From Bdellovibrionales bacterium (GTDB taxonomy: Bacteria; Bdellovibrionota; Bdellovibrionia; Bdellovibrionales; UBA1609): DNA of 64,000 nucleotides. Below are positions 1 to 64,000 of this stretch, piece by piece. The position numbers were made by a program, and so were the translations under genes. Positions within the stretch are counted from its first letter, which is position 1; every line of letters begins with the position of its first letter. Location: NCBI GenBank assembly GCA_019695175.1, contig JAIBAM010000002.1, positions 124,001 through 188,000 of the forward strand, in the 5' to 3' direction. Below the pieces are notes generated by a model that saw nothing but the letters and a program-made list of their open reading frames with translations, was not told the DNA's origin and made no database searches.

Positions 1-790
1 CCCGATGGTCCCTAGGTTTGAAAAGCTCGGGAGAATCTCCCAGACCAGTTAACTTTCCAATGAGTTTTCTAGCATCATCCATCGTTCCTACCTGGTCCGC
101 CAAGCCCAATTTCACCGCCATTCTTCCGGTAAACACCCGTCCATCGGCATATTTGGTCACCAGTTCAGGTTTAAGTTTACGACCCGAAGCAATGGCTTCT
201 TTAAATTGATCCAACACATCGTCGAGTAACTCTTGTAAAACAGCTCTCTCTTCTTTCTTCATAGATCTATATTCAGCGCCTGTATCCTTAAATGGACCCG
301 TGGTCAGCGCATACCTTTGTACTTTAGCCCACTCAAAAAGTTTTTCTAAATTCGCAAACTGCATAATAACACCAATGGATCCAATCATGCAGCCCGGTGT
401 AACCACAATCTTATTAGCAGCCACAGCCGCATAATAGGCTCCACTGGCAGCCACACCCAAGCAGGAAACCACAACTGGTTTTTTAAACTGCTCGCGAGTA
501 CGCTTCAGTTCCATATAAATTTCTTGGCTTGGTCCTACAACTCCCCCTGGAGAATTAATATGGACCAATACTCCTTTAATATTTTCGTCCTTTCTATAGC
601 GACGCAATTTATCTAAAAATTTCTCACCATCTTCAATCACTCCATCCAAATTGAGCAGTAAAATACTAGATTTATGCAGTTGTTGTTCTGGAGGATTGAG
701 AACGGTCACAACAGACCCAATAGTTACAAAAAAACCCATCACAATGAAAACAGCAACGACAATAAATAAACCTATAAAAAATTTTTTCAT
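1..790 (-). CDS. sppA: Signal peptide peptidase SppA (partial, C-terminus outside window)
   Basis: Membrane-anchored serine protease that degrades cleaved signal peptides. I read this frame directly: ATG at 790 on the minus strand, preceded by GGAGAAATT as ribosome binding site, open to the window edge (263 codons). Residues 5-30 form one hydrophobic membrane segment. The S49 (ClpP/crotonase-like) fold follows, with an INSPGG loop near 78-83, the nucleophile Ser116 in AASGAYYAA, and the general-base Lys168 in TTGPFKDTG. This is the Ser/Lys dyad of the short, single-domain SppA (36 kDa type). The last visible residues still belong to the protease domain, so only a short tail should be missing. 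It is transcribed divergently from the GT9 gene at 1192. Confidence 0.9.
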   Translation of the reverse strand, partial: MKKFFIGLFIVVAVFIVMGFFVTIGSVVTVLNPPEQQLHKSSILLLNLDGVIEDGEKFLDKLRRYRKDENIKGVLVHINSPGGVVGPSQEIYMELKRTREQFKKPVVVSCLGVAASGAYYAAVAANKIVVTPGCMIGSIGVIMQFANLEKLFEWAKVQRYALTTGPFKDTGAEYRSMKKEERAVLQELLDDVLDQFKEAIASGRKLKPELVTKYADGRVFTGRMAVKLGLADQVGTMDDARKLIGKLTGLGDSPELFKPRDHR

Positions 791-1191
791 AATTTCTCCA
801 CTCATTTAAGAGTCAAAAAAAATATCCTGGTTGTGACAAGTTGACTAGATAAGAACAAAATTCTGGCACACTGCAGCTTTTAAATTACGTGATTGTAAGA
901 AATTATTTCGCATAGTGGTCTCGTCGAAAATAATGTGTTTTAAGAATCTCTTCAAAAATTAGGCCTTACAGGGATTAGGAATATTGGGAGTCAAGAATCT
1001 GGGATCGAAGGATCGAGAGTCGGGGATCGGGAATTAATAGCGTCTCTGAACAAGCTCTAAAAGCCTATTCATTTTTTAAGTTGCCATTTATGTTTAAACA
1101 TCGACTGTGTTTAATATCGACAATGTTTAAATATCGACAAAACCTCTTGATGAGTTTGAGAAGGTCAATGACTCGATTGGAGATTTTTTAA
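791..1191. other. Intergenic region between divergent sppA and GT9 gene
   Basis: About 400 bases with no convincing gene. It should hold the promoters of both divergent genes, but I see no clear -35/-10 pair. Two repeat-like stretches are visible: degenerate GGATCG units around 985-1035, and three near-copies of a 14-15 bp unit at 1091-1138 (listed separately). Confidence 0.5.
1091..1138. repeat. Three tandem near-copies of TGTTTAAATATCGAC
   Basis: Copies at 1091-1105, 1108-1121 and 1124-1138, spaced by two bases, giving a 16-17 bp period. The copies differ at one or two positions. They end about 50 bases upstream of the GT9 start. Iterated sites could bind a regulator, but the same kind of short tandem duplication recurs at other intergenic places in the window, so replication slippage is the simpler reading. 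Confidence 0.7.
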
Positions 1192-2277
1192 TTGGAAAAT
1201 TTAGTAGTTCAAACCGCTTTTTTGGGAGACTTAGTTTTATCTTTTCCCTTACTAAGGAATTTAAGTGAACTCTTTCCTGAAGACTCACTCACAGTGGTCT
1301 GTCGTTCAGGTTTGGGCGGGTTGGTTGAACAACTTAAGTTTGTGGATCAAGTCATCGAAGTCGACAAAAAAAATCCGACCCTTTGGAAAAATCAGAAAAG
1401 ACTTCTGCGTCAGAAAACATTTCGACACATTCTAAGTCCCCACCAATCTCCACGTACCGCTTTATTGATTCAATCACTTCGGGCCCAAGGGGAAAAAGTG
1501 GGTTTTAACCTTTGGTGGAATTCATTTGCTTTTTCCAAGCGTATTTTAAAACCAGATTATTTTCCTGACTCTCTCCGTCAACTAGCTTTACTCACAGCTC
1601 TTCATCCAACCTTTGCAGAAGAATACTCACAAGTTGCAGAGACCACTGACTTACAAAATCTGACAGACACTTCCCAAACCATTGATTTTAGATCCGTCGC
1701 TCTACCCTCTTGGGCAGAACTCCGTCGTTCTGACTTAAAATTCCTACCTGACTTTAAAACAACAAGTTCCCCTGCCAATGAAAAATCACGAACACTCTTT
1801 ATTGCACCAGGCAGTGTGTGGGCCACAAAGCGCTGGACTATAGAAGGATATAAATCTGTTGCCTCGCATTTTCTCGATTTAGGTTGGCATGTCAAAGTGG
1901 TAGGAAGCAAAGAGGAAGCGGATTTGGCCCAACAAGTCGCTCATGTAAACCCCAAAATTGAAAACTACGCCGGCCAATGGACTCTGTCAGAGACATTAAA
2001 TAATTTTTGTACAGGTCAAGTTCTGCTCGCCAACGACAGTGGAGCCATCCACCTAGCTGCTTTAGCGGAACTTCCCACAGTAGCTATTTTTGGGCCCACC
2101 ACACTTGCCTTAGGTTTTCGTCCCTGGCAACAAAAGGCCCTCGTGGTGCAAAAAAAATTATCCTGCCGCCCCTGTGGTCGTCATGGACATCAACACTGTC
2201 CCCTGGGCACCCATGACTGCATGAAGCAAGTAACTGTGGAAATGGTCTTGGCTGGAATTCAAAAGCTTATCACCTAG
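1192..2277 (+). CDS. Glycosyltransferase family 9, LPS heptosyltransferase-like
   Basis: Transfers a heptose from an ADP-heptose donor to lipid A-core on the cytoplasmic side of the inner membrane. The 361-residue protein has the GT9 two-domain GT-B layout. The N-terminal FLGDLVLSFPLL stretch (10-21) is the first Rossmann strand. IAPGSVWATKRW (204-215) and NDSGAIHLAA (281-290) are the donor-binding signatures of the RfaF/RfaC family. A C-terminal Cys cluster (C325, C328, C336, C343) matches the CxPC...HxCM pattern of heptosyltransferase II. The start is TTG, chosen because GGAG lies 9-12 bases upstream and no ATG fits. HldD at 32926-33903 would supply the donor. Whether it acts as heptosyltransferase I, II or III cannot be told from sequence alone. 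Confidence 0.8.
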   Translation: MENLVVQTAFLGDLVLSFPLLRNLSELFPEDSLTVVCRSGLGGLVEQLKFVDQVIEVDKKNPTLWKNQKRLLRQKTFRHILSPHQSPRTALLIQSLRAQGEKVGFNLWWNSFAFSKRILKPDYFPDSLRQLALLTALHPTFAEEYSQVAETTDLQNLTDTSQTIDFRSVALPSWAELRRSDLKFLPDFKTTSSPANEKSRTLFIAPGSVWATKRWTIEGYKSVASHFLDLGWHVKVVGSKEEADLAQQVAHVNPKIENYAGQWTLSETLNNFCTGQVLLANDSGAIHLAALAELPTVAIFGPTTLALGFRPWQQKALVVQKKLSCRPCGRHGHQHCPLGTHDCMKQVTVEMVLAGIQKLIT

Positions 2278-2412
2278 AATCAATCTGATTCTACTGCGTC
2301 AGTTGCTACGTATACTTATACAAGTTCTGATTCCGATATCTTTTTCTGCAGCCTGAAATCAAATCACTTTGATCTAGTTACATCAGAAATTGCAAAAAAA
2401 CTATTTCATGAA

Positions 2413-2832
2413 ATGCTCCATCATCACTTCCCTTACTCCCCGGATCATAACAAAGGAGGCAGAGAAGACGCGATATATGGCTGTTCATCAATATGTTCTG
2501 GCTTTAGAAATTCAGATCCAAAAAAAATTCCTATTTCAATTTTAGAAAATTTTAACTACAAAGGTTGTGAGTCTTGTTTTAGCTCCGAACTGATAAATCA
2601 AGAACTCGTGCATTTGAACCAAGAAAACAAGGAAAGACAAATTCAGTCTATTTGTTCCGAATCAAGTATTTATAAAGAGATAGATAACTGTAAGTCACAA
2701 AATTCTAATCAAAGCTGTGACCCTTTTTTACTTCAAACATTTTCAGATCCAAGAAGGAAAGAATGTTTGAAGACATATGATTCAGTATATTGTTCCAAAA
2801 TAGAAAACCTAGACCAATTCTCATCAAAATGA
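2413..2832 (+). CDS. Hypothetical small cysteine-rich protein
   Basis: I do not recognise this 139-residue ORF. It has nine cysteines, several in close pairs (CSSIC, CESC), and is rich in Ser, Asn and Glu, as in disulfide-bonded exported proteins. However, the ATG-initiated version has no signal peptide and no good ribosome binding site. The reading frame is open all the way back to the TAG stop of the preceding GT9 gene, in the same frame. The true 5' end may therefore be upstream with a rare start, or the ORF may be a remnant. It converges on fusA. Real gene status is uncertain. Confidence 0.35.
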   Translation: MLHHHFPYSPDHNKGGREDAIYGCSSICSGFRNSDPKKIPISILENFNYKGCESCFSSELINQELVHLNQENKERQIQSICSESSIYKEIDNCKSQNSNQSCDPFLLQTFSDPRRKECLKTYDSVYCSKIENLDQFSSK

Positions 2833-2877
2833 TTTGAATACGAGAACCTACACCCAATAACGATGGATAAAATTTAT

Positions 2878-4977
2878 CTATCGACCCAATTGCGTTAGGA
2901 TTTCACTTTCCACTTTAGGGGGTACCGGAGCGTACTGGAGAAAAACCATACTAAAAGAAGCTCTTCCTTGACTCATAGATCTTATATCTGTGGCATAGCC
3001 AAATAATTTCATCAGTGGAATTTCTGCTGATATAATTTGTAAATCCCCTTTGGGTTCCATATGTAAAACACGTCCCCTTCGGGAGTTAATATCTGCAATA
3101 ACTCCACCAGTAAAGGAATCTGGGGTGAGGATCTCGAGCTTAAATATAGGCTCAAGCAACTGAACTTGAACCTTTTTGATAGCCTCTCGAAATGCTGTGG
3201 AAGCCGCTATTTTAAAGGCCATTTCTGAGGTTTCCGGTTCACGCACTAAAACTTCTTCCAAGACGATCTTCATACCAATTAAGGGGTAACCTGCAATGGT
3301 TCCAACTTCTGCAGCTTCCAAGGCGCCTTGCTTGGTTGCCTCCATTAGCGGTTTGCTAAAAGGCTTTGCCAAAGGAACCCGAGATTCAAATAGAACTGAT
3401 TTAGCCTGAGGCTCAGGAACTAAACCAAGAACGACCCGAGCAAATAACTTTTCACCGGAAACCTCACGATCAAAAACACCCTCTCCATGAGCTGCTGTAA
3501 TAATCGTTTCACGAAAGCTGACTTGAGGTTTTCCAACATTGGCTTTAATTTTATATTCTCTTAGCATTCGCTCCACTAGAATTTCCAAGTGAAGCTCTCC
3601 CATACCTGACAAAAGCATTTGTCCGGTTTCATTATCCATATGAACTCGGCAACTAGGATCTTCTTGTTGCAGCCGAGTCAATGCCATTTTCATTTTATCC
3701 TGCTCAGCTGCGGACTTGGCTTCGATTGCAACAGAAATTACTGGCTCAGGAAAGCTAATGGACTCTAAAACAACGGCATGGTGGGCTTCACAAAGAGTGT
3801 CTCCTGTTCCCGTAAGCTTGAGCCCAATCACTGCCCCAATGTCACCTGCACCTAGCTCTGAGACTTCTTCCCTTGAGTTGGCGTGCATTTTCACCAATTT
3901 TTGAATTCTTTCTTTTTTTCCTAAACGTGGGTTTAGCAGGGCTTGTCCCACAGTAATCACGCCAGAGTAAACCCTTACGTAAGTCAATGAGCCAGCAAAC
4001 GGATCCGCTGCAATTTTAAAAGCTAAAGCGACGGCAGGTTCATTAAAATCTGTTTTACATGTAATGAGTTTATCTTCATGCTCTGGGTCCCGACCCACCA
4101 TGGCAGGTACATCTAAAGGACTGGGTAAGTAATCCACCACCGCATCAAGTAGGGGTTGTACACCCTTCTTTTTGAAAGCCGATCCACACAGCACCGGCAC
4201 AAACTTTAAATCTATCGTTCCTTGTCTCAAAGCCTGTTTCATTTGCTTTAATTCAATGGGTTGCCCCTCTAAGTATCTAGTCATGATGTCGTCATCTACT
4301 TCTGCGAGCTTTTCTAAAAGAAATTCCCGAGCCCCACTAGCTTCACCAATAAGATCTTCTGGGATATTTTCTTCCTTCCAGGTGTCTCCGACTTCGTTGC
4401 GACCCCAAACAAGTGCTTTCATATTGAGGAGGTCAATCACTCCCAGAAAAGATTCTTCACTTCCAATTGGTATTTGAATAGGAACTGGATTTGCTTTTAG
4501 TTTGCTAATAAGAGAATCCACACTGGATCGGAAATTGGCTCCAACTCTATCCATTTTATTTATAAAACAAATTCTTGGAACTCTATACTTATCAGCCTGC
4601 CGCCAAACCGTTTCTGACTGCGGCTCCACACCGTTAACACCATCAAATACAGCAACGGCTCCATCCAAAACTCGCAAAGATCTTTCCACTTCAATGGTGA
4701 AATCAACATGTCCTGGGGTATCAATCAAATTTATTCGATGTTCACGCCAAGACAAAGTAGTCGCAGCAGAAGTGATTGTGATTCCACGCTCCTGCTCTTG
4801 TTCCATCCAGTCCATGACAGTATTACCCTCATGAACTTCTCCCATTCTATGACTTTTTCCAGAGTAAAATAAAATGCGTTCAGAGGTTGTCGTTTTTCCA
4901 GCATCGATATGAGCCATAATACCGATGTTACGAGTCGACTTTAATATTGAATTGGTTTTTATTTCACGGGCTGCCAT
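2878..4977 (-). CDS. fusA: Translation elongation factor G
   Basis: Ribosomal translocase GTPase, 699 residues as expected. The G domain has G1 AHIDAGKT (22-29), the switch I sequence RGITIT (64-69), DTPGH (86-90) and NKMD (140-143). Domains II-V follow, with [10 protein letters not shown] in domain III and [11 protein letters not shown] in domain V. It is the last gene of the str operon here (rpsL-rpsG-fusA), 82 bases after rpsG. Unlike the E. coli arrangement, tuf is not next to it but lies with a tRNA cluster at 18.9 kb. No obvious terminator hairpin was found after the stop. Confidence 0.97.
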
Positions 4978-5059
4978 ATTTTTTTACTAAATTAAAAACC
5001 AGTAGAGCTTAATTTGTTGCTTGATTATTGGTTAACCAAACAGCAAATTAGAAATTCGT

Positions 5060-5533
5060 CTACCAATTGTAGTGAGAGAAGGCCTTATTCGCTTCAGCCA
5101 TACGGTGAACGTCTTCACGTTTCTTAATAGCATTTCCACGATTATTATAAGCATCCGTAAGCTCACCTGCTAAGCGAAGAGCCATAGTTTTTTCTCCGCG
5201 CTCTCTAGCATTACTGATAATCCAGCGCATAGCAAGGGTAAGACGACGTGAAGGTCTCACATCTACGGGAACTTGATAAGTCGCTCCCCCCACTCGTCTA
5301 GAGCGTACTTCTAAATTCGGCTTACAATTCTCAATGGCCTTTTTAAACACAGTCAAAGGTTCTTCTGCAGCCACTTTTGTACGTAATTCTTCAAAGGCAT
5401 CGTAGATAATCCCTGAAGCCAAACTTTTTTTTCCGTCGAGCATTAGCTTATTCACAAACTTTGTAATGACTACATCGTTAAAAACAGGATCTGGGTAAAC
5501 TTCTCTCTTATAAGTTGACTTACGTCGTGACAT
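5060..5533 (-). CDS. rpsG: 30S ribosomal protein S7
   Basis: Primary assembly protein of the 30S head, binding the 3' major domain of 16S rRNA. At 157 residues it is one more than E. coli S7. It begins [12 protein letters not shown] and carries the family signature around [18 protein letters not shown] (33-50) and [23 protein letters not shown] near the C-terminus. The start has GAAGGA seven bases upstream. The gene is preceded by an unusually long (374-base) structured spacer after rpsL. In E. coli, S7 represses its own translation by binding the rpsL-rpsG spacer, so this spacer is a candidate for the same control. Confidence 0.97.
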
Positions 5534-5562
5534 ATAAATTCCTTCTCGTTTTCTCAGAGCTG

Positions 5563-5713
5563 GGTCGGAAATCCTGCGTCTGCCGTCACTAGTTACAAAC
5601 CGCTTGAAGAGTTGTTATCAGTCCTTACTGTTGCTGTTTGGCTTACAGTTTCTTCCCACAACCCGACTCTTAAGAGTTCTTAGCTAGTCTACTTTGGCAC
5701 AGCATTTCCGACC
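5563..5713 (-). promoter_or_regulatory. Structured RNA leader upstream of rpsG, candidate S7 autoregulatory site
   Basis: Nested inverted repeats close a 151-nt domain that ends 30 bases before the rpsG start. The outer stem is a perfect 10-bp pairing (GGTCGGAAAT at 5563-5572 with ATTTCCGACC at 5704-5713). Inside it lie TGCC 5581-5584 with GGCA 5696-5699, and ACTAG 5588-5592 with CTAGT 5684-5688. A further palindrome, ACTCTTAAGAGT, is at 5666-5677. Consistent nesting argues against chance. Control of the str operon by S7 at this site is established in E. coli; function here is inferred from position and structure. Confidence 0.55.
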
Positions 5714-5907
5714 TGGCCCTAACTTATTATTTTAATCCAACTCTTTTCAAAAAATCACTTTTAAAGAAAATCACTTCAAAAAACAAACCTTAAATATCTT
5801 CAAACAAATACTCTCTATCTCTTCATCTGGCTTCTTTTTACATAAGAAGCCAAGAGTTAGCGAGTTAGCAGCTTCGAGTCATCGGAAACTCCGACCTAAA
5901 ATAAAAA
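5714..5907 (-). other. Remainder of rpsL-rpsG spacer
   Basis: It contains a second hairpin, TGGCTTCTT paired with AAGAAGCCA, around 5838-5863. A small TCGGA/TCCGA stem lies right after the rpsL stop, around 5882-5895. Neither is followed by a U-tract, so they are not classical terminators. No ORF with coding character is seen. Confidence 0.4.
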
Positions 5908-6282
5908 TTATTTTTTAGGCTTTTTAGAACCATACTTAGATCGACTGCGCATACGATTCTGAACACCCTGAGTGTCTAAAACTCCACGAACAATGTGATA
6001 TCTCACACCAGGCAAATCTTTAACCCGACCACCACGGACTAAAACCACGCTGTGTTCCTGCAAGTTATGTCCAATTCCAGGAATATAAGAAATGATTTCA
6101 AATCCATTGGAAAGTCGCACTTTTGCAACTTTACGTAAAGCGGAATTGGGCTTTTTAGGGGTTGTCGTGTAAACACGAGTGCAAACTCCACGACGCTGAG
6201 GACAACTTTCTAAAGCCGGTGCTTTAGATTTGTACTTTGCAGCTCGTCGTTGATTGCGTATTAACTGGTTAATCGTAGGCAT
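5908..6282 (-). CDS. rpsL: 30S ribosomal protein S12
   Basis: Decoding-centre protein of the small subunit, 124 residues, full length. The invariant loops are present: [18 protein letters not shown] (with the Lys of the streptomycin-sensitive form) and [13 protein letters not shown] (second wild-type Lys). The sequence therefore predicts no classic rpsL streptomycin-resistance change. GAGGTCAGA precedes the ATG. It is separated from rpoC by 221 bases and may be read from the rpoBC transcript or from its own promoter; I could not identify a clear promoter. Confidence 0.97.
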
Positions 6283-6485
6283 TCTGACCTCGTTCTATGT
6301 TCTATAAAACCTATTTAAATCAATTTACTAAAATTTTGATCTTCATCCAATCCTGTATCAAAGGGTCGGAGGCTATCTAATTTTTACTTAAAACGTCAAT
6401 GGATTTATCTTGTTTAAGTCGACTTAATTTATAAAGCCTGCTTTTAAATCCACTTTAAATCTACTTTTTCAGATTCCTTCAGCAC

Positions 6486-6520
6486 CATCACCAACATTAT
6501 TAATTAGACAGTTGGTGATG
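6486..6520 (-). promoter_or_regulatory. Stem-loop spanning the rpoC stop codon
   Basis: A perfect 10-bp inverted repeat (CATCACCAAC 6486-6495 and GTTGGTGATG 6511-6520) has a 15-base loop that contains the rpoC TAA. No U-run follows on the transcribed strand, so it is not a standard intrinsic terminator. It may protect or process the mRNA between rpoC and rpsL. Confidence 0.5.
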
Positions 6521-9500
6521 TGTGTGTTGAATGACCACCTGACATTCCTGGTAAAAATGAAGGAGCCGCTTCCACCTGGTCTGCCACCACAATTCGAGCT
6601 TTTTTATAAACCCCCAAACCAGTTCCTGCAGGAATCAAACGACCCATGATAATGTTCTCTTTTAAACCACGCAGTTGGTCTGTTTTGGAATTGATCGCTG
6701 CTTCCGTAAGAACCTTAGTGGTCTCTTGGAACGACGCTGCTGAAATCCAGCTGTCCGTACTCAAAGAAACTTTCGTAATACCTAAAAGAAGAGGGTCTGC
6801 AATTGCAGGACGTCCGCCTTCATGCATTACTTTTTCATTTTCATCCTCAAATTCAAATTTCTCAGCCTGCTCGCCGGTTAAAAACTTAGTATCACCTGCA
6901 TCTTTAACTTCCACTTTGCGCAACATTTGACGAACTATCACTTCAATATGTTTATCGTTAATTCCCACACCTTGCAGACGATAAACCTCTTGAATTTCAT
7001 TTACAAGATATGCGGCCAAAGCTTTATCACCTAAAACTTTCAAAATATCGTGAGGATTACTTGGACCATCCATTAACGCTTCACCAGCCTTAACAAACTC
7101 ACCTTCACGGACAGCGACGTGTTTACCTTTAGGGATCAAATACTCTTTTTGTTCTCCGACTTCAGGGGTTACAATAACTCTCTGTTTACCCTTCAAATCT
7201 TTACCAAAAGTTACATATCCATCAATCTCAGAAATAATCGCTGCTTCCTTAGGCTTACGAGCTTCAAACAACTCAGCCACACGAGGTAGACCTCCTGTGA
7301 TATCACGAGTTTTTGTAGTTTCCCGATGGATTTTAGCCACCACATCACCGGCATGAACTTCCTGTCCATCAGCCATCATAAGCTGGGCTCCTACAGGTAT
7401 CACGTATCGTGCAGGAATATTTCTTCCAGGCAAAGGTTGCAGTTGACCTTCTTTATCAACGAGCAAAACCGTCGGTTTGACATCTGTACCTTTGGCTTCA
7501 GTAATCACTTTCGTGGCAAATCCGGTCACCGCATCCACTTGTTCCGACATGGTCAATCCCTCTTCTATATCCTGGAATTGAACAAACCCAGAAACATCCG
7601 CCACAATGGGGTTTGAATAGGGGTCCCATTCTGCCAAATTGTCACCCTTTTTAACTTCTTGACCCTCAATCACATTAAGGATGGACCCATAGACGAGTTT
7701 GAATCTTTCTCGCTCTCGACCACTGGAATCAATAAGAATCATTTCTCCATTTCGATTCATTACCGTTAACTTGCCACCACGATTTTTTACAAAATGGGTG
7801 TCGAAGAATTTAACTGTCCCTTCATAACGAGCCGTGTACACGGATTGTTCTACCGCACGAGAAGCGGCTCCGCCTAAGTGGAACGTTCTCATGGTTAGCT
7901 GTGTTCCTGGTTCACCAATAGATTGAGCTGCAATAATACCAACGGCCTCACCTAAATTTACCATAGCTCCACGAGCTAAATCCCGCCCGTAACACTTCAT
8001 ACAAACACCACGACGAGTTCTGCAAGTAAGGGTGGAACGAATTTTAACTTTTTCAATTCCCACTTCTTCAACTCTCTTCACAATGTCTTCAGTAATTTCA
8101 TCATTAATACGACAAATAATTTCCTCAGTGTAAGGGTCACGAATATCTTCAAGTGCTGTACGACCTAAAATTCGATCTCCCAACGGCTGAATTACCTCTC
8201 CACCCTCAAGTAGCGGAGTGACATCCATCCCATCATTGGCTCCACAGTCAACCTCAGTGATCACAATATCTTGAGCCACATCCACAAGACGGCGAGTCAA
8301 GTAACCTGAGTTCGCTGTTTTTAAAGCGGTATCGGCCAAACCTTTACGCGCACCGTGAGTAGAAATGAAGTATTCCAAAACGGACAGACCTTCACGGAAG
8401 TTTGCAGTAATGGGTGACTCAATAATTTCACCCGAGGGCTTTGCCATCAATCCCCGCATCCCCGCAAGCTGCCGAATTTGTGCGGCCGAACCACGCGCTC
8501 CAGAATCTGCCATAATGAAAATCGGATTGAAACTGGCACTCTCTACTTTTTTTCCATCCACAGTAAAGGACTGTTTTTCCAACTGACTCATCATCTCTTT
8601 GGCCACTTTGTCGGCACACTGGGCCCAGATATCCACAACTTTATTGTACCGCTCCCCATCTGTAATCAATCCTTCGTCGTACTGTTGGCGAATTTCATGA
8701 ACATGGGTTTCAGCCTCTTTAATCAATGAATGTTTTTGCTGTGGAATGGTAAGATCATCTAGGCAAATGGAAATTCCCGCTTGAGTAGAATATTTAAATC
8801 CCAAAGACATCAATTTATCAGCCAAAATTACTGTCGCTTTAGCTCCCGCAAGTCGGAAGGATTTGTCCACCATTTCTGCCAAAGCTTTTTTATTCATAAC
8901 CCGATTGTAGATTTCAAAGGGAACTTCGTCGGGAACAATATCACTGAAAATAGCTCTTCCCACGCTGGTATCCCTTGTTTTGCCTTTAATTCTACATTTG
9001 ATGGCCGCTTGTAAATCAATGTGACCTGTTTCAAAGGTAAAAAGAACATCTTCTGGACTAGAGAAAATTCGTCCAGTACCTTTGGCTCCAGGACGAATAC
9101 GCGTCATCCAATAAATTCCCAAAACAACGTCCTGAGTGGCGTTGATAATCGGTTTACCGTTGGCTGGGCTTAAAACGTTATTCGTTGACATCATAAGAAC
9201 TCGGGCTTCCACCTGTGCCTCAACAGAAAGAGGAACGTGAACCGCCATTTGATCCCCGTCAAAATCCGCATTGAAGGCTGTACAAACTAAAGGGTGAAGC
9301 TGAATCGCTTTACCTTCATGAAGTACAGGTTCGAAAGCTTGTATACCCAAACGGTGGAGTGTTGGAGCTCGGTTTAATAAAACGGGATGTTCTTTAACAA
9401 CATCAGCTAATATATCCCAAACTTCCACAGACTCCATTTCAACCAATTTTTTGGCCTGCTTTATGGTACTAGCCAAACCACGCTCTTCCAACTTGTTGTA

Positions 9501-10643
9501 AACAAATGGTTTAAAAAGTTCCAAAGCCATTTTCTTTGGTAAACCACACTGATGAAGTCTTAAATTTGGTCCCACCACAATCACGGAACGACCGGAGTAA
9601 TCCACCCTTTTACCTAGAAGATTTTGACGGAATCGTCCCTGTTTTCCTTTAAGCATATCACTTAAGGAGCGAAGAGGACGCTTGTTGGGCCCCGTAAAGG
9701 TTTTCCCCCGACGACCATTATCCAGCAAAGCATCCACTGCTTCTTGCAACATCCTTTTTTCATTACGAATAATGATATCAGGGGCATTAAGCTCTTGAAG
9801 TCTTTTTAAACGATTGTTTCTGTTAATCACACGGCGATAGAGATCATTTAAATCAGAAGTTGCAAATCGACCTCCGTCCAAAGGAACTAACGGTCTCAAA
9901 TCAGGTGGAATTACGGGAACAACATCCAGCATCATCCATTCTGTTTTGTTGATTGAGTTTTTAAAAGCTTCAACAACTTTAAGCCTTTTAGTAATTTTTT
10001 TGATCTGGGCATCTGATTTTGCATCTTTCAAATCAAGACGCAGTTTACGCGATAAAAACTCAGGATCAATTTTTCGTAACAACTCTTTAACAGCTTCTCC
10101 ACCCATTAGCGCTTTAAAATTAGGACCAAACTCGTTTAAGGCATTTTGATAAGCATCTTCTGGAAGAACCTGTCCTTCAGCTAAGGAGGTCTCCATCGGA
10201 TCGACTACCACATAGGCCTCACAGTATAGGACTCGTTCGACATCTTTTAAAGTCATATCCAATAAGTTACCTATTCGCGAAGGCAAGGAGCGTAAAAACC
10301 AAATATGGGCCACAGGTGTAGCCAGTTCAATGTGACCCAAACGTTCTCGTCGAACCTTTGATTGCGTGACTTCCACTCCACACTTTTCACAAATCACACC
10401 ACGATATTTCATCCGCTTGTATTTGCCACAAAGACACTCATAATCTTTAGTAGGACCAAAGATCTTTGCACAAAAAAGCCCATCTCGTTCCGGTTTAAAG
10501 GTTCGATAGTTAATAGTCTCTGGTTTTTTTACTTCACCAAAAGACCATTCCCGAATCATATCTTGGGAAGCCAGTGAAATACGAACAGCATCAAATGACA
10601 GTGGATCTTTTGGCTTATCAAAGAAATTCAATAAATCTTTCAC
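6504..10643 (-). CDS. rpoC: RNA polymerase beta' subunit
   Basis: Catalytic large subunit carrying the active-site magnesium loop, 1379 residues. The N-terminal zinc site [20 protein letters not shown] lies near residues 70-90. The absolutely conserved [15 protein letters not shown] chelates Mg2+ at about residue 460. The second zinc-binding region ([13 protein letters not shown]) and the bridge-helix/trigger-loop block ([18 protein letters not shown] onward) are present. The start is GTG, with GGAG upstream, 17 bases after the rpoB stop, so translation with rpoB is closely linked. Confidence 0.98.
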
Positions 10644-10660
10644 TTAATCACACTCCGTGT

Positions 10661-13600
10661 TTATTGTTCCAATGAGGTTGGTTCGTTAGACTGTATTTTT
10701 TCAGTTAAAATGTCCGACTCAATGAGCTGCACATTCAAAGCTAAGCTCTGCAACTCTTTAACCAATACGTTAAAGGACTCAGGCAATCCTGGCTCTAAAA
10801 CATTTTCTCCTTTTACAATGCTCTCATACATTCGAGTTCTTCCCGCAACGTCATCAGACTTCACGGTTAAAAACTCTTGTAAACTGTACGCAGCACCATA
10901 GGCTTCGATTGCCCAAACCTCCATCTCCCCAAGCCTTTGTCCCCCAAATTGAGCTTTACCACCCAGAGGTTGTTGGGACACAAGAGAATAGGGACCAATG
11001 GACCGAGCATGAATTTTTTCTTCCACCAAGTGATGTAGCTTCAACATGTACATAATCCCTACTGTCACCGGCATTTGAAAAGGCTCACCCGTTCGTCCAT
11101 CAAACAATACGGTCTGCCCGCTGAGAGGAAGTTTTGCTTTACTTAACAAACCTTTAACATCCGATTCTTTAGCTCCATCAAACACAGGGGTTCCCACATG
11201 AATCCCATCTTTCATAGTCGCCAACATTTTCTTCAGACTTTGATCATCAGCAGATTGAATCCGGGTGTTGAGCTCTTTATTTTCAGCAAAAATACCCGAC
11301 AACTCTGATCGAACCTCTTCAGCTTTAAACTTTTCCAAATGCTTTTGTAATTGCTCACCCAAAGAACGAGCTGCCCAACCCAAATGCACTTCTAAAATTT
11401 GTCCTATGTTCATCCTGGAAGGAACACCCAGAGGATTCAAAACCATGTCGACGGGTCGTCCGTCAGCTAAATAGGGCATATCCTCCGCAGGTAAAACTTT
11501 GGATACAACACCTTTGTTTCCATGTCGCCCGGCGAACTTATCCCCAACTTGGAGCTTTCTCTTAATAGCGACATAGACTTTAACCATTTTAATAACACCG
11601 GGAGGAAGTTCATCTCCCTTGGTCAGCCGTTCCATTTTTTCATTGAAGACCATTTTTACTGCATCCAGTTGATTGCGTGCAGTGTCCACAATTCTTGTTA
11701 CCTGGTATTCAAGCTCAGATTCCAAAGGAATATAACTGAGTAGCTCAAATGGAATGGATTCCAAGTCCTCATCACTAAGGGACTGCCCCTTAGATAAAAG
11801 TTTTTCAGAGCCATCTTCACTGAGTAAAACCCCAGAAGTTACCTTACCAACTAAAATGTCTTTTAATTTATCAAGAGCATTGTTTTTAATCACGTTTTGC
11901 TCAACGGCAAAATCTTTTTCCAGTTTTTTTCGTTTAACATGGATGATACTTTGTAAACGTTCATCTCGCTCAGAAGCTTCACGACTGTAAACTTGGGCGT
12001 CAATAACCGTACCATAAACGCCAGAAGGAACGCGTAGAGAGGTGTCTCTAACATCTCCCGCTTTCTCCCCAAAAATAGCTCGGAGCAGTTTTTCTTCTGG
12101 GGAGAGTTGAGTTTCTCCTTTTGGAGTGACTTTACCAACAAGCACATCCCCTGGTTTAACTTCAGCTCCAATACGGATAATACCACTTAAATCTAAATCC
12201 TTAAGTGCATCTTCCCCTACGTTGGCGATATCGCGAGAGATCTCCTCTTTACCTAATTTAGTGTCACGAGCAATACACTCAAACTCCTCAATGTGAATTG
12301 AAGTGTAAGTGTCATCTTTTATCAAACGCTCAGAAATCAGGATCGAGTCCTCAAAGTTAAAACCCATCCATGGCATAAAGGCCACAAGTATGTTCTGACC
12401 GAGTGCCAATTCACCCAATTCAGTGGAAGGACCGTCAGCAACCACATCGCCGCGTTTTACTCTGTCGCCCACCTTCACAATGGCTTTTTGATTGAAACAA
12501 GTGTTTTGGTTGGTACGCTGATATTTAGTAAGGTTGTAGATGTCCACGTTGGCACCCAACTCTCCACCTTTAGCAAACCGCCGAACAACTATGCGTGCGG
12601 CATCTACTTCTTCCACAACACCATCATTGGAACAAACCACACTGGTTCCGGAATCCCTAGCAACCAAAGCTTCAACACCTGTTCCCACAAGAGGTGCTCG
12701 AGACTTTAGCAACGGAACAGCTTGCCTTTGCATGTTGGACCCCATCAAAGCTCGGTTCGCATCATCATGTTCCAAAAAAGGAATAAGAGATGCAGCAATC
12801 GACACCAATTGGGAGGGGCTCACGTCCATTAAAGAAACTTTTTCATTTTCAATCAGCTCATATTCACCATTACAACGTACAGTAACATTCGAAGTGGTTA
12901 ATTTATTCTTTTCCACGTCTCGTCCTGCTTGCGCAATGAAATGACCCGATTCCTCTAACGCTGACATATAAACAATATCATCAGAAACTTTTCCCCCATC
13001 CACTTTGCGATAGGGTGTTTCAATAAATCCATAGTTATTAATCCGAGCAAATGTGGCCAAAGAAGCAATCAATCCAATATTTGGCCCCTCTGGTGTCTCA
13101 ATGGGACATATACGTCCGTAGTGAGTGGGATGAACGTCACGCACCTCAAACCCAGCACGATCTCGTGTCAACCCTCCTGGCCCAAGTGCAGAAAGACGTC
13201 GTTTATGGGTGATCTCAGAAAGAGGATTCGTCTGGTCCATAAACTGACTTAGTTGACTGGAACCAAAAAACTCCTTAACCACGGCGTTCACTGGTTTCGC
13301 ATTCACCAAATCGTGAGGCATCATGGTTTCCACATCTTGAAGACTCATGCGCTCACGAATAGCTCGCTCCATACGAACGAGACCAATACGATATTGATTT
13401 TCGAGAAGTTCCCCAACAGATCGAACCCGACGATTTCCTAAATGATCAATGTCGTCAATTTGACCCTGGCCATTTTTAAGATCAATGATTGTGTGGACTA
13501 CTGACAAAATATCTTTTTCTGTCAATGTTCTAAAATCCACAGGGCATTCTTCAAAAGGGATATTAAAGCGATGATTTATTTTCAATCGACCTACTTCACT

Positions 13601-14824
13601 AAGGTCATAAGTTTCCGGATCGAAAAATAAACGGTGGAAAAAGTTTGCTGCAGCTTCCAAAGTAGGTGGTTCGCCCGGTCGCAGTCGTTTGTAGATTTCA
13701 ATCAACGACTCTTCCTTTGTTGTCACTTTATCAACCAGCAATGTATTGCGGAGATAGGGGCCAACAGCCAACCCATCAAAGAAAATAAGACTAAACTGAG
13801 AAATCCCGGCCGATTTTGCTTTATCTACTACATCTACAGTAAGCTCCTGATTCACATCAGCAATGATCTCACCTGTAGTTTCATCAATCACCGGTTTAGC
13901 AATCACTTTTCCATCTAAATCATCCCTTGAAATTTCTATTTCTTCCAAGCCCAACTGCTTTACTTTTTTAACAGCAGCTCTTGTTATTCTTCTCCCACCC
14001 TTTACAATCACCTCACCCGATTTCGGATCAATGATGTCAGAAGGAGCTCTCTGTCCAGCCATTTGTTCAATATTAAGTGTTCTAAATAATTTTCCATTTT
14101 TATCAATTCGAATCGTATCAATATTATAAAATTTCTCTAAAAGCTGTTCCGCAGTGTAGCCCAAAGCTTTAAGTAAAATTGTTACTGGGAACTTTCTTCG
14201 ACGATCAATCCGTACGTAGAGTAAATCTTTTTGATCAAATTCCAAGTCCAACCAGGAACCGCGGTAGGGTATCACTCGAGCGGAATAAATTAGTTTTCCG
14301 CTGGCGTTGTTTTTGCCACCATCATGATCAAAAAACACACCTGGTGAACGATGCAGCTGACTTACCACGACTCGTTCTGTACCATTAATTATAAAAGAAC
14401 CGTTTGTGGTCATAAGTGGGATTTCGCCCAAATAAACCTCTTGTTCTTTAACATCACGAATGCTCTTGGCCTCTGTTTCCTCATTCACCTCAAAAACGAT
14501 TAGACGCAAAGTTACCTTAATTGGAGCGGCATAAGTCATCCCACGCTGACGACATTCATCCACATCGTACTTGGCAGGTTCCAATGTATAACTGACAAAC
14601 TCCAGGCTCGCAGTTCCATTAAAATCAGAAATAGGAAAAACAGATTTAAATACACCTTGCAAACCGGTGTCTGTTCTTCGATCTGGATCCACATCCTTCT
14701 GTAAAAAAGCCTCGTAGGACTTTTTTTGCAGCTCTATCAGGTTCGGGATCTCTAGAAATTGTTGCGTTTTAGAAAACACTCGACGTAGGCGAAGGTTCGA
14801 TGCCGTTACCGGAGTGTGATTCAT
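10661..14824 (-). CDS. rpoB: RNA polymerase beta subunit
   Basis: Beta subunit, 1387 residues. The rifampicin pocket region reads [19 protein letters not shown], with [15 protein letters not shown] just after it. The residues most often mutated in resistance are wild type, and one neighbouring Asn is Thr, a neutral-looking change. The C-terminal clamp contact [18 protein letters not shown] is present. AAGGAGATACGG precedes the ATG. An attenuator-like hairpin lies in the 199 bases between rplL and this gene, so rplL is made in excess of rpoB. Confidence 0.98.
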
Positions 14825-14956
14825 CCGTATCTCCTTATGTCATTTGGGACATTTTTCAAAAGAATTCACAAAGAAATGGAATCCAAACATTTTAATAATA
14901 ATCAACTCAATAAAATCAATTACTTAAGACAACACAAACATTTAAACTGTGCAAAC

Positions 14957-14991
14957 TAAAAAAGTTGGGGATCGAAAAATGTCCCCAACTT
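14957..14991 (-). terminator. Intrinsic terminator/attenuator between rplL and rpoB
   Basis: A 10-bp stem (14962-14971 with 14982-14991, AAGTTGGGGA pairing TCCCCAACTT) has a 10-base loop. On the minus strand it is followed by a run of T. It lies 33 bases past the rplL stop. Partial termination at this spot is well known in E. coli and sets the ribosomal-protein to polymerase ratio; here it is the same position with a stronger-looking hairpin. Confidence 0.75.
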
Positions 14992-15023
14992 AACTTAGCA
15001 ACTAATAAGTGTAGAGTTAAACT

Positions 15024-15395
15024 CTACTTAATGTCTACCTTTGCGCCAGCCTTAACAAGAGCTTCCTTCATTTTGTTAGCTTCGTCTTTAGATACTCCCT
15101 CTTTCACAGTCTTAGGAGCTCCCTCGACAAGATCTTTGGCTTCTTTAAGACCTAGACCGGTCAATGCACGAACTTCCTTAATAACATTAATTTTGTTAGC
15201 ACCCGCATCAGCAAGAACTACATTGAACTCTGTTTTTTCTTCTGCTGCAGCAGCAGCAGGGGCCGCCGCGGCAACAGCAACAGGAGCTGCAGCAGTTACA
15301 CCCCATTTTTCTTCCAAATCTTTAATCATTTGGGCCAATTCTAGTACTGGCATTGCAGATAGATAATCTACGACTTGTTCACGATTGAGACTCAT
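15024..15395 (-). CDS. rplL: 50S ribosomal protein L7/L12
   Basis: Stalk protein that recruits translational GTPases, 123 residues. It has the N-terminal dimerisation domain (about 1-35), an Ala-rich hinge at about 36-52 ([16 protein letters not shown]), and the C-terminal factor-binding domain with [22 protein letters not shown] precedes the ATG. It is paired with rplJ upstream, whose product anchors the L7/L12 dimers. Confidence 0.97.
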
Positions 15396-15463
15396 ATTTC
15401 CTCCGAAATTATTTTGTAAAAAATTTTATTTCACTAAATTAAATAAACTTAATTTAACCACCT

Positions 15464-15485
15464 GTTTGAGCTTGGGAGCTCAAAC
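15464..15485 (-). promoter_or_regulatory. Stem-loop in the rplJ-rplL spacer
   Basis: A perfect 9-bp inverted repeat (GTTTGAGCT 15464-15472, AGCTCAAAC 15477-15485) with a four-base loop sits directly after the rplJ stop. There is no U-tract, so termination is unlikely. It could act in mRNA processing or stability. Confidence 0.5.
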
Positions 15486-16022
15486 TTATCCGCCTTGTTT
15501 TTCTTTTTGTTCTTTATAGGCACTTAAGACACGCACAAAACCCTCAGGTGCAGCTTGAAGCGTACCCAAAAATTTACTCATTGGGGCCGACAATGCTCCT
15601 AATAACTTTGCTTGGAGTTCCTGTTTTGAAGGTAATGTTGCTAAAAATTTAATTCTAGCCTCATCTAGTAACACACCTTCCATAGCTCCTGTTTTTAATT
15701 GCAAGATCTCTACTTCTTTTGCGAACTCAGAAATAGTCTTGGCAGGAGCGCTAGGATCACCATAAGCAAAGATGACAGCATTCGTTCCAACAAAAGAGTC
15801 TTTTAAAGCCGACTCCATTTCTGGATGATTTTTCAAGGCTTGCAAAGCCAAAGTGTTTCGCACAACTTTCATTTCCGCTTGCACAGGTCGTAAAGCTTTA
15901 CGCAACTTGGTGACTAACTCTACATTCATACCTTTGTAGTCCACCAAAAAAGCTGCTTTAGCTCTGCCAAACCGCTCAGACAGAGATGAAATCTGTTGGG
16001 CCTTTTGATCTCGTGTTATCAT
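15486..16022 (-). CDS. rplJ: 50S ribosomal protein L10
   Basis: Base of the ribosomal stalk, 178 residues. The N-terminal rRNA-binding domain contains FLVDYKGMNVELVTKLRKALR. The C-terminal helix (about 140-175) binds L7/L12 dimers. GGAAGGTTTCTCGTTT precedes the ATG. An L10-type leader RNA lies about 90 bases upstream, so autogenous control by the L10-L12 complex is likely. Confidence 0.96.
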   Translation of the reverse strand: MITRDQKAQQISSLSERFGRAKAAFLVDYKGMNVELVTKLRKALRPVQAEMKVVRNTLALQALKNHPEMESALKDSFVGTNAVIFAYGDPSAPAKTISEFAKEVEILQLKTGAMEGVLLDEARIKFLATLPSKQELQAKLLGALSAPMSKFLGTLQAAPEGFVRVLSAYKEQKEKQGG

Positions 16023-16109
16023 AAACGAGAAACCTTCCTTTCATCTTTATTTTGGCATCGCGACTTCGAGTGTGCGGAAGCACTTAAGAAACTAAAAACA
16101 TCATCCATG

Positions 16110-16185
16110 AAACGTCTTCTCTTGTCTAAGCAGGAAATGATTATGCATTCAATGCACCTGCTGTCTCTGACCGCGATGGGTTAAT
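16110..16185 (-). ncRNA. Ribosomal protein L10 leader RNA
   Basis: In the rplA-rplJ spacer the minus strand carries the conserved pattern of the L10 leader (Rfam family of that name). It has an AGACAGCAGGTGC arm, a short hairpin TGCATTGAATGCA, then CATTTCCTGCTTAGACAAGAG closing the stem in kink-turn style. The element is recognised by pattern and position, not by a covariance search. L10(L12)4 is known to bind such leaders and repress rplJL translation. Confidence 0.75.
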
Positions 16186-16200
16186 AATTACAACCGGCTT

Positions 16201-16905
16201 CTATGCCAATTGCGCTTGTGTATTTGGAATATCAACTTTTACCCCAGGTCCCATAGTTGCTGATACCGTAATACTTTGCAGGTAGATACCTTTTGAGGCC
16301 TGAGGTTTTGACTTAACAACCGCACCCATAAGAGCCAAGTAATTCTCTTTAAGTTTATCTACTCCCATAGATTTTTTTCCGATGGCAGCATGGACAATTC
16401 CTGCCTTATCCACTCTGTAGTCCAATTTTCCCTTTTTCTCTGCAGCCACCGCCTGAGCCACATTCATCGTCACTGTACCTATTTTTGGATTGGGCATGAG
16501 TCCTCTTGGACCTAAAATTTTTGCAACCTTTGAAACAGTTGCCATCATATCTGGAGTAGCGATCGCTTTATCAAAAGCCATCCATCCCCCTTGAATTTTA
16601 GCCACCAAATCATCAGAACCAACTTCATCGGCGCCAGCCTGCTTAGCTTCCTGTTCTTTATTACCTTTAGCAAAAACGATGACTCGAACTGGTTTTCCCA
16701 ACCCATGGGGCAAATCAACGGCTCCCCGAACTTGCTGATCTGACTGCTTAGGGTCAACGCCTAATTTAATCGCCACATCAATCGTTTCATCAAACTTTGC
16801 AGTAGAAGTTTTTATAACGAGATTGAGACCCTCTTCGTAGCCATACTTTTTCGTACGGTCTACATTTGTTCGAATCGCCGTAAAACGTTTACTTATTTTA
16901 GCCAT
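16201..16905 (-). CDS. rplA: 50S ribosomal protein L1
   Basis: L1-stalk protein, 234 residues, usual length. The family signature around VAKILGPRGLMPNPKIGTVT is intact, as is the N-terminal KRFTAIRTNVDRTKKYGYEEGL. It lies 12 bases after rplK with AAAGGTGGTGAT as ribosome binding site, so the two are co-transcribed. L1 commonly represses the rplKA mRNA; I did not identify the site. Confidence 0.97.
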   Translation of the reverse strand: MAKISKRFTAIRTNVDRTKKYGYEEGLNLVIKTSTAKFDETIDVAIKLGVDPKQSDQQVRGAVDLPHGLGKPVRVIVFAKGNKEQEAKQAGADEVGSDDLVAKIQGGWMAFDKAIATPDMMATVSKVAKILGPRGLMPNPKIGTVTMNVAQAVAAEKKGKLDYRVDKAGIVHAAIGKKSMGVDKLKENYLALMGAVVKSKPQASKGIYLQSITVSATMGPGVKVDIPNTQAQLA

Positions 16906-16917
16906 TTATCACCACCT

Positions 16918-17340
16918 TTACTTTACTTCCAAGCCCATGCTTCTTGCCGTTCCCACAACTTGAGAAATAGCAGAATTTAGATCTAAGCAATTGAGATCCA
17001 CCAACTTTTTCTCTGCGATCTCTTTGATTTGATCCATGGAAACCTTACCCACTTTATCTTTTTGGGGCATTTTGGAACCGCTCTCAATTTTTGCTGCTTT
17101 CTTAAGCAAGATTGATACGGGAGGTGTTTTTGTAATAAAGGTAAACGATCGATCAGAGTAAACAGTTATAATCACGGGAATAACCGTGTCGCCCTCTTTT
17201 TGAGTGCGAGCATTAAACTGCTTACAAAACTCCATGATGTTTACCCCATGCTGTCCGAGCGCCGGTCCAACGGGAGGTGCCGGATTGGCTTTCCCTGCCG
17301 GTATCTGAAGCTTGATTTGGCCTGTAACTTTGCGAGCCAT
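16918..17340 (-). CDS. rplK: 50S ribosomal protein L11
   Basis: Component of the GTPase-associated centre and of the RelA-sensing site, 140 residues. The N-terminal domain has the conserved proline-rich [20 protein letters not shown]. The C-terminal RNA-binding domain ends in [25 protein letters not shown] precedes the ATG. It is the first gene after a 229-base spacer from nusG, which may hold the L11 operon promoter. Confidence 0.97.
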
Positions 17341-17569
17341 TTCCCACTCCTTGCAGTTTAGGGTTAATGATTAGACAATAAATCTAAATTGTTATTTTCA
17401 AACCTTTGGGCTTTTAATTCGTTAAGTAGATAATTTCAATCTTTTATTTTTAAATTTTAAATTTTGTTCTGAGTTGGAAGAATTTGAAGTCTATTTATAA
17501 AATCTAAATCCATTGTTGCTAGACACCAAATAACTAAACTGCCGCTCTCAGCACTGACACTCCCAGTTC

Positions 17570-18148
17570 CTATACTTTTTCCACCTGAACAAAGTCCAAT
17601 TCAACCGGAGTTGGTCGACCAAAAATACTTACCAAAACTTTCACTTTTCCTTTTTCCTGATTCAGTTCTTCAACTGTACCATTAAAGTTACTAAAGGGTC
17701 CGTCCACAACCATGACACTTTCCCCAACCGTGAACTTTACTTTGGGCACCACTTTTTCCGCACCATTTTCCATTTGTCGGGTGACCCGCATCACTTCTTC
17801 ATCTGGAACTTCAGGAGGCTTCACTTTACTACCCACAAAACCTGACACTTTTGAGGCATTTCGCACTAAATGCCAGCTTTCATCGGTTAGTATCATTTGT
17901 ACAAAGATATATCCCGGAAAAAACTTCCGCGAACGAGTGGCTTTTTTCCCTTTAACCAACTCCACAACGCTCTCAGCGGGAATTAAAATTTGACCAAACA
18001 AATGTTCTAATTTATTAGAGCGAGCTCTTTCCTCAATCGACGCTTTTGCTGTGGACTCACAGCTCGTTTGGGTATTGACAATGTACCATTTCATTTTAGT
18101 ATTTGAAACTACTGTATGATTCTCGGGGTTTTCTGATTTATTGTCCAC
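17570..18148 (-). CDS. nusG: Transcription termination/antitermination factor NusG
   Basis: RNA polymerase processivity factor, 192 residues. The NGN domain begins with [13 protein letters not shown] (19-31) and the C-terminal KOW motif contains [17 protein letters not shown]. The start is GTG with GGAAG six bases upstream. This adds an 18-residue polar extension before the position where most NusG proteins begin. The internal ATG has no ribosome binding site, so I keep the longer form. It is co-directional with secE, 38 bases downstream of it. Confidence 0.95.
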
Positions 18149-18186
18149 TGATCACTTCCATTTTTATTTCTTAATATTTTCTTAAT

Positions 18187-18570
18187 TTATTTTACAATCC
18201 ATGAGATGAGGACGCTGGACATATAATCTATACCGGCTAATCCCAATCCTGCAATGAGAACCATGACACAAACTGCAAAGGTCGTTACTACGGTATCCCG
18301 TTGAGTGGGCCAGACGATTTTTTTTATCTCATGCACCACCTCATCGGCCCAAGCTACCACCTTTGGGTTCATTTGTAACAAAACAAAAACCACAAGAGCG
18401 ATAAAGAGCGGAACTCCATGCCTAAATAAATCTTGTGAACGCCAGCGTTCAACAATGGCGACCATTCCACCCAAAGTCTCAAACAAAACCCGAGTTACTA
18501 TATGGGTTAAAAATGCCGCTAAAAAAAAGGATACAGTAATAATTTTACGATTTTGTTTTCCTGCTTCCAT
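18187..18570 (-). CDS. secE: Preprotein translocase subunit SecE
   Basis: Essential subunit of the SecYEG channel, 127 residues with three hydrophobic segments. This is the long form found in E. coli rather than the one-helix type. The conserved cytoplasmic amphipathic region is ADEVVHEIKKIVWPTQRDTV (75-94), followed by the core transmembrane helix. It sits between tRNA-Trp and nusG, the common bacterial order. Confidence 0.93.
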   Translation of the reverse strand: MEAGKQNRKIITVSFFLAAFLTHIVTRVLFETLGGMVAIVERWRSQDLFRHGVPLFIALVVFVLLQMNPKVVAWADEVVHEIKKIVWPTQRDTVVTTFAVCVMVLIAGLGLAGIDYMSSVLISWIVK

Positions 18571-18628
18571 GTTAAACCACTTCTTTTGTTGTTAACGTTA
18601 ATTATCAAAAAATGTATCCGAACTATAA

Positions 18629-18704
18629 TGGCAGGGCAGGAGGGATTCGAACCCACAACCTACGGATTTGGAGTCCGCCGCTCTACCGTTAGAGCTACTG
18701 CCCT
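18629..18704 (-). tRNA. tRNA-Trp (anticodon CCA)
   Basis: A full cloverleaf can be drawn: acceptor AGGGCAG/CTGCCCT, D arm, anticodon stem CGGAC with loop TCCAAAT, and T arm GTGGGTTCGAATCCC. The 3' CCA is encoded in the DNA. It lies 58 bases upstream of secE. Confidence 0.96.
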
Positions 18705-18855
18705 ACTTAAAATTTTTTATTACTTTTTCCCTTTCAAAAAAACCTTTTGCTTGTTTGTGTAAAGCCTTTTTTATGCAGTTTATATAATTTAATCCTGAGA
18801 GTTTATATTTATATAAAAAAATAACTTAAGAAAACAACTCTAAAATACAGGATCT

Positions 18856-18889
18856 AAAAAACCAAAGGGACCACTTAAAAGGTCCCTTT
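18856..18889 (-). terminator. Rho-independent terminator after tuf
   Basis: The perfect stem AAAGGGACC (18864-18872) / GGTCCCTTT (18881-18889), with an 8-base loop, is followed on the minus strand by GGTTTTTT. It lies 32 bases past the tuf stop, separating tRNA-tuf from the tRNA-Trp-secE-nusG unit. Confidence 0.88.
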
Positions 18890-18920
18890 AGAGTTTTTAC
18901 TAGTTCATTAGGAGTCTCTA

Positions 18921-20111
18921 CTATTCAAGAACTTCAGTTACAACACCTGCACCAACAGTTCTGCCTCCCTCACGAATGGCAAAACGGAGCTCTTTTTCCA
19001 TCGCAATAGGAGCAATTAACTCCACATTCATTTCAACCCGATCACCAGGCATAACCATTTCAGTACCTTGATTTAAGGTCACAACACCCGTCACATCTGT
19101 GGTTCTAAAGTAGAACTGAGGTCGGTAACCATTGAAGAATGGGGTATGACGACCACCCTCTTCCTTCGTCAAAACGTAAGCTTCACATTTGAACTTTTTG
19201 TGTGGAGTAATAGATCCTGGAACTGCAAGCACTTGACCCCTTTCCACATCTTCTTTCTTAGTTCCACGAAGTAAACAGCCCGCATTGTCTCCAGCAACAC
19301 CTTCATCAAGAAGTTTTCGGAACATCTCGATACCTGTGATTGTTGTTTTTTGAGTGGGCTTCAAACCGATGATCTCAACCTCTTGACCTACTTTAACAAT
19401 TCCACGCTCGATCCTACCTGTCACGACGGTACCTCGACCTGAGATCGAGAACACGTCCTCAATAGGCATCAAGAAGGGTTTGTCAACTACACGCTGTGGA
19501 GTAGGAATGTATTTATCTACTTCAGCCATTAATTGTAAAATAGCTGCCTCACCAATCTCACTGGTGTCTCCATTAAGGCCTTTCAAAGCAGATCCCTTAA
19601 TTATTGGGATTTTGTCGCCTGGAAATTCATATTTGGAAAGCAACTCACGTATTTCCAATTCAACCAGCTCTAAAAGTTCTTTGTCATCAACCATGTCCAC
19701 TTTGTTCATGAAAACCACAATAGCTGGTACACCCACTTGGCGAGCTAAAAGAATGTGCTCTCGAGTTTGAGGCATGGGTCCATCCGCTGCAGAAACCACA
19801 AGGATAGCTCCGTCCATTTGCGCCGCACCTGTAATCATGTTTTTTACATAGTCAGCGTGCCCAGGACAGTCCACGTGTGCGTAGTGTCGGTTTTCAGTCT
19901 GGTACTCCACGTGAGAAGTAGAGATGGTGATCCCACGCTCTTTCTCCTCGGGAGCTTTATCAATTTGATCATACGCCATTGCTGTTGCTCCGCCTTTTTT
20001 TGCCAAAACGGACGTGATGGCTGCAGTCAATGTGGTCTTACCGTGATCCACGTGACCTATGGTGCCGATATTTACGTGGGGTTTACTTCGATCAAATTTT
20101 TCCTTGGACAT
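18921..20111 (-). CDS. tuf: Translation elongation factor Tu
   Basis: GTPase that delivers aminoacyl-tRNA, 396 residues, canonical length. G motifs: [11 protein letters not shown] (19-29), RGITI (about 60), [12 protein letters not shown] (about 81-92), NKVDMVD (about 136). Domain II has the [12 protein letters not shown] strand. GAAGGAGACTCC precedes the ATG. It is placed behind four tRNA genes and ends at a strong terminator. Confidence 0.98.
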
Positions 20112-20369
20112 GGAGTCTCCTTCTCATTTCTTTTCTGTCATTGTTAAGTTACACAAACTACTTTTAAAAGTTATTATCTACTTATTTTTATCTTTTACCA
20201 GCGCTTATTTCGCGGGAGATTTGCCCACCCACATTAAAATAAAACTTCCAGTTAAACACTTTTCAAAAGTCTTCCGACTTTATTTTTATTCTTTAGTTTT
20301 TAGCTTTTACTCTTCTTGCTTTAGAACTCAAGGGCAAAAACTATAACTTAAAAAAACTCTTCCCTACAA

Positions 20370-20444
20370 TGGAGCCCATGGTGAGACTCGAACTCACGAC
20401 CTCACCCTTACCAAGGGTGTGCTCTACCCCTGAGCCACACGGGC
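20370..20444 (-). tRNA. tRNA-Thr (anticodon GGT)
   Basis: Acceptor GCCCGTG/CATGGGC, D arm, anticodon stem ACCCT with loop TGGTAAG, and T arm GTGAGTTCGAGTCTCAC; CCA is encoded. Reads threonine ACC/ACU codons. Confidence 0.95.
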
Positions 20445-20489
20445 ACACTCAAAAACTTATCGATCCTGATCAGCCCGTATTTCAAAAAT

Positions 20490-20566
20490 TGGAGCGGGAG
20501 ACGGGTCTCGAACCCGCAACCCTCAGCTTGGAAGGCTGATACTCTAGCCAATTGAGCTACTCCCGC
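20490..20566 (-). tRNA. tRNA-Gly (anticodon TCC)
   Basis: Acceptor GCGGGAG/CTCCCGC, anticodon stem CAGCC with loop TTCCAAG, T arm GCGGGTTCGAGACCCG, encoded CCA. Confidence 0.95.
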
Positions 20567-20613
20567 TTTAACACAAACCTCTGAACTTGATCGCTCTCGC
20601 TCCCTCAATAAAC

Positions 20614-20699
20614 TGGTGGAGAGAGTAGGATTCGAACCTACGTAGGCATAAGCCAACGGATTTACAGTCCGTCCCCTTTAGCCACTCGGGCATCTCTCC
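20614..20699 (-). tRNA. tRNA-Tyr (anticodon GTA)
   Basis: Class II tRNA of 86 nt with a long variable arm (GCTTATGCC region). Acceptor GGAGAGA/TCTCTCC, anticodon loop TGTAAA context with GTA, encoded CCA. Confidence 0.95.
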
Positions 20700-20703
20700 A
20701 AAA

Positions 20704-20780
20704 TGGAGCTGGCTATGGGACTTGAACCCGCAACCTGCTGATTACAAATCAGCTGCTCTACCAATTGAGCTAAGCCAGCC
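20704..20780 (-). tRNA. tRNA-Thr (anticodon TGT)
   Basis: Acceptor GGCTGGC/GCCAGCT region with encoded CCA, anticodon stem CTGAT with loop TTGTAAT, T arm GCGGGTTCAAGTCCC. It is the first gene of the Thr-Tyr-Gly-Thr-tuf unit. Confidence 0.94.
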
Positions 20781-20824
20781 AAAACAAAAAAACAACATGA
20801 TCGAGATTTACCCACCCTGTTGCC

Positions 20825-20853
20825 TGTTTAAAACTTTACACAAGCGAACGCAA
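20825..20853 (-). promoter_or_regulatory. Candidate sigma70-type promoter of the tRNA-tuf operon
   Basis: On the minus strand, TTGCGT (20848-20853) and TAAACA (20825-20830) are separated by 17 bases. They lie 45 bases upstream of tRNA-Thr(TGT). Three to four matches to consensus in each box; position is good, sequence match only moderate. Confidence 0.35.
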
Positions 20854-20939
20854 TAAGTACCTGATGGAAGAATGTTGAGTCAAAGTTTTTTTCAGTAATT
20901 CCAATTTCATTTGCAACAAATCATTGGCAACAAAAAAAC

Positions 20940-21815
20940 TTACCGGATAGAAAAGCTTGCAAAAAGTTTTTGCCGTGAAACTTCGGCCATGGCGATTCCT
21001 CCAGCAACTGAGGCGTTAAAACTAGCATAAATTTCTTTCTGTGGAATATAGACCATTTCATCACAACTTCTCGCCAATGGCGTACGAATACCACCAAACT
21101 CACTGCCTAAAATAAGTGCAGTTCTTTCATGAAACTGAGTCTTCCAAAGATTGGAACTACCCTCTGATCCAAGTCCAAAAATCCAAAAACCATCTTTTTT
21201 GAGTCGAGTCACTGTAGTGAGTAGATTCCCATCCACAACAACAGGAACATGTTCAGCACCGCCACAAGCAACTTTCATGGCTGTTGTTGTTAATGGACTT
21301 GACCGATGCTCAGAGATGAACAAAGCACTAAAACCAAAAAGCCAGGCGGTTCGCAAAAGGGCACCCAAGTTGTGGGGATCCTGCACTCCATCTAGCAACA
21401 AAACTGATTGAGATGCAGAATGGGAAAAGCTTTCCCAAGACCAATGGGGCCACTCGCTAACTTGAACAGCCACACCTTGATGACCAGATCCCAAACGATC
21501 TAACTCCCCCTCAGAGCGAACTTTAGGCAAAATATTTGATTTTTCAGCCAGTAATTTTAGTTCTTCAGGGAGTTGAAACCCTTCCTTCATCCAAAACTCT
21601 TTTATGGCTCGGGCTCGAACCCGAAACACCTCCCCCACAGAATGAAGTCCAATCACCCAACGATCTGAACCAGAACTTTTTATTTCCCTTTTTCCCAAGC
21701 CATCACCAAATCGTCGACGTCCCATAACACTTTTTTTAGCCAGAGGACCTCGATGCAAGGAGTGTCTCCTAGAACTGTGTTTTGATTTAATACTATTTTG
21801 TTTTCTAGACTTCAT
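20940..21815 (-). CDS. rlmB: 23S rRNA 2'-O-methyltransferase, TrmH/RlmB family
   Basis: SPOUT-class SAM-dependent RNA ribose methyltransferase, 291 residues. After a Lys/Arg-rich tail (1-50) comes the small substrate-binding domain beginning WVIGLHSVGEVFR. The trefoil-knot catalytic domain follows with QDPHNLGALLRTA (motif 1), ILGSEFGGIR (motif 2) and IPQKEIYASFNASVAGG (motif 3). The start ATG overlaps the pyrF stop by one base (TAATG) and has GAGGA nine bases upstream. The basic tail is longer than in E. coli RlmB. The target (G2251-type) is inferred; other family members methylate other 23S or tRNA sites. Confidence 0.85.
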   Translation of the reverse strand: MKSRKQNSIKSKHSSRRHSLHRGPLAKKSVMGRRRFGDGLGKREIKSSGSDRWVIGLHSVGEVFRVRARAIKEFWMKEGFQLPEELKLLAEKSNILPKVRSEGELDRLGSGHQGVAVQVSEWPHWSWESFSHSASQSVLLLDGVQDPHNLGALLRTAWLFGFSALFISEHRSSPLTTTAMKVACGGAEHVPVVVDGNLLTTVTRLKKDGFWIFGLGSEGSSNLWKTQFHERTALILGSEFGGIRTPLARSCDEMVYIPQKEIYASFNASVAGGIAMAEVSRQKLFASFSIR

Positions 21816-22570
21816 TATTTAGAATCCTCGGTCACACCCAGCAACAAGTTTTGAATTTTTTGAGCCATCATCACGGGGTCTTCAGCCTCTATTATAGGTC
21901 GTCCCACAACAAGAGCTGAAGCTCCGAGGGTTAGAGCTTCTCTTGGGCCGGATACACGGTTTTGATCATTGGTGTTTTGCCCCTGCAGCCTTATACCAGG
22001 AACCACTAAAAATGATTCCGGAAATTGGGAACGAACATAGGGAAGTTCTTCCGGAGAACAAACAATGCCTGTTAATCCACTTTCCATAACTTGTTGGCAC
22101 AAACCCAACACTTGGTCACGAATTGGCATCGCTCGACTATTTACTGGTAAGGTGGATTGATTAAATGAGGTTAAAACTGTAACAGCTAAAATCTTAAAAG
22201 GACGTATTTCATTTAATTTTTTTTCCAACTTAGCTAATTCCGCAAGGGCTGAACTCCCCACCTGCGCATGCACAGTCACAAATTGTGCCCCTAAAGCAAA
22301 CGTTGTTTCCACTGCCGCACAAGTGGTGCTGGGAATATCAAAATATTTATGATCTACAAATACAGGTCTCCAACGCATTAGTGCTTGAATCAACTCTTCG
22401 CCATAGCGTAAACACAATCGCGGACCTATTTTAAATCCCCCCACATGGGGCGCCAACTGCTGAGCCAATGCCAAAGCTTTTTTGCCATCATCCAAATCTA
22501 AAGCTAAAAAATAAGGAGGATTTAAATTAATTAAATTTTGTTTATTTTTAAATGCGCCAAGTTCCTTCAC
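21815..22570 (-). CDS. pyrF: Orotidine 5'-phosphate decarboxylase
   Basis: Last step of UMP synthesis. TIM-barrel protein of 251 residues. The catalytic Asp-Lys-Asp pattern is in DHKYFDIP (D73, K75, D78). The phosphate-binding end reads VVPGIRLQ and LVVGRPI, as in the class I enzyme. The start is GTG with AGGAG upstream. The gene is flanked by proS upstream (84 bases) and rlmB overlapping downstream. Confidence 0.92.
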   Translation of the reverse strand: MKELGAFKNKQNLINLNPPYFLALDLDDGKKALALAQQLAPHVGGFKIGPRLCLRYGEELIQALMRWRPVFVDHKYFDIPSTTCAAVETTFALGAQFVTVHAQVGSSALAELAKLEKKLNEIRPFKILAVTVLTSFNQSTLPVNSRAMPIRDQVLGLCQQVMESGLTGIVCSPEELPYVRSQFPESFLVVPGIRLQGQNTNDQNRVSGPREALTLGASALVVGRPIIEAEDPVMMAQKIQNLLLGVTEDSK

Positions 22571-22654
22571 TGAGTTCTCCTAAAAGGGAATCATAACAAT
22601 CCTTTTGATTTTACAAATTCTTTCTTTAAAATACAGTATTGGATTAAAGTTGTT

Positions 22655-24379
22655 TTATTCTGATCCTAATAGGTTCTTCATTTTATCCAGAACTTTATTT
22701 AAAGGGATTTTTATCATTTTCTTTGTCCGTCTTTCAATAATTTCCACTTCGCCATTTATAAGTCCACGAGTCCCAATATTCAAACGGTAAGGCATCCCCA
22801 ATAAATCAGCATCTTTAAATTTAACTCCAGGACGCTCTTTACGATCATCCATGAAAACATCAATTTTTTGTTCTTTTAGTTTTTGGTAAACTTCTTCCGC
22901 TGCCTGATGAGTGGAGGGATCTTCTGGATCCAATAAACAAATATGGATGTGAAAGGGAGCTATAGAAAGGGGCCAAACAATTCCATCTTTATCGTGGCAT
23001 TGTTCAATTACAGCCTGAACCGTTCTCGTCACTCCAATACCGTAACAACCCATTTCAATGGGTTCTAGCTTTCCATTGGAATCCAAGAACTGAGCTTTCA
23101 TAGCCTTGGAATATTTTTGACCCAAATAGAAAATGTGACCCACCTCAATGCCCCGATAAGACTTTAAAATACCACCCTCTGGACCTATATCCCCTTCCTT
23201 TGCCATTCTTAAATCAGCCACCTTCACAACCGCAAAATCTCGTCCATGATTCACATTTTTTGTATGAAAATCATCTTTATTGGCGCCGACCACATAATTA
23301 GTCATAGAAGCAACCGCTTCATCCAAATAAACGGGAATATTTAAACCCACGGGTCCACAACTTCCGGGCCACGCCCCCGTAACCCCATGAACCTCTTTTT
23401 CCGTCAGCAGTATAGGTGGGTTGGCCAAGCCAAGAAGGTTTTTAAGCTTAATTGGATTGACCTCATCAGAACCGCGCAAAAGCAATGCTACAGGTTTTAT
23501 TTGATTGACATCCTCGCTCACAGAAAAAAACATCGTTTTTACCAATTCATTTTCACCGACTTCCATAAATTCGGCTAAAGCTTTTATGGTTCGAACTCCG
23601 GGAGTTGAAAAGGTTTCTAACGGTAAAAGTGTTGTTTGGACCAAATTCCCAATGTTTTTTTTTTGAACCGGACATATTTCCACATTGGCCGCAAACGAAC
23701 CTTGGTCTGAAACCAATAACTCGTCCTCTCCCGAGGACGCTAAAATATGGAATTCTTCACTTTGATTTCCACCAATACTTCCTGTGTCAGCTTGAACCAC
23801 TCGATATTCAATGCCCAATCGATCAAATATCGCCTGATAAGCCTGCTTCATAAGTTGATAACTTTTTTGCGCATTTTCAAAATCAAGATCAAATGAGTAG
23901 GCATCTTTCATAACAAACTCTCGTCCCCGCATCAGTCCAAAACGTGGACGAATTTCATCGCGAAATTTTGTTTGTATTTGATAAAGGTTAAAGGGGAAAT
24001 CTCGATAACTTTTTATTTGTTGTCGGACAAAATCTGTCACCACTTCTTCATGAGTAGCACCTAAACAAAAATGAGCCCCGGTGCGATTTTTCATTTTTTG
24101 TAAGCTTTCTCCCATTTGTGTCCAACGACCGGTTTCATCCCAAAGTTCTTTTGGTTGCACCATAGGCATTAGAATTTCAATGGCTCCTCGAGATTCTAAT
24201 TCTTCTCTCACAATATTTTCAAATTTACGAATGGCTCTTAAAGCTAAGGGTCCATAACTAAATATTCCAGGTGCAACCTTACGAATATATCCGCCTCGAA
24301 CCATCAACTTATGACTTGGTATTTCCGCATCGGAAGGATCTTCTTTCAAAGTAAAAAGAAAACTATTGGACCATTTCAT
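22655..24379 (-). CDS. proS: Prolyl-tRNA synthetase (bacterial type)
   Basis: Class II synthetase, 574 residues. Motif 1 region near SRGAIEILMPMVQP, motif 2 TKFRDEIRPRFGLMRGREF, and motif 3 MGCYGIGVTRT are visible. The stretch between motifs 2 and 3 (about 220-400) is the INS editing domain that clears Ala-tRNAPro, which marks the bacterial (ProS type 1) form. The C-terminal anticodon-binding domain holds DRKERPGVKFKDADLLG. It is placed between ntrX and pyrF. Confidence 0.96.
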   Translation of the reverse strand: MKWSNSFLFTLKEDPSDAEIPSHKLMVRGGYIRKVAPGIFSYGPLALRAIRKFENIVREELESRGAIEILMPMVQPKELWDETGRWTQMGESLQKMKNRTGAHFCLGATHEEVVTDFVRQQIKSYRDFPFNLYQIQTKFRDEIRPRFGLMRGREFVMKDAYSFDLDFENAQKSYQLMKQAYQAIFDRLGIEYRVVQADTGSIGGNQSEEFHILASSGEDELLVSDQGSFAANVEICPVQKKNIGNLVQTTLLPLETFSTPGVRTIKALAEFMEVGENELVKTMFFSVSEDVNQIKPVALLLRGSDEVNPIKLKNLLGLANPPILLTEKEVHGVTGAWPGSCGPVGLNIPVYLDEAVASMTNYVVGANKDDFHTKNVNHGRDFAVVKVADLRMAKEGDIGPEGGILKSYRGIEVGHIFYLGQKYSKAMKAQFLDSNGKLEPIEMGCYGIGVTRTVQAVIEQCHDKDGIVWPLSIAPFHIHICLLDPEDPSTHQAAEEVYQKLKEQKIDVFMDDRKERPGVKFKDADLLGMPYRLNIGTRGLINGEVEIIERRTKKMIKIPLNKVLDKMKNLLGSE

Positions 24380-24439
24380 ATTTACTCACTCTTTATATTG
24401 TTAAAAATTAACTTAAAATCTAAGCCCATAATAGTTGAT

Positions 24440-25795
24440 CTAAAATTCAATGCCATAATTTTTGATCTTTCGATGTAAATAGCTTCGCTCCAAACCAATG
24501 TTCTCAGCTGTTTTGCTAATATTCCCTTGGTTTTCAGAAATTTTCTTCATAAGAAAATCCTTTTCAAAACGGGCCCGAGCTTCACGGAAATTCACCATCT
24601 CCATATCTGGAATAGGGTCCTCATCTGTCATCCCTGCAAATTTCAAATCATGAACATCTACAAATTCACTGGGCGTTAAAATATAAACACGTTCAACAAA
24701 ATTCCTCAATTCCCTTACATTTCCAGGCCAAGAATAGTTTTGCATTTTCTGTAAAGATGCTGCTGAAAAAACTTTAATTCTATAACCGCTCTCCCTAGCA
24801 AATTGCTCCCCAAAAAAACTCACCAGTAAGGGAACGTCTTCAAGCCTTTCACATAGAGGTGGAATCTGAAAAGGAACTACATTGAGTCGGTAATAGAGTT
24901 CTTCACTAAACTGAGATTTGGATACCAGTTCAGTTAAGTTCTTTTGAGTGGTGGCTATCACGCGAACATCCATGGTCAATTTGTCAACCCCACCCAAACG
25001 TTTAAAACTCTGATCCTGCAAAACTTTAAGGAGTTTAAATTGGAGGTCCAAACTTAAGTCACTAATCTCATCTAAAAAAAGTGTTCCACCATCTGCAATT
25101 TCAAATTTTCCTTTTTTGACCCTTTCAGACCCAACAAAAAACCCTTTTTCAAAACCAAACAACTCACTCTCCATCAGTTCTTCAGGAATGGAAGAACAAT
25201 TCACTTCAACAAATGGACGACTAGCCCGATCACTTAAGTAGTGAAGGTTTTGTGCCACTAATCCTTTGCCAGTTCCACTGGCTCCTGACACAAGAACCCA
25301 AGACTGAGCCGAAGCCACACGACTGATGAGTTGTTTTAAATTTCGCATGCAAGGGCCCTCGCCAATTAGGGCGATATTTTTTCTTAATTTGTTGAGCAAA
25401 AAGTTTTTCTCTCTTTGTTCAGATTTAAACTGCAATATGTTTTGGATCAAAATTGAAATACGATCCATGGACAAAGGTTTTTCCACAAAATCCCAAGCCC
25501 CCATTTTGACTGCACGAACTGCGGTCTCAATATTTCCATGGCCCGACATAATAATTACCTGGGGGGGATTATTTATTTTTTTGATCAATTTTAATGTTTC
25601 TAAGCCATCCAAATCACCCGGCATCCAAATATCCAATAATATTATATCTGGCTTAAATTCTTCCACTTTTTGCAAACCCAATCGACCGCTATCAGCAACC
25701 TTTACACTAAAGCCCTCATCATTTAATGAGGCTCCCAAAACTTCACAAATAGCCGGTTCATCATCAACAATTAAAATTCGTGTTTTCTCAATCAT
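24440..25795 (-). CDS. ntrX: NtrX/NtrC-family sigma54 response regulator
   Basis: Two-component regulator of 451 residues. The receiver domain carries acidic D11/D12 and phosphoacceptor D55 in LLDIWMPG. The IWMPGDLDGLETL wording is typical of NtrX rather than NtrC. The AAA+ domain has Walker A GASGTGKG (171-178) and Walker B GGTLFLDE (236-243). The Fis-type helix-turn-helix is at the C-terminus (ISKTAENIGLERSYL). The sigma54-contact loop reads GFFVGS (218-223) instead of GAFTGA. Start 25795 was chosen because GGGAG lies 10 bases upstream and the gene then begins five bases after ntrY; a longer frame would overlap ntrY. Confidence 0.85.
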   Translation of the reverse strand: MIEKTRILIVDDEPAICEVLGASLNDEGFSVKVADSGRLGLQKVEEFKPDIILLDIWMPGDLDGLETLKLIKKINNPPQVIIMSGHGNIETAVRAVKMGAWDFVEKPLSMDRISILIQNILQFKSEQREKNFLLNKLRKNIALIGEGPCMRNLKQLISRVASAQSWVLVSGASGTGKGLVAQNLHYLSDRASRPFVEVNCSSIPEELMESELFGFEKGFFVGSERVKKGKFEIADGGTLFLDEISDLSLDLQFKLLKVLQDQSFKRLGGVDKLTMDVRVIATTQKNLTELVSKSQFSEELYYRLNVVPFQIPPLCERLEDVPLLVSFFGEQFARESGYRIKVFSAASLQKMQNYSWPGNVRELRNFVERVYILTPSEFVDVHDLKFAGMTDEDPIPDMEMVNFREARARFEKDFLMKKISENQGNISKTAENIGLERSYLHRKIKNYGIEF

Positions 25796-25800
25796 AATAA

Positions 25801-28053
25801 TTAGACTCCCATGAGAGGTGAGGAAGAATTCGACGACCCATTTACAGTCGCTTGGTCTTCCCAAACAGGTAATTCAAATAATATTTTTGTTCCACGCGGT
25901 AAATGATTTAAAGCTTTAATCTTTCCATGATGATCTTCTATTGTCTTTTTTACAATAGCCAATCCTAAACCTGTCCCTTGGGATTTTGTGGTCACATAAG
26001 GCTCAAAAATACGTTCTAACATGTGAGGGGCAATTCCTACACCGGTATCCATCATACTCACTTTTAATATTTTCAAATTCCTCTCATATTCAGTTCGAAT
26101 TGAAATTTTACGTTCCCCCTGCTCTTGAACTGCAGCGACTGCATTACTCAATAGATTGGTTATCATTCTTTTTATTTGCTCCAAATCAAATTTAAATTGG
26201 GGCAAAGAATTGTCCATAACCAAGTCAAATTGGCACTCTTTATGAGCTTCAACAAACAACTTTACCGTGGATTCCATAACCTGGTTAAAAGAACCTAACT
26301 TCATTTGAGCTCTAGGAAGTCTTGCAAAATGGCTAAATTCATTCACCAAATCCCTTAAAGAGTCCACTTGTTCCATAATCATAGCAATATTTTGATTAAA
26401 GATCGGATCATTTACTTGCTGGGAGAATTTTTTTAATAATCTTTCCGCACACAACTTAATGGGAGTTAGTGGATTTTTTATTTCATGGGCCATCCTCTGT
26501 GCCACCTCTGCCCATGCCACAGCTTTTTGCGCCCTCAAGAGCGCAGAGATATCATCAAAGGTTACAACCTTGCCGATTTCCCTATTCTTATCATCAGTGA
26601 GAACAGATAATGTCATTTGAATGGATACAGGTAAACCATTAATATTTAGCCTAACTTCCTTGCCAATAGTTTGAGTGCGCTGGCGATTCATTTTTAAAAG
26701 TAAATCAGCGATAATATCGTAGTATTGCTTTACCAAGACCTCTTGAATCTTTTTCCCCACAAAATACCTGGAACTTAGCCCCAAAAGTTGCACAGCATGT
26801 CTATTGATCATGGTAATAACCCCATACTGGTCAATGGATAATACGCCCGTGCTGACATTGCTCACCACCACTTCCATGTACCTGGTGTGTTCATCCAATC
26901 GTGTCAGTGTGTCTTTTAAATTTTTATTGGCATCCTGAATTTTCTTTTCCGATCTCGCTAGAGCATTGGTCATTGTATTAAAGCTCGAAATAAGGCGATT
27001 GAGCTCAGTAGAGCCTGCAGAAAGGTTCACTTGCTGATAATCTCCTCGCGAAACCCTCTGTGTGGCACGACCCAACTCTTCCAAAGGAATGGAAAGCTGC
27101 TTGGCCAGGTAAACCCCAAACCAGGTCGCCCCCAACAAAATCACCAATGTCATAAGAACTAGAATAACTAAATAAATAGATTTTACTGGATATTCTAAGG
27201 GATTGGTTTGACGAAAATCTTCAAATGCAGCGGCTATGTCATCCATTCGAGAAAGAAGCGAAAGAGGTATGTAGCTGGAAACAACAACGGCTCCTTGCTG
27301 CTGGCCCACAGTTGTAGGGACTATAACACGAACAAGATCTCCCCCCTCAAAATTATGAGTTGTACTCGCTTCTACTTTTTGCCGAACCCCCTTTTTTAAA
27401 AACTCTAAGGAAACCTCTGGCAAAAAAGTTAATGATTCCATCTTGGCAAGAGCCATAACTCTGTGTCCAGAAAGCCCCGGATAATATTCCACAGCATCTA
27501 AACTATAGGTGTTCAACAAGTTTTTTAAAGTTTCCTCAACTTTATATTTTCCCTTGCGGTGAATTTCTTGCGCGATCTGAGAGGCGAAATGATAGTTTTT
27601 CTTTTTTGCCGTCAAATAGTAGGCATTAGTCACTTCCAGTGAGCTTTTCAAAATGCCCGCCATTTTTTCACTAAACCACTTATCAAAACTATTATTTATA
27701 TAAAATACTGAAACCAAAAACATAAGAGTAGTTGGAACAAAACTAAAGGCCACAAAGGCCGCAATAAGCTTGCCCTTAAGAGAGCTTCCTAAAGGACCTC
27801 GCGCTCTTTCTGCAAAATTTTTGGCCACATTTCGGAAGATCAAAAAAAACAGTAAAAGGAATAAAATAATATTGAAGTTAACTAATCCTAGAAAAAAAAT
27901 GGAATGTTCAAACGGTAAAGTTTGGCTAAAACTAAAGAGACGAATTTCAATCCAGGTTAAAATAAGAAAAAGAAAGGCAAGAGCCACGATCCAAAAAAAC
28001 TCACGACGCCTGCGAGATTGATCCTCTTCAATCAGAAAAAAAACACCTTTCAA
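25801..28053 (-). CDS. ntrY: NtrY-like membrane sensor histidine kinase
   Basis: Sensor partner of the adjacent NtrX regulator, 750 residues. Order: several N-terminal membrane helices (about 20-125), an extracytoplasmic segment, another helix near 300, a HAMP domain (VYLAKQLSIPLEELGRATQRV), a PAS domain (about 395-500), HisKA with phospho-His523 in MAHEIKNPLTPIK, then HATPase_c with DTGVGIAPHMLERIFEPY and GTGLGLAIVKK. The long multi-helix N-terminus with HAMP and PAS is the NtrY pattern. The start is TTG with a weak ribosome binding site and could be a few codons off. The signal (nitrogen or redox in other bacteria) is not visible. Confidence 0.85.
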   Translation of the reverse strand: MKGVFFLIEEDQSRRRREFFWIVALAFLFLILTWIEIRLFSFSQTLPFEHSIFFLGLVNFNIILFLLLFFLIFRNVAKNFAERARGPLGSSLKGKLIAAFVAFSFVPTTLMFLVSVFYINNSFDKWFSEKMAGILKSSLEVTNAYYLTAKKKNYHFASQIAQEIHRKGKYKVEETLKNLLNTYSLDAVEYYPGLSGHRVMALAKMESLTFLPEVSLEFLKKGVRQKVEASTTHNFEGGDLVRVIVPTTVGQQQGAVVVSSYIPLSLLSRMDDIAAAFEDFRQTNPLEYPVKSIYLVILVLMTLVILLGATWFGVYLAKQLSIPLEELGRATQRVSRGDYQQVNLSAGSTELNRLISSFNTMTNALARSEKKIQDANKNLKDTLTRLDEHTRYMEVVVSNVSTGVLSIDQYGVITMINRHAVQLLGLSSRYFVGKKIQEVLVKQYYDIIADLLLKMNRQRTQTIGKEVRLNINGLPVSIQMTLSVLTDDKNREIGKVVTFDDISALLRAQKAVAWAEVAQRMAHEIKNPLTPIKLCAERLLKKFSQQVNDPIFNQNIAMIMEQVDSLRDLVNEFSHFARLPRAQMKLGSFNQVMESTVKLFVEAHKECQFDLVMDNSLPQFKFDLEQIKRMITNLLSNAVAAVQEQGERKISIRTEYERNLKILKVSMMDTGVGIAPHMLERIFEPYVTTKSQGTGLGLAIVKKTIEDHHGKIKALNHLPRGTKILFELPVWEDQATVNGSSNSSSPLMGV

Positions 28054-28187
28054 CTAAAATAAGAATATGCCGAGGCCCAGAATCAACAAAGATGAGAACC
28101 TGTCAGTTTTTCCGTTCCTCTTTATCCATATCTATATATCTATTTATACTAAATTTTATTATCATTTATTATCTGCACACTCTGTCA

Positions 28188-28231
28188 CTAGAGCCTGCTC
28201 GCAGAAGTTTTCTCTCCGAACCGGCTCCTAG
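28188..28231. repeat. Imperfect inverted repeat upstream of ntrY
   Basis: CTAGAGCC (28188-28195) can pair with GGCTCCTAG (28223-28231) with one bulged base. It lies between the 81-residue ORF and ntrY, both on the minus strand. No U-tract follows, so termination is doubtful. Confidence 0.4.
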
Positions 28232-28238
28232 GTAAAAA

Positions 28239-28484
28239 TTACTGCAATTGCAAATCGTGATACAAATTTTTTCCAACTTGAAAAGCTGGACCACCTTTAT
28301 TAATCAGAGCTAAACACATGGCTTTAGCCTGTTCATCTTCTAATACGGTATCAGGTTCACCTTGAACTCCAGAACTGACCATAGCCGCTCGCAACATCAA
28401 ACGAGCATTGTAAGTGCTCACACGTTCACTAAGCTTTTGGTAAAAATAGTTGATGGTTACTGGATTTTTGGTGGTTTCGTTCAT
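28239..28484 (-). CDS. Hypothetical 81-residue protein downstream of ribH
   Basis: Not recognised. A small soluble protein, mostly helical by composition, with RVSTYNARLMLRAAMVSSG and a Gly/Pro segment INKGGPAFQVG. Its ATG overlaps the ribH stop by four bases (ATGA), indicating translational coupling and supporting a real gene. In many bacteria nusB follows ribH; this protein is too short and shows no NusB pattern. Confidence 0.65.
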   Translation of the reverse strand: MNETTKNPVTINYFYQKLSERVSTYNARLMLRAAMVSSGVQGEPDTVLEDEQAKAMCLALINKGGPAFQVGKNLYHDLQLQ

Positions 28485-28969
28485 TTATTGAACTCCTTGT
28501 TTTGGGTTTTAAGTCTTTGCTTCAAATTCAACATTTCCATTAAAACTTCTGAGGCCTCACTCCCCTTGTTTCCCATGGACCCACCGGCCCTGGCATGGGC
28601 CTGTTCTTCATTTTCAGTTGTCAATACACCAAACACCACGGGACACCCAGTCTCCAATTGCAGTGTTGTGCAACCCCTTTCCACAGACTGACAAACATAA
28701 TCGTAATGGGAGGTGTCACCTCGTATCACCGCCCCAAGAGCCACTACGCCATCACAACCTGAAGCAAGTAACCATTTGGCAGCTAAAGGTATTTCATAGG
28801 ACCCAGGCACTCTCACCAAATGGATGGAATCTGGCGTGACACCCATCTCTTGCAATTTACTATGTGCCCCTGCCTCCAACTTTTGCGTCACTTCAAAATT
28901 AAAACGAGCCGTGACGATTCCTATACTGCATTTACTTTTATATAACTTTTCACCCTCTATCATTTTCAT
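28481..28969 (-). CDS. ribH: 6,7-dimethyl-8-ribityllumazine synthase
   Basis: Penultimate riboflavin enzyme, condensing the ribityl-pyrimidine with dihydroxybutanone phosphate. 162 residues. IVTARFN opens the fold, VPGSYEIPLAAKWL binds phosphate, and the catalytic His is in AVIRGDTSHYDYV. A C-terminal helix contains GSMGNKGSEASE. It is followed with a four-base overlap by the 81-residue ORF and preceded by ribBX (107-base gap). Confidence 0.95.
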   Translation of the reverse strand: MKMIEGEKLYKSKCSIGIVTARFNFEVTQKLEAGAHSKLQEMGVTPDSIHLVRVPGSYEIPLAAKWLLASGCDGVVALGAVIRGDTSHYDYVCQSVERGCTTLQLETGCPVVFGVLTTENEEQAHARAGGSMGNKGSEASEVLMEMLNLKQRLKTQNKEFNK

Positions 28970-29008
28970 TTGCCAACTCCAAACTTTATTTCTTTTACAA
29001 TACTTGTA

Positions 29009-29042
29009 ATTACTTATGAGCTCTTATTACTTATGAACTCAT
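29009..29042. repeat. Two tandem 17-bp near-copies
   Basis: ATTACTTATGAGCTCTT at 29009-29025 is followed directly by ATTACTTATGAACTCAT at 29026-29042, in the ribBX-ribH spacer. Same kind of short tandem duplication as at 1091 and 54156. Confidence 0.7.
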
Positions 29043-29076
29043 ATTTTAAGTCGATTCGAAAGTCCTCCTTCAGCAG

Positions 29077-30246
29077 CTATTGGTTCCAATCTGAGCGCAA
29101 CGGATCCACATCAATAGACAAAGAACGACTTTCCACGATTTCCAAACCATAACCTTTCAACCCAACTTTTTTCGCGGGTGAATTTGTTAGTAAACATATT
29201 TTATTAAGCCCCAAGGAGCGCAAAATCTGAGCTCCCACACCGTAGTCACGGTCATCGGTATGAAAGCTTTCTCGCAACTGATCCGTCGCTCTGTGTCCTT
29301 GATCCATATATTTATAAGCTTTCACCCGATCTCTCAGTCTTCCCGCCATATCTTCATTACGAAGATAAAGCAAAACTCCGCGCCCTTCCCGACTGATTTC
29401 AGTCATCGCAGCCGTTAAATATTCTCCACTTTGTGTTCTTAAACTTTGAAAGACATCCCCCATAACACATTCCGTATGGACACGCACCAAAATAGGTTGG
29501 TCACTGCGAACGTCACCTTTTACAAAAGCCAAATGATCTCTTCCATCTAATTTATTATGAAAAACCCTAACTTGAAACCCTTCACCCATTGTTGTTGGAA
29601 ATTGAGCACTCACAATTTCCTCCACAAAAGTTTCATTTTGTATGCGATAGGTTATGAGACTTTCTATGGTCCCAATCTTGATACCATGTCGGTGAGCAAA
29701 TTGAATCAGCTCTGGGAGGCGAGCCATAGTTCCATCTGAGTTCATAATTTCACAAATGGTAGCGGCCGGATTGTGACCGGCCAGACGAACTAAATCCACG
29801 CTGGCCTCCGTGTGTCCAGCTCTTTTCAAGACTCCTCCCTCTTGAGCACAAATAGGGAATATATGACCAGGAACGATGACATCTTCCGGGAGTGCGCTTG
29901 GGCTTGAGACCACTTTGATCGTGTGAGCTCGATCTGCTGCCGAGATCCCAGTAGTTACCCCCCGCGCGGCTTCAACACTGAGAGTGAATGCGGTCCGATT
30001 AGGAGACAAATTGACCCCCTCTTTAACCATCAAGGGCAATCTTAAGCGTTGAATTTGCTCTCCTGTCAGGGCCACACAAATAAGACCACGAGCTTCACTT
30101 GCCATAAAGTTGATCGAAGCTGGGGTCACATAATCTGCAGAAAGAATCAGGTCCCCCTCATTTTCCCGATTCTCATCATCCACCAAGATGACCATCTTAC
30201 CCGCGCGAATATCTTCAATCAGTTCAGAAATATTATTTAATTTCAC
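29077..30246 (-). CDS. ribB: RibB with degenerate GTP cyclohydrolase II domain (RibBX)
   Basis: The N-terminal half (1-200) is 3,4-dihydroxy-2-butanone 4-phosphate synthase with RENEGDL (27-33) and HTEASVDL (145-152), both intact. The C-terminal half aligns with GTP cyclohydrolase II but has lost key positions. Of the three zinc cysteines only C260 remains (T271 and S273 replace the others). The QEGRGIGL catalytic loop reads NEDMAGRL (297-304). It should therefore make only the butanone phosphate. I chose GTG at 30246 (389 residues), which has GGAG seven bases upstream and overlaps ribE by 14 bases; an in-frame GTG at 30273 has no such site. A true RibA must exist elsewhere. Confidence 0.85.
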   Translation of the reverse strand: MKLNNISELIEDIRAGKMVILVDDENRENEGDLILSADYVTPASINFMASEARGLICVALTGEQIQRLRLPLMVKEGVNLSPNRTAFTLSVEAARGVTTGISAADRAHTIKVVSSPSALPEDVIVPGHIFPICAQEGGVLKRAGHTEASVDLVRLAGHNPAATICEIMNSDGTMARLPELIQFAHRHGIKIGTIESLITYRIQNETFVEEIVSAQFPTTMGEGFQVRVFHNKLDGRDHLAFVKGDVRSDQPILVRVHTECVMGDVFQSLRTQSGEYLTAAMTEISREGRGVLLYLRNEDMAGRLRDRVKAYKYMDQGHRATDQLRESFHTDDRDYGVGAQILRSLGLNKICLLTNSPAKKVGLKGYGLEIVESRSLSIDVDPLRSDWNQ

Positions 30247-30922
30247 CAAAAATCTCCAAATTATGGTGGCCACGAGGAACTGTCCCCATGTTTTGAGTTA
30301 AATGCACCAAGCCTCGAGACCAAAAATCAACTTCCAAAGTGACCGAATCACCTAAAAACAATGTTCCCAAATTGGTAATGCGGAGGGTTTCGGGAATTAA
30401 TCCTACAATAAATGAATTTTGTTCATCATCTTGGCTCTGGGTCACTAGGCCCTGAATCACTTTCAAGTGATGAACCGTCAAACTCACCCCATTGACAGTG
30501 ACACTCCCTTTTTTCCATAAAAAAGGTTTAAGCTCTTTAGGAAATCCGATTTCCAATTGAAGCCCTTCTCCCTGTACTTCTTTTTTTTGGACCCAACCCA
30601 TGGCATCCACGTGCCCTGTCACCAAATGACCGTGAATACGATCTCCTAATTTAAGAGATCTTTCTAAATTAAATAAAAAAGGACGCGAAGATAAAAAATT
30701 TTCACTCCAGCCAGTCACAGATAGGGTTTCTTCACCCAAAGCAAACATCATGGTGGTTTCGGTAATCTGTTCTATTGTTAAACAAATTCCATTTATGGCG
30801 ACAGAATCACCGATGGCCAAATCTGTAAATAGCGGGGGGCGCTCCATCACCAATTGCAAAACACCCTTTCGCAAGGAAACACTAAGGATCGAAGCTTTGG
30901 TTTCCACTCTACCTGAAAACAT
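30233..30922 (-). CDS. ribE: Riboflavin synthase, alpha subunit
   Basis: Dismutates two lumazine molecules to riboflavin. 229 residues with two tandem lumazine-binding beta-barrels. The first begins MFSGRVETKA with VAINGICLTIE, and the second has TVNGVSLTVHHL. The N-terminus is MFSGRV where the family usually has MFTGIIE, a mild divergence. First gene of ribE-ribBX-ribH-ORF81; a terminator and a candidate promoter lie just upstream. Confidence 0.93.
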   Translation of the reverse strand: MFSGRVETKASILSVSLRKGVLQLVMERPPLFTDLAIGDSVAINGICLTIEQITETTMMFALGEETLSVTGWSENFLSSRPFLFNLERSLKLGDRIHGHLVTGHVDAMGWVQKKEVQGEGLQLEIGFPKELKPFLWKKGSVTVNGVSLTVHHLKVIQGLVTQSQDDEQNSFIVGLIPETLRITNLGTLFLGDSVTLEVDFWSRGLVHLTQNMGTVPRGHHNLEIFGEIK

Positions 30923-31001
30923 GTTGTGACTCTTTCATAGAACCTGGATTTTTTTCATAGGTTCGTAGCCTAAGACAAATATTTTAGTGGTAAATTGCCC
31001 T

Positions 31002-31020
31002 TAATGACTCATTATGTCAA
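31002..31020 (-). promoter_or_regulatory. Candidate ribE promoter -35 box with adjacent palindrome
   Basis: The minus strand has a perfect TTGACA (31015-31020), directly followed by the 13-base palindrome TAATGAGTCATTA (31002-31014). The -10 region 17-18 bases further is poor (CAATTT/AATTTA). It lies about 90 bases upstream of ribE. The palindrome would overlap the spacer, as a repressor site would, but this is speculative. Confidence 0.3.
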
Positions 31021-31056
31021 TAGGGGGCGCAGAAAATGATCCATAAAGGCTCAGGG

Positions 31057-31093
31057 AAAACCGCTGTTCAATAAACAAATCAATAAACAGCGG
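31057..31093 (-). terminator. Intrinsic terminator after phhA
   Basis: The stem CCGCTGTT (31061-31068) / AACAGCGG (31086-31093) is followed on the minus strand by TTTT. It lies 50 bases beyond the phhA stop and separates hldD-phhA from the riboflavin operon. Confidence 0.65.
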
Positions 31094-31142
31094 AACAGAA
31101 ACATTCGATTTATATTGGCTATTTAAATAAAAAATTCTCGTT

Positions 31143-32924
31143 TTAAACGTACTGCAGCTTTGCCATTTTTAGTCCATTGACTATGGCGAACCTCACCTTT
31201 TCAAAGGCGGGAATAGGGCTTTGCAAGTGTTTAATCAACTGGTGGGATTGTGCACAATTTTCACACCCGAAATAAAAACTAGCTTCGTAAAGTTCTAAAC
31301 CCAACAACCAATTTTGGGAATAATCCCTGAAATAAACCTCACATAAAGTATTCCATTTTTGCATGAGAATAGGAAATTGGGAGGTCTCCACTGGCACTAG
31401 CCTTAAGGATCTAATTTTTCCATACATCTCAAAGAGCTTCTGTTGAACAAGATGAACTCCCTTTGAGGGAACTTTCGCCACTATAAAGTCATCTCTCACA
31501 CTAAAACTTTTTAGATCCGCAGGTCCGCTGAAAACAGAGACCACACGTTCCCCAACAGCCATATCAAATTGCCCCCAATCGGGTTGAAATAATATTTCCG
31601 TCCCCTTGCGAACCTCACAATAATCCCATGAAATTAAGACCAACTTATTTGCGTTGAAAGTGGTTTGGGAAAGGGTCCCACGAACCTCAATACCAGAATC
31701 AAATTTCAACGTTCCCAATTGATTCTGAACCAAACCCAAACGATTCAAATCACCTTCACTCGCCGTTGATAAAGGGCGATCTAGCCCTATAACCCGCCCC
31801 AGGGGTGTGGAAAATCCATAGGGATGGGCTACTGTGCCATGTTGCTGAAGTTGAGTCCGATGGAGCGAAAGAGTGCAAGGTCCGTTGAACTTTAGAAATG
31901 AAATCTGCTGATGCGATGGACTCTTTGTAAAATCGAACAACTCCCCAGAAATTTGCAGACCACTATCCAACTCCACCGTGTTCAGGGTGCGAGCCTCTTT
32001 GGCTCTCTGCAATGCCACCTCCCCTCCGATACGAAAAGACATCCGCTGAGCTAATTGCTCCAATGTATCTGAAAGGGCCTCAAAATCGGGTGTAACAAAA
32101 AGTTGAGGTTGGGGTTCGGTAATATCATAAGCATATTGAATACAATCTAGTGATAAAGGTATTTTTTTAACTTTATCACTAAGACATTCGCGAGACTCTC
32201 CAAGGGAAGACAATAAACCCGCCCCAAAAATTTTAGGGTTTTTAATGGATCCGATTAACCCATACTCTGCCGTCCACCAATTCATACGTGACAACCATGC
32301 CCCCTCAGAAACTTGAGTCACCCGCTGATTGACCTCAATCAGATGATGTTCAGCTAGGGCAATGTCTTTAGGACTTGAGTCAGGATTTTCTTTTATATCA
32401 CTCAATCTTCGAATCGCTTCATACTGCATGAGATCTTCACGAGTTAATAATGCGTTTCGAGCCACTTCAGCATATTTTTTTAAATAACTGGCAAACTTAG
32501 GATCGATAAGAATCGGTGCATGTCCCGCAGCTTCATGAACAATATCCGGAGCCGGAGTGTAGGCTAAATGATCAACAGTTCGCATATCGCAAGCAATAGG
32601 CAACAGTCCCAAGGACTGAAATTCCATGAAGGCTGCAGGAGGAATAAAGCCACTGACCGGGACAGCCCCCCACCCAAAATCGGATAAACGTTGATCCATC
32701 TCTGAAATATGAGGGATATGATCCACCTCAATACCCGTTTTACGTAAACCTTCAACGTAACACTCATGGGCGGAGACCGATAAAAAGCTTTTTAGCTGTC
32801 GCATAAGGTAACGCCAGACAGCTTGATCCTCCTCGGTGTAACGTGAATAGTTTTGCTCCACCACATATTTTTGTAAGTGGTTTGGCACCTGACTTTGTAA
32901 TGAAAATTCCCCCCGAGTTTTCAT
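31143..32924 (-). CDS. phhA: Aromatic amino acid hydroxylase (phenylalanine 4-monooxygenase type) with long C-terminal extension
   Basis: Pterin- and Fe(II)-dependent hydroxylase, probably Phe to Tyr. The catalytic domain is at about 25-290, with the iron ligands H130 and H135 in PDIVHEAAGHAP and E220 in WWTAEYGL. There is no N-terminal ACT regulatory domain. Usual bacterial enzymes are 260-300 residues; this one has 593, so about 300 residues after the catalytic core are extra and unassigned. Long forms of this kind are known in some Bacteroidetes-like and delta-type bacteria. The ATG starts one base after the hldD stop. Tyr or Trp hydroxylase activity cannot be excluded. Confidence 0.82.
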   Translation of the reverse strand: MKTRGEFSLQSQVPNHLQKYVVEQNYSRYTEEDQAVWRYLMRQLKSFLSVSAHECYVEGLRKTGIEVDHIPHISEMDQRLSDFGWGAVPVSGFIPPAAFMEFQSLGLLPIACDMRTVDHLAYTPAPDIVHEAAGHAPILIDPKFASYLKKYAEVARNALLTREDLMQYEAIRRLSDIKENPDSSPKDIALAEHHLIEVNQRVTQVSEGAWLSRMNWWTAEYGLIGSIKNPKIFGAGLLSSLGESRECLSDKVKKIPLSLDCIQYAYDITEPQPQLFVTPDFEALSDTLEQLAQRMSFRIGGEVALQRAKEARTLNTVELDSGLQISGELFDFTKSPSHQQISFLKFNGPCTLSLHRTQLQQHGTVAHPYGFSTPLGRVIGLDRPLSTASEGDLNRLGLVQNQLGTLKFDSGIEVRGTLSQTTFNANKLVLISWDYCEVRKGTEILFQPDWGQFDMAVGERVVSVFSGPADLKSFSVRDDFIVAKVPSKGVHLVQQKLFEMYGKIRSLRLVPVETSQFPILMQKWNTLCEVYFRDYSQNWLLGLELYEASFYFGCENCAQSHQLIKHLQSPIPAFEKVRFAIVNGLKMAKLQYV

Positions 32925-32925
32925 A

Positions 32926-33903
32926 TTAGCTTTTTAACCAAGGATCGGTTTGATTAAGATAATTCCTAATATAATCAGCGACCCCCTCCTCCAAAGACCA
33001 TCTTGGAGCAGGAAGCCCCTCAGAGTAAAGCTTATTCATCTTGGCCTCAGTAAAATACTGATATTGATCGCGAATTTGGGTTGGCATTTCTATCCATTCA
33101 ATTTTCATGGGTAAATCTAACTGAGTAAATACCGCCTGAGCCAAGTCCAACCATGTCCTGGCCTTACCATAACCCATATTATAAATCCCCGATTGCACAT
33201 CCTTCTGTTGATAGAGTCGCCACAACCATGCGGTGACATCCTTTACATAAACAAAATCTCTTTTTTGCAACCCGTCCTTGTAGTCAGCTCTGTGGGATTT
33301 AAAAAGACGCAAAGAACCGTTGGCTTTAATTTCATTCACAGCTTTGAAGACCACGCTACTCATGGCCTTTTTATGATACTCGTTTGGTCCATACACATTA
33401 AAAAACCTGAGCCCAAACCACCGTGGCGGAGATAAAATTTGTTTTTCAGCCCAAGTATCAAAATTAAGTTTGGACCAACCATAAGGGTTTAAGGGTTTGT
33501 AATTAAGCGAAGGCACTAAGTCCTCGAATCCTAAGTGACCATCACCATAAACAGCAGCACTGCTGGCATAGAATAAAGGCCATTTATTTTTTGTGGCCAA
33601 TGTAAATAATTTCCTAGTGTACTCGGTATTCACTTTACGCAAAAATTCTTCATCAGTTTCTGTGGTCGAAGAACAAGCTCCTAAATGAAAAATAGCTTTT
33701 ATTGGTGTCTCTGGATGAGCTTCTAAAAAATTTATAAACTCATCCGCCAGAAAAAAATCTTTGTATCGCAAGGAAGAAAGGAGTTCAGATCTTTCTGTCA
33801 ATCCCACTCTATCCACAGCCAAAATATTATTGTGTCCATGGCTATTTAGCTCCCAAACCATGGCACTTCCTATAAAACCATTCGCTCCTGTAATAACAAA
33901 CAT
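32926..33903 (-). CDS. hldD: ADP-L-glycero-D-manno-heptose 6-epimerase
   Basis: Last step of ADP-heptose synthesis for LPS core. Extended short-chain dehydrogenase of 325 residues: NAD(P)-binding GANGFIG (6-12), catalytic YGWSK, and C-terminal family pattern RDQYQYFTEAKM. It would feed the heptosyltransferase at 1192. It is paired with phhA by a one-base spacing, an association with no obvious metabolic logic. Confidence 0.9.
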   Translation of the reverse strand: MFVITGANGFIGSAMVWELNSHGHNNILAVDRVGLTERSELLSSLRYKDFFLADEFINFLEAHPETPIKAIFHLGACSSTTETDEEFLRKVNTEYTRKLFTLATKNKWPLFYASSAAVYGDGHLGFEDLVPSLNYKPLNPYGWSKLNFDTWAEKQILSPPRWFGLRFFNVYGPNEYHKKAMSSVVFKAVNEIKANGSLRLFKSHRADYKDGLQKRDFVYVKDVTAWLWRLYQQKDVQSGIYNMGYGKARTWLDLAQAVFTQLDLPMKIEWIEMPTQIRDQYQYFTEAKMNKLYSEGLPAPRWSLEEGVADYIRNYLNQTDPWLKS

Positions 33904-34037
33904 AGGCGCCCCTACTCTGTATTTATTTTCATTAACTTATGCCATCCCCCTATATCAGTCATGGGATACTAAAAGCTATAAATATTAGTTAGATCCCAGA
34001 TCGAAAAAACTGCTTCAGTAGCTACTGATCGTAAATT

Positions 34038-34055
34038 ATTGTAACGCGTTACAAT
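34038..34055. promoter_or_regulatory. Perfect 18-bp palindrome upstream of hldD
   Basis: ATTGTAACGCGTTACAAT lies 135 bases upstream of the hldD start and just past the stop of the SelO-like gene. A perfect palindrome with a GC-centred core is typical of dimeric repressor operators. There is no U-tract, so it is not a terminator. The cognate regulator is unknown. Confidence 0.5.
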
Positions 34056-34066
34056 CCAGTAACTAA

Positions 34067-36010
34067 CTAGATTTCTTCATTATGATTTTGAACCAGAGTC
34101 AAAACTTGGGAGTAAAGACGTCTTCCTGCCTGATGACCCACTGAAAGAGGGAGTTCTCGTGATTCTAAGCATACCGCCTGATCCTCAATAATAGCTGTCA
34201 TAATATTTTGAATAATTTGATCTGAAAAACCTTTAGACCGAGCTTTTAATAATTCATCAACTACATAAATAAGGGCGTTCCCAGTCATACGATCCACTCG
34301 ATTGATATTCTGAGCTCTTTCGTTTATCGCTTGAAAAAAAACTCCCCAACCTTCCCTATTTTTAGGCATTAGGTACGACAACAGCTTTCCATATAACGAC
34401 TGAAAACGACGGATTTTTTGCTGCCATCGCCTAGTCATTTTCCGATCCTTACCCGTAGCAAAATCAGTCAACATCAAAGAAAAAAACATGTCGTCCTTCA
34501 TAAGTTTGGTGATGTCTCCATTTTGCATAAGAAAATGCTGTGGTAATTGTCGCAAAACAGTTCTCATATTAAAAATTGCAGGGCGGTTCACTCCGTCAGC
34601 GACTCTGGATATCTTTTTATGGGTTTTGGCAGTTTCAAAAAAAGAAAACTCTTGGTAGAACCGACGGACTAAAGTTTTATGCCGATCCATAAGTAATTTT
34701 ATCTCATTCGAACTCAGGCCCACTTGAAACAAAAATTTTTCTAATAAGAATTGTTGAAAGCATCGATCAAAATCCCTTAAAGACGGATGGCGTTGAAAAT
34801 GCTGTAAGGGTTTTTTAATTTTTGTTTTTAAATAGTCTGTGAGTTGTACAAAGGTTTGAACGATCAATCTTGCTTTAGCTCTTTGCTGATTCAAATTGGT
34901 AGAGTATCGATCTACATCTTCATAGCGGTACTGGTCATGCCTTAAACCAAACTGACGAATGCTTCCATAGTCAATCAACCCGCCGTTGGCCAAAACATTA
35001 TCTCCATCCCAATCCAACCAAGCAAAAATATACTCTCTTTCCAAATCCGCAGCTAATTTGGCAAAACAAATGGTGATTTCTTCTAACATCAAATCATATT
35101 TACGTTTCTTTTGAGAGGAAAAGTTCCACTGACCATTTCGATTTTGTCGATCTATAAGATAATCTGCTGCCTTTTGTAGTCTATCGTATTGCCCTTGCCG
35201 TAAGTGAACAAATAAATGTGCCGGACGAATCAAATTCAACCCGGCCCTTACCCCAATCCCAACGCCGTGACCCAAATCAATAATGCAAAGTAAACGTTCC
35301 GTTACAATGCTATTTTTATGAAAAATTTCAGCCATGATTGCTGCCGCATAAAGTTCATCAATTTCGGCCATTCCACAACCATAACCCACTTCATTGTTAC
35401 CAGATTTAAGTGGTTTCCCTGCCATCACAGCACCAGGAGCTAATGCTGTCACACCTGTACCTCGGCTGCTCACGTCCCAAATTTTGTTTTGAAAACTCAC
35501 CACTCCATTCCAAATACAACGACCATCTCCCGACGTTCGTCCCAGACGGTCCGAATGTTGGAGTTGCAAATATCGAGTCGCCATATACTTATTTGGCTTT
35601 ATAAGGTTCCTCGGGTATTGAACCTGATGAGTTTGATCCCACTCATTAATAATACGCAAACAAAATGTATCTAAAATTTTTTGTTCAAGAATTCGATTCA
35701 TTTGGGGCCAGTGGTTGACTCCAACCAAACCCATTTCTTTAGCTAAATCCCAATTGAAGTAGGAAACTTTCCCACCGGGAAGTCTTCTCACTTGATACGT
35801 AATGTATCCTTCTGGGACAGAGGCCATCCACGGATGATTTCCATCTAATACATTGAAAACATCATAGAAAGAATTTTCCGACTTACGTTCCCCAGATTCT
35901 GCCAGTGCAACAGATGTTTTAGCCATTGGTAAACTGCCCCTCCTTATAGGACCATAATGATCATCCCTTATCGGTGCCTTGGGATTAAAGTTAAGCTTTT
36001 GAAAAAACAA
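34067..36010 (-). CDS. Divergent SelO-like (YdiU) pseudokinase-fold protein
   Basis: SelO proteins are pseudokinases that transfer AMP to proteins. This 647-residue protein matches the remembered E. coli YdiU order of motifs: GDGR (161-164), the WDVSSRGTGVT strand (178-188) where YdiU has WHLKGAGLT, AEIFHKNSIVTERLL (227-241) aligning without gaps to SEAMHYLGIPTTRAL including its Glu, RAGLNLIRPAHLF (255-267) for RVAPSHLRFGHF, and the catalytic/metal block D337-N338 with D347-Y348-G349 at the same ten-residue spacing. Two changes stand out: Arg183 replaces the ATP-binding Lys, and the second GDGR has become GCGM (210-214 area). The last 270 residues are unassigned. Family membership is inferred from motifs; activity is open. 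Confidence 0.6.
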   Translation of the reverse strand: MFFQKLNFNPKAPIRDDHYGPIRRGSLPMAKTSVALAESGERKSENSFYDVFNVLDGNHPWMASVPEGYITYQVRRLPGGKVSYFNWDLAKEMGLVGVNHWPQMNRILEQKILDTFCLRIINEWDQTHQVQYPRNLIKPNKYMATRYLQLQHSDRLGRTSGDGRCIWNGVVSFQNKIWDVSSRGTGVTALAPGAVMAGKPLKSGNNEVGYGCGMAEIDELYAAAIMAEIFHKNSIVTERLLCIIDLGHGVGIGVRAGLNLIRPAHLFVHLRQGQYDRLQKAADYLIDRQNRNGQWNFSSQKKRKYDLMLEEITICFAKLAADLEREYIFAWLDWDGDNVLANGGLIDYGSIRQFGLRHDQYRYEDVDRYSTNLNQQRAKARLIVQTFVQLTDYLKTKIKKPLQHFQRHPSLRDFDRCFQQFLLEKFLFQVGLSSNEIKLLMDRHKTLVRRFYQEFSFFETAKTHKKISRVADGVNRPAIFNMRTVLRQLPQHFLMQNGDITKLMKDDMFFSLMLTDFATGKDRKMTRRWQQKIRRFQSLYGKLLSYLMPKNREGWGVFFQAINERAQNINRVDRMTGNALIYVVDELLKARSKGFSDQIIQNIMTAIIEDQAVCLESRELPLSVGHQAGRRLYSQVLTLVQNHNEEI

Positions 36011-36045
36011 GACTCTAACAGTTCATCTCACCATTTGACTTTAAA

Positions 36046-36064
36046 AGTCTTCTAATAGAAGACT
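36046..36064. repeat. Perfect inverted repeat in the divergent 36.0-36.15 kb promoter region
   Basis: AGTCTTCT (36046-36053) and AGAAGACT (36057-36064) with a 3-base loop. It lies between the divergently transcribed SelO-like and ATP-grasp-like genes, so it could be a shared operator or a 5'-UTR hairpin. Confidence 0.5.
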
Positions 36065-36149
36065 CTCTTATTCAAACAAATAATTTGTGCTTTTCACTCT
36101 TCCAGTAAAGGGCTCTAAGTAAAAACTGAGAGCTCTTCCGAGGTATTTT

Positions 36150-37238
36150 TTGTTACTTGTTCTCATTCCATTCTTTCTTAATCTAACTGTTGCTTTAACC
36201 GTTGAAAATGCTCAAAGTAATGAACTCCCCAATACCGCGAAAACTTGTGTTCATATTTTAATAAAAGAACCAGATCGGCCATCAGAATCAATTCGCAAAG
36301 CAACCCTGACAACTAAACAACATATGGATCGATTAGGCCAAGCTATCGATTATGTAGCCAACTTACTTGGTCAACCCCCAGAAGATCCGATCAACAAACA
36401 ATTAAGAGTCAATCCTATCCCTTTCATTTTTCCTGGATTGATGTCACCTGCTGATATTATGAAAATCCTAAGTGAATATGATATTCTGAACGGTCAGGAA
36501 CCATTAGAAGTTGCAGTACAAAATAAACTTTTGTTAAAACGTGCACTGCAAAAAGTTTTATCTCCTGAAATTTATTATACTTACTTTAATCATACCTATG
36601 GAATTTACGAACTTCTTATCATAATGAGGGCCTTTGATAAAAATTTTATACAGGACATTAGTCCTGAGGATTTGATTGAAAAAATTCTTAGTCTTTTTCC
36701 AACTGGCCTTATAGTTAAATTAAATAAAGGATCACAGAGTCGTGAACAAGGAGCACTTTATGTTAATGAAAAAGCAATTGAAAATATACTGTCTTTTTGG
36801 AGCGATTCAAAATCTACTTCGAATAAGGAATTCGATGAGATTGTTTCCATTCAATATTTTTTTGATAACGAACCCTACATTGTTGAAGCTCTAGAAGATG
36901 GTTTCCATCACGATACAAGTCTCATGGAAGAATATAGAGTTCATACTATTGGAACAAAAGTTGTAAAAGGGGCTACATTTCATCGATGGTCTAAATACCC
37001 ATTACCCTACTCATCCTCTGGTCCCAAAATTAAAGCTATTGAGCAAGCTGTTGAAAAATTTCTATCCGAATTGCCGAAGGCGTTAACCCACAAGACTTTT
37101 TTGGGGTTGGATGTGTTAGTTTCTAGCAACGGATCTATTAAAATTATAGATTTAAACCTGTGCACTAAGAAAAACTTCAGTAACTTTCTGCGAAATCCTT
37201 TCACACAACTGGCTGTATGGAGAATGATCCGGAAATAA
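36150..37238 (+). CDS. Putative exported ATP-grasp-like protein
   Basis: Unknown protein of 362 residues. The N-terminus (MLLVLIPFFLNLTVALTVENA) looks like a signal peptide. The rest has ATP-grasp hallmarks: GLIVKLNKGSQSREQG (186-201) as the nucleotide-clamping strand and loop, EEYRVH (260-265), and FLGLDVL (317-323) followed by IIDLN (332-336), where the last acidic/Asn pair would hold Mg2+. The start is TTG with GAGGT seven bases upstream. An exported ATP-grasp enzyme would be odd because the periplasm lacks ATP, so either the leader is a membrane anchor, or the true start is later, or the fold is reused. Divergent from the SelO-like gene and convergent with another ATP-grasp-like gene. Confidence 0.5.
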   Translation: MLLVLIPFFLNLTVALTVENAQSNELPNTAKTCVHILIKEPDRPSESIRKATLTTKQHMDRLGQAIDYVANLLGQPPEDPINKQLRVNPIPFIFPGLMSPADIMKILSEYDILNGQEPLEVAVQNKLLLKRALQKVLSPEIYYTYFNHTYGIYELLIIMRAFDKNFIQDISPEDLIEKILSLFPTGLIVKLNKGSQSREQGALYVNEKAIENILSFWSDSKSTSNKEFDEIVSIQYFFDNEPYIVEALEDGFHHDTSLMEEYRVHTIGTKVVKGATFHRWSKYPLPYSSSGPKIKAIEQAVEKFLSELPKALTHKTFLGLDVLVSSNGSIKIIDLNLCTKKNFSNFLRNPFTQLAVWRMIRK

Positions 37239-37324
37239 AAAGGACCAAGGCTCCCAAAAGGTATAGCTGCTTGAATTTTGGCTTTGTTTTTAAAATACCC
37301 CTTCTTAAAAAAGATTGAATTAAC

Positions 37325-38536
37325 TTATTCATCTGTAAATTCCACAGCAGTAAGTCCACCAAATTGAGAAGAAAAATTAGTGATTTGTCCTTGATAACTA
37401 CGAGCTATAACTTGTTGGATTTGATCCTTATAGACAAAAAAACGTAAATCAAATTTCCAATGGGACATAGGCTCATCATCGCCACTTAGAATCCAATTTT
37501 GCGCAGGAACATACTGCTGGACAAGTACATCCTCTTGTACCAAGCGTTCAAATACTTTTCTTGAAACCGTTGATCCACGATAAACTGATTTACCTCCAAA
37601 GGATTGTTGAGGTTTGAAAAACAATTTTTTTCGCTGAGCCCAAACCTCATCCACTGTACCAAACTCAGACAAACGACGAGTGGGTAACAATACCTTTTTT
37701 AAAGTTTCAATCTCTTTGGAAGTGGCCCCTGCATTTTCAAGCCACTGGGTTTGACTCATTTGAACCAATCTATTTTTATCCGCGTAAAGCCAATAAACTT
37801 GAGGATTAGGAGAAACAACACACAATTTGGCTTCATAAGCAGCTTTTAAAACCGATGAGTCCAAGTCGGTTAAATAGAAATCCGTACATCTATTGTAAAT
37901 AAAATCAATTTTTTTCCCTGATGAGGAAAAGATAGCCCCATCGCCCAACTGTAAGTCTTTGTGATTTAGAACATCAGCCTCCCACCCCAAGGCCTTAAAC
38001 CAATCTTGATACATCAAAAATTCTATAAACATTTTTTGCTGTTCTATGTGTTCATCCACCAGAGCCAAGTTTTTCACTAAAGTGTTTTGTGCTCGGGCCT
38101 CATCCTGAAAAGAGTCCCATAAAAGATCGACCGATGATTTAGTGTTTACAAAAAAAGATTTTCCGTGGGTCAGATAAGCCAAGTCACTTAGTAAAAATGA
38201 CGAGGCATTGGTGTTAATTTCGATAAGGTAAAGGTTATGATCTGCATCACTATGGAAATCATAGGCCATTAATACCCCATCATTTGAATGCAACCCACAA
38301 TGAGTTGCGGTCCAATTCCCGTCCGGCGAAGGTCCAAGAAGGTTACTATAGGATTCTCGCTGACAAATTTGGTAGTGTGCCTCTACAACGGATTGGGCTA
38401 AAGAAAGTATTTTTTTTGGTAAACGAATCTTGTGTGGCGAAATCAAATATTCCAAATCCACCTGAAGCGCCGCCGCTTTGGGATATTTTTTACTCAAAAG
38501 ATCACGGGCTTCACGGTAAAAATGAACAAAATTCAT
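37325..38536 (-). CDS. Putative circularly permuted ATP-grasp protein
   Basis: Unknown cytosolic protein of 403 residues. It carries ATP-grasp elements in permuted order. The Mg-binding-like LIEINTN (104-110) comes first, then DFIYNRCTDFYL (211-222), and the nucleotide-binding LFFKPQQSFGGKSV (305-318) and VLVQQYVPA come last. This order resembles circularly permuted ATP-grasp proteins, which form peptide-like bonds. I prefer the ATG at 38536; the frame extends eight codons further to a TTG without a ribosome binding site. GGGGAG lies three bases from the chosen ATG, which is tight. The substrate is unknown. Confidence 0.5.
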   Translation of the reverse strand: MNFVHFYREARDLLSKKYPKAAALQVDLEYLISPHKIRLPKKILSLAQSVVEAHYQICQRESYSNLLGPSPDGNWTATHCGLHSNDGVLMAYDFHSDADHNLYLIEINTNASSFLLSDLAYLTHGKSFFVNTKSSVDLLWDSFQDEARAQNTLVKNLALVDEHIEQQKMFIEFLMYQDWFKALGWEADVLNHKDLQLGDGAIFSSSGKKIDFIYNRCTDFYLTDLDSSVLKAAYEAKLCVVSPNPQVYWLYADKNRLVQMSQTQWLENAGATSKEIETLKKVLLPTRRLSEFGTVDEVWAQRKKLFFKPQQSFGGKSVYRGSTVSRKVFERLVQEDVLVQQYVPAQNWILSGDDEPMSHWKFDLRFFVYKDQIQQVIARSYQGQITNFSSQFGGLTAVEFTDE

Positions 38537-38657
38537 AAACTCCCCAACTTGAATCCACAAAAAAAAGATACCCTAGAATCTATTCGGAGAAACAGCAGCC
38601 GAGAGGTACAGATTTCCGAACAGACTCTATTGATTATCAAATAAAGGGACTTTTTTT

Positions 38658-39179
38658 TTAGGGAGTCAAATGCTTGTCACCTGGTTTCCAACCTGCAGCA
38701 CAAAGCTCACCCGATTTTAAACCCGTTAGAACCCTTAAAATTTCGCGAGCATCACGACCTACATTTAAATTGTGAATTCCCATGTACTGTACGATTCCGT
38801 CAGGATCGATGATGAATGTTCCTCTTGTTGCAAAACCTTTGTCCTCAAGCAAAACTCCATAATCTCTGCTGACTCGATGGGTAACATCCCCAACAAGAGG
38901 GAATCCCAATTGTCCCAAATCATCTAAAATCCATCTCTTATGGGAGTGGACGGAGTCAATGCTTAAACCGATGACCTCAGCTCCTTGGGATTTGAATTCT
39001 TTTAATGTGTCCCTAAATTGCGTGATCTCTGTCGGGCAAACAAAAGTGAAGTCCAAAGGATAAAAGAACATAACAACCCATTTACCTTTAAAATCACTCA
39101 AACTAATGGTTTTAAAATCGCCACCATCTACTACCGCATCCGCTTTAAATTGAGGTGCTGGTTGTCCAATCATAGGCAT
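38658..39179 (-). CDS. 2-Cys peroxiredoxin (AhpC/TSA family)
   Basis: Thiol peroxidase reducing H2O2 and organic peroxides, 173 residues. Peroxidatic C48 is in TFVCPTE and resolving C160 in GELCAAGW near the C-terminus, the typical 2-Cys arrangement. WVVMFFYPLDFTF is the thioredoxin-fold core. I chose the ATG at 39179 because AAGGAG lies six bases upstream. The frame continues 14 codons further without support. No dedicated reductase is adjacent. Confidence 0.93.
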   Translation of the reverse strand: MPMIGQPAPQFKADAVVDGGDFKTISLSDFKGKWVVMFFYPLDFTFVCPTEITQFRDTLKEFKSQGAEVIGLSIDSVHSHKRWILDDLGQLGFPLVGDVTHRVSRDYGVLLEDKGFATRGTFIIDPDGIVQYMGIHNLNVGRDAREILRVLTGLKSGELCAAGWKPGDKHLTP

Positions 39180-39334
39180 AAATAACTCCTTTATTTTTAT
39201 TGAATGAACGTTATGATTCAATCATGCAAAGGTAAAAACAACCACATCCGCTCAAGGCAAACAACATTTTTGTTTTAATTTCGACTTTAAAATAAGCCTT
39301 TTTAATTTTAGAGTGTTTTAAAAAGGAAAATCTC

Positions 39335-40120
39335 ATGACAAAATCATCTCGAACAAAAATTATCACATGGAATGTCAATGGCATTCGAGCCAGTGGTCCC
39401 AAAGGTCTCTTTGACTATATGGCAAAGGAAGATCCGGATATTTTTTGTTTGCAAGAAACTAAAGCCCACCCCCAACAACTTCCAACGGAATATATTCAAC
39501 CCCATCAAAGAACGAGCTATTGGTCCTCAGCACAACGAAAAGGCTACTCTGGTGTGGTAACTTATTTAAAAACACCCTCGATACAAACAAATTACGGCAT
39601 TGGAATTAGAAAATTCGATTCAGAGGGTCGTTTTGTGGTAACTGATCATCAGGACTTTATTCTCTATAATGTCTATTTTCCCAATGGGGGCTCTGGACTA
39701 GAACGACATGAATTCAAACAAGACTTCCTTAACAGGTTTAAAAATCATCTCAACGCTCAAATAAAAAAGGGTCGTGAGGTGATTGTTGTTGGTGACTACA
39801 ATGTGGCTTATTTGGATTTTGATGTTTACGACTCCAAATTGTTAAGTTCTATAAGTGGCTTTCTACCCGAAGAAAGAACTTGGTTTGGTGAATTCTTAAA
39901 AGAGAACTTTGTGGACTGTTTTCGTCACCTACATCCCTTAGAAGAAAAAAAATACTCTTGGTGGTCTTACAAAGAACGTCAAAGAATTTACAACCGTGGC
40001 TGGAGGATTGATCACATTTGTACGACCCGAAACTTGAGCTCAAAACTGGTTCGATGCGAAATTCAAGATCAAATTATGGGATCAGACCATTGCCCGGTTG
40101 TAGCTGAATTTGAACTTTAG
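39335..40120 (+). CDS. xth: Exodeoxyribonuclease III
   Basis: AP endonuclease / 3'-5' exonuclease for base-excision repair, 261 residues. All metallo-nuclease motifs are present: WNVNGIRA, LQETKA (metal Glu), YSGVVTY, GDYNVAYLDFDV (catalytic Asp-Asn), IDHICTT and GSDHCPV (catalytic His). AAGGA precedes the ATG. Divergent from the peroxiredoxin gene, a sensible oxidative-damage pairing, and 5' of a small secreted protein. Confidence 0.95.
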   Translation: MTKSSRTKIITWNVNGIRASGPKGLFDYMAKEDPDIFCLQETKAHPQQLPTEYIQPHQRTSYWSSAQRKGYSGVVTYLKTPSIQTNYGIGIRKFDSEGRFVVTDHQDFILYNVYFPNGGSGLERHEFKQDFLNRFKNHLNAQIKKGREVIVVGDYNVAYLDFDVYDSKLLSSISGFLPEERTWFGEFLKENFVDCFRHLHPLEEKKYSWWSYKERQRIYNRGWRIDHICTTRNLSSKLVRCEIQDQIMGSDHCPVVAEFEL

Positions 40121-40178
40121 CGGATGAGATTATAGATCCTCTTTTAACTTCTAAGCATTCCTCTCCGATAGTGATTCA

Positions 40179-40661
40179 ATGGAATTACTCTCTCGTGCTA
40201 TACCAACACTCCTTGTATTTGTCGTTTTAACAGTCTTCTGTGTTCAATCCCATGGTCTTTGCATTTCCTCTTATCAAGCCAAGCTTTATCGCGAAGCGAC
40301 CTCTGACTCACAAGTATCCTGGGTCGTAGGGCGATATATGCCCTTAGTTGAAGTGGAAAGAAAAAAAAATTGGATTAAAACGCTCGATTTGGATGGAGAA
40401 ACTCACTGGGTCAGGAGTTCGGATGTAACCACTAGACTCAGGTGCGTTGTTGTTCGTGTTCAAAGCTCCCTGCTAAGAAAAGGACCCGGACAAAATTACC
40501 CCCTGGCTGAAATTCAAAAAGTTAATAAATATATGGCATTCAAACGCAATGAGGCTGAGCCTGAAGACTGGTACCAAGTCGAAGATGAATCAGGTGGGCA
40601 ATACTGGATTTTAGCTCATCACGTTTGGAAACCGAACAAATTGAATCGTATTGGCTTTTGA
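40179..40661 (+). CDS. Secreted protein with two bacterial SH3 domains
   Basis: 160 residues. The signal peptide covers about 1-27 (LLVFVVLTVFCVQSHG). Then come two SH3-like repeats: one at about 30-85 with LYREATSDSQVSWVVGRYMPL and THWVRSSDV, and one at 90-155 with SSLLRKGPGQNYPLAEIQKVNKYM and QYWILAHHVW. Such proteins occur in the periplasm and often bind peptidoglycan or partner proteins. It lies 58 bases after xth and may be in the same transcript. No enzyme domain is present. Confidence 0.75.
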   Translation: MELLSRAIPTLLVFVVLTVFCVQSHGLCISSYQAKLYREATSDSQVSWVVGRYMPLVEVERKKNWIKTLDLDGETHWVRSSDVTTRLRCVVVRVQSSLLRKGPGQNYPLAEIQKVNKYMAFKRNEAEPEDWYQVEDESGGQYWILAHHVWKPNKLNRIGF

Positions 40662-41115
40662 CAAACTAAAAAAACAATTTTTAAAACCTTTTTAGGGTTC
40701 CACTACCGTAATCACCTGTCTTACTTAAGTTTTTCTAATCGCAGCAATAAACTTAACGCTAAGAATTAAACTTAGCTTGTCATAAGTTGCTCCGTAAAAT
40801 AATGGATCTGAATTCTGATTTAAACAGCCTGGCCCAACAGTTAGCGCAGAATTGGCTCAAGTTTGTCAGTCTCGACTTTGGACCAGATCTTTTCAAATCC
40901 TTTGGATAATTTAAGGTCTTGTAAGATTTTACTCTTGCAAAATGGACCAGGCTCATGTGTAAATAGTTCAGTTCCAAATTGGCACTGAATTTTCAGTGTT
41001 GACCTGGAATTCAAAGATACATTGAGCAAAGTCTATGGGGGGCAAGCCCAACGTATCTTTCAAAGACGACCCAGGGGTAAGGCAATACATTACAAACAAT
41101 TGGAGGGGAAATTGT
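40662..41115 (+). other. 454-base spacer upstream of the DksA-like gene
   Basis: No solid gene. A 35-codon ORF (40802-40909, MDLNSDLNSLAQQLAQNW...) has plausible protein-like composition but no ribosome binding site. Hairpins are visible: CACTGA/TCAGTG near 40983-40998, and an 8-bp pairing AAAGATAC (around 41015) with GTATCTTT (around 41053). The second pair encloses a G-run followed by a C-run, suggesting a structured 5' leader for the DksA-like gene. Confidence 0.35.
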
Positions 41116-41493
41116 ATGGTAACCACTTTGCCAAAAGAGATGATTGAACAGTGTAGAAAAAAACTGTTGGAAGTTAAGTCAGAGATCCTGAACCGAGTCC
41201 GTGAATCGCGAATGGATCTTTACAATCAAGATGATTACAAAGGTGGCGACGAGGGGGATCAAACCATGCGAGCCCTTGCTGAGAGTGAGTTTTTGAGTAT
41301 GCATGAACGCTTAAGACAACAACTCATGGAAATTGAAACAGCCCTTTCGCGCATCGAAAGAGGAACCTACGGTATCTGCGAAGAAACAGAAGAACCGATT
41401 GAACGGGAAAGACTGCTCGCCATTCCCTGGACCCGACTTAGCATCGAAGGTGCTGAAATTCGAGAGGCCGTCCGCAGGCGATATGCTCGATAG
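41116..41493 (+). CDS. DksA/TraR-family protein lacking three of four zinc cysteines
   Basis: DksA-type proteins bind the RNA polymerase secondary channel and modulate initiation, usually with ppGpp. This one has 125 residues. A long coiled coil (about 5-75) has an acidic tip (DDYKGGDEGD, 39-48). The zinc-finger-like region TYGICEETEEPIERERL is followed by a C-terminal helix. The canonical C-x2-C-x17-C-x2-C positions are C88, T91, S109 and G112, so zinc binding is almost certainly lost although spacing is exact. Start 41116 has GGAGGGG seven bases upstream; an upstream in-frame ATG at 41035 lacks one. Confidence 0.8.
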   Translation: MVTTLPKEMIEQCRKKLLEVKSEILNRVRESRMDLYNQDDYKGGDEGDQTMRALAESEFLSMHERLRQQLMEIETALSRIERGTYGICEETEEPIERERLLAIPWTRLSIEGAEIREAVRRRYAR

Positions 41494-41577
41494 AAAGTAA
41501 CTTACATATCCTTTCACGAAATCCCGTGAACACCATCCAAACATATTTTTAAAATATATTATGTGGAAAACTTTAAG

Positions 41578-41967
41578 TTACTGATCTTTTTTCTCAGAGA
41601 GAACAAAGTAGAGCACAATATAACCGATAAGCGCAGAACCGCCCGAGATAAACAAAAGAATCAGTGCGAGCAGTCTTACGAGTCCCAACTCCAAATCAAT
41701 TCTCGCAGCAATTTTTTTGCACACTCCAAAAATCATGCGCTCAGAAGGTTCGTTGGTTCTATTTTCTTTAGGAAATGAAATAACACAAGCTAAATAGGCC
41801 AGAATTCCAAAACCAAAAGTGAATGTAGTTAATAAAATCCAGAAAAGCCTGACAACCCAAGAGGGGATATCAAATTGTTTTGCCAATCCACCCGACACTC
41901 CAGTAAGCCAGCAATCACTACGACTTCGAACCCATTTTGATGGGACTATATTTATTATCTGGTTCAT
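41578..41967 (-). CDS. Protein with two PspC domains
   Basis: 129-residue inner-membrane protein. Two PspC-type units are visible: SDCWLTGVSGGLAKQFDIPSW plus membrane helices (about 15-70), and RMIFGVCKKIAARIDLEL plus helices (about 77-125). PspC domains sense or respond to envelope stress with PspA. No pspA is in the window. The start at 41967 was selected by AGGAG four bases upstream; the frame is open 32 codons further back into the speB end. Confidence 0.8.
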   Translation of the reverse strand: MNQIINIVPSKWVRSRSDCWLTGVSGGLAKQFDIPSWVVRLFWILLTTFTFGFGILAYLACVISFPKENRTNEPSERMIFGVCKKIAARIDLELGLVRLLALILLFISGGSALIGYIVLYFVLSEKKDQ

Positions 41968-42032
41968 GTCACTCCTGTTTATGTGATAAAAAATAAGCTC
42001 TTTTTTTAACGGTTGTAGCCTCACCGATAATA

Positions 42033-43139
42033 TTACTGCAAACTTTTTACAGTCCAACCACAAAGCTTATATAAAATACGAGCCCCAACATTACCATCCC
42101 ATTCACTTCCCCCATCAAGTTCCAAATGCATTTGATTTTCTTTTTCAAAGGGAGAATTTTTGGAACACTCTGGGGCAACCTCATTGAGATCAAAACCAAT
42201 TATTTTTCGACCGCTCCGAACCACAGAACCAATAACATAAATCGCTTGATCAAAACTCAATCCTCCAGGAACAGGTGTGCCCGTATGTGGACAAAACTCC
42301 GGTGATAAGCCATCGATATCAAAAGAAATATATACATTTTCTGGAAGCTGAGAAAGGATCTCTTGGGTCAGCTGCTCCCATGAAGATCCTTGAAAGGTTT
42401 TTTGTTTCAAGTCCCAATCAAAAAAAGTTTTAATATCACTTCGTGTTTGAATGAAATTAAACTCTTCTTCACAAAAATCTCTAATCCCAACCTGAACTAA
42501 AACTTTCGGACGCCACTTAGCCTGCATTACGTTGTACATAATAGACGCATGAGAATAATCAAAACCTTGATAGGAATTTCGAAGGTCTGCATGGGCATCA
42601 ATATGAAGTATACCGAAGTTTCCTTGATATTTTTCACTGATAGCCTGGATGAGTCCTTGAGGTGTCGAGTGGTCCCCTCCAATAAGTCCCATAATTTTAT
42701 TTTCTTGAAGCCCTAATAAACTCATCCTATGGACCCAACTCACCATTTGCGAACAGCCTTCGTTGACCTCATATTGATACTGTTGACCGAGAGCTGAAAG
42801 TTCTTCCTCCACATTATTTTCCAATTCATGACGAATTTTTAAAACCATGGGTCGCAACTGATGGTTGAGTTGAACTATTTTTTCTTCCTCAGGTAACAAG
42901 TGATACCCAGATTTATAGGCATTCCCAAGCTCTAAATCAAAAAGATCCACCTGAGCGCTGGCGGCTAAAATTGCCGAAGGACCCAAACAGGTTCCCCCTC
43001 CATAGGAAGTGGTTACATCCCAAGGAACTGGCAACAAAAGCAGTCGTGAACTCTTTTGATCCGTAGCCACTCCAAATATTCCCAATTCTGTTTGAAGGGA
43101 AAATTTTGACTTTTGCAACATGAGATTTTTTGACTCCAT
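42033..43139 (-). CDS. speB: Agmatinase / ureohydrolase family
   Basis: Mn2+-dependent hydrolase converting agmatine to putrescine and urea. 368 residues. All metal-ligand motifs are intact: GGDHSTP, HIDAHADLR and SFDIDGLSP followed by GTPVPGGL. Agmatinase is preferred over arginase because a biosynthetic arginine decarboxylase (speA) lies in the window. The length exceeds typical SpeB (about 305), with an insertion at about 90-145 (EEEKIVQLNHQL...). Start 43139 has AAGAAGG upstream; the frame extends 30 codons beyond. Confidence 0.85.
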   Translation of the reverse strand: MESKNLMLQKSKFSLQTELGIFGVATDQKSSRLLLLPVPWDVTTSYGGGTCLGPSAILAASAQVDLFDLELGNAYKSGYHLLPEEEKIVQLNHQLRPMVLKIRHELENNVEEELSALGQQYQYEVNEGCSQMVSWVHRMSLLGLQENKIMGLIGGDHSTPQGLIQAISEKYQGNFGILHIDAHADLRNSYQGFDYSHASIMYNVMQAKWRPKVLVQVGIRDFCEEEFNFIQTRSDIKTFFDWDLKQKTFQGSSWEQLTQEILSQLPENVYISFDIDGLSPEFCPHTGTPVPGGLSFDQAIYVIGSVVRSGRKIIGFDLNEVAPECSKNSPFEKENQMHLELDGGSEWDGNVGARILYKLCGWTVKSLQ

Positions 43140-43282
43140 AATATAACCTTCTTTCAAAACATTTCTTTTCTGCGCCTTCACTTTAGGTAAGTTCGTGACA
43201 TTCTCAACAAGAGTACAGTAGCCTACCACGGCTTTAATGAATTTTCTTAATTAAAATTATCAGAAAAAGTGAAGGGGGTTTT

Positions 43283-45025
43283 ATGACAATTAAACCTATG
43301 ATGAGCTGTAAAATAAAAGAAACCACATTTTTAAAATCCATTGTACTTTTCGCCAGCATTTTGCTTTCCATAAACAGCGTTGAGGTTGCATTAGCAAAAG
43401 AAAAAGTTCCACAAAATAAAATAAAGACCGATACAAGTTCTTTCACGCTCACAGTAAGCCCACTGGGAAACCCTCAAGCCCCTCAGGGAGGGACCTTGCA
43501 ACTGTCCTTCTCGGCGGAACCACAAACATTAAATCCGATCAGCAGTAGCGACTTTTATTCACAAAGAGTCATGAGTTACGTTTTGGACGGACTCCTAAAT
43601 TGGAATATTGATACCAATCAAATTGAACCCGGTTTGGCGGAAAAGTATGACGTCAGTCCGAATCAACTGACCTACACCTTTTATTTACGAAAAAACGCTG
43701 TCTTCCAAGATGGTCAACCCATTACAGCGGAAGACGTCAAGTTTACCTTCGATTGTATAAAAGATCCGGCTTTTAAGGCTGCCCACCGTATCCCCTATTA
43801 TGAAAATATTGGCAGTGTGATCATTGTGGACCCTCACACTGTTAAAATTGTAATGAATAAAGTCTACTACAACAATATTGTTACTTTGGGGAGCGGAGGA
43901 TTTACTCCTATCCTACCCAAACACATTTATAGTGACCCTTCCAAACCTCACAATAAAGATATAATTGGTTCTGGCCCTTACAAATTGGAAGCCTACAATA
44001 AAGGAAAAAATATTATCTTAGTGAAAAATCCCAAGTGGTGGGGATGGGGGACAGAACAATTCAAAGGCTCTTATAATTTCGAAAAAATTTCATTCCGATT
44101 TATCAAAGAAGAAAACCTTGCCCTTGAGATGCTAAAAAAAGAACAAATTGACACGCTCTCATTAACTCCCGAAGCCTTTATGAAAAAAACATCTGAAGCA
44201 CCGTTTGGACAAACTATTCTAAAGAAAAAAGTAGAAAATTCGGATCCAGGCACAGGTTACAGTTTTGTAGGTTGGAATTTTTTAAATCCAATTTTTAAGG
44301 ACAAAAATACAAGATTCGCTTTAGCACTCCTTATGAACAGAGAAGAGATGAATAATAAATTTCGTTACAATCTCTCGCAAATGGCTCAAGGTCCTTGGCT
44401 GATTAGCAGCGTCTTCGCCAGTAATAAAATCTCCCCTATTAAATTTGATCCAGAGAAAGCGAAAAAAATCCTCTCCCAATCTGGATGGAAAGACCAGAAT
44501 AAAGATGGTGTCTTAGAGAAAACCATTCAGGGTAAAAAAACAGATTTTAAATTCACTTTGATGTTCGCTAATAGAGATGTAGAGAAATATTACACCCTTT
44601 ACCAGGAAGATTTAAAAAAAGCGGGTATCTCTATGGAGTTAAAACTTGTTGAATGGAATACTTTTATTAAAGCTCTTGCTGATAAAAAATTTGATGCCGC
44701 AACCCTGGGCTGGTCCGGTGGTGACATTGAAAGTGACCCCAAACAAATCTGGCATTCGGAATCGGCCCGAGCTGGTGGTTCAAACTTTATCAGTTACAGC
44801 AACCCAAAAGTAGATCAACTCATTGATAAAGCACGAGTCGAAATGGACCCCAAAAAAAGAGCTCCCATATGGCAAGAAATTGACCGCCTAATTGCTGAGG
44901 ATTACCCCTACGTTTTTATGTTTAATGAAAAATACAAACTCTACGCTCACCATAAAAAAATTGGCATGCCCAAAGATACTTATAAATATGAAATTGGAAC
45001 TTCCTATTGGTGGATGATAAAATAA
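43283..45025 (+). CDS. Peptide ABC transporter substrate-binding protein (SBP family 5)
   Basis: Periplasmic binding protein for oligopeptides or similar ligands, 580 residues. Signal peptide at about 15-38 (SIVLFASILLSINSVEVALA). Family-5 features: QTLNPISSSDFYSQRVMSYVLDGL, LAEKYDVSPNQLTYTFYLRKNAVFQDGQPITAEDVKFTF, and the C-terminal EDYPYVFMFNEKYKLYAH. GAAGGGGG precedes the ATG. Followed by two permease genes at 3 bases and with a 4-base overlap. The combination resembles YejA-YejB-YejE of the microcin C/peptide importer. Confidence 0.9.
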   Translation: MTIKPMMSCKIKETTFLKSIVLFASILLSINSVEVALAKEKVPQNKIKTDTSSFTLTVSPLGNPQAPQGGTLQLSFSAEPQTLNPISSSDFYSQRVMSYVLDGLLNWNIDTNQIEPGLAEKYDVSPNQLTYTFYLRKNAVFQDGQPITAEDVKFTFDCIKDPAFKAAHRIPYYENIGSVIIVDPHTVKIVMNKVYYNNIVTLGSGGFTPILPKHIYSDPSKPHNKDIIGSGPYKLEAYNKGKNIILVKNPKWWGWGTEQFKGSYNFEKISFRFIKEENLALEMLKKEQIDTLSLTPEAFMKKTSEAPFGQTILKKKVENSDPGTGYSFVGWNFLNPIFKDKNTRFALALLMNREEMNNKFRYNLSQMAQGPWLISSVFASNKISPIKFDPEKAKKILSQSGWKDQNKDGVLEKTIQGKKTDFKFTLMFANRDVEKYYTLYQEDLKKAGISMELKLVEWNTFIKALADKKFDAATLGWSGGDIESDPKQIWHSESARAGGSNFISYSNPKVDQLIDKARVEMDPKKRAPIWQEIDRLIAEDYPYVFMFNEKYKLYAHHKKIGMPKDTYKYEIGTSYWWMIK

Positions 45026-45028
45026 AAT

Positions 45029-46063
45029 ATGTTTAAATATTTCTGTAAACGAGTTGTGGTCATGATCCCCACTTTACTGGGGATCACACTTTTTTGTTTT
45101 TTTATCATTAATCTAGCTCCTGGGGGACCGATCGAACAAAAATTAATGGCTCTGCGATTTGGTTCGTCAACGAGTGGCAGTGGCGGTCATTCCTCTCGAG
45201 GTGAAGGAAATTTTGGCGTCAGCAAAGAGGTTATGGATGCTCTTAAAAAACAGTATGGCTTTGATAAACCCATTTATGTACGCTATGGAATTTGGCTTAA
45301 AAATATATTGACCTTGGATTTTGGACAGAGTTTTTCCACCGAGGAACCTGTAACTCAGGTGATCGCAAGCAAATTCCCCATTTCTTTGCAGTTTGGTGTA
45401 ATTTCACTTGTTCTCACTTATTTAATCAGCATCCCTTTGGGTATTGGTAAAGCTGTTAGAGATGGTTCCAAGTTTGACGTAGGAACGAGCGTTATGCTTA
45501 TGATTTTATACTCCCTACCGCCTCTAATTTTAGGTATTCTTTTGCGGGTTTACTTAAGCGGTGGACAATTTTTGGATTGGTTCCCGTTGGGGGATCTCTA
45601 TTCTGACAATTACGCTCAATTGTCAACTTGGGGTCAAATTAAAGATAGAATTCATCACTTTGTCCTCCCCACAATCTGTTATGTCATCGGCAACTTTACC
45701 GTAATTACTTTTTTGATGAAAAATTCGTTACTTGACGAAATCAAATTGGATTATATCCGCACGGCTCGGGCCAAAGGGTTGGATGAAAAGACAGTGCTCT
45801 ACAAACATGCCTTACGGAATGCCCTTATCCCCATTGTCACTGGCCTCAGCAGTTTTCTTTCAGTGTTTTTTGCAGGCTCAATTATTATTGAACAAGTTTT
45901 TAACTTGGACGGAATGGGTTTACTTGGTTACAAATCAGCCCTTTCTAGGGATTATAATGTGTTAATGGCTCTTATTTTTTTCCAAGCCCTATTAGCTTTA
46001 GTGGGACGCTTAATAAGTGATTTAAGCTACAGCTTAGTGGACCCACGGATCGATTTTTCATGA
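45029..46063 (+). CDS. Peptide ABC transporter permease (DppB/YejB type)
   Basis: Inner-membrane permease, 344 residues with about six helices. It begins with MIPTLLGITLFCFFIINLAPGGPIEQ, the conserved first helix of the YejB/OppB group. The EAA loop with RTARAKGLDEKTVLYKHALRNALIPIVT couples to the ATPase. A Ser/Gly-rich insertion (about 47-66) after the first helix is typical of YejB. The stop overlaps the next permease start by four bases. Confidence 0.92.
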   Translation: MFKYFCKRVVVMIPTLLGITLFCFFIINLAPGGPIEQKLMALRFGSSTSGSGGHSSRGEGNFGVSKEVMDALKKQYGFDKPIYVRYGIWLKNILTLDFGQSFSTEEPVTQVIASKFPISLQFGVISLVLTYLISIPLGIGKAVRDGSKFDVGTSVMLMILYSLPPLILGILLRVYLSGGQFLDWFPLGDLYSDNYAQLSTWGQIKDRIHHFVLPTICYVIGNFTVITFLMKNSLLDEIKLDYIRTARAKGLDEKTVLYKHALRNALIPIVTGLSSFLSVFFAGSIIIEQVFNLDGMGLLGYKSALSRDYNVLMALIFFQALLALVGRLISDLSYSLVDPRIDFS

Positions 46064-47088
46064 TAGAAAAATTAATTACTAATCACCAAACACTAGAGCA
46101 ATATCGTCGTTTTAAATCTTTAAAACGAAGTGTCATTTCCATTTGGATTTTATTTTTTTTACTTTTCATTAGTATTACTGCTGAATTCTGGGCCAATAGT
46201 AAACCCATTTTATTAAAGTATAATGGATCCTGGTACACTCCTTTTCTCCGTAACTATCATCCCAGCCAATTTAATATCACCGACCAATATGTTATGGACT
46301 ATCGTCAACTCAAATTAAAAACCAATGACTTTGCCATTTGGCCTTTAATTCCCTGGGACCCATATGAGTCCAACACCCAAGTGGAAAGTTATCCCTCGAA
46401 GCCAACTAAACTTAATATATTTGGTACAGATGATCGAGGACGTGATGTGTTGGCTCGCCTCGTTTATGGTTTTAGATACAGCATAGGATACGCTTTATTG
46501 GTTTGGTTTTTCTCGTTAGCCATTGGAACTTTAACCGGAGCCCTCATGGGATTTATTGGCGGCAAGGTCGATCTTGTTGGGCAAAGACTTGTGGAAATTT
46601 TTGAATCAATGCCTGCCTTGTTGGTATTAATTACTTTAGTGTCCATTTTTGGCGCCAACTTAGGTTTGCTAGTTGTTTTTTCAGTATTTTTTGGTTGGAT
46701 GATGATGTCCACGTATATGAGAGCTGAGTTTTTAAAATTAAGAAAAAGAGATTTTATTGAGGCAGCTCGTGCCCAAGGGGTGGGTTCCTGGAGAATTGTT
46801 TTACGTCATATTCTACCTAATGGACTGAATCCGATAATCACTTTTTCACCCTTTATGATCGCCAGTGAAATTTATGGTTTAGCGGCTCTTGATTATTTGG
46901 GAATGGGACTTCCCCCCCCCACCCCTTCCTGGGGTGAGCTCTTACAACAAGCACAAAATAGTTTTACCATTGCTTGGTGGTTGGCTTTGTATCCTTCTCT
47001 TGCCATGATTTTGACGTTAACAGCCCTAAACCTGGTGGGAGAGGGTGTGCGGAATGCATTCGATCCACGAAAATCCAAGTCTCATTAA
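46060..47088 (+). CDS. Peptide ABC transporter permease (DppC/YejE type)
   Basis: Second permease, 342 residues. The long periplasmic segment after helix 1 (about 45-125, with PIPWDPYESN-like wording) and FGTDDRGRDVLARLVYGFR are characteristic of YejE. The EAA loop reads FIEAARAQGVGSWRIVLRHILPNGLNPII. It forms the channel with the preceding gene. No ATP-binding gene follows within the next kilobase, so the ATPase must come from elsewhere. Confidence 0.92.
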   Translation: MIEKLITNHQTLEQYRRFKSLKRSVISIWILFFLLFISITAEFWANSKPILLKYNGSWYTPFLRNYHPSQFNITDQYVMDYRQLKLKTNDFAIWPLIPWDPYESNTQVESYPSKPTKLNIFGTDDRGRDVLARLVYGFRYSIGYALLVWFFSLAIGTLTGALMGFIGGKVDLVGQRLVEIFESMPALLVLITLVSIFGANLGLLVVFSVFFGWMMMSTYMRAEFLKLRKRDFIEAARAQGVGSWRIVLRHILPNGLNPIITFSPFMIASEIYGLAALDYLGMGLPPPTPSWGELLQQAQNSFTIAWWLALYPSLAMILTLTALNLVGEGVRNAFDPRKSKSH

Positions 47089-47424
47089 TTCAACCTTCTG
47101 TAAAGTGACTAGTTCTTCTGTGGGAGCCGCCCATAGATCCTAGAGGCTGTTGGAAACCTTTTATTGACCCATAGGTAAAGACTGTGCCTATTTTTGGCAC
47201 CAACAAATTATGTTTATTCGTTTTTTCAAAATTTCCTGAATACCTGAATAAATGATGAGGTCCTGAGATAGAAGTCACTTTTTTCAGATATATTTAGATA
47301 AATAAAATTTACTTTGTACCAAAAATGATGGTACAGTGCATTATTAATACATCCTGTGATTGTTAGATTAATCCCAGCTTTTATCTATGCGCAGCTTATA
47401 AAACCTTACTTATGGAGGTCAATT
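47089..47424 (+). other. 336-base spacer after the peptide permease genes
   Basis: No gene is supported. An inverted repeat TGTACCA (47315-47321) / TGGTACA (47329-47335) lies about 90 bases before the next gene and could be an operator. I see no U-tract terminator for the transporter operon. Confidence 0.4.
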
Positions 47425-48315
47425 GTGTTTCTGAAATATGAATATTTATCGATTGCTTCAATCATTTTTTTCAGCTTAAAGGCTGCAAGTACTCCGTCTA
47501 TTGATTATCGTATTGGTTATTGTGATGAAGTCCCGGAAATATGTTCTACGATCTCACAAAAACCCTACAGTTACTACGAGGAAAACCTTGGGAGGGTAAG
47601 TAATACTTACAACCAATGTTACTGGAGTTGCAATGCAAAATCTCCTAATTCTTTCGCTGGTTATATTAGCTGTTATAAACAAATTAGTGATTTATCCCTT
47701 TTTTCAGAAAAAAAAGGAACGGCAAAAAAGTACGACATTGCTTATATACCATATGAAAAAAGTACATTAGTTTTTCGTCATCATGATTCTAACACTCTTT
47801 ATATTTATTCTCAAAATAACGCCTACAAAGGACAAATCGATTTGTCTTCAAATCAGGTTTATCAACATTTTAGGCTGGCTGACGAAAAAGAAAAAACATA
47901 TATCGTTTCTTATCAAATTATTAACGATACTATTTTACGCACTTTTAACCCACTAGAACTTATATATTCAGAAGCTTCTGTTACAGTTTCTGATAATGAA
48001 AATTTATTCTACTATTTAGTCAAAAATAGTGCTGCTGATCTCCATAACCGAAATAACGACCAAGATGTGATCACGGAGCTCACTGATGCCCTTGTTGAAG
48101 CAATAAAAAGTGTACACTCCACTTACCTTGCTAGACAAAGTAAGCGTGATGAAGACCTGAATAGAGTAAAAACGGGAACACTTTCTCCTGCCAGCGTGAT
48201 GTCTGAACAGAATCCAAAAAGTTATGTTGATGCTCTTGGTTTCTGCAGGAGTCGTTTTTGGAGTCAGACTGTTATTGGGAATGCTATTAATGATGAACTA
48301 AAGAAGTTTGACTAA
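47425..48315 (+). CDS. Hypothetical exported protein
   Basis: Unknown, 296 residues. I chose GTG at 47425 because GGAGG lies six bases upstream and it yields a normal signal peptide (FLKYEYLSIASIIFFSLKAAS, cleavage about residue 22). An in-frame GTG at 47356 would disrupt this. The mature part has seven cysteines, many in the first 80 residues (GYCDEVPEICSTIS, CYWSCNAKSP, SCYKQ), suggesting disulfides. A beta-rich middle and a helical C-terminal segment follow. No family recognised. Confidence 0.7.
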   Translation: MFLKYEYLSIASIIFFSLKAASTPSIDYRIGYCDEVPEICSTISQKPYSYYEENLGRVSNTYNQCYWSCNAKSPNSFAGYISCYKQISDLSLFSEKKGTAKKYDIAYIPYEKSTLVFRHHDSNTLYIYSQNNAYKGQIDLSSNQVYQHFRLADEKEKTYIVSYQIINDTILRTFNPLELIYSEASVTVSDNENLFYYLVKNSAADLHNRNNDQDVITELTDALVEAIKSVHSTYLARQSKRDEDLNRVKTGTLSPASVMSEQNPKSYVDALGFCRSRFWSQTVIGNAINDELKKFD

Positions 48316-48449
48316 AGAAACTAAGGAAGATTCGATTAAACAAATTAATTAATCTAACTCCATGGAAGGATAACGTACCATTCATCAGTTCAACAGCTCT
48401 TACCCGGGCCCCCCTCAATTTCTTAAAAACCTTTTATTGTACTAAAACT

Positions 48450-49415
48450 CTACCAACCTAAAACTAGAGCAAAGATAAGTGGAGCGACAATGGAAGCATC
48501 TGACTCCACAATAAACTTTTTAGATTTATCGTCCAGTTTACCCCAGGTGATTTTTTCATTGGGAACAGCTCCAGAGTAGGAACCGTAGCTTGTGGTTGAA
48601 TCTGAAATTTGGCAGAAGTAGCTCCATTTAGGAGTTTTTTGACCTAAATCCTGTTCCAACATGGGAACGACACAAATCGGAAAATCACCTGCAATACCAC
48701 CACCAATTTGAAAAAAACCAACTCCTTGGGTGCATTGGTTTTCTTTATACCATTTGGAGAGTTGAATCATATAATCAATTCCAGATTTTAAAGACTCGCG
48801 ACGAACATCACCTTGAATAACATGACCGGCGAAAATATTTCCTAGGGTAGAGTCCTCCCACCCTGGCACAAACAAAGGCAGGTTTCTTTCTGCTGCGGCC
48901 AACATCCAAGAGTTTTTAGGATCAATCTGGTAGTCTTTTTTCAAAAGACCTTCGTTTAAAATTTGATAAAAATACTCATGGGGGAAAAAAGACATCTTAT
49001 TTTGGGAAGCCTCTTGCCATTTTTTCAATATATGGTGCTCAATTTTACGAATGGCTTGTTCTTCTGGAATACAAGTGTCGGTCACCCGATTCAAGTGTTG
49101 TTCTAATAATTGCATTTCCTCGCTGGGGGAAAGGTCACGATAGTGGGGAATTCGAACATAGTGTTCATGGGCAACTAGGTTGAAAACATCCTCCTCCAAA
49201 TTGGCTCCGGTGCAGGAAATCCCAGCAATCTTATCCTGACGAATCATCTCCGCCAATGAAAGACCCAGTTCAGCAGTGCTCATAGCACCGGCCAGAGTCA
49301 CCAACATTTTTCCCTTATTCTCCACGTGAAATTTATAGGCTTCACCGGCATCTATTAAAGCTGCAGCGTTGAAGTGACGATAATGGTGTTTGATAAATTG
49401 GCTCACTGGTCCCAT
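48450..49415 (-). CDS. Deoxyhypusine synthase-like enzyme (probable polyamine aminobutyltransferase)
   Basis: NAD-dependent DHS fold, 321 residues. MLVTLAGAMSTAELGLSLAE and ISCTGANLEEDVFNLV are the NAD-binding opening. GGGIAGDFPICV lies in the core. The catalytic-loop Lys293 in EKITWGKLDDKS is retained. Eukaryal DHS modifies eIF5A, but bacteria lack that protein. Bacterial DHS-like enzymes are thought to move the aminobutyl group onto putrescine or similar amines, giving homospermidine. The location behind speA (65-base gap) supports a polyamine role. The exact product is inference. Confidence 0.82.
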   Translation of the reverse strand: MGPVSQFIKHHYRHFNAAALIDAGEAYKFHVENKGKMLVTLAGAMSTAELGLSLAEMIRQDKIAGISCTGANLEEDVFNLVAHEHYVRIPHYRDLSPSEEMQLLEQHLNRVTDTCIPEEQAIRKIEHHILKKWQEASQNKMSFFPHEYFYQILNEGLLKKDYQIDPKNSWMLAAAERNLPLFVPGWEDSTLGNIFAGHVIQGDVRRESLKSGIDYMIQLSKWYKENQCTQGVGFFQIGGGIAGDFPICVVPMLEQDLGQKTPKWSYFCQISDSTTSYGSYSGAVPNEKITWGKLDDKSKKFIVESDASIVAPLIFALVLGW

Positions 49416-49480
49416 AAGGTTCTCCCTTGCAATTTTTTACTAAATGGCCGGAAAGTACTACGAAATCTCTGGATTTAAAA

Positions 49481-51442
49481 TCAAATATTTTCCCTTAAAT
49501 AGGTGTAAGCATTTAATCCTTTTTCATAGAGCTCAAGCAGCAGTCGTGCTTCAGATCTGGAAATACTTCCACCTGCGATTCCTTGTTCTGCACTTTTTCT
49601 CACTAACTCTAAAAGTTCAGACTTCTGGTACTCCACATAAGCCAAGACATCTCGAACCGAGTCGCCTTCAACCACATGTTCAACTTTGTAGGTCCCATGA
49701 TCCGTCAGCGTGATATGAACGGTATCGGTGTCACCAAAAAGATTGTGCATGTCTCCTAAGATCTCCTGATAAGCACCCGAAATAAACACTCCTAAGAAGT
49801 AACACTGATTGGGGGTCAGAGAATGAATCTCAAGATAATTCTGTTCACCACCGCTTTCCGCATCAATAAATCGAGACAGGTGGCCATCGGAATCACAGGT
49901 CAAATCGACTAAGGTGGCTCGTCGGTCCGGTTTCTCATTCAAGCGATGGATAGGAATCACTGGGAAAACTTGATTCAAAGCCCAGGAATCCGGCAAAGAT
50001 TGAAATACTGAAAAATTACAAAAGTAAGTATCGGATAGTTCCAACTCTAACGCGTAATAAATATCTTCAGCGTCTTTATTATTTTTAGCGAAACTCATCA
50101 TTTTGGTAGCCGTTGCCCAAAATAAATCTTCAGCTTTAGCCCGCTGATCTAGACTCAAAACCCCATAAGTAAACAGTTGTAAAATATCCCGACGTTTTTC
50201 GATAAGATCATTGTAATACTCATTAATATTTTCACGGGACACATTCCGATATATCTCCCAAAAATCATAAACCAAACGACTGTCTTTTTCTAAGGGTGGC
50301 TGCGGCACCTGAATTTGCACTTCATTTGTTCCCAAAACATCAAAAACCAAGAGAGAACTGTGAGCCACAAGAGCCCGTCCCGATTCCGAAACAATGTTGG
50401 GATGGGGAACATGTTTTTCATCACAAATAGATTGCAAGGTGGCCACAATATCATTGGCGTACTCTTGCTCACTGTAGTTGGTGGAACTATCGCTCTTCCC
50501 AGAACCATCATAATCAATGCCCAAGCCTCCACCCACATCGATATATTTTAATTGGGCTCCCATAGCATAAAGCTCGGTGTAAACTCGAGCCCCTTCCTTA
50601 ATAGCTGCTTTAATCGATTGGATAGAGGGAATTTGCGATCCAATGTGGAAGTGCAACAACTCCAAACAATCGAGAGAGTTTTCAGCCCGAAGATACTCAA
50701 CCCCTCTCACAATTTCTGAAGGGGTCAAGCCAAACTTTGATTTAGCTCCAGCTGTTTCTGCCCATCTTCCCGAACTCGGGGTGTTCAGTTTAGTGCGGAA
50801 ACCAATTTTAGGTCGAATATCCAATCTTTTGCCCGCATCAATAATAGTTTTAAGTTCGCTATAACGGTCCACCACAATTAATGTGTTACGACCTAGTTTC
50901 TGAGAAATTAATGCCATCTCAATGTAATCTTCATCCTTAAATCCATTGCAAATAATTAAAGCCCCTTTGGTATCCATCATCGCCAGGCAAATCATCAATT
51001 CTGGTTTACTTCCAGCCTCCAACCCAATGGCGTGGTTTTGGCCAAACTCCACAATTTCTTCAACCAAGTGACGCTGCTGATTCACCTTGATGGGGTAAAC
51101 TCCACAAAATTTTGCGGTGTATTTATTTTCTTCAATGGCTTTGGCAAAACAGCCATTAAGCAGCTCCACTCGAGACTTTACAATATCAGGAAAACGCAAA
51201 AGGATAGGGACGCGTATACCTCGTTCCTTTAAATCTTCCACAAGATGAAAAAGATCCAAAGCCGGTCCATTTAATCCCGCTGGAGTGACCTCCACATGTC
51301 CTTGCTCATTGATTCTAAAATATTGGGAGCCCCAGTAATTGATCCCATAAAGTTCAGCACTTTTTCGACTGTTCCATTCCTCGTGGTTCTTTTCATTATT
51401 TTTAATCGCAGGGGTGGAGATGGATGACTTAGTTATTTCCAT
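49481..51442 (-). CDS. speA: Biosynthetic arginine decarboxylase
   Basis: PLP enzyme converting arginine to agmatine, 653 residues, as in the alanine-racemase-fold SpeA family. The PLP Lys119 is in GVYPIKVNQQRHLVEE, the substrate pocket HFHIGSQI, and the phosphate-binding IDVGGGLGIDYDGS. The catalytic Cys region (VDLTCDSDG) is near residue 530. It begins five bases after the leuS stop. Together with agmatinase at 42 kb it gives putrescine. Confidence 0.95.
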   Translation of the reverse strand: MEITKSSISTPAIKNNEKNHEEWNSRKSAELYGINYWGSQYFRINEQGHVEVTPAGLNGPALDLFHLVEDLKERGIRVPILLRFPDIVKSRVELLNGCFAKAIEENKYTAKFCGVYPIKVNQQRHLVEEIVEFGQNHAIGLEAGSKPELMICLAMMDTKGALIICNGFKDEDYIEMALISQKLGRNTLIVVDRYSELKTIIDAGKRLDIRPKIGFRTKLNTPSSGRWAETAGAKSKFGLTPSEIVRGVEYLRAENSLDCLELLHFHIGSQIPSIQSIKAAIKEGARVYTELYAMGAQLKYIDVGGGLGIDYDGSGKSDSSTNYSEQEYANDIVATLQSICDEKHVPHPNIVSESGRALVAHSSLLVFDVLGTNEVQIQVPQPPLEKDSRLVYDFWEIYRNVSRENINEYYNDLIEKRRDILQLFTYGVLSLDQRAKAEDLFWATATKMMSFAKNNKDAEDIYYALELELSDTYFCNFSVFQSLPDSWALNQVFPVIPIHRLNEKPDRRATLVDLTCDSDGHLSRFIDAESGGEQNYLEIHSLTPNQCYFLGVFISGAYQEILGDMHNLFGDTDTVHITLTDHGTYKVEHVVEGDSVRDVLAYVEYQKSELLELVRKSAEQGIAGGSISRSEARLLLELYEKGLNAYTYLRENI

Positions 51443-51447
51443 ATGAG

Positions 51448-53913
51448 TTACTTTTTTGTTTCCTTGGATAAAATGAGGTTGAGGATTAAAGACGGCTTGT
51501 AAATTACTTTAGAAATTTGATTTTCACCAATGGCATTTTGTACTGTGGGTATTTTTTTAGCTAAAGAAACAGCTTGAGCTTCCTCCGCTCCAGGGGAGAT
51601 CTGAAGGGTCCCTCTTGTTTTACCATTGACTTGCACAGCCAGAGTTACTTCATCGTCTAACACCATGGTTGGATCCACTTGAGGCCAAGGAGCCAGGGAT
51701 ATAAAGCCCTGTTGACCTAAGAGAAACCACATTTCCTCAGTTAAATGAGGGGCAAAAGGCATCAAAATTTGTAAAAGAGGTAAAATAGCTAACCGCGAAC
51801 GACAACCCAGTTTATAAATTTCATTTACATAAATCATCATAGCGCTGATAGCGGTATTAAAGTGCAATGCTTCGATATCTTCACTGACTTTCTTTATTGT
51901 TTTATTTAATAATTTTTTCACTGCAAAAGGAAGCGGACTTTCGTCACACACTACCTGTTGCTGTTCATCAAAAGCGAGTCTCCAGATACGATCTAAAAAC
52001 CGCTTCACGCCCTCAATCCCAGAATCAGCCCAAGGTTTATCCTTATCATGGGGACCTAAAAAGCAAATATACAACCGTATAGCATCAGCACCATAGGATA
52101 ACCGAACCTCATCCGCATTGACCACATTTCCACGGGACTTTGACATTCTCTGACCATCCGGACCCAGAACACTGCCTTGATGGGCTAACTTTAAGAAGGG
52201 CTCATCGTGACTGACCAAACCAATGTCGAACAAAACTTTCTGCCAAAATCGAGAATATAGCAAATGACCTACTGTATGTTCAGCCCCACCGATATATAAA
52301 TCCACAGGCATCCAGTATTTCTGATTTTCAAAAGCGAAGGGCAAAAAACTATTTTTAGGATCCGTGTATCTCAAAAAATACCAAGACGAGCCTGCAGACC
52401 CGGGCATTGTATCAGTTTCCCGTTGTCCGACCCTATCATTTTCTTTGCTTTTATAATTCACAAACTCAGGGACGCGAGCCAACGGCGGTTCCCCTTTTTC
52501 TGTCGGTTCATAATCTGCTACCTGGGGCAAAAGAACAGGAAGTTCTTCCATGGGAACGGGCACAGAACCTTCTTGATTATGAATTATGGGTATAGGTTCA
52601 CCCCAATATCTTTGTCTGGAAAAAAGCCAATCACGCAATTTATAAGTTACTTTTCTTTCACCACAATGAAGCTTTTCCAATTCTACTTTCATCCGTTCGA
52701 TGGCTGCATTTTTTTCAAGTCCATTCAGAAATCTTGAGTGGACCATAACCCCCTCACCCTCAAAAGGAAGGGGTTGCTCACTTTCCACCACACGAAAAAC
52801 GGGAAGAGAAAATTTTTTCGCAAAATCAAAATCTCTTTGATCATGACCGGGTACGGCCATGATGGCTCCGGTGCCATAATCCATAAGAACATAATCAGCG
52901 ATCCAAATCGGAATTTTTGCCTGAGGTTCTTCTTCGGAGAGGAGCGGGTGATGAGCATAGGCTCCTGTGAACACTCCCGTTTTTTCAGTACTGGATTTTC
53001 TCTCCACTTCGGAGCGGTGAGAAACCTGATGGCAGTAACTTTCGACCACTGATTTTTGTTGAGAAGTGGTAATTTGGGCCACAAGCGGGTGTTCAGGCGC
53101 TAACACTATAAAACTCACACCAAATAAGGTATCTGGTCGAGTGGTAAATACGGTCAGTTTTTTATGGTTAGATCTCTGCTGGATTTGATTCTTTGAAGAG
53201 TCAGAAAGCTCCACAAGAAAGTCCACATTGGCCCCTTCAGATTTTCCGATCCAATTCCTTTGACCTTCTTTCGTTCTTTCAGGCCAGTCCACCTTATCCA
53301 AATCATTAAGCAGCCTCTCGGCATATTCTGTAATTTTGAGCATCCACTGCTTCATGGGTAAACGAACCACAGGATGACCCCCTCGCTCACTTTTGCCATC
53401 CACAACTTCTTCATTGGCCAAAACAGTTCGCAGTTGAGGGCACCAATTCACAGGTACTTCTTTTTGATACGCCAAACCTCGTTCAAATAACTTTAAAAAA
53501 ATAAACTGCGTCCAGCGATAAAAAGATGGGTCACACGTCGAAACCTCCCGACTCCAATCAAAACTAATCCCATAGGCTTTGAGCTGACGCCGAAAATTTT
53601 CTATAGCATTTTTGGTGGTTTCCTCAGGATGTATTCCGGTTTGAATAGCGTATTGCTCCGCAGGCAATCCAAAGGCATCGTACCCCATGGGATGAAGTAC
53701 GTTGAATCCTTGGCTTCGTTTGTATCGCGCCACCACATCTGTTGGGGTGTAAGAAGCAATATGCCCCACATGAAGTCCAACCCCAGAGGGGTAGGGAAAC
53801 ATATCCAAGGCATAATATTTTGGTCTTTTTTGGTCTAAATCAGTTTTAAAAGTCTGCGCTGATTCCCATTTTTCTTGCCACTTTTTTTCGATCTCACCGT
53901 GAGCATAAGTCAT
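51448..53913 (-). CDS. leuS: Leucyl-tRNA synthetase
   Basis: Class I synthetase of 821 residues. HIGH motif in PYPSGVGLHVGHIASYTP (38-55). The CP1 editing domain (about 220-415) includes TTRPDTLFGVSFIVLAPEHPL and YGTGAIMAVPGHDQRD. The KMSKS motif reads RMSKSRGNVVNADEV. The C-terminal anticodon/helical domain ends with VNGKTRGTLQI. All functional blocks are intact. First gene of leuS-speA-dhs-like. Confidence 0.97.
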   Translation of the reverse strand: MTYAHGEIEKKWQEKWESAQTFKTDLDQKRPKYYALDMFPYPSGVGLHVGHIASYTPTDVVARYKRSQGFNVLHPMGYDAFGLPAEQYAIQTGIHPEETTKNAIENFRRQLKAYGISFDWSREVSTCDPSFYRWTQFIFLKLFERGLAYQKEVPVNWCPQLRTVLANEEVVDGKSERGGHPVVRLPMKQWMLKITEYAERLLNDLDKVDWPERTKEGQRNWIGKSEGANVDFLVELSDSSKNQIQQRSNHKKLTVFTTRPDTLFGVSFIVLAPEHPLVAQITTSQQKSVVESYCHQVSHRSEVERKSSTEKTGVFTGAYAHHPLLSEEEPQAKIPIWIADYVLMDYGTGAIMAVPGHDQRDFDFAKKFSLPVFRVVESEQPLPFEGEGVMVHSRFLNGLEKNAAIERMKVELEKLHCGERKVTYKLRDWLFSRQRYWGEPIPIIHNQEGSVPVPMEELPVLLPQVADYEPTEKGEPPLARVPEFVNYKSKENDRVGQRETDTMPGSAGSSWYFLRYTDPKNSFLPFAFENQKYWMPVDLYIGGAEHTVGHLLYSRFWQKVLFDIGLVSHDEPFLKLAHQGSVLGPDGQRMSKSRGNVVNADEVRLSYGADAIRLYICFLGPHDKDKPWADSGIEGVKRFLDRIWRLAFDEQQQVVCDESPLPFAVKKLLNKTIKKVSEDIEALHFNTAISAMMIYVNEIYKLGCRSRLAILPLLQILMPFAPHLTEEMWFLLGQQGFISLAPWPQVDPTMVLDDEVTLAVQVNGKTRGTLQISPGAEEAQAVSLAKKIPTVQNAIGENQISKVIYKPSLILNLILSKETKK

Positions 53914-54097
53914 GCTATTTACCTTGCACTATTGTGTTTATAATTCACCAGTTACAGGAAAGCTTCCGTCGCCAATACCACAATAAACTATTCACTCTTC
54001 AATCAAAGGAGGACGGTTTTTAATCCAACTGCTGCTAGGAGTCAACGGCGAAGCATTTTACTCAGATTCTGGTTCGAGGATTTTTGCTTTTTTTGGG

Positions 54098-54123
54098 ATT
54101 CAATCAGAAAATTCAATCAGAAA
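54098..54123. repeat. Exact 13-bp tandem duplication
   Basis: ATTCAATCAGAAA occurs at 54098-54110 and again at 54111-54123, in the 274-base spacer between leuS and the next gene. Nothing else is seen in that spacer apart from the 18-bp duplication at 54156. Confidence 0.75.
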
Positions 54124-54155
54124 AAATGTAAACCCCACATTTTCTACTCATCAAC

Positions 54156-54191
54156 CTATTGGTCCTGTTCTATCTATTGATCCTGCTTTAT
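54156..54191. repeat. 18-bp tandem near-duplication over the 3' end of a gene
   Basis: CTATTGGTCCTGTTCTAT (54156-54173) is followed by CTATTGATCCTGCTTTAT (54174-54191), with a shorter third echo (TTATCCTG). The stop codon of the gene at 54188 falls inside the second copy, so slippage here can alter the C-terminus. Confidence 0.7.
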
Positions 54192-55459
54192 TTATCCTGT
54201 TGCGTCTTAAGATCAGTCATTACTCTCTGTGCCGCCTCGCTCAAGACCGCCAGTCGGCTCATCAATCGGCGGTGAACAGCTATCAAATCAACTGGTGCTT
54301 CACTAGCATTCTCTACGAAAACGTCCCTTTCCAATTCTTTGATTACAATATGATTAATTTTGACAAACTCAACCGCAAGTCTCTTTCCCCGGTCAGTTGA
54401 GCCAGAAATGTAAGAAATTATTGGCCCGATGCCCATTTTCCCGAAAAGTAACCTGGTAGCAAAATATTCTTCTGAGGTTAACAATAGGGGTTCACCAGAT
54501 TTTCTAGAAGCTTCTTCTTTCAAAAGAATTGCAGGTATTCTCGTGACGAGATCAAACAAACTTTCGGCGTAGGCTTGTATTCGATCTCGTATTTCATTTT
54601 TTTCTTTTAGTGCGTTATTCTGGGACGACCCAACAAATTCAAGATACGGGAAGACAATAAAATTAATAATTTTCTCAATACGTAAAGCCTCTGCAAGAGG
54701 TATTAAAATAAATTGAGAGCGGGTTGCAAGATCCTGTAATCTCCATTCAATATTAGCAACATCAATATCAATCTTAAATTCACCCAAGTTATTGAGAAAT
54801 GTCCGCGAAGAAACTGATCTTTGTGCCAAAAATTTCCAAGGTATTTGATTTTCAGAACTTAAATTTTGGTTAAGAATTCCAATTCCATATTCCAATCTTT
54901 GGATTGAAGGAAAATACAACGCATCGGCTCCATGAACATGAAAACCCAGGACTCTTAAAAGATCCAGCCCCATTAGTAAGGGGTCGGCGAATTCACCTCT
55001 GACATTGTTAGCACCAAAATTATGTTTCCTAACATTGCTAAGATTACGACCCTCACTCGAAACCAGTCGCAATACATGGGAAATCCCATCATTTTTAAGT
55101 GGTGGTTCCGGATAACCCACTTTAAACAATATAGAGTCCCCTGCTGCAAAAAATCGAAGGTCTTGGGGTTTTTGAATCCTGATCCTTTCTTTTAAGCCCT
55201 CTAGGGCCTGATCAAAAGCATATTGATCAGGGTCCGAAAGCAAAAGTCTACAATTTCTACCCTCAAAATTCATTACTTCATTCTTGCCCCATACGGGACT
55301 TAGAAAAGAAAGAAATAATATTAAATAAAATATATTTAATATGGCTAAAAACTTGTTTGAAGCTTCGCTGATCCTCAGCAAAACTGAGAAAAAATTCTTA
55401 AAAATGGAAGTGGCGATAAAAGAGGGGTAGTGACACTCAAAAATTGATTGTTTCCTCAT
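54188..55459 (-). CDS. Hypothetical exported protein, 423 residues
   Basis: Not recognised. A hydrophobic stretch at about 38-58 (FLAILNIFYLILFLSFLSPVWG) looks like a signal peptide, but 37 residues precede it, so the true start may be a later TTG. The first ATG has no good ribosome binding site. The mature part is mostly helical, with one Cys in EGRNCRLLLSDPDQ and segments such as EYFATRLLFGKMG and RRLMSRLAVLSEAAQRV. Convergent with nothing; divergent from oligopeptidase B with a 371-base spacer. Confidence 0.6.
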   Translation of the reverse strand: MRKQSIFECHYPSFIATSIFKNFFSVLLRISEASNKFLAILNIFYLILFLSFLSPVWGKNEVMNFEGRNCRLLLSDPDQYAFDQALEGLKERIRIQKPQDLRFFAAGDSILFKVGYPEPPLKNDGISHVLRLVSSEGRNLSNVRKHNFGANNVRGEFADPLLMGLDLLRVLGFHVHGADALYFPSIQRLEYGIGILNQNLSSENQIPWKFLAQRSVSSRTFLNNLGEFKIDIDVANIEWRLQDLATRSQFILIPLAEALRIEKIINFIVFPYLEFVGSSQNNALKEKNEIRDRIQAYAESLFDLVTRIPAILLKEEASRKSGEPLLLTSEEYFATRLLFGKMGIGPIISYISGSTDRGKRLAVEFVKINHIVIKELERDVFVENASEAPVDLIAVHRRLMSRLAVLSEAAQRVMTDLKTQQDK

Positions 55460-55830
55460 GACTAAAGAAAGATTTAAAATTTAATTATTTTGACTTTATT
55501 ATTAAGGCAATAAAAATGCCAAGCTGTTCAAGCAAAAACTAAGTGCGCCTTACCACTTTTTATGCCCTTATATATGAAAGTATTTCAGACGTTTTAAAGA
55601 AACTACAAAAAGTCGCTAAACCTCAGTAGATGATTCAAAAACTTTATTTTGATAGAAACAAAGTCATTGATTGCATCCTATTCCCTATAAATACGGATTA
55701 AATCTTGCAAAAAAAATGAATTTCCTTCAACCTTGGAGGCTCAATGAGTTACAAAAATCATTTTAGGAAATGAGGCATCTAAACTTGCCTGTTCGGGAAT
55801 GCCACGTCAAAGTCAGGTAGAAGGAGATCT
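55460..55830 (+). other. Spacer between divergent exported protein and ptrB, with mini-ORF
   Basis: 371 bases, AT-rich at the left, likely holding divergent promoters. Notable is a 9-codon ORF (55744-55773, MSYKNHFRK) with a strong TGGAGG five bases before its ATG. It is followed by a GGCAT/ATGCC inverted pair before ptrB. It could be a leader peptide or a decoy ribosome site. Confidence 0.4.
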
Positions 55831-57870
55831 ATGTCCACTCTTAAAAAAAACCAAACTCTCACAAAACACAATGACACTCGTATAGACCCCTACTTTTGGA
55901 TGAGGGAACGCGATTCAAAGGAAGTATTAGACTTTTTAAAGAAAGAAAACCAGCACGTGGAAGTTACTTTAAAATATACCCTTGATTTACAACAAAATTT
56001 ATTTAATGAAATGCGTTCTCGAATCAAAGAAGAAGACACAACGGCACCGGTTCGCAATGGTGAATTCTACTATTACACTAAGTATCTGCAAGGGAAGGAG
56101 TACCCTATTTATGTCCGAAAGGGTCTTCACCCCAATGATTCCGAAAAAGTTATCTATGACGTAAATGATTTATCCTTAGGTCATTCCTTCTTTAATTGCA
56201 GCGGACCCATGATGAGTCCAAACCATCAAATAGCCGCACTGGCCTGCGACTCCCAAGGGAGAAGGTTCTTCACCCTTCGATTCCTTGACCTTGAAACCGG
56301 CAAGTTTTTTCCTCAGGAAATAACCCAAACGACGGGAAACCTCGTGTGGTCCCCAGACAACAAAACGGTGTTTTTTTCGAAGCAACACCCTGAAACATTA
56401 AGATCGTACCAAGTTTATCGCTTTCAACTGGAGTCAAACCCTTCTTCATCTTTTCAACAACCCGAACTGGTGTATGAAGAGATGGATGAAACGTTCTCTG
56501 TTAACATCCATGGCAGTAAATTTGATCAATTTATTTTCATTGAATCCCAATCCAAGGTCACCAGTGAAGTGCGATTTATTCCCGCGTCTGAGCCCTTTTC
56601 CCATTGGAAAATCTTAGCTCCCCGAGAACGAAACCATGAATACTCTGTTCAAGATGGCGGAGATCAATTCTACATTCTTTCCAATTGGAACGCACAAAAT
56701 TTTCGTCTTTTTTCCGCTTCATTTACCAGTAATAAAAAACAAGATTGGGTGGAACAATTAGCTCATGATCCAGATCTTTACCTGGAGGATTTTGACGTCT
56801 TTCAATCCTTCCTCACCCTAGAGGCTCGTAAAAATGGACTCACCCAAATTTTAGTTTTTGAACCAAAAACTAAAAAAGTTAACTTCACCCAATTTCCTGA
56901 TGAATGTTACGTCACGGAATTACACAGTTTACCAGACCCGAAGAGTGACGTTTTTCGCTATTCTTACCAAAGTCTGATCAACCCTCCTGCAGTGATTGAC
57001 TGCCATTTCCAGAATGAAACTAAACAAATTGTGAAACAAAAAGAAGTTCCTGGGTACAACTCTCAATTATACACCACCAAGAGATGGTGGGCCCCCGCTC
57101 AGGATGGAACTCTCATCCCTATGTCGATTTTATTCCAAAAAAATCGCCCCCCCCAACCAGGACCGCTCTTACTTTATGGCTACGGTTCTTATGGAATCAA
57201 CTTGGAGCCTTGGTTCGATAGCAGTATTTTAAGTTTAGTAGATCGTGGTTTTATTTTTGTTCGAGCCCATATTCGTGGAGGCTCCGAAATGGGTCGTCAT
57301 TGGTATGAGTCCGGAAAACTTCTTAATAAAAAAAATACCTTCACTGATTTTATCGACTGTGCTGATTTTCTAATAAAAAAGGAACTGACTTCTCCACAAC
57401 ACCTCTATGCGATGGGTGGAAGTGCTGGTGGCCTGCTTATGGGGGCCGTCATGAATCTAAGGCCCGAATTATTTAACGGGGTGATTGCCGCCGTCCCCTT
57501 CGTTGATGTCGTTACCACGATGTTAGATGATACAATTCCTTTAACTACCTCAGAATATGATGAGTGGGGAAATCCTAATGACGAAACATTCTATAACTAT
57601 ATAAAGTCCTACTCTCCCTATGACAACATAGAGAATAAAGAGTACCCCCATCTCCTTGTCACCACAGGTTACCATGACTCCCAAGTGCAATATTGGGAAC
57701 CAGCAAAATGGGTGGCCAAATTACGTGACCAACAAAAAAATAAAAATAAACTCTTATTGTTTAAAACCGAAATGGAGGCCGGACACTCCGGTCCTTCGGG
57801 TCGATTTCAAAGACTCAAGGAAATTGCTTTGGAATATGCCTTTTGTTTAACCTTAGAGGGAATCTCATAA
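55831..57870 (+). CDS. ptrB: Oligopeptidase B (prolyl oligopeptidase family)
   Basis: Serine peptidase cleaving short peptides after basic residues. 679 residues: N-terminal beta-propeller (about 70-400) and alpha/beta hydrolase domain (about 410-679). The triad is complete: S531 in GGSAGG, D616 in TGYHDSQV, H652 in EAGHSG. The wording DPYFWMRERDSKEVLDFLKKEN near the start is typical of oligopeptidase B. AAGGAGATCT precedes the ATG. No signal peptide, so cytosolic as in most members. Confidence 0.92.
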   Translation: MSTLKKNQTLTKHNDTRIDPYFWMRERDSKEVLDFLKKENQHVEVTLKYTLDLQQNLFNEMRSRIKEEDTTAPVRNGEFYYYTKYLQGKEYPIYVRKGLHPNDSEKVIYDVNDLSLGHSFFNCSGPMMSPNHQIAALACDSQGRRFFTLRFLDLETGKFFPQEITQTTGNLVWSPDNKTVFFSKQHPETLRSYQVYRFQLESNPSSSFQQPELVYEEMDETFSVNIHGSKFDQFIFIESQSKVTSEVRFIPASEPFSHWKILAPRERNHEYSVQDGGDQFYILSNWNAQNFRLFSASFTSNKKQDWVEQLAHDPDLYLEDFDVFQSFLTLEARKNGLTQILVFEPKTKKVNFTQFPDECYVTELHSLPDPKSDVFRYSYQSLINPPAVIDCHFQNETKQIVKQKEVPGYNSQLYTTKRWWAPAQDGTLIPMSILFQKNRPPQPGPLLLYGYGSYGINLEPWFDSSILSLVDRGFIFVRAHIRGGSEMGRHWYESGKLLNKKNTFTDFIDCADFLIKKELTSPQHLYAMGGSAGGLLMGAVMNLRPELFNGVIAAVPFVDVVTTMLDDTIPLTTSEYDEWGNPNDETFYNYIKSYSPYDNIENKEYPHLLVTTGYHDSQVQYWEPAKWVAKLRDQQKNKNKLLLFKTEMEAGHSGPSGRFQRLKEIALEYAFCLTLEGIS

Positions 57871-57921
57871 CCTTATTCAAAGATCAGAAGATGGGAGGAC
57901 CTAATTTTAAATAAAAACTAT

Positions 57922-58557
57922 TTATTTTATTAATTCGCCCTTCTCTATTCTTACCACATGATCAGCAAGAATGCTTAAGTCGGCCTCATCGTGGGTGATT
58001 AACAACGTTGGAATTTGATGCCTTTGAATCACATTTTTTATCATAAATCGAGCCTCACCCCTTAAGCCCTGATCGAGACTGGAAAAAGGTTCGTCTAAAA
58101 ATAAAAACTGTGGTTCACCTATAAGCGCTCGGGCAATAGCCACTCTCTGACGTTCTCCACCTGAAAGCAGCCCAACCCTTCTCTTTAACAAAGATTCGAT
58201 TTGCAACTGTTGGGACAGAACTTTTAATTTTTCCAAGATCACTTCTGATTTCAATTTTCTAGCCTGACCTGCAAATTGAATATTTTCCTCGGCAGTTAAG
58301 TGCGGAAAAAGTTCCAATGATTGAAAAACAACACCCAATTTTCTTTTTGCCACGGGAAGTTGGGCCAAATCCTGCCCCTTCAAGGTCCACCGAAGAGTTT
58401 TGCAAGAGTCCAATCCGATGAGATTACGAAAAACCGAAGTTTTTCCAGAACCGGATGGCCCCCAAAGCGCCGTGACTCCCTGATCAGAAATTTCCCAACG
58501 GAGAATATTTAATTTGAAGTCGCCATAGTTATGAAAAAGATTTTCCACTAAGGACAT
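57922..58557 (-). CDS. thiQ: ABC transporter ATP-binding protein, thiamine-type (ThiQ-like)
   Basis: Energises the import system encoded just upstream. 211 residues: Walker A GPSGSGKT (33-40), Q-loop VFQSLELFP, signature LLSGGERQRVAIARAL, Walker B FLFLDEPFSSLD, and switch His in LITHDEAD. AGGAGTGGGTT precedes the ATG, which lies inside the 3' end of the permease gene (29-base overlap). Specificity is inferred from the ThiB-like binding protein. Confidence 0.88.
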   Translation of the reverse strand: MSLVENLFHNYGDFKLNILRWEISDQGVTALWGPSGSGKTSVFRNLIGLDSCKTLRWTLKGQDLAQLPVAKRKLGVVFQSLELFPHLTAEENIQFAGQARKLKSEVILEKLKVLSQQLQIESLLKRRVGLLSGGERQRVAIARALIGEPQFLFLDEPFSSLDQGLRGEARFMIKNVIQRHQIPTLLITHDEADLSILADHVVRIEKGELIK

Positions 58558-60010
58558 AACCCACTCCTAGCCACAAAAAATAAAAAAACAATCCCATGAT
58601 TAGCAAAGGCCATAACAAAAGGGTGGCCAGCTCTATTCGATAGGAATTCATAAAATGACTTAACAACTGAGTGTATGAGTATGTTTTATCCAATAACATG
58701 TTGGAAAGAGCATAATCACCACTAGCCCACAAACTGGATACTCCTGCCACCTGTCCCAACTCCACAGCCATCTGAGGAAAGACAATCCTTTTCCAAATCA
58801 TTGACCATGAGGCCCCCATTGTTTGGGAAATTTCAATTTGATAGACTAAAGAATGAAATTTTTGATCCACCATCCAACGATAGAGAACAGGTGTCATAAT
58901 CAACGTAAAGGCCACAATTAATTTTAGTAAACCCATCCAATGTTGAGATCCTTCGAATACAAGCAAGGCGACCCCAATCATCACTCCACTGGGAGCGGAA
59001 AACCCTAGCAAAAATTTTCTAAAACCAGAAAGAGGAAGTGCCATAAGGATGAGACACTGCAACCCCACCACAAATACCCCAGTAAAAAAAACAATAAGAA
59101 AACTCCAAAACAGACCCTTTATAAGCATATCTCCCAGTTGCGGCCATTGCTGGAGTTGGGACCAACTTGTTTTTCCCACCCCCAACAAACCCATTAAAAC
59201 AATGGCGGTATTTAGAAAAACAAAAAAAAGTCCCGGTCGCCAACTTAAATATTTTTGATTGAAATGATGAGATATATTTTTTTTTATAGGGTGACGAATA
59301 AAGAGTGATACCACTATTAAAAAAACAATCTCGATCAAGAGCAGCGCCAAGGCCTGGTCAAGATCTTTTCCCAAATGAAATTGTTGATAGATAAAGACTT
59401 CAAGTGAACTTGATTTTACTCCGCCAACAACCAAAGGAATGGTGAAGCTGGTAAAACTCATAGCAAAAATAACCAAAGCAAGGGTTCCCGTTGGACCTTT
59501 AATTTGTGACCAACCGGCACGTCGAAAAAAAAACCAACGACTGGCCCCCTCTATCCATGCCAACTCCAGCTGCCCACACCATTGTGATTGAATGATTTGA
59601 ACTAACGATATCGCACAAAGACCACTCATCATTATTACATGAAGTAAAACCACTCCCATCATTCCAAAAGGAAACAAAAAGAGATTTTGACAAAAATTAA
59701 GCACACCAATCAGCACAAAAAACGAAGGAATCCAGACTGGAATCAAAATCCAATTCTCAAAAAAAAATTTAAGCCATGATTTTTTTAACGAAAACAAACC
59801 TAGAGCCATAACAAAGCCCATAAACAAACTTAGAAAAGTGCTCAAAGAGGCTTGTAGGAGAATATGGTTTAGCGAGGAAAAAACTCTTTTTCCATCAGAA
59901 AAATGTGGAACTCCCAAAGAAAAAAATAATAAAAAAAGAGGAAGCAGTAAGTAAAAGGAAATCAGAAGAGACAAAACCCGACGAAAGGAAGGTCGAAATT
60001 TTAAAATCAT
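58529..60010 (-). CDS. thiP: ABC transporter permease, ThiP-like (fused double permease)
   Basis: 493-residue inner-membrane protein with about 12 helices in two homologous halves, as in ThiP and FbpB. EAA-type loops occur in each half (WIEGASRWFFFRRAGWSQIKGP and SQTMGASWSMIWKRIVFPQM). I place the start at 60010, where the ATG overlaps the thiB stop as ATGA. A longer in-frame ATG at 60028 would overlap 22 bases and has no better ribosome site. Confidence 0.88.
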   Translation of the reverse strand: MILKFRPSFRRVLSLLISFYLLLPLFLLFFSLGVPHFSDGKRVFSSLNHILLQASLSTFLSLFMGFVMALGLFSLKKSWLKFFFENWILIPVWIPSFFVLIGVLNFCQNLFLFPFGMMGVVLLHVIMMSGLCAISLVQIIQSQWCGQLELAWIEGASRWFFFRRAGWSQIKGPTGTLALVIFAMSFTSFTIPLVVGGVKSSSLEVFIYQQFHLGKDLDQALALLLIEIVFLIVVSLFIRHPIKKNISHHFNQKYLSWRPGLFFVFLNTAIVLMGLLGVGKTSWSQLQQWPQLGDMLIKGLFWSFLIVFFTGVFVVGLQCLILMALPLSGFRKFLLGFSAPSGVMIGVALLVFEGSQHWMGLLKLIVAFTLIMTPVLYRWMVDQKFHSLVYQIEISQTMGASWSMIWKRIVFPQMAVELGQVAGVSSLWASGDYALSNMLLDKTYSYTQLLSHFMNSYRIELATLLLWPLLIMGLFFYFLWLGVGYVLSGKSFS

Positions 60011-61050
60011 TGCATTGCTTTTAACCACATTTCTTCTAAGACTGATTTTTTTTGATTAAAATCATCTTCCTTTGCACCCATTAACAACGGCATTTTTGGC
60101 AACTGGGAAAAAGCTTTGTCCGTTTGAATCAGTTCCGGCCTTACCGGGAACATAAAATTTTTATTCATGACTAATTTCTGTGATTCTATTGATAATAAAA
60201 ATTTTAAAAATCTTTCCGCCAAATCACACTGATCGCAATTCTTTGGAATACCCACATACTCCATTTGTACAGGATGGCCTTGTTTAAAAACTACGGCATC
60301 GTAGCTCATATTTTTTTCCACGGTCCAATGATAAACCAAGGAAGTGACATAGGAAAAAGTCATTTTAGCTTGTCCCCGTTGAAATAAGCCGTAGGCCATA
60401 GACCAAGAAGGAGAAATAGAATGAACATTCTGTTTAATTTGAGCTAAAAAATCAGCGATTTTTTTTTCGCCAACCCATGAGTACAAAGCAAACAAAAATT
60501 GTAACCCCGGGGAACTGCTTCTTGGATCTTGTAAGGATATTGAGTTCAAAAAACGAGGATGAAGTAAAGATTTAATATCTTGAGGGGGCTCAACTTCATC
60601 CTTACGATAAATCAGAGCTAAAGGCGCCCAGTCATAGGGGACAAAAAACTCTTTCACAAATCCTTGAATTTGCGAATCCCAAAAACCTTTTTTAAAATTC
60701 AGTTTTTTCCACCCCAGAATCGACTGAGCTTGGGGCAAAAGCATTTGGTCTAAACCCACAACGATATCGACTCTAAAGTTTTTTTGGCGTAATTTTTCCA
60801 TCATCATTCCGCTGTCGGAAACGGAACTTAGATCCACCTGACATTGGCAAACTTTTTCAAAATTTTTGATCAGTTCAGGACCGACTCCTGTGACGCCCGC
60901 AAAAGATTCATAGGACAATACACGCAATGTAGGTAAAAGAATTTGAACTCGTGGAATGGATTTGCCTAAGTAAACCCAGCGAAAAAAACCTGCTCCAAAT
61001 ACTAAAACGGTGATAAAAGATAAGCTCAACCAGAGTCGCGAGGTTACCAC
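60007..61050 (-). CDS. thiB: Thiamine-binding-type periplasmic protein (ThiB-like)
   Basis: Extracellular solute-binding protein, 347 residues. Signal/anchor helix at about 5-25. It matches E. coli ThiB in motif order: YESFAGVTGVGPELIKNFEKVCQCQV, DIVVGLDQMLL, FFVPYDWAPLALIY, LQDPRSSSPGLQFL, SWSMAYGLFQRGQAKMTFSYVTS, and GHPVQMEYV. Iron-binding relatives exist, but the DPRSSSPGL and SYVTS blocks favour thiamine or a derivative. The start is GTG overlapping the doxX stop by seven bases. No TPP riboswitch was found upstream. Confidence 0.82.
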   Translation of the reverse strand: MVTSRLWLSLSFITVLVFGAGFFRWVYLGKSIPRVQILLPTLRVLSYESFAGVTGVGPELIKNFEKVCQCQVDLSSVSDSGMMMEKLRQKNFRVDIVVGLDQMLLPQAQSILGWKKLNFKKGFWDSQIQGFVKEFFVPYDWAPLALIYRKDEVEPPQDIKSLLHPRFLNSISLQDPRSSSPGLQFLFALYSWVGEKKIADFLAQIKQNVHSISPSWSMAYGLFQRGQAKMTFSYVTSLVYHWTVEKNMSYDAVVFKQGHPVQMEYVGIPKNCDQCDLAERFLKFLLSIESQKLVMNKNFMFPVRPELIQTDKAFSQLPKMPLLMGAKEDDFNQKKSVLEEMWLKAMQ

Positions 61051-61526
61051 AGCAGACCACGTTGACGCTTAAAAAAGAAATAATCTATACCTAGACATCT
61101 CCCCGCACCTAACCATCCTAAAACAAAAAACACCACTATTTGAAGTTGATAAAAATCGCTCACTTCATGGGAAGTCATGTTCAAATAACACCAAGCCACA
61201 ACCATACCCAACACCGCAAAAGGTCTAACTAAAAACCCGAAGATAAAACTTAAACCAATCAAAAACTCAAAATACATGAGGGTGTAAGAAAAAATTTGCC
61301 AATGGGGAATCAATAAGGAGTCTGCCATTTGGCGATACCAATCCGGAGCCATTGAGCTGGGCAAGAATTCGGACAAAGCCGCCGCAAGCTTTGGTTGCAA
61401 CAAAAAATCGCCCTGATACTTTGTCACAGCTTGAGTGAAGAACCACCCTCCCAAGCTCATGCGGAGCACGACTACGGGGAAAAGATGACCCACATACTTA
61501 AAGCTCTCAAAAAATGAAAAAATCAT
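61044..61526 (-). CDS. DoxX-family membrane protein
   Basis: 160 residues with four hydrophobic helices. Typical DoxX wording: RMSLGGWFFTQAVTKY, FSYTLMYFEFLIGLSFIFGFLVRPFAVLGM and a charged end FFKRQRG. Function of the family is loosely tied to redox or sulfur metabolism. I selected the ATG at 61526; a TTG seven codons earlier is possible. The gene overlaps thiB and lies directly after nth, so nth-doxX-thiBPQ is likely one operon. Confidence 0.75.
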   Translation of the reverse strand: MIFSFFESFKYVGHLFPVVVLRMSLGGWFFTQAVTKYQGDFLLQPKLAAALSEFLPSSMAPDWYRQMADSLLIPHWQIFSYTLMYFEFLIGLSFIFGFLVRPFAVLGMVVAWCYLNMTSHEVSDFYQLQIVVFFVLGWLGAGRCLGIDYFFFKRQRGLLW

Positions 61527-61560
61527 TGTCCCGAGATAATCCCTCAAGAGAGCTGCACTG

Positions 61561-62190
61561 TCACTTCCTATTTTGAGGGCATATTTTTTTCAAAAAGCAA
61601 CTCCCACAACTAGGGTTCCTGGCTCTACAAACATTTCTTCCATGAGTGATGAACCAATGAGAGACTATAATCCATTTACTTTTTGGGATTAATTTTACCA
61701 ATTCCCGTTCTATAACTTCGGGATTCTCTGAAGTCACCAGACCCAGTCGGTGCGAAACCCGTCGCACATGGGTGTCAACTACGATTCCTGAGGCTATCCC
61801 AAAAGCATTTCCCATAACCACATGTGCGGTTTTTCTCCCCACCCCCGGCAGTTCTATTAAATATTCGAAATCAGGGGGAACTTTACCATTTTTCTCTTTA
61901 ACTAATTTTCGTGCCATAGCTAAAATATTTTTAGCTTTATTATGAAAGAACCCGGTGGAGCGAATAAGGGTCTCCAAATCTTCCAACTGCGCCTTTGCTA
62001 TCAGAAAAAGGTCCGGATACTTGGGAAAAAGTTGAGCTGTGACCTGATTCACTCTTTTATCAGTACACTGAGCACTTAAAATCGTTGCTATCAATAATTC
62101 TTCGCCATTGGAAAAATTCAACTCGCAATGGGCCTCCGGATAGTGCTTTTCCATTTCTCGCAAAATTATTTTGATATGGCCTGTACCCAT
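61561..62190 (-). CDS. nth: Endonuclease III (DNA glycosylase/AP lyase)
   Basis: Removes oxidised pyrimidines and nicks AP sites. 209 residues. The helix-hairpin-helix LPGVGRKTAHVV contains catalytic Lys120, Asp139 is in VVDTHVRR, and the [4Fe-4S] cluster ligands are C188, C195, C198 and C204 with the C-x6-C-x2-C-x5-C spacing. All features are intact. First gene of the nth-doxX-thiBPQ cluster; 34 bases separate it from doxX. Confidence 0.96.
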   Translation of the reverse strand: MGTGHIKIILREMEKHYPEAHCELNFSNGEELLIATILSAQCTDKRVNQVTAQLFPKYPDLFLIAKAQLEDLETLIRSTGFFHNKAKNILAMARKLVKEKNGKVPPDFEYLIELPGVGRKTAHVVMGNAFGIASGIVVDTHVRRVSHRLGLVTSENPEVIERELVKLIPKSKWIIVSHWFITHGRNVCRARNPSCGSCFLKKICPQNRK

Positions 62191-62523
62191 AGTTCACGTA
62201 TTTCCCATAAGAACATGACCCTACAATCCAGTGAAATCCCAAGTCACCCGATTTCTTTCCATTGAACTTAAGATTTAACCTCCTCAGATTTAATCACTTC
62301 AGATTTAATCACTTCAGATTTAATCACTTAAAATTGAATCGATATTGAAGTTCTTTAAATCTGAGCGCCCGCCCCACCCCCCAGCCCTCTGTCTTGAAAA
62401 AGGCCTGTCACCGCAAACTCATAATTATCTCTAAGGCATTTAAATTTACAATGATAACTGAAGCTGTTTACTGAATGAATCACTCTTCAAGGGACAGTTG
62501 AATGGAATGAAGGAGACACATCC
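62191..62523. other. Spacer between divergent nth and GNAT genes
   Basis: 333 bases holding divergent promoters (not clearly identified) and a block of 15-bp tandem repeats at 62270-62344. A C-rich stretch around 62370-62390 stands out against the AT-rich context. Confidence 0.5.
62270..62344. repeat. 15-bp tandem repeats (three exact, flanked by decayed copies)
   Basis: CAGATTTAATCACTT is repeated exactly at 62285-62299, 62300-62314 and 62315-62329. The 15 bases before (62270-62284) and after (62330-62344) look like diverged copies. Units are contiguous without spacers. Confidence 0.85.
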
Positions 62524-63618
62524 ATGGATGGACCACGTGCACCTCACGCTGTTGAATTCCCAGAGGTTTTAAATTTTTTCAACCGGCAACTACGCCCAGA
62601 ATCCCAATGGACGGTGGATGAAGAGTATCCGTTAGTTCTTTCACCACAAAAACTATCCAACGTTCGCATCATTAAACAAAATGGACAGTATCTTTCTGGT
62701 GCTGTTATCAAGTGTTTTCCAGTGAAAACAGTGGCTGGATTATTTAAAGTGGCTGGACTTGGCAATGTTGTGACTGACCCAGCCCACCGCGAACAGGGAC
62801 TCAGTCGATCGGTTATAAATGATTTACTCGAAACAGCCCAGTTTGCGGCCTGTGACTTTGCTATTCTTTGGAGTGATCTTCACGATTTTTATCGTAAATT
62901 GGGATTTGAGTTAGCAGGAACTGAAGTGTGTCTCCGCTTAGAAAATGAGTGGGAATCACCTAGTAATTTAAAATTCATTGAAAGCTCTCATGTCTCTCCT
63001 GAAGCCATAAATCGAATCTACAATCAACACACCTGCGGGGCCATCCGTACGGCAGAGGACATTCGAAAATCTCTTAAAATTCCCAACGCCAAGGTTTACA
63101 CCGCCTGGGATCAAAACAGCAATCTTCAAGCTTACGCCATTGAAGGAAAAGGAGCTGACCTGAATGCTTGCATCCACGAATGGGGTGGGGCTGTAAGTCG
63201 GCTTATCCCCCTCCTTGCCTTTATTCGTAAATCTCAGCAAAGGCCTCTAACTCTTTTAGCACCAAAAAGCGCTCAGAATTTAAAACGCCAGTTAGAAGAA
63301 CAAGCCCACTGTAATGTTCATGAAGGGGTCTTGGGAATGATCAAAATTCTCAACTACAATATCTTTTATAGCAAAATAAGGCGTTACGCCCGAAGCCTCG
63401 GTTTTGATAATTTTGTCCTGGAGCACCAAAATAACATTTCTTACTTTGGCATCGAAGGCCAAGCACTTTTTAAAACCGATCAGCCGTCCGACATGGTTCG
63501 CCTGATCTTTGGTCCACAGAACGCTCAGGAATTACATTCATTTGATTCCAAGTCTTCAGAGTGTCTCCAATCCATTTTTCCCATCCCATTTTGGCTTTGG
63601 GGTTGGGATTCTGTCTAA
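62524..63618 (+). CDS. GNAT-family N-acetyltransferase
   Basis: 364 residues. The N-terminal half carries a GNAT fold: VAGLGNVVTDPAHREQGLSRSVINDLLETA (75-104) is motif A with the acetyl-CoA pyrophosphate loop (HREQGLSRS), and FYRKLGFELAG (121-131) is motif B. The C-terminal half (about 150-364) resembles a second, weaker GNAT-like lobe (IHEWGGAVSRLIPLLAFI) as in Eis-like two-domain enzymes. AAGGAGACACATCC precedes the ATG. The substrate is unknown. Twelve bases later a lipoprotein gene begins, probably co-transcribed. Confidence 0.75.
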   Translation: MDGPRAPHAVEFPEVLNFFNRQLRPESQWTVDEEYPLVLSPQKLSNVRIIKQNGQYLSGAVIKCFPVKTVAGLFKVAGLGNVVTDPAHREQGLSRSVINDLLETAQFAACDFAILWSDLHDFYRKLGFELAGTEVCLRLENEWESPSNLKFIESSHVSPEAINRIYNQHTCGAIRTAEDIRKSLKIPNAKVYTAWDQNSNLQAYAIEGKGADLNACIHEWGGAVSRLIPLLAFIRKSQQRPLTLLAPKSAQNLKRQLEEQAHCNVHEGVLGMIKILNYNIFYSKIRRYARSLGFDNFVLEHQNNISYFGIEGQALFKTDQPSDMVRLIFGPQNAQELHSFDSKSSECLQSIFPIPFWLWGWDSV

Positions 63619-63630
63619 TTGAGAGGAAAG

Positions 63631-64000
63631 GTGACAAAAAAAAATTCGTGGCATCACTTAGATTTATTTAATTTGAATGATTTATTTAAATTGAATTTAT
63701 TTAAATTGAATTCATATAAATTCAATATATTTAAAGATGATATATATTTAAATGGAATCTCTCTTCAGCACGTCGTGATTCACGGAATTTTAGCCTTGCT
63801 CATTCCCTTTTTTCTTATTTTTTTGACTGGATGCGTTAAACCTGCTGCATTTTCCAAGACAGATCTGGGTAAAGAATCCAGCAAAGAAGAAGTGGAATTT
63901 GCTTTAGCTAAAGCATTTTATGGGGTCAGTCCTTGGAGAAGTCAGGTCAAACAACAGGTCGTCTATGACTTTAATGTAAGAGTTGAATCCCAAGAAAATG
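63631..64000 (+). CDS. Lipoprotein with repeat-coded N-terminal extension (partial)
   Basis: I read this frame by hand; it is open to the window edge (123 codons). A hydrophobic segment ends in a lipobox LTGC, with Cys68 when counted from the GTG at 63631, which has GAGAGGAAAG upstream. The 67 residues before the Cys are far longer than a normal lipoprotein signal peptide, and residues 11-42 are built of LFKLN-like units from DNA repeats. An alternative GTG at 63775 gives a normal 19-residue signal but has no ribosome binding site. After the Cys the mature part reads VKPAAFSKTDLG and contains ALAKAFYGVSPWRSQVKQ; no family recognised. Confidence 0.6.
   Translation, partial: MTKKNSWHHLDLFNLNDLFKLNLFKLNSYKFNIFKDDIYLNGISLQHVVIHGILALLIPFFLIFLTGCVKPAAFSKTDLGKESSKEEVEFALAKAFYGVSPWRSQVKQQVVYDFNVRVESQEN
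63661..63756 (+). repeat. In-frame 15/18-bp degenerate tandem repeats inside a lipoprotein gene
   Basis: Six units: two of 18 bases (63661-63678, 63679-63696) and four of 15 (63697-63711, 63712-63726, 63727-63741, 63742-63756). All resemble TTATTTAAATTGAAT. Every length is a multiple of three, so the frame is kept. They encode DLFNLN, DLFKLN, LFKLN, SYKFN, IFKDD and IYLNG. Confidence 0.75.

Follow-up and report, generated by a model that had tools for sequence, protein, structure and literature searches.

A degenerate in-frame tandem repeat in the probable signal-peptide n-region of a Bdellovibrionales lipoprotein gene

The window, that is, the whole 64,000-nucleotide stretch of Bdellovibrionales DNA analysed here, ends within a predicted lipoprotein gene that lies downstream of a GNAT acetyltransferase gene and is followed on its 3' side by a typA/bipA-like gene. 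The features of the GNAT-lipoprotein junction are as follows.

62524-63618, + strand: upstream GNAT acetyltransferase gene, 364 aa, ending WLWGWDSV-stop (from the ORF list; Pfam PF13527, E = 9.9e-10)
63619-63630, + strand: 12-nt spacer between the GNAT stop and the GTG, with the Shine-Dalgarno GAGAGGAA (63621-63628; duplex energy -6.0 kcal/mol)
63631-64000, + strand: lipoprotein gene from its preferred GTG start, 340 aa in all, with its stop past the window, at L004 2652-2654
63661-63726, + strand: clean in-frame repeat units 1-4 of 18, 18, 15 and 15 nt, encoding DLFNLN, DLFKLN, LFKLN and SYKFN
63727-63758, + strand: degenerate last part of the array, made up of unit 5 and, at 17-nt spacing, unit 6
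63775-63777, + strand: in-frame GTG, alternative start candidate, without a Shine-Dalgarno (+1.2 kcal/mol)
63781-63783, + strand: codon of a His that precedes the lipobox Cys by 17 residues
63832-63834, + strand: codon of the lipobox Cys (LTGC), conserved in all 46 of the sequences aligned

The product has the predicted features of a lipoprotein, namely a hydrophobic core and then a lipobox with an invariant Cys, ILALLIPFFLIFLTGC. In an alignment of 24 lipoprotein sequences, hand-chosen and with an L029 entry that began inside the gene, five Cys residues were invariant, that of the lipobox and four others. Searches of the lipoprotein against Pfam and NCBIfam gave no family up to an E value of 0.1, a weak match to DUF6795 was obtained for one of the 24 family members (E 0.0026), and the single match in the PDB was at chance level (E 0.69).

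An earlier note on this DNA had described a tandem repeat in the region before the lipobox, and the repeat is indeed present: TRF reports an array at 63662-63758 with a period of 15, 6.1 copies, 78% matches, 8% indels and a score of 93. The repeat was said to begin at 63631, which is the GTG codon; it starts near 63661. The earlier proposal was of six units, each in frame and 15 or 18 nt long; units 1 (63661-63678), 2 (63679-63696), 3 (63697-63711) and 4 (63712-63726) are as described, whereas unit 5 (63727-63741) is degenerate and unit 6 sits 47 nt past the matching point of unit 3, hence 17 nt after unit 5 and two bases out of register. The longest perfect period-15 tract measures 33 nt, and the array holds one pair of identical adjacent 15-mers. 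Where neighbours among units 1-4 differ, at four bases in all, each difference alters the residue, as would be expected if the peptide were unconstrained, though four are few. AT-only codons make up 22 of the 32 in 63661-63756, and the array peptide is largely what such codons give. An amphipathic character was considered for this peptide and discarded, its helical moment being matched by 1173 and its strand moment by 1477 of 2000 peptide shuffles.

To place the array against its background, arrays were sought in a 464-kb sample of this genome (2.6 Mb in 56 contigs) consisting of the 64-kb window and 20 further stretches. The sample contained 42 non-overlapping arrays of score ≥50, seven of them scoring ≥90, while three Markov-shuffled copies of it yielded none at ≥90 and a best score of 67. 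Against the genome background the array is well above chance. Its significance is weaker when judged by its own composition because the local AT content is extreme: 1 in 1000 dinucleotide shuffles of the array itself reached a score of 93, and no 97-mer of the 464 kb is lower in GC than this tract (10.3% vs near 40% for the genome). The number of arrays in the sample also means that such repeats are not rare in this genome.

Several of these other arrays were noted in their own right. A second 15-bp array (62266-62340; 5 copies, score 101, best of 1000 local shuffles 53) is intergenic, between the GNAT gene and a gene on its far side that we take to be nth-like. Local alignment of this array with the one at 63662-63758 gave no evidence of a common origin: of 1000 shuffles each, 70 and 86 attained the score. 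At L100 9311-9357 (G000:C48:19311-19357) there is a perfect 8-bp repeat, AATGAACT (5.9 copies), and ORFs of ≥60 aa are absent within 200 nt of it; this repeat is a better slippage candidate than the lipoprotein array. Two perfect 10-bp arrays, TTGTTCTGAA (3.3 copies, L092 4471-4503) and TCTAAATAAA (3.1 copies, L099 15090-15120), each lie 5' of an ORF of more than 500 codons, and a 21-bp array of five copies at L092 133-238 falls within a 118-aa ORF and encodes SSPHVAP repeats.

Matches to the lipoprotein were found in 62 of 98 genomes, the window's own included, and the GNAT-lipoprotein junction was readable in 57 of them, i.e. the query and 56 homologues (unreadable and left out: L056, L064, L071, L072 and L073). 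The pairing of a GNAT gene with this lipoprotein without a named family shows a start/stop overlap in 50 of the 56 readable homologues (loci L018-L081). The homologue starts are inferred ones, assigned by a script that favoured starts overlapping the GNAT stop; as so assigned, the start codon overlaps the stop by 4 nt in 47 homologues, by 1 base in three and in neither way in six. In the query there is no such overlap.

The distance from the GNAT stop to the lipobox Cys is 213 nt in the query and at most 163 nt in the homologues, the largest being that of L029, a value unaffected by the uncertain lipobox picks (differing, or one of two, across readings in L045, L051, L053, L062, L067 and L077) or by the doubtful start of L078. 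Signal lengths were compared in the 45 homologues whose frame is complete and whose start overlaps the GNAT stop by 4 nt, which leaves out 11 of the 56 (L023, L025, L029, L038, L042, L061, L063, L065, L067, L077 and L078). These have 16-49 residues before the Cys (median 24); L029, outside the set, has 54. The 67 residues counted in the earlier note hold for the query, the lipoprotein frame running open through the array from GTG 63631, and exceed the length in every homologue measured. No tandem array of score ≥50 occurs at any of the 56 homologue junctions (maximum 43). In the genus mate G001, the 4394-bp contig yielded no array scoring ≥40, and the next ORF starts differently, as judged by eye. 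A His 15-19 residues before the Cys is present in 20 of the 45 homologues, always preceded by five residues or more, and absent in 25, and a Lys or Arg precedes position Cys-15 in 37 of the 45, the shortest signals having scarcely any room for one.

Among the in-frame starts scored for pairing with the anti-Shine-Dalgarno, GTG 63631 is the best, and its value of -6.0 kcal/mol is attained at 34% of first ATGs in a set of 174 long ORFs vs 6.6% of 2100 random sites. TTG 63619 (-4.0 kcal/mol), which adds four residues, is a possible second choice; three in-frame TTGs within the array are without a Shine-Dalgarno (+0.4 kcal/mol each), and TTG 63796 (-3.5 kcal/mol) falls within the hydrophobic core, a start there giving 12 residues ahead of the Cys. 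Throughout 63631-63774 the lipoprotein frame is open and the other five of the six frames are closed. The frame stayed open in 249 of 20000 dinucleotide shuffles, a test that is flattered because a period-15 structure preserves whichever frame is open. Judged from these sequence signals, GTG 63631, with a Shine-Dalgarno of its own, is the most likely start of translation; it is preferred because of that site and because the homologues that share the His carry at least five residues ahead of it. With no Shine-Dalgarno at 63775 and the GNAT overlap lost, the array is most likely translated as an enlarged n-region.

The principal alternative would have the array serve as untranslated leader or as promoter, with translation starting at GTG 63775 and the number of units tuning expression, which we regard as unlikely. 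A start at 63775 keeps some plausibility because many homologues have short signals, in some only 16-19 residues, and the 19 residues that it would give fall within the family range; moreover, the shared His is missing from more than half of the homologues, the stretch just before 63775 is predicted to be mostly unpaired (0.73) and the tract is extremely AT-rich. However, GTG 63775 is without a Shine-Dalgarno, its n-region would be MIHG, with neither the Lys nor the Arg that most homologues have, and the query would be left with two residues before its His, fewer than in any of the His-bearing homologues. A promoter scan gave one promoter-like site inside the array, on the - strand (63752-63724), and none on the + strand, and the six promoter-like sites in 62150-64000 compare with 3.8 (sd 1.8) in shuffles. 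Shuffling the array left the predicted pairing of the Shine-Dalgarno unchanged (90 of 200 shuffles gave the real value or less). Of the two readings offered by the earlier note, the longer n-region is favoured by the Shine-Dalgarno, the sole open frame and the His of the homologues, and the 5'-UTR is disfavoured. That note had also named homologues without the repeat and with a start at 63775 as speaking against its proposal: the homologues do lack the repeat at the score of 50, whereas those that align at the His do not start at the position of 63775.

The RNA of the region was also folded. The Shine-Dalgarno is predicted to be paired (probability unpaired 0.01) with the array, with the array shuffled or without it, and array RNA structure was therefore set aside as a regulator. 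Separately, 63620-63637, comprising the Shine-Dalgarno and the start, is predicted to pair almost fully with U-rich codons that lie downstream, in the hydrophobic core, independently of the array. The array itself folds at -17.5 kcal/mol, which 46 of 1000 shuffles reached, and a 242-nt stretch folds with z = -3.0, matched by 2 of 200 shuffles. A genome-wide operator motif, ATTTAAATTGAATTNA (≤2 mismatches), was rejected, with 51 forward and 55 reverse sites vs 41 and 44 for the reversed control. For TAAATTSAATTTA there were four sites in three places vs none for the control, too few to call a motif; the places are the array, an 18-nt duplicate before the Shine-Dalgarno of another lipoprotein-like gene and a position about 60 nt upstream of an ATG. 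That duplicate, in tandem and with TAAATTGAATTTA in it, is at L008 1501-1534 (G000:C1:40950-40983), immediately ahead of the Shine-Dalgarno, and the lipoprotein-like gene is presumably superoxide dismutase-like.

The earlier note had called the design phase-variation-like, a description that finds no support here: the clean units are multiples of three, so that a gain or loss of units cannot switch the frame, and the copies have diverged. The array could still be a contingency locus in a wider sense, in which slippage at a high rate alters the unit number and with it signal-peptide length, export or expression. The tandem structure with its identical pair of 15-mers and the presence of other slippage-type arrays in the genome are in keeping with this, but the perfect tract is short, matches and indels across the copies (78% and 8%) speak of divergence, units of 15 and 18 nt leave the frame unshifted and none of the 56 homologue junctions carries an array at ≥50; we consider it very improbable. 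Equally doubtful is a graded slippage device, in which the number of units would set the length of the cleaved n-region and thereby tune lipoprotein targeting or initiation. As a switch the array would matter only if its copy number varied between isolates, and the searches, one of which may omit very near records, brought up a single genome of the species. A further possibility is an error of sequencing or assembly, the stretch being AT-rich and this one genome a draft in 56 contigs; against this, the units differ from each other and a long reading frame is preserved, and we give an artefact the least credence of all.

The explanation that we consider likely is a minisatellite expansion confined to one lineage, in an n-region that tolerates changes in length, translated from 63631 and involving no switch. 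On this view, one Bdellovibrionales lineage acquired a small minisatellite, now partly decayed, in the 5' end of its lipoprotein gene; the start-stop overlap with the GNAT gene that is usual in the family was lost, and the Shine-Dalgarno at GTG 63631 serves instead. Translated in frame, the array would make up most of a 49-residue signal-peptide n-region, which would be removed when signal peptidase II cuts before the Cys. The array, its frame, the Shine-Dalgarno, the absence of the repeat from readable homologues and the variability of the n-region are observed; the start at 63631, cleavage before the Cys, neutrality and a lineage-specific origin are what we infer from them. The expansion would be tolerated because the n-region of the family varies widely in length and sequence and because each clean unit is a whole number of codons; it has probably added about 30 dispensable residues to the front of the export signal. 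No switching or tuning function would be needed. If this is correct, the n-region of a lipoprotein has outgrown its family range by repeat expansion without obviously breaking the gene, and gene or signal-peptide callers may misplace the start of the lipoprotein.

In-frame coding minisatellites form a known class in bacteria. As a probable member of it the array is ordinary in kind, being a tandem repeat beyond chance within an open reading frame, and like the others it has units that are multiples of three, so that a change in unit number would alter protein length only. It differs from them in being degenerate, in its few copies and in its position in a probable signal-peptide n-region and not in a mature surface protein. 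In Staphylococcus aureus, surface-protein genes are reported to carry up to seven in-frame variable segments (PMC2884548). Among the matches listed in a word search of open-licence papers, no repeat in a lipoprotein n-region was found, which is weak evidence of absence. The opa genes of Neisseria, as described in PMC3960869, likewise have a tandem repeat within the coding sequence of a leader peptide, where slippage in 5-bp CTCTT units shifts the frame; here, the clean units (18, 18, 15 and 15 nt) are imperfect copies with lengths divisible by three and would not switch it, a single spacing of 17 occurring at the degenerate end, and the many near-perfect, slippage-prone copies typical of such loci are replaced by a 33-nt perfect tract and 78% matches. 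The long signal peptides found mainly in autotransporters share with the present case an N-terminal extension beyond the normal length, and have a charged N-domain (PMC2805444), whereas here the extension belongs to a lipoprotein and is encoded by an AT-rich repeat unseen in its homologues.
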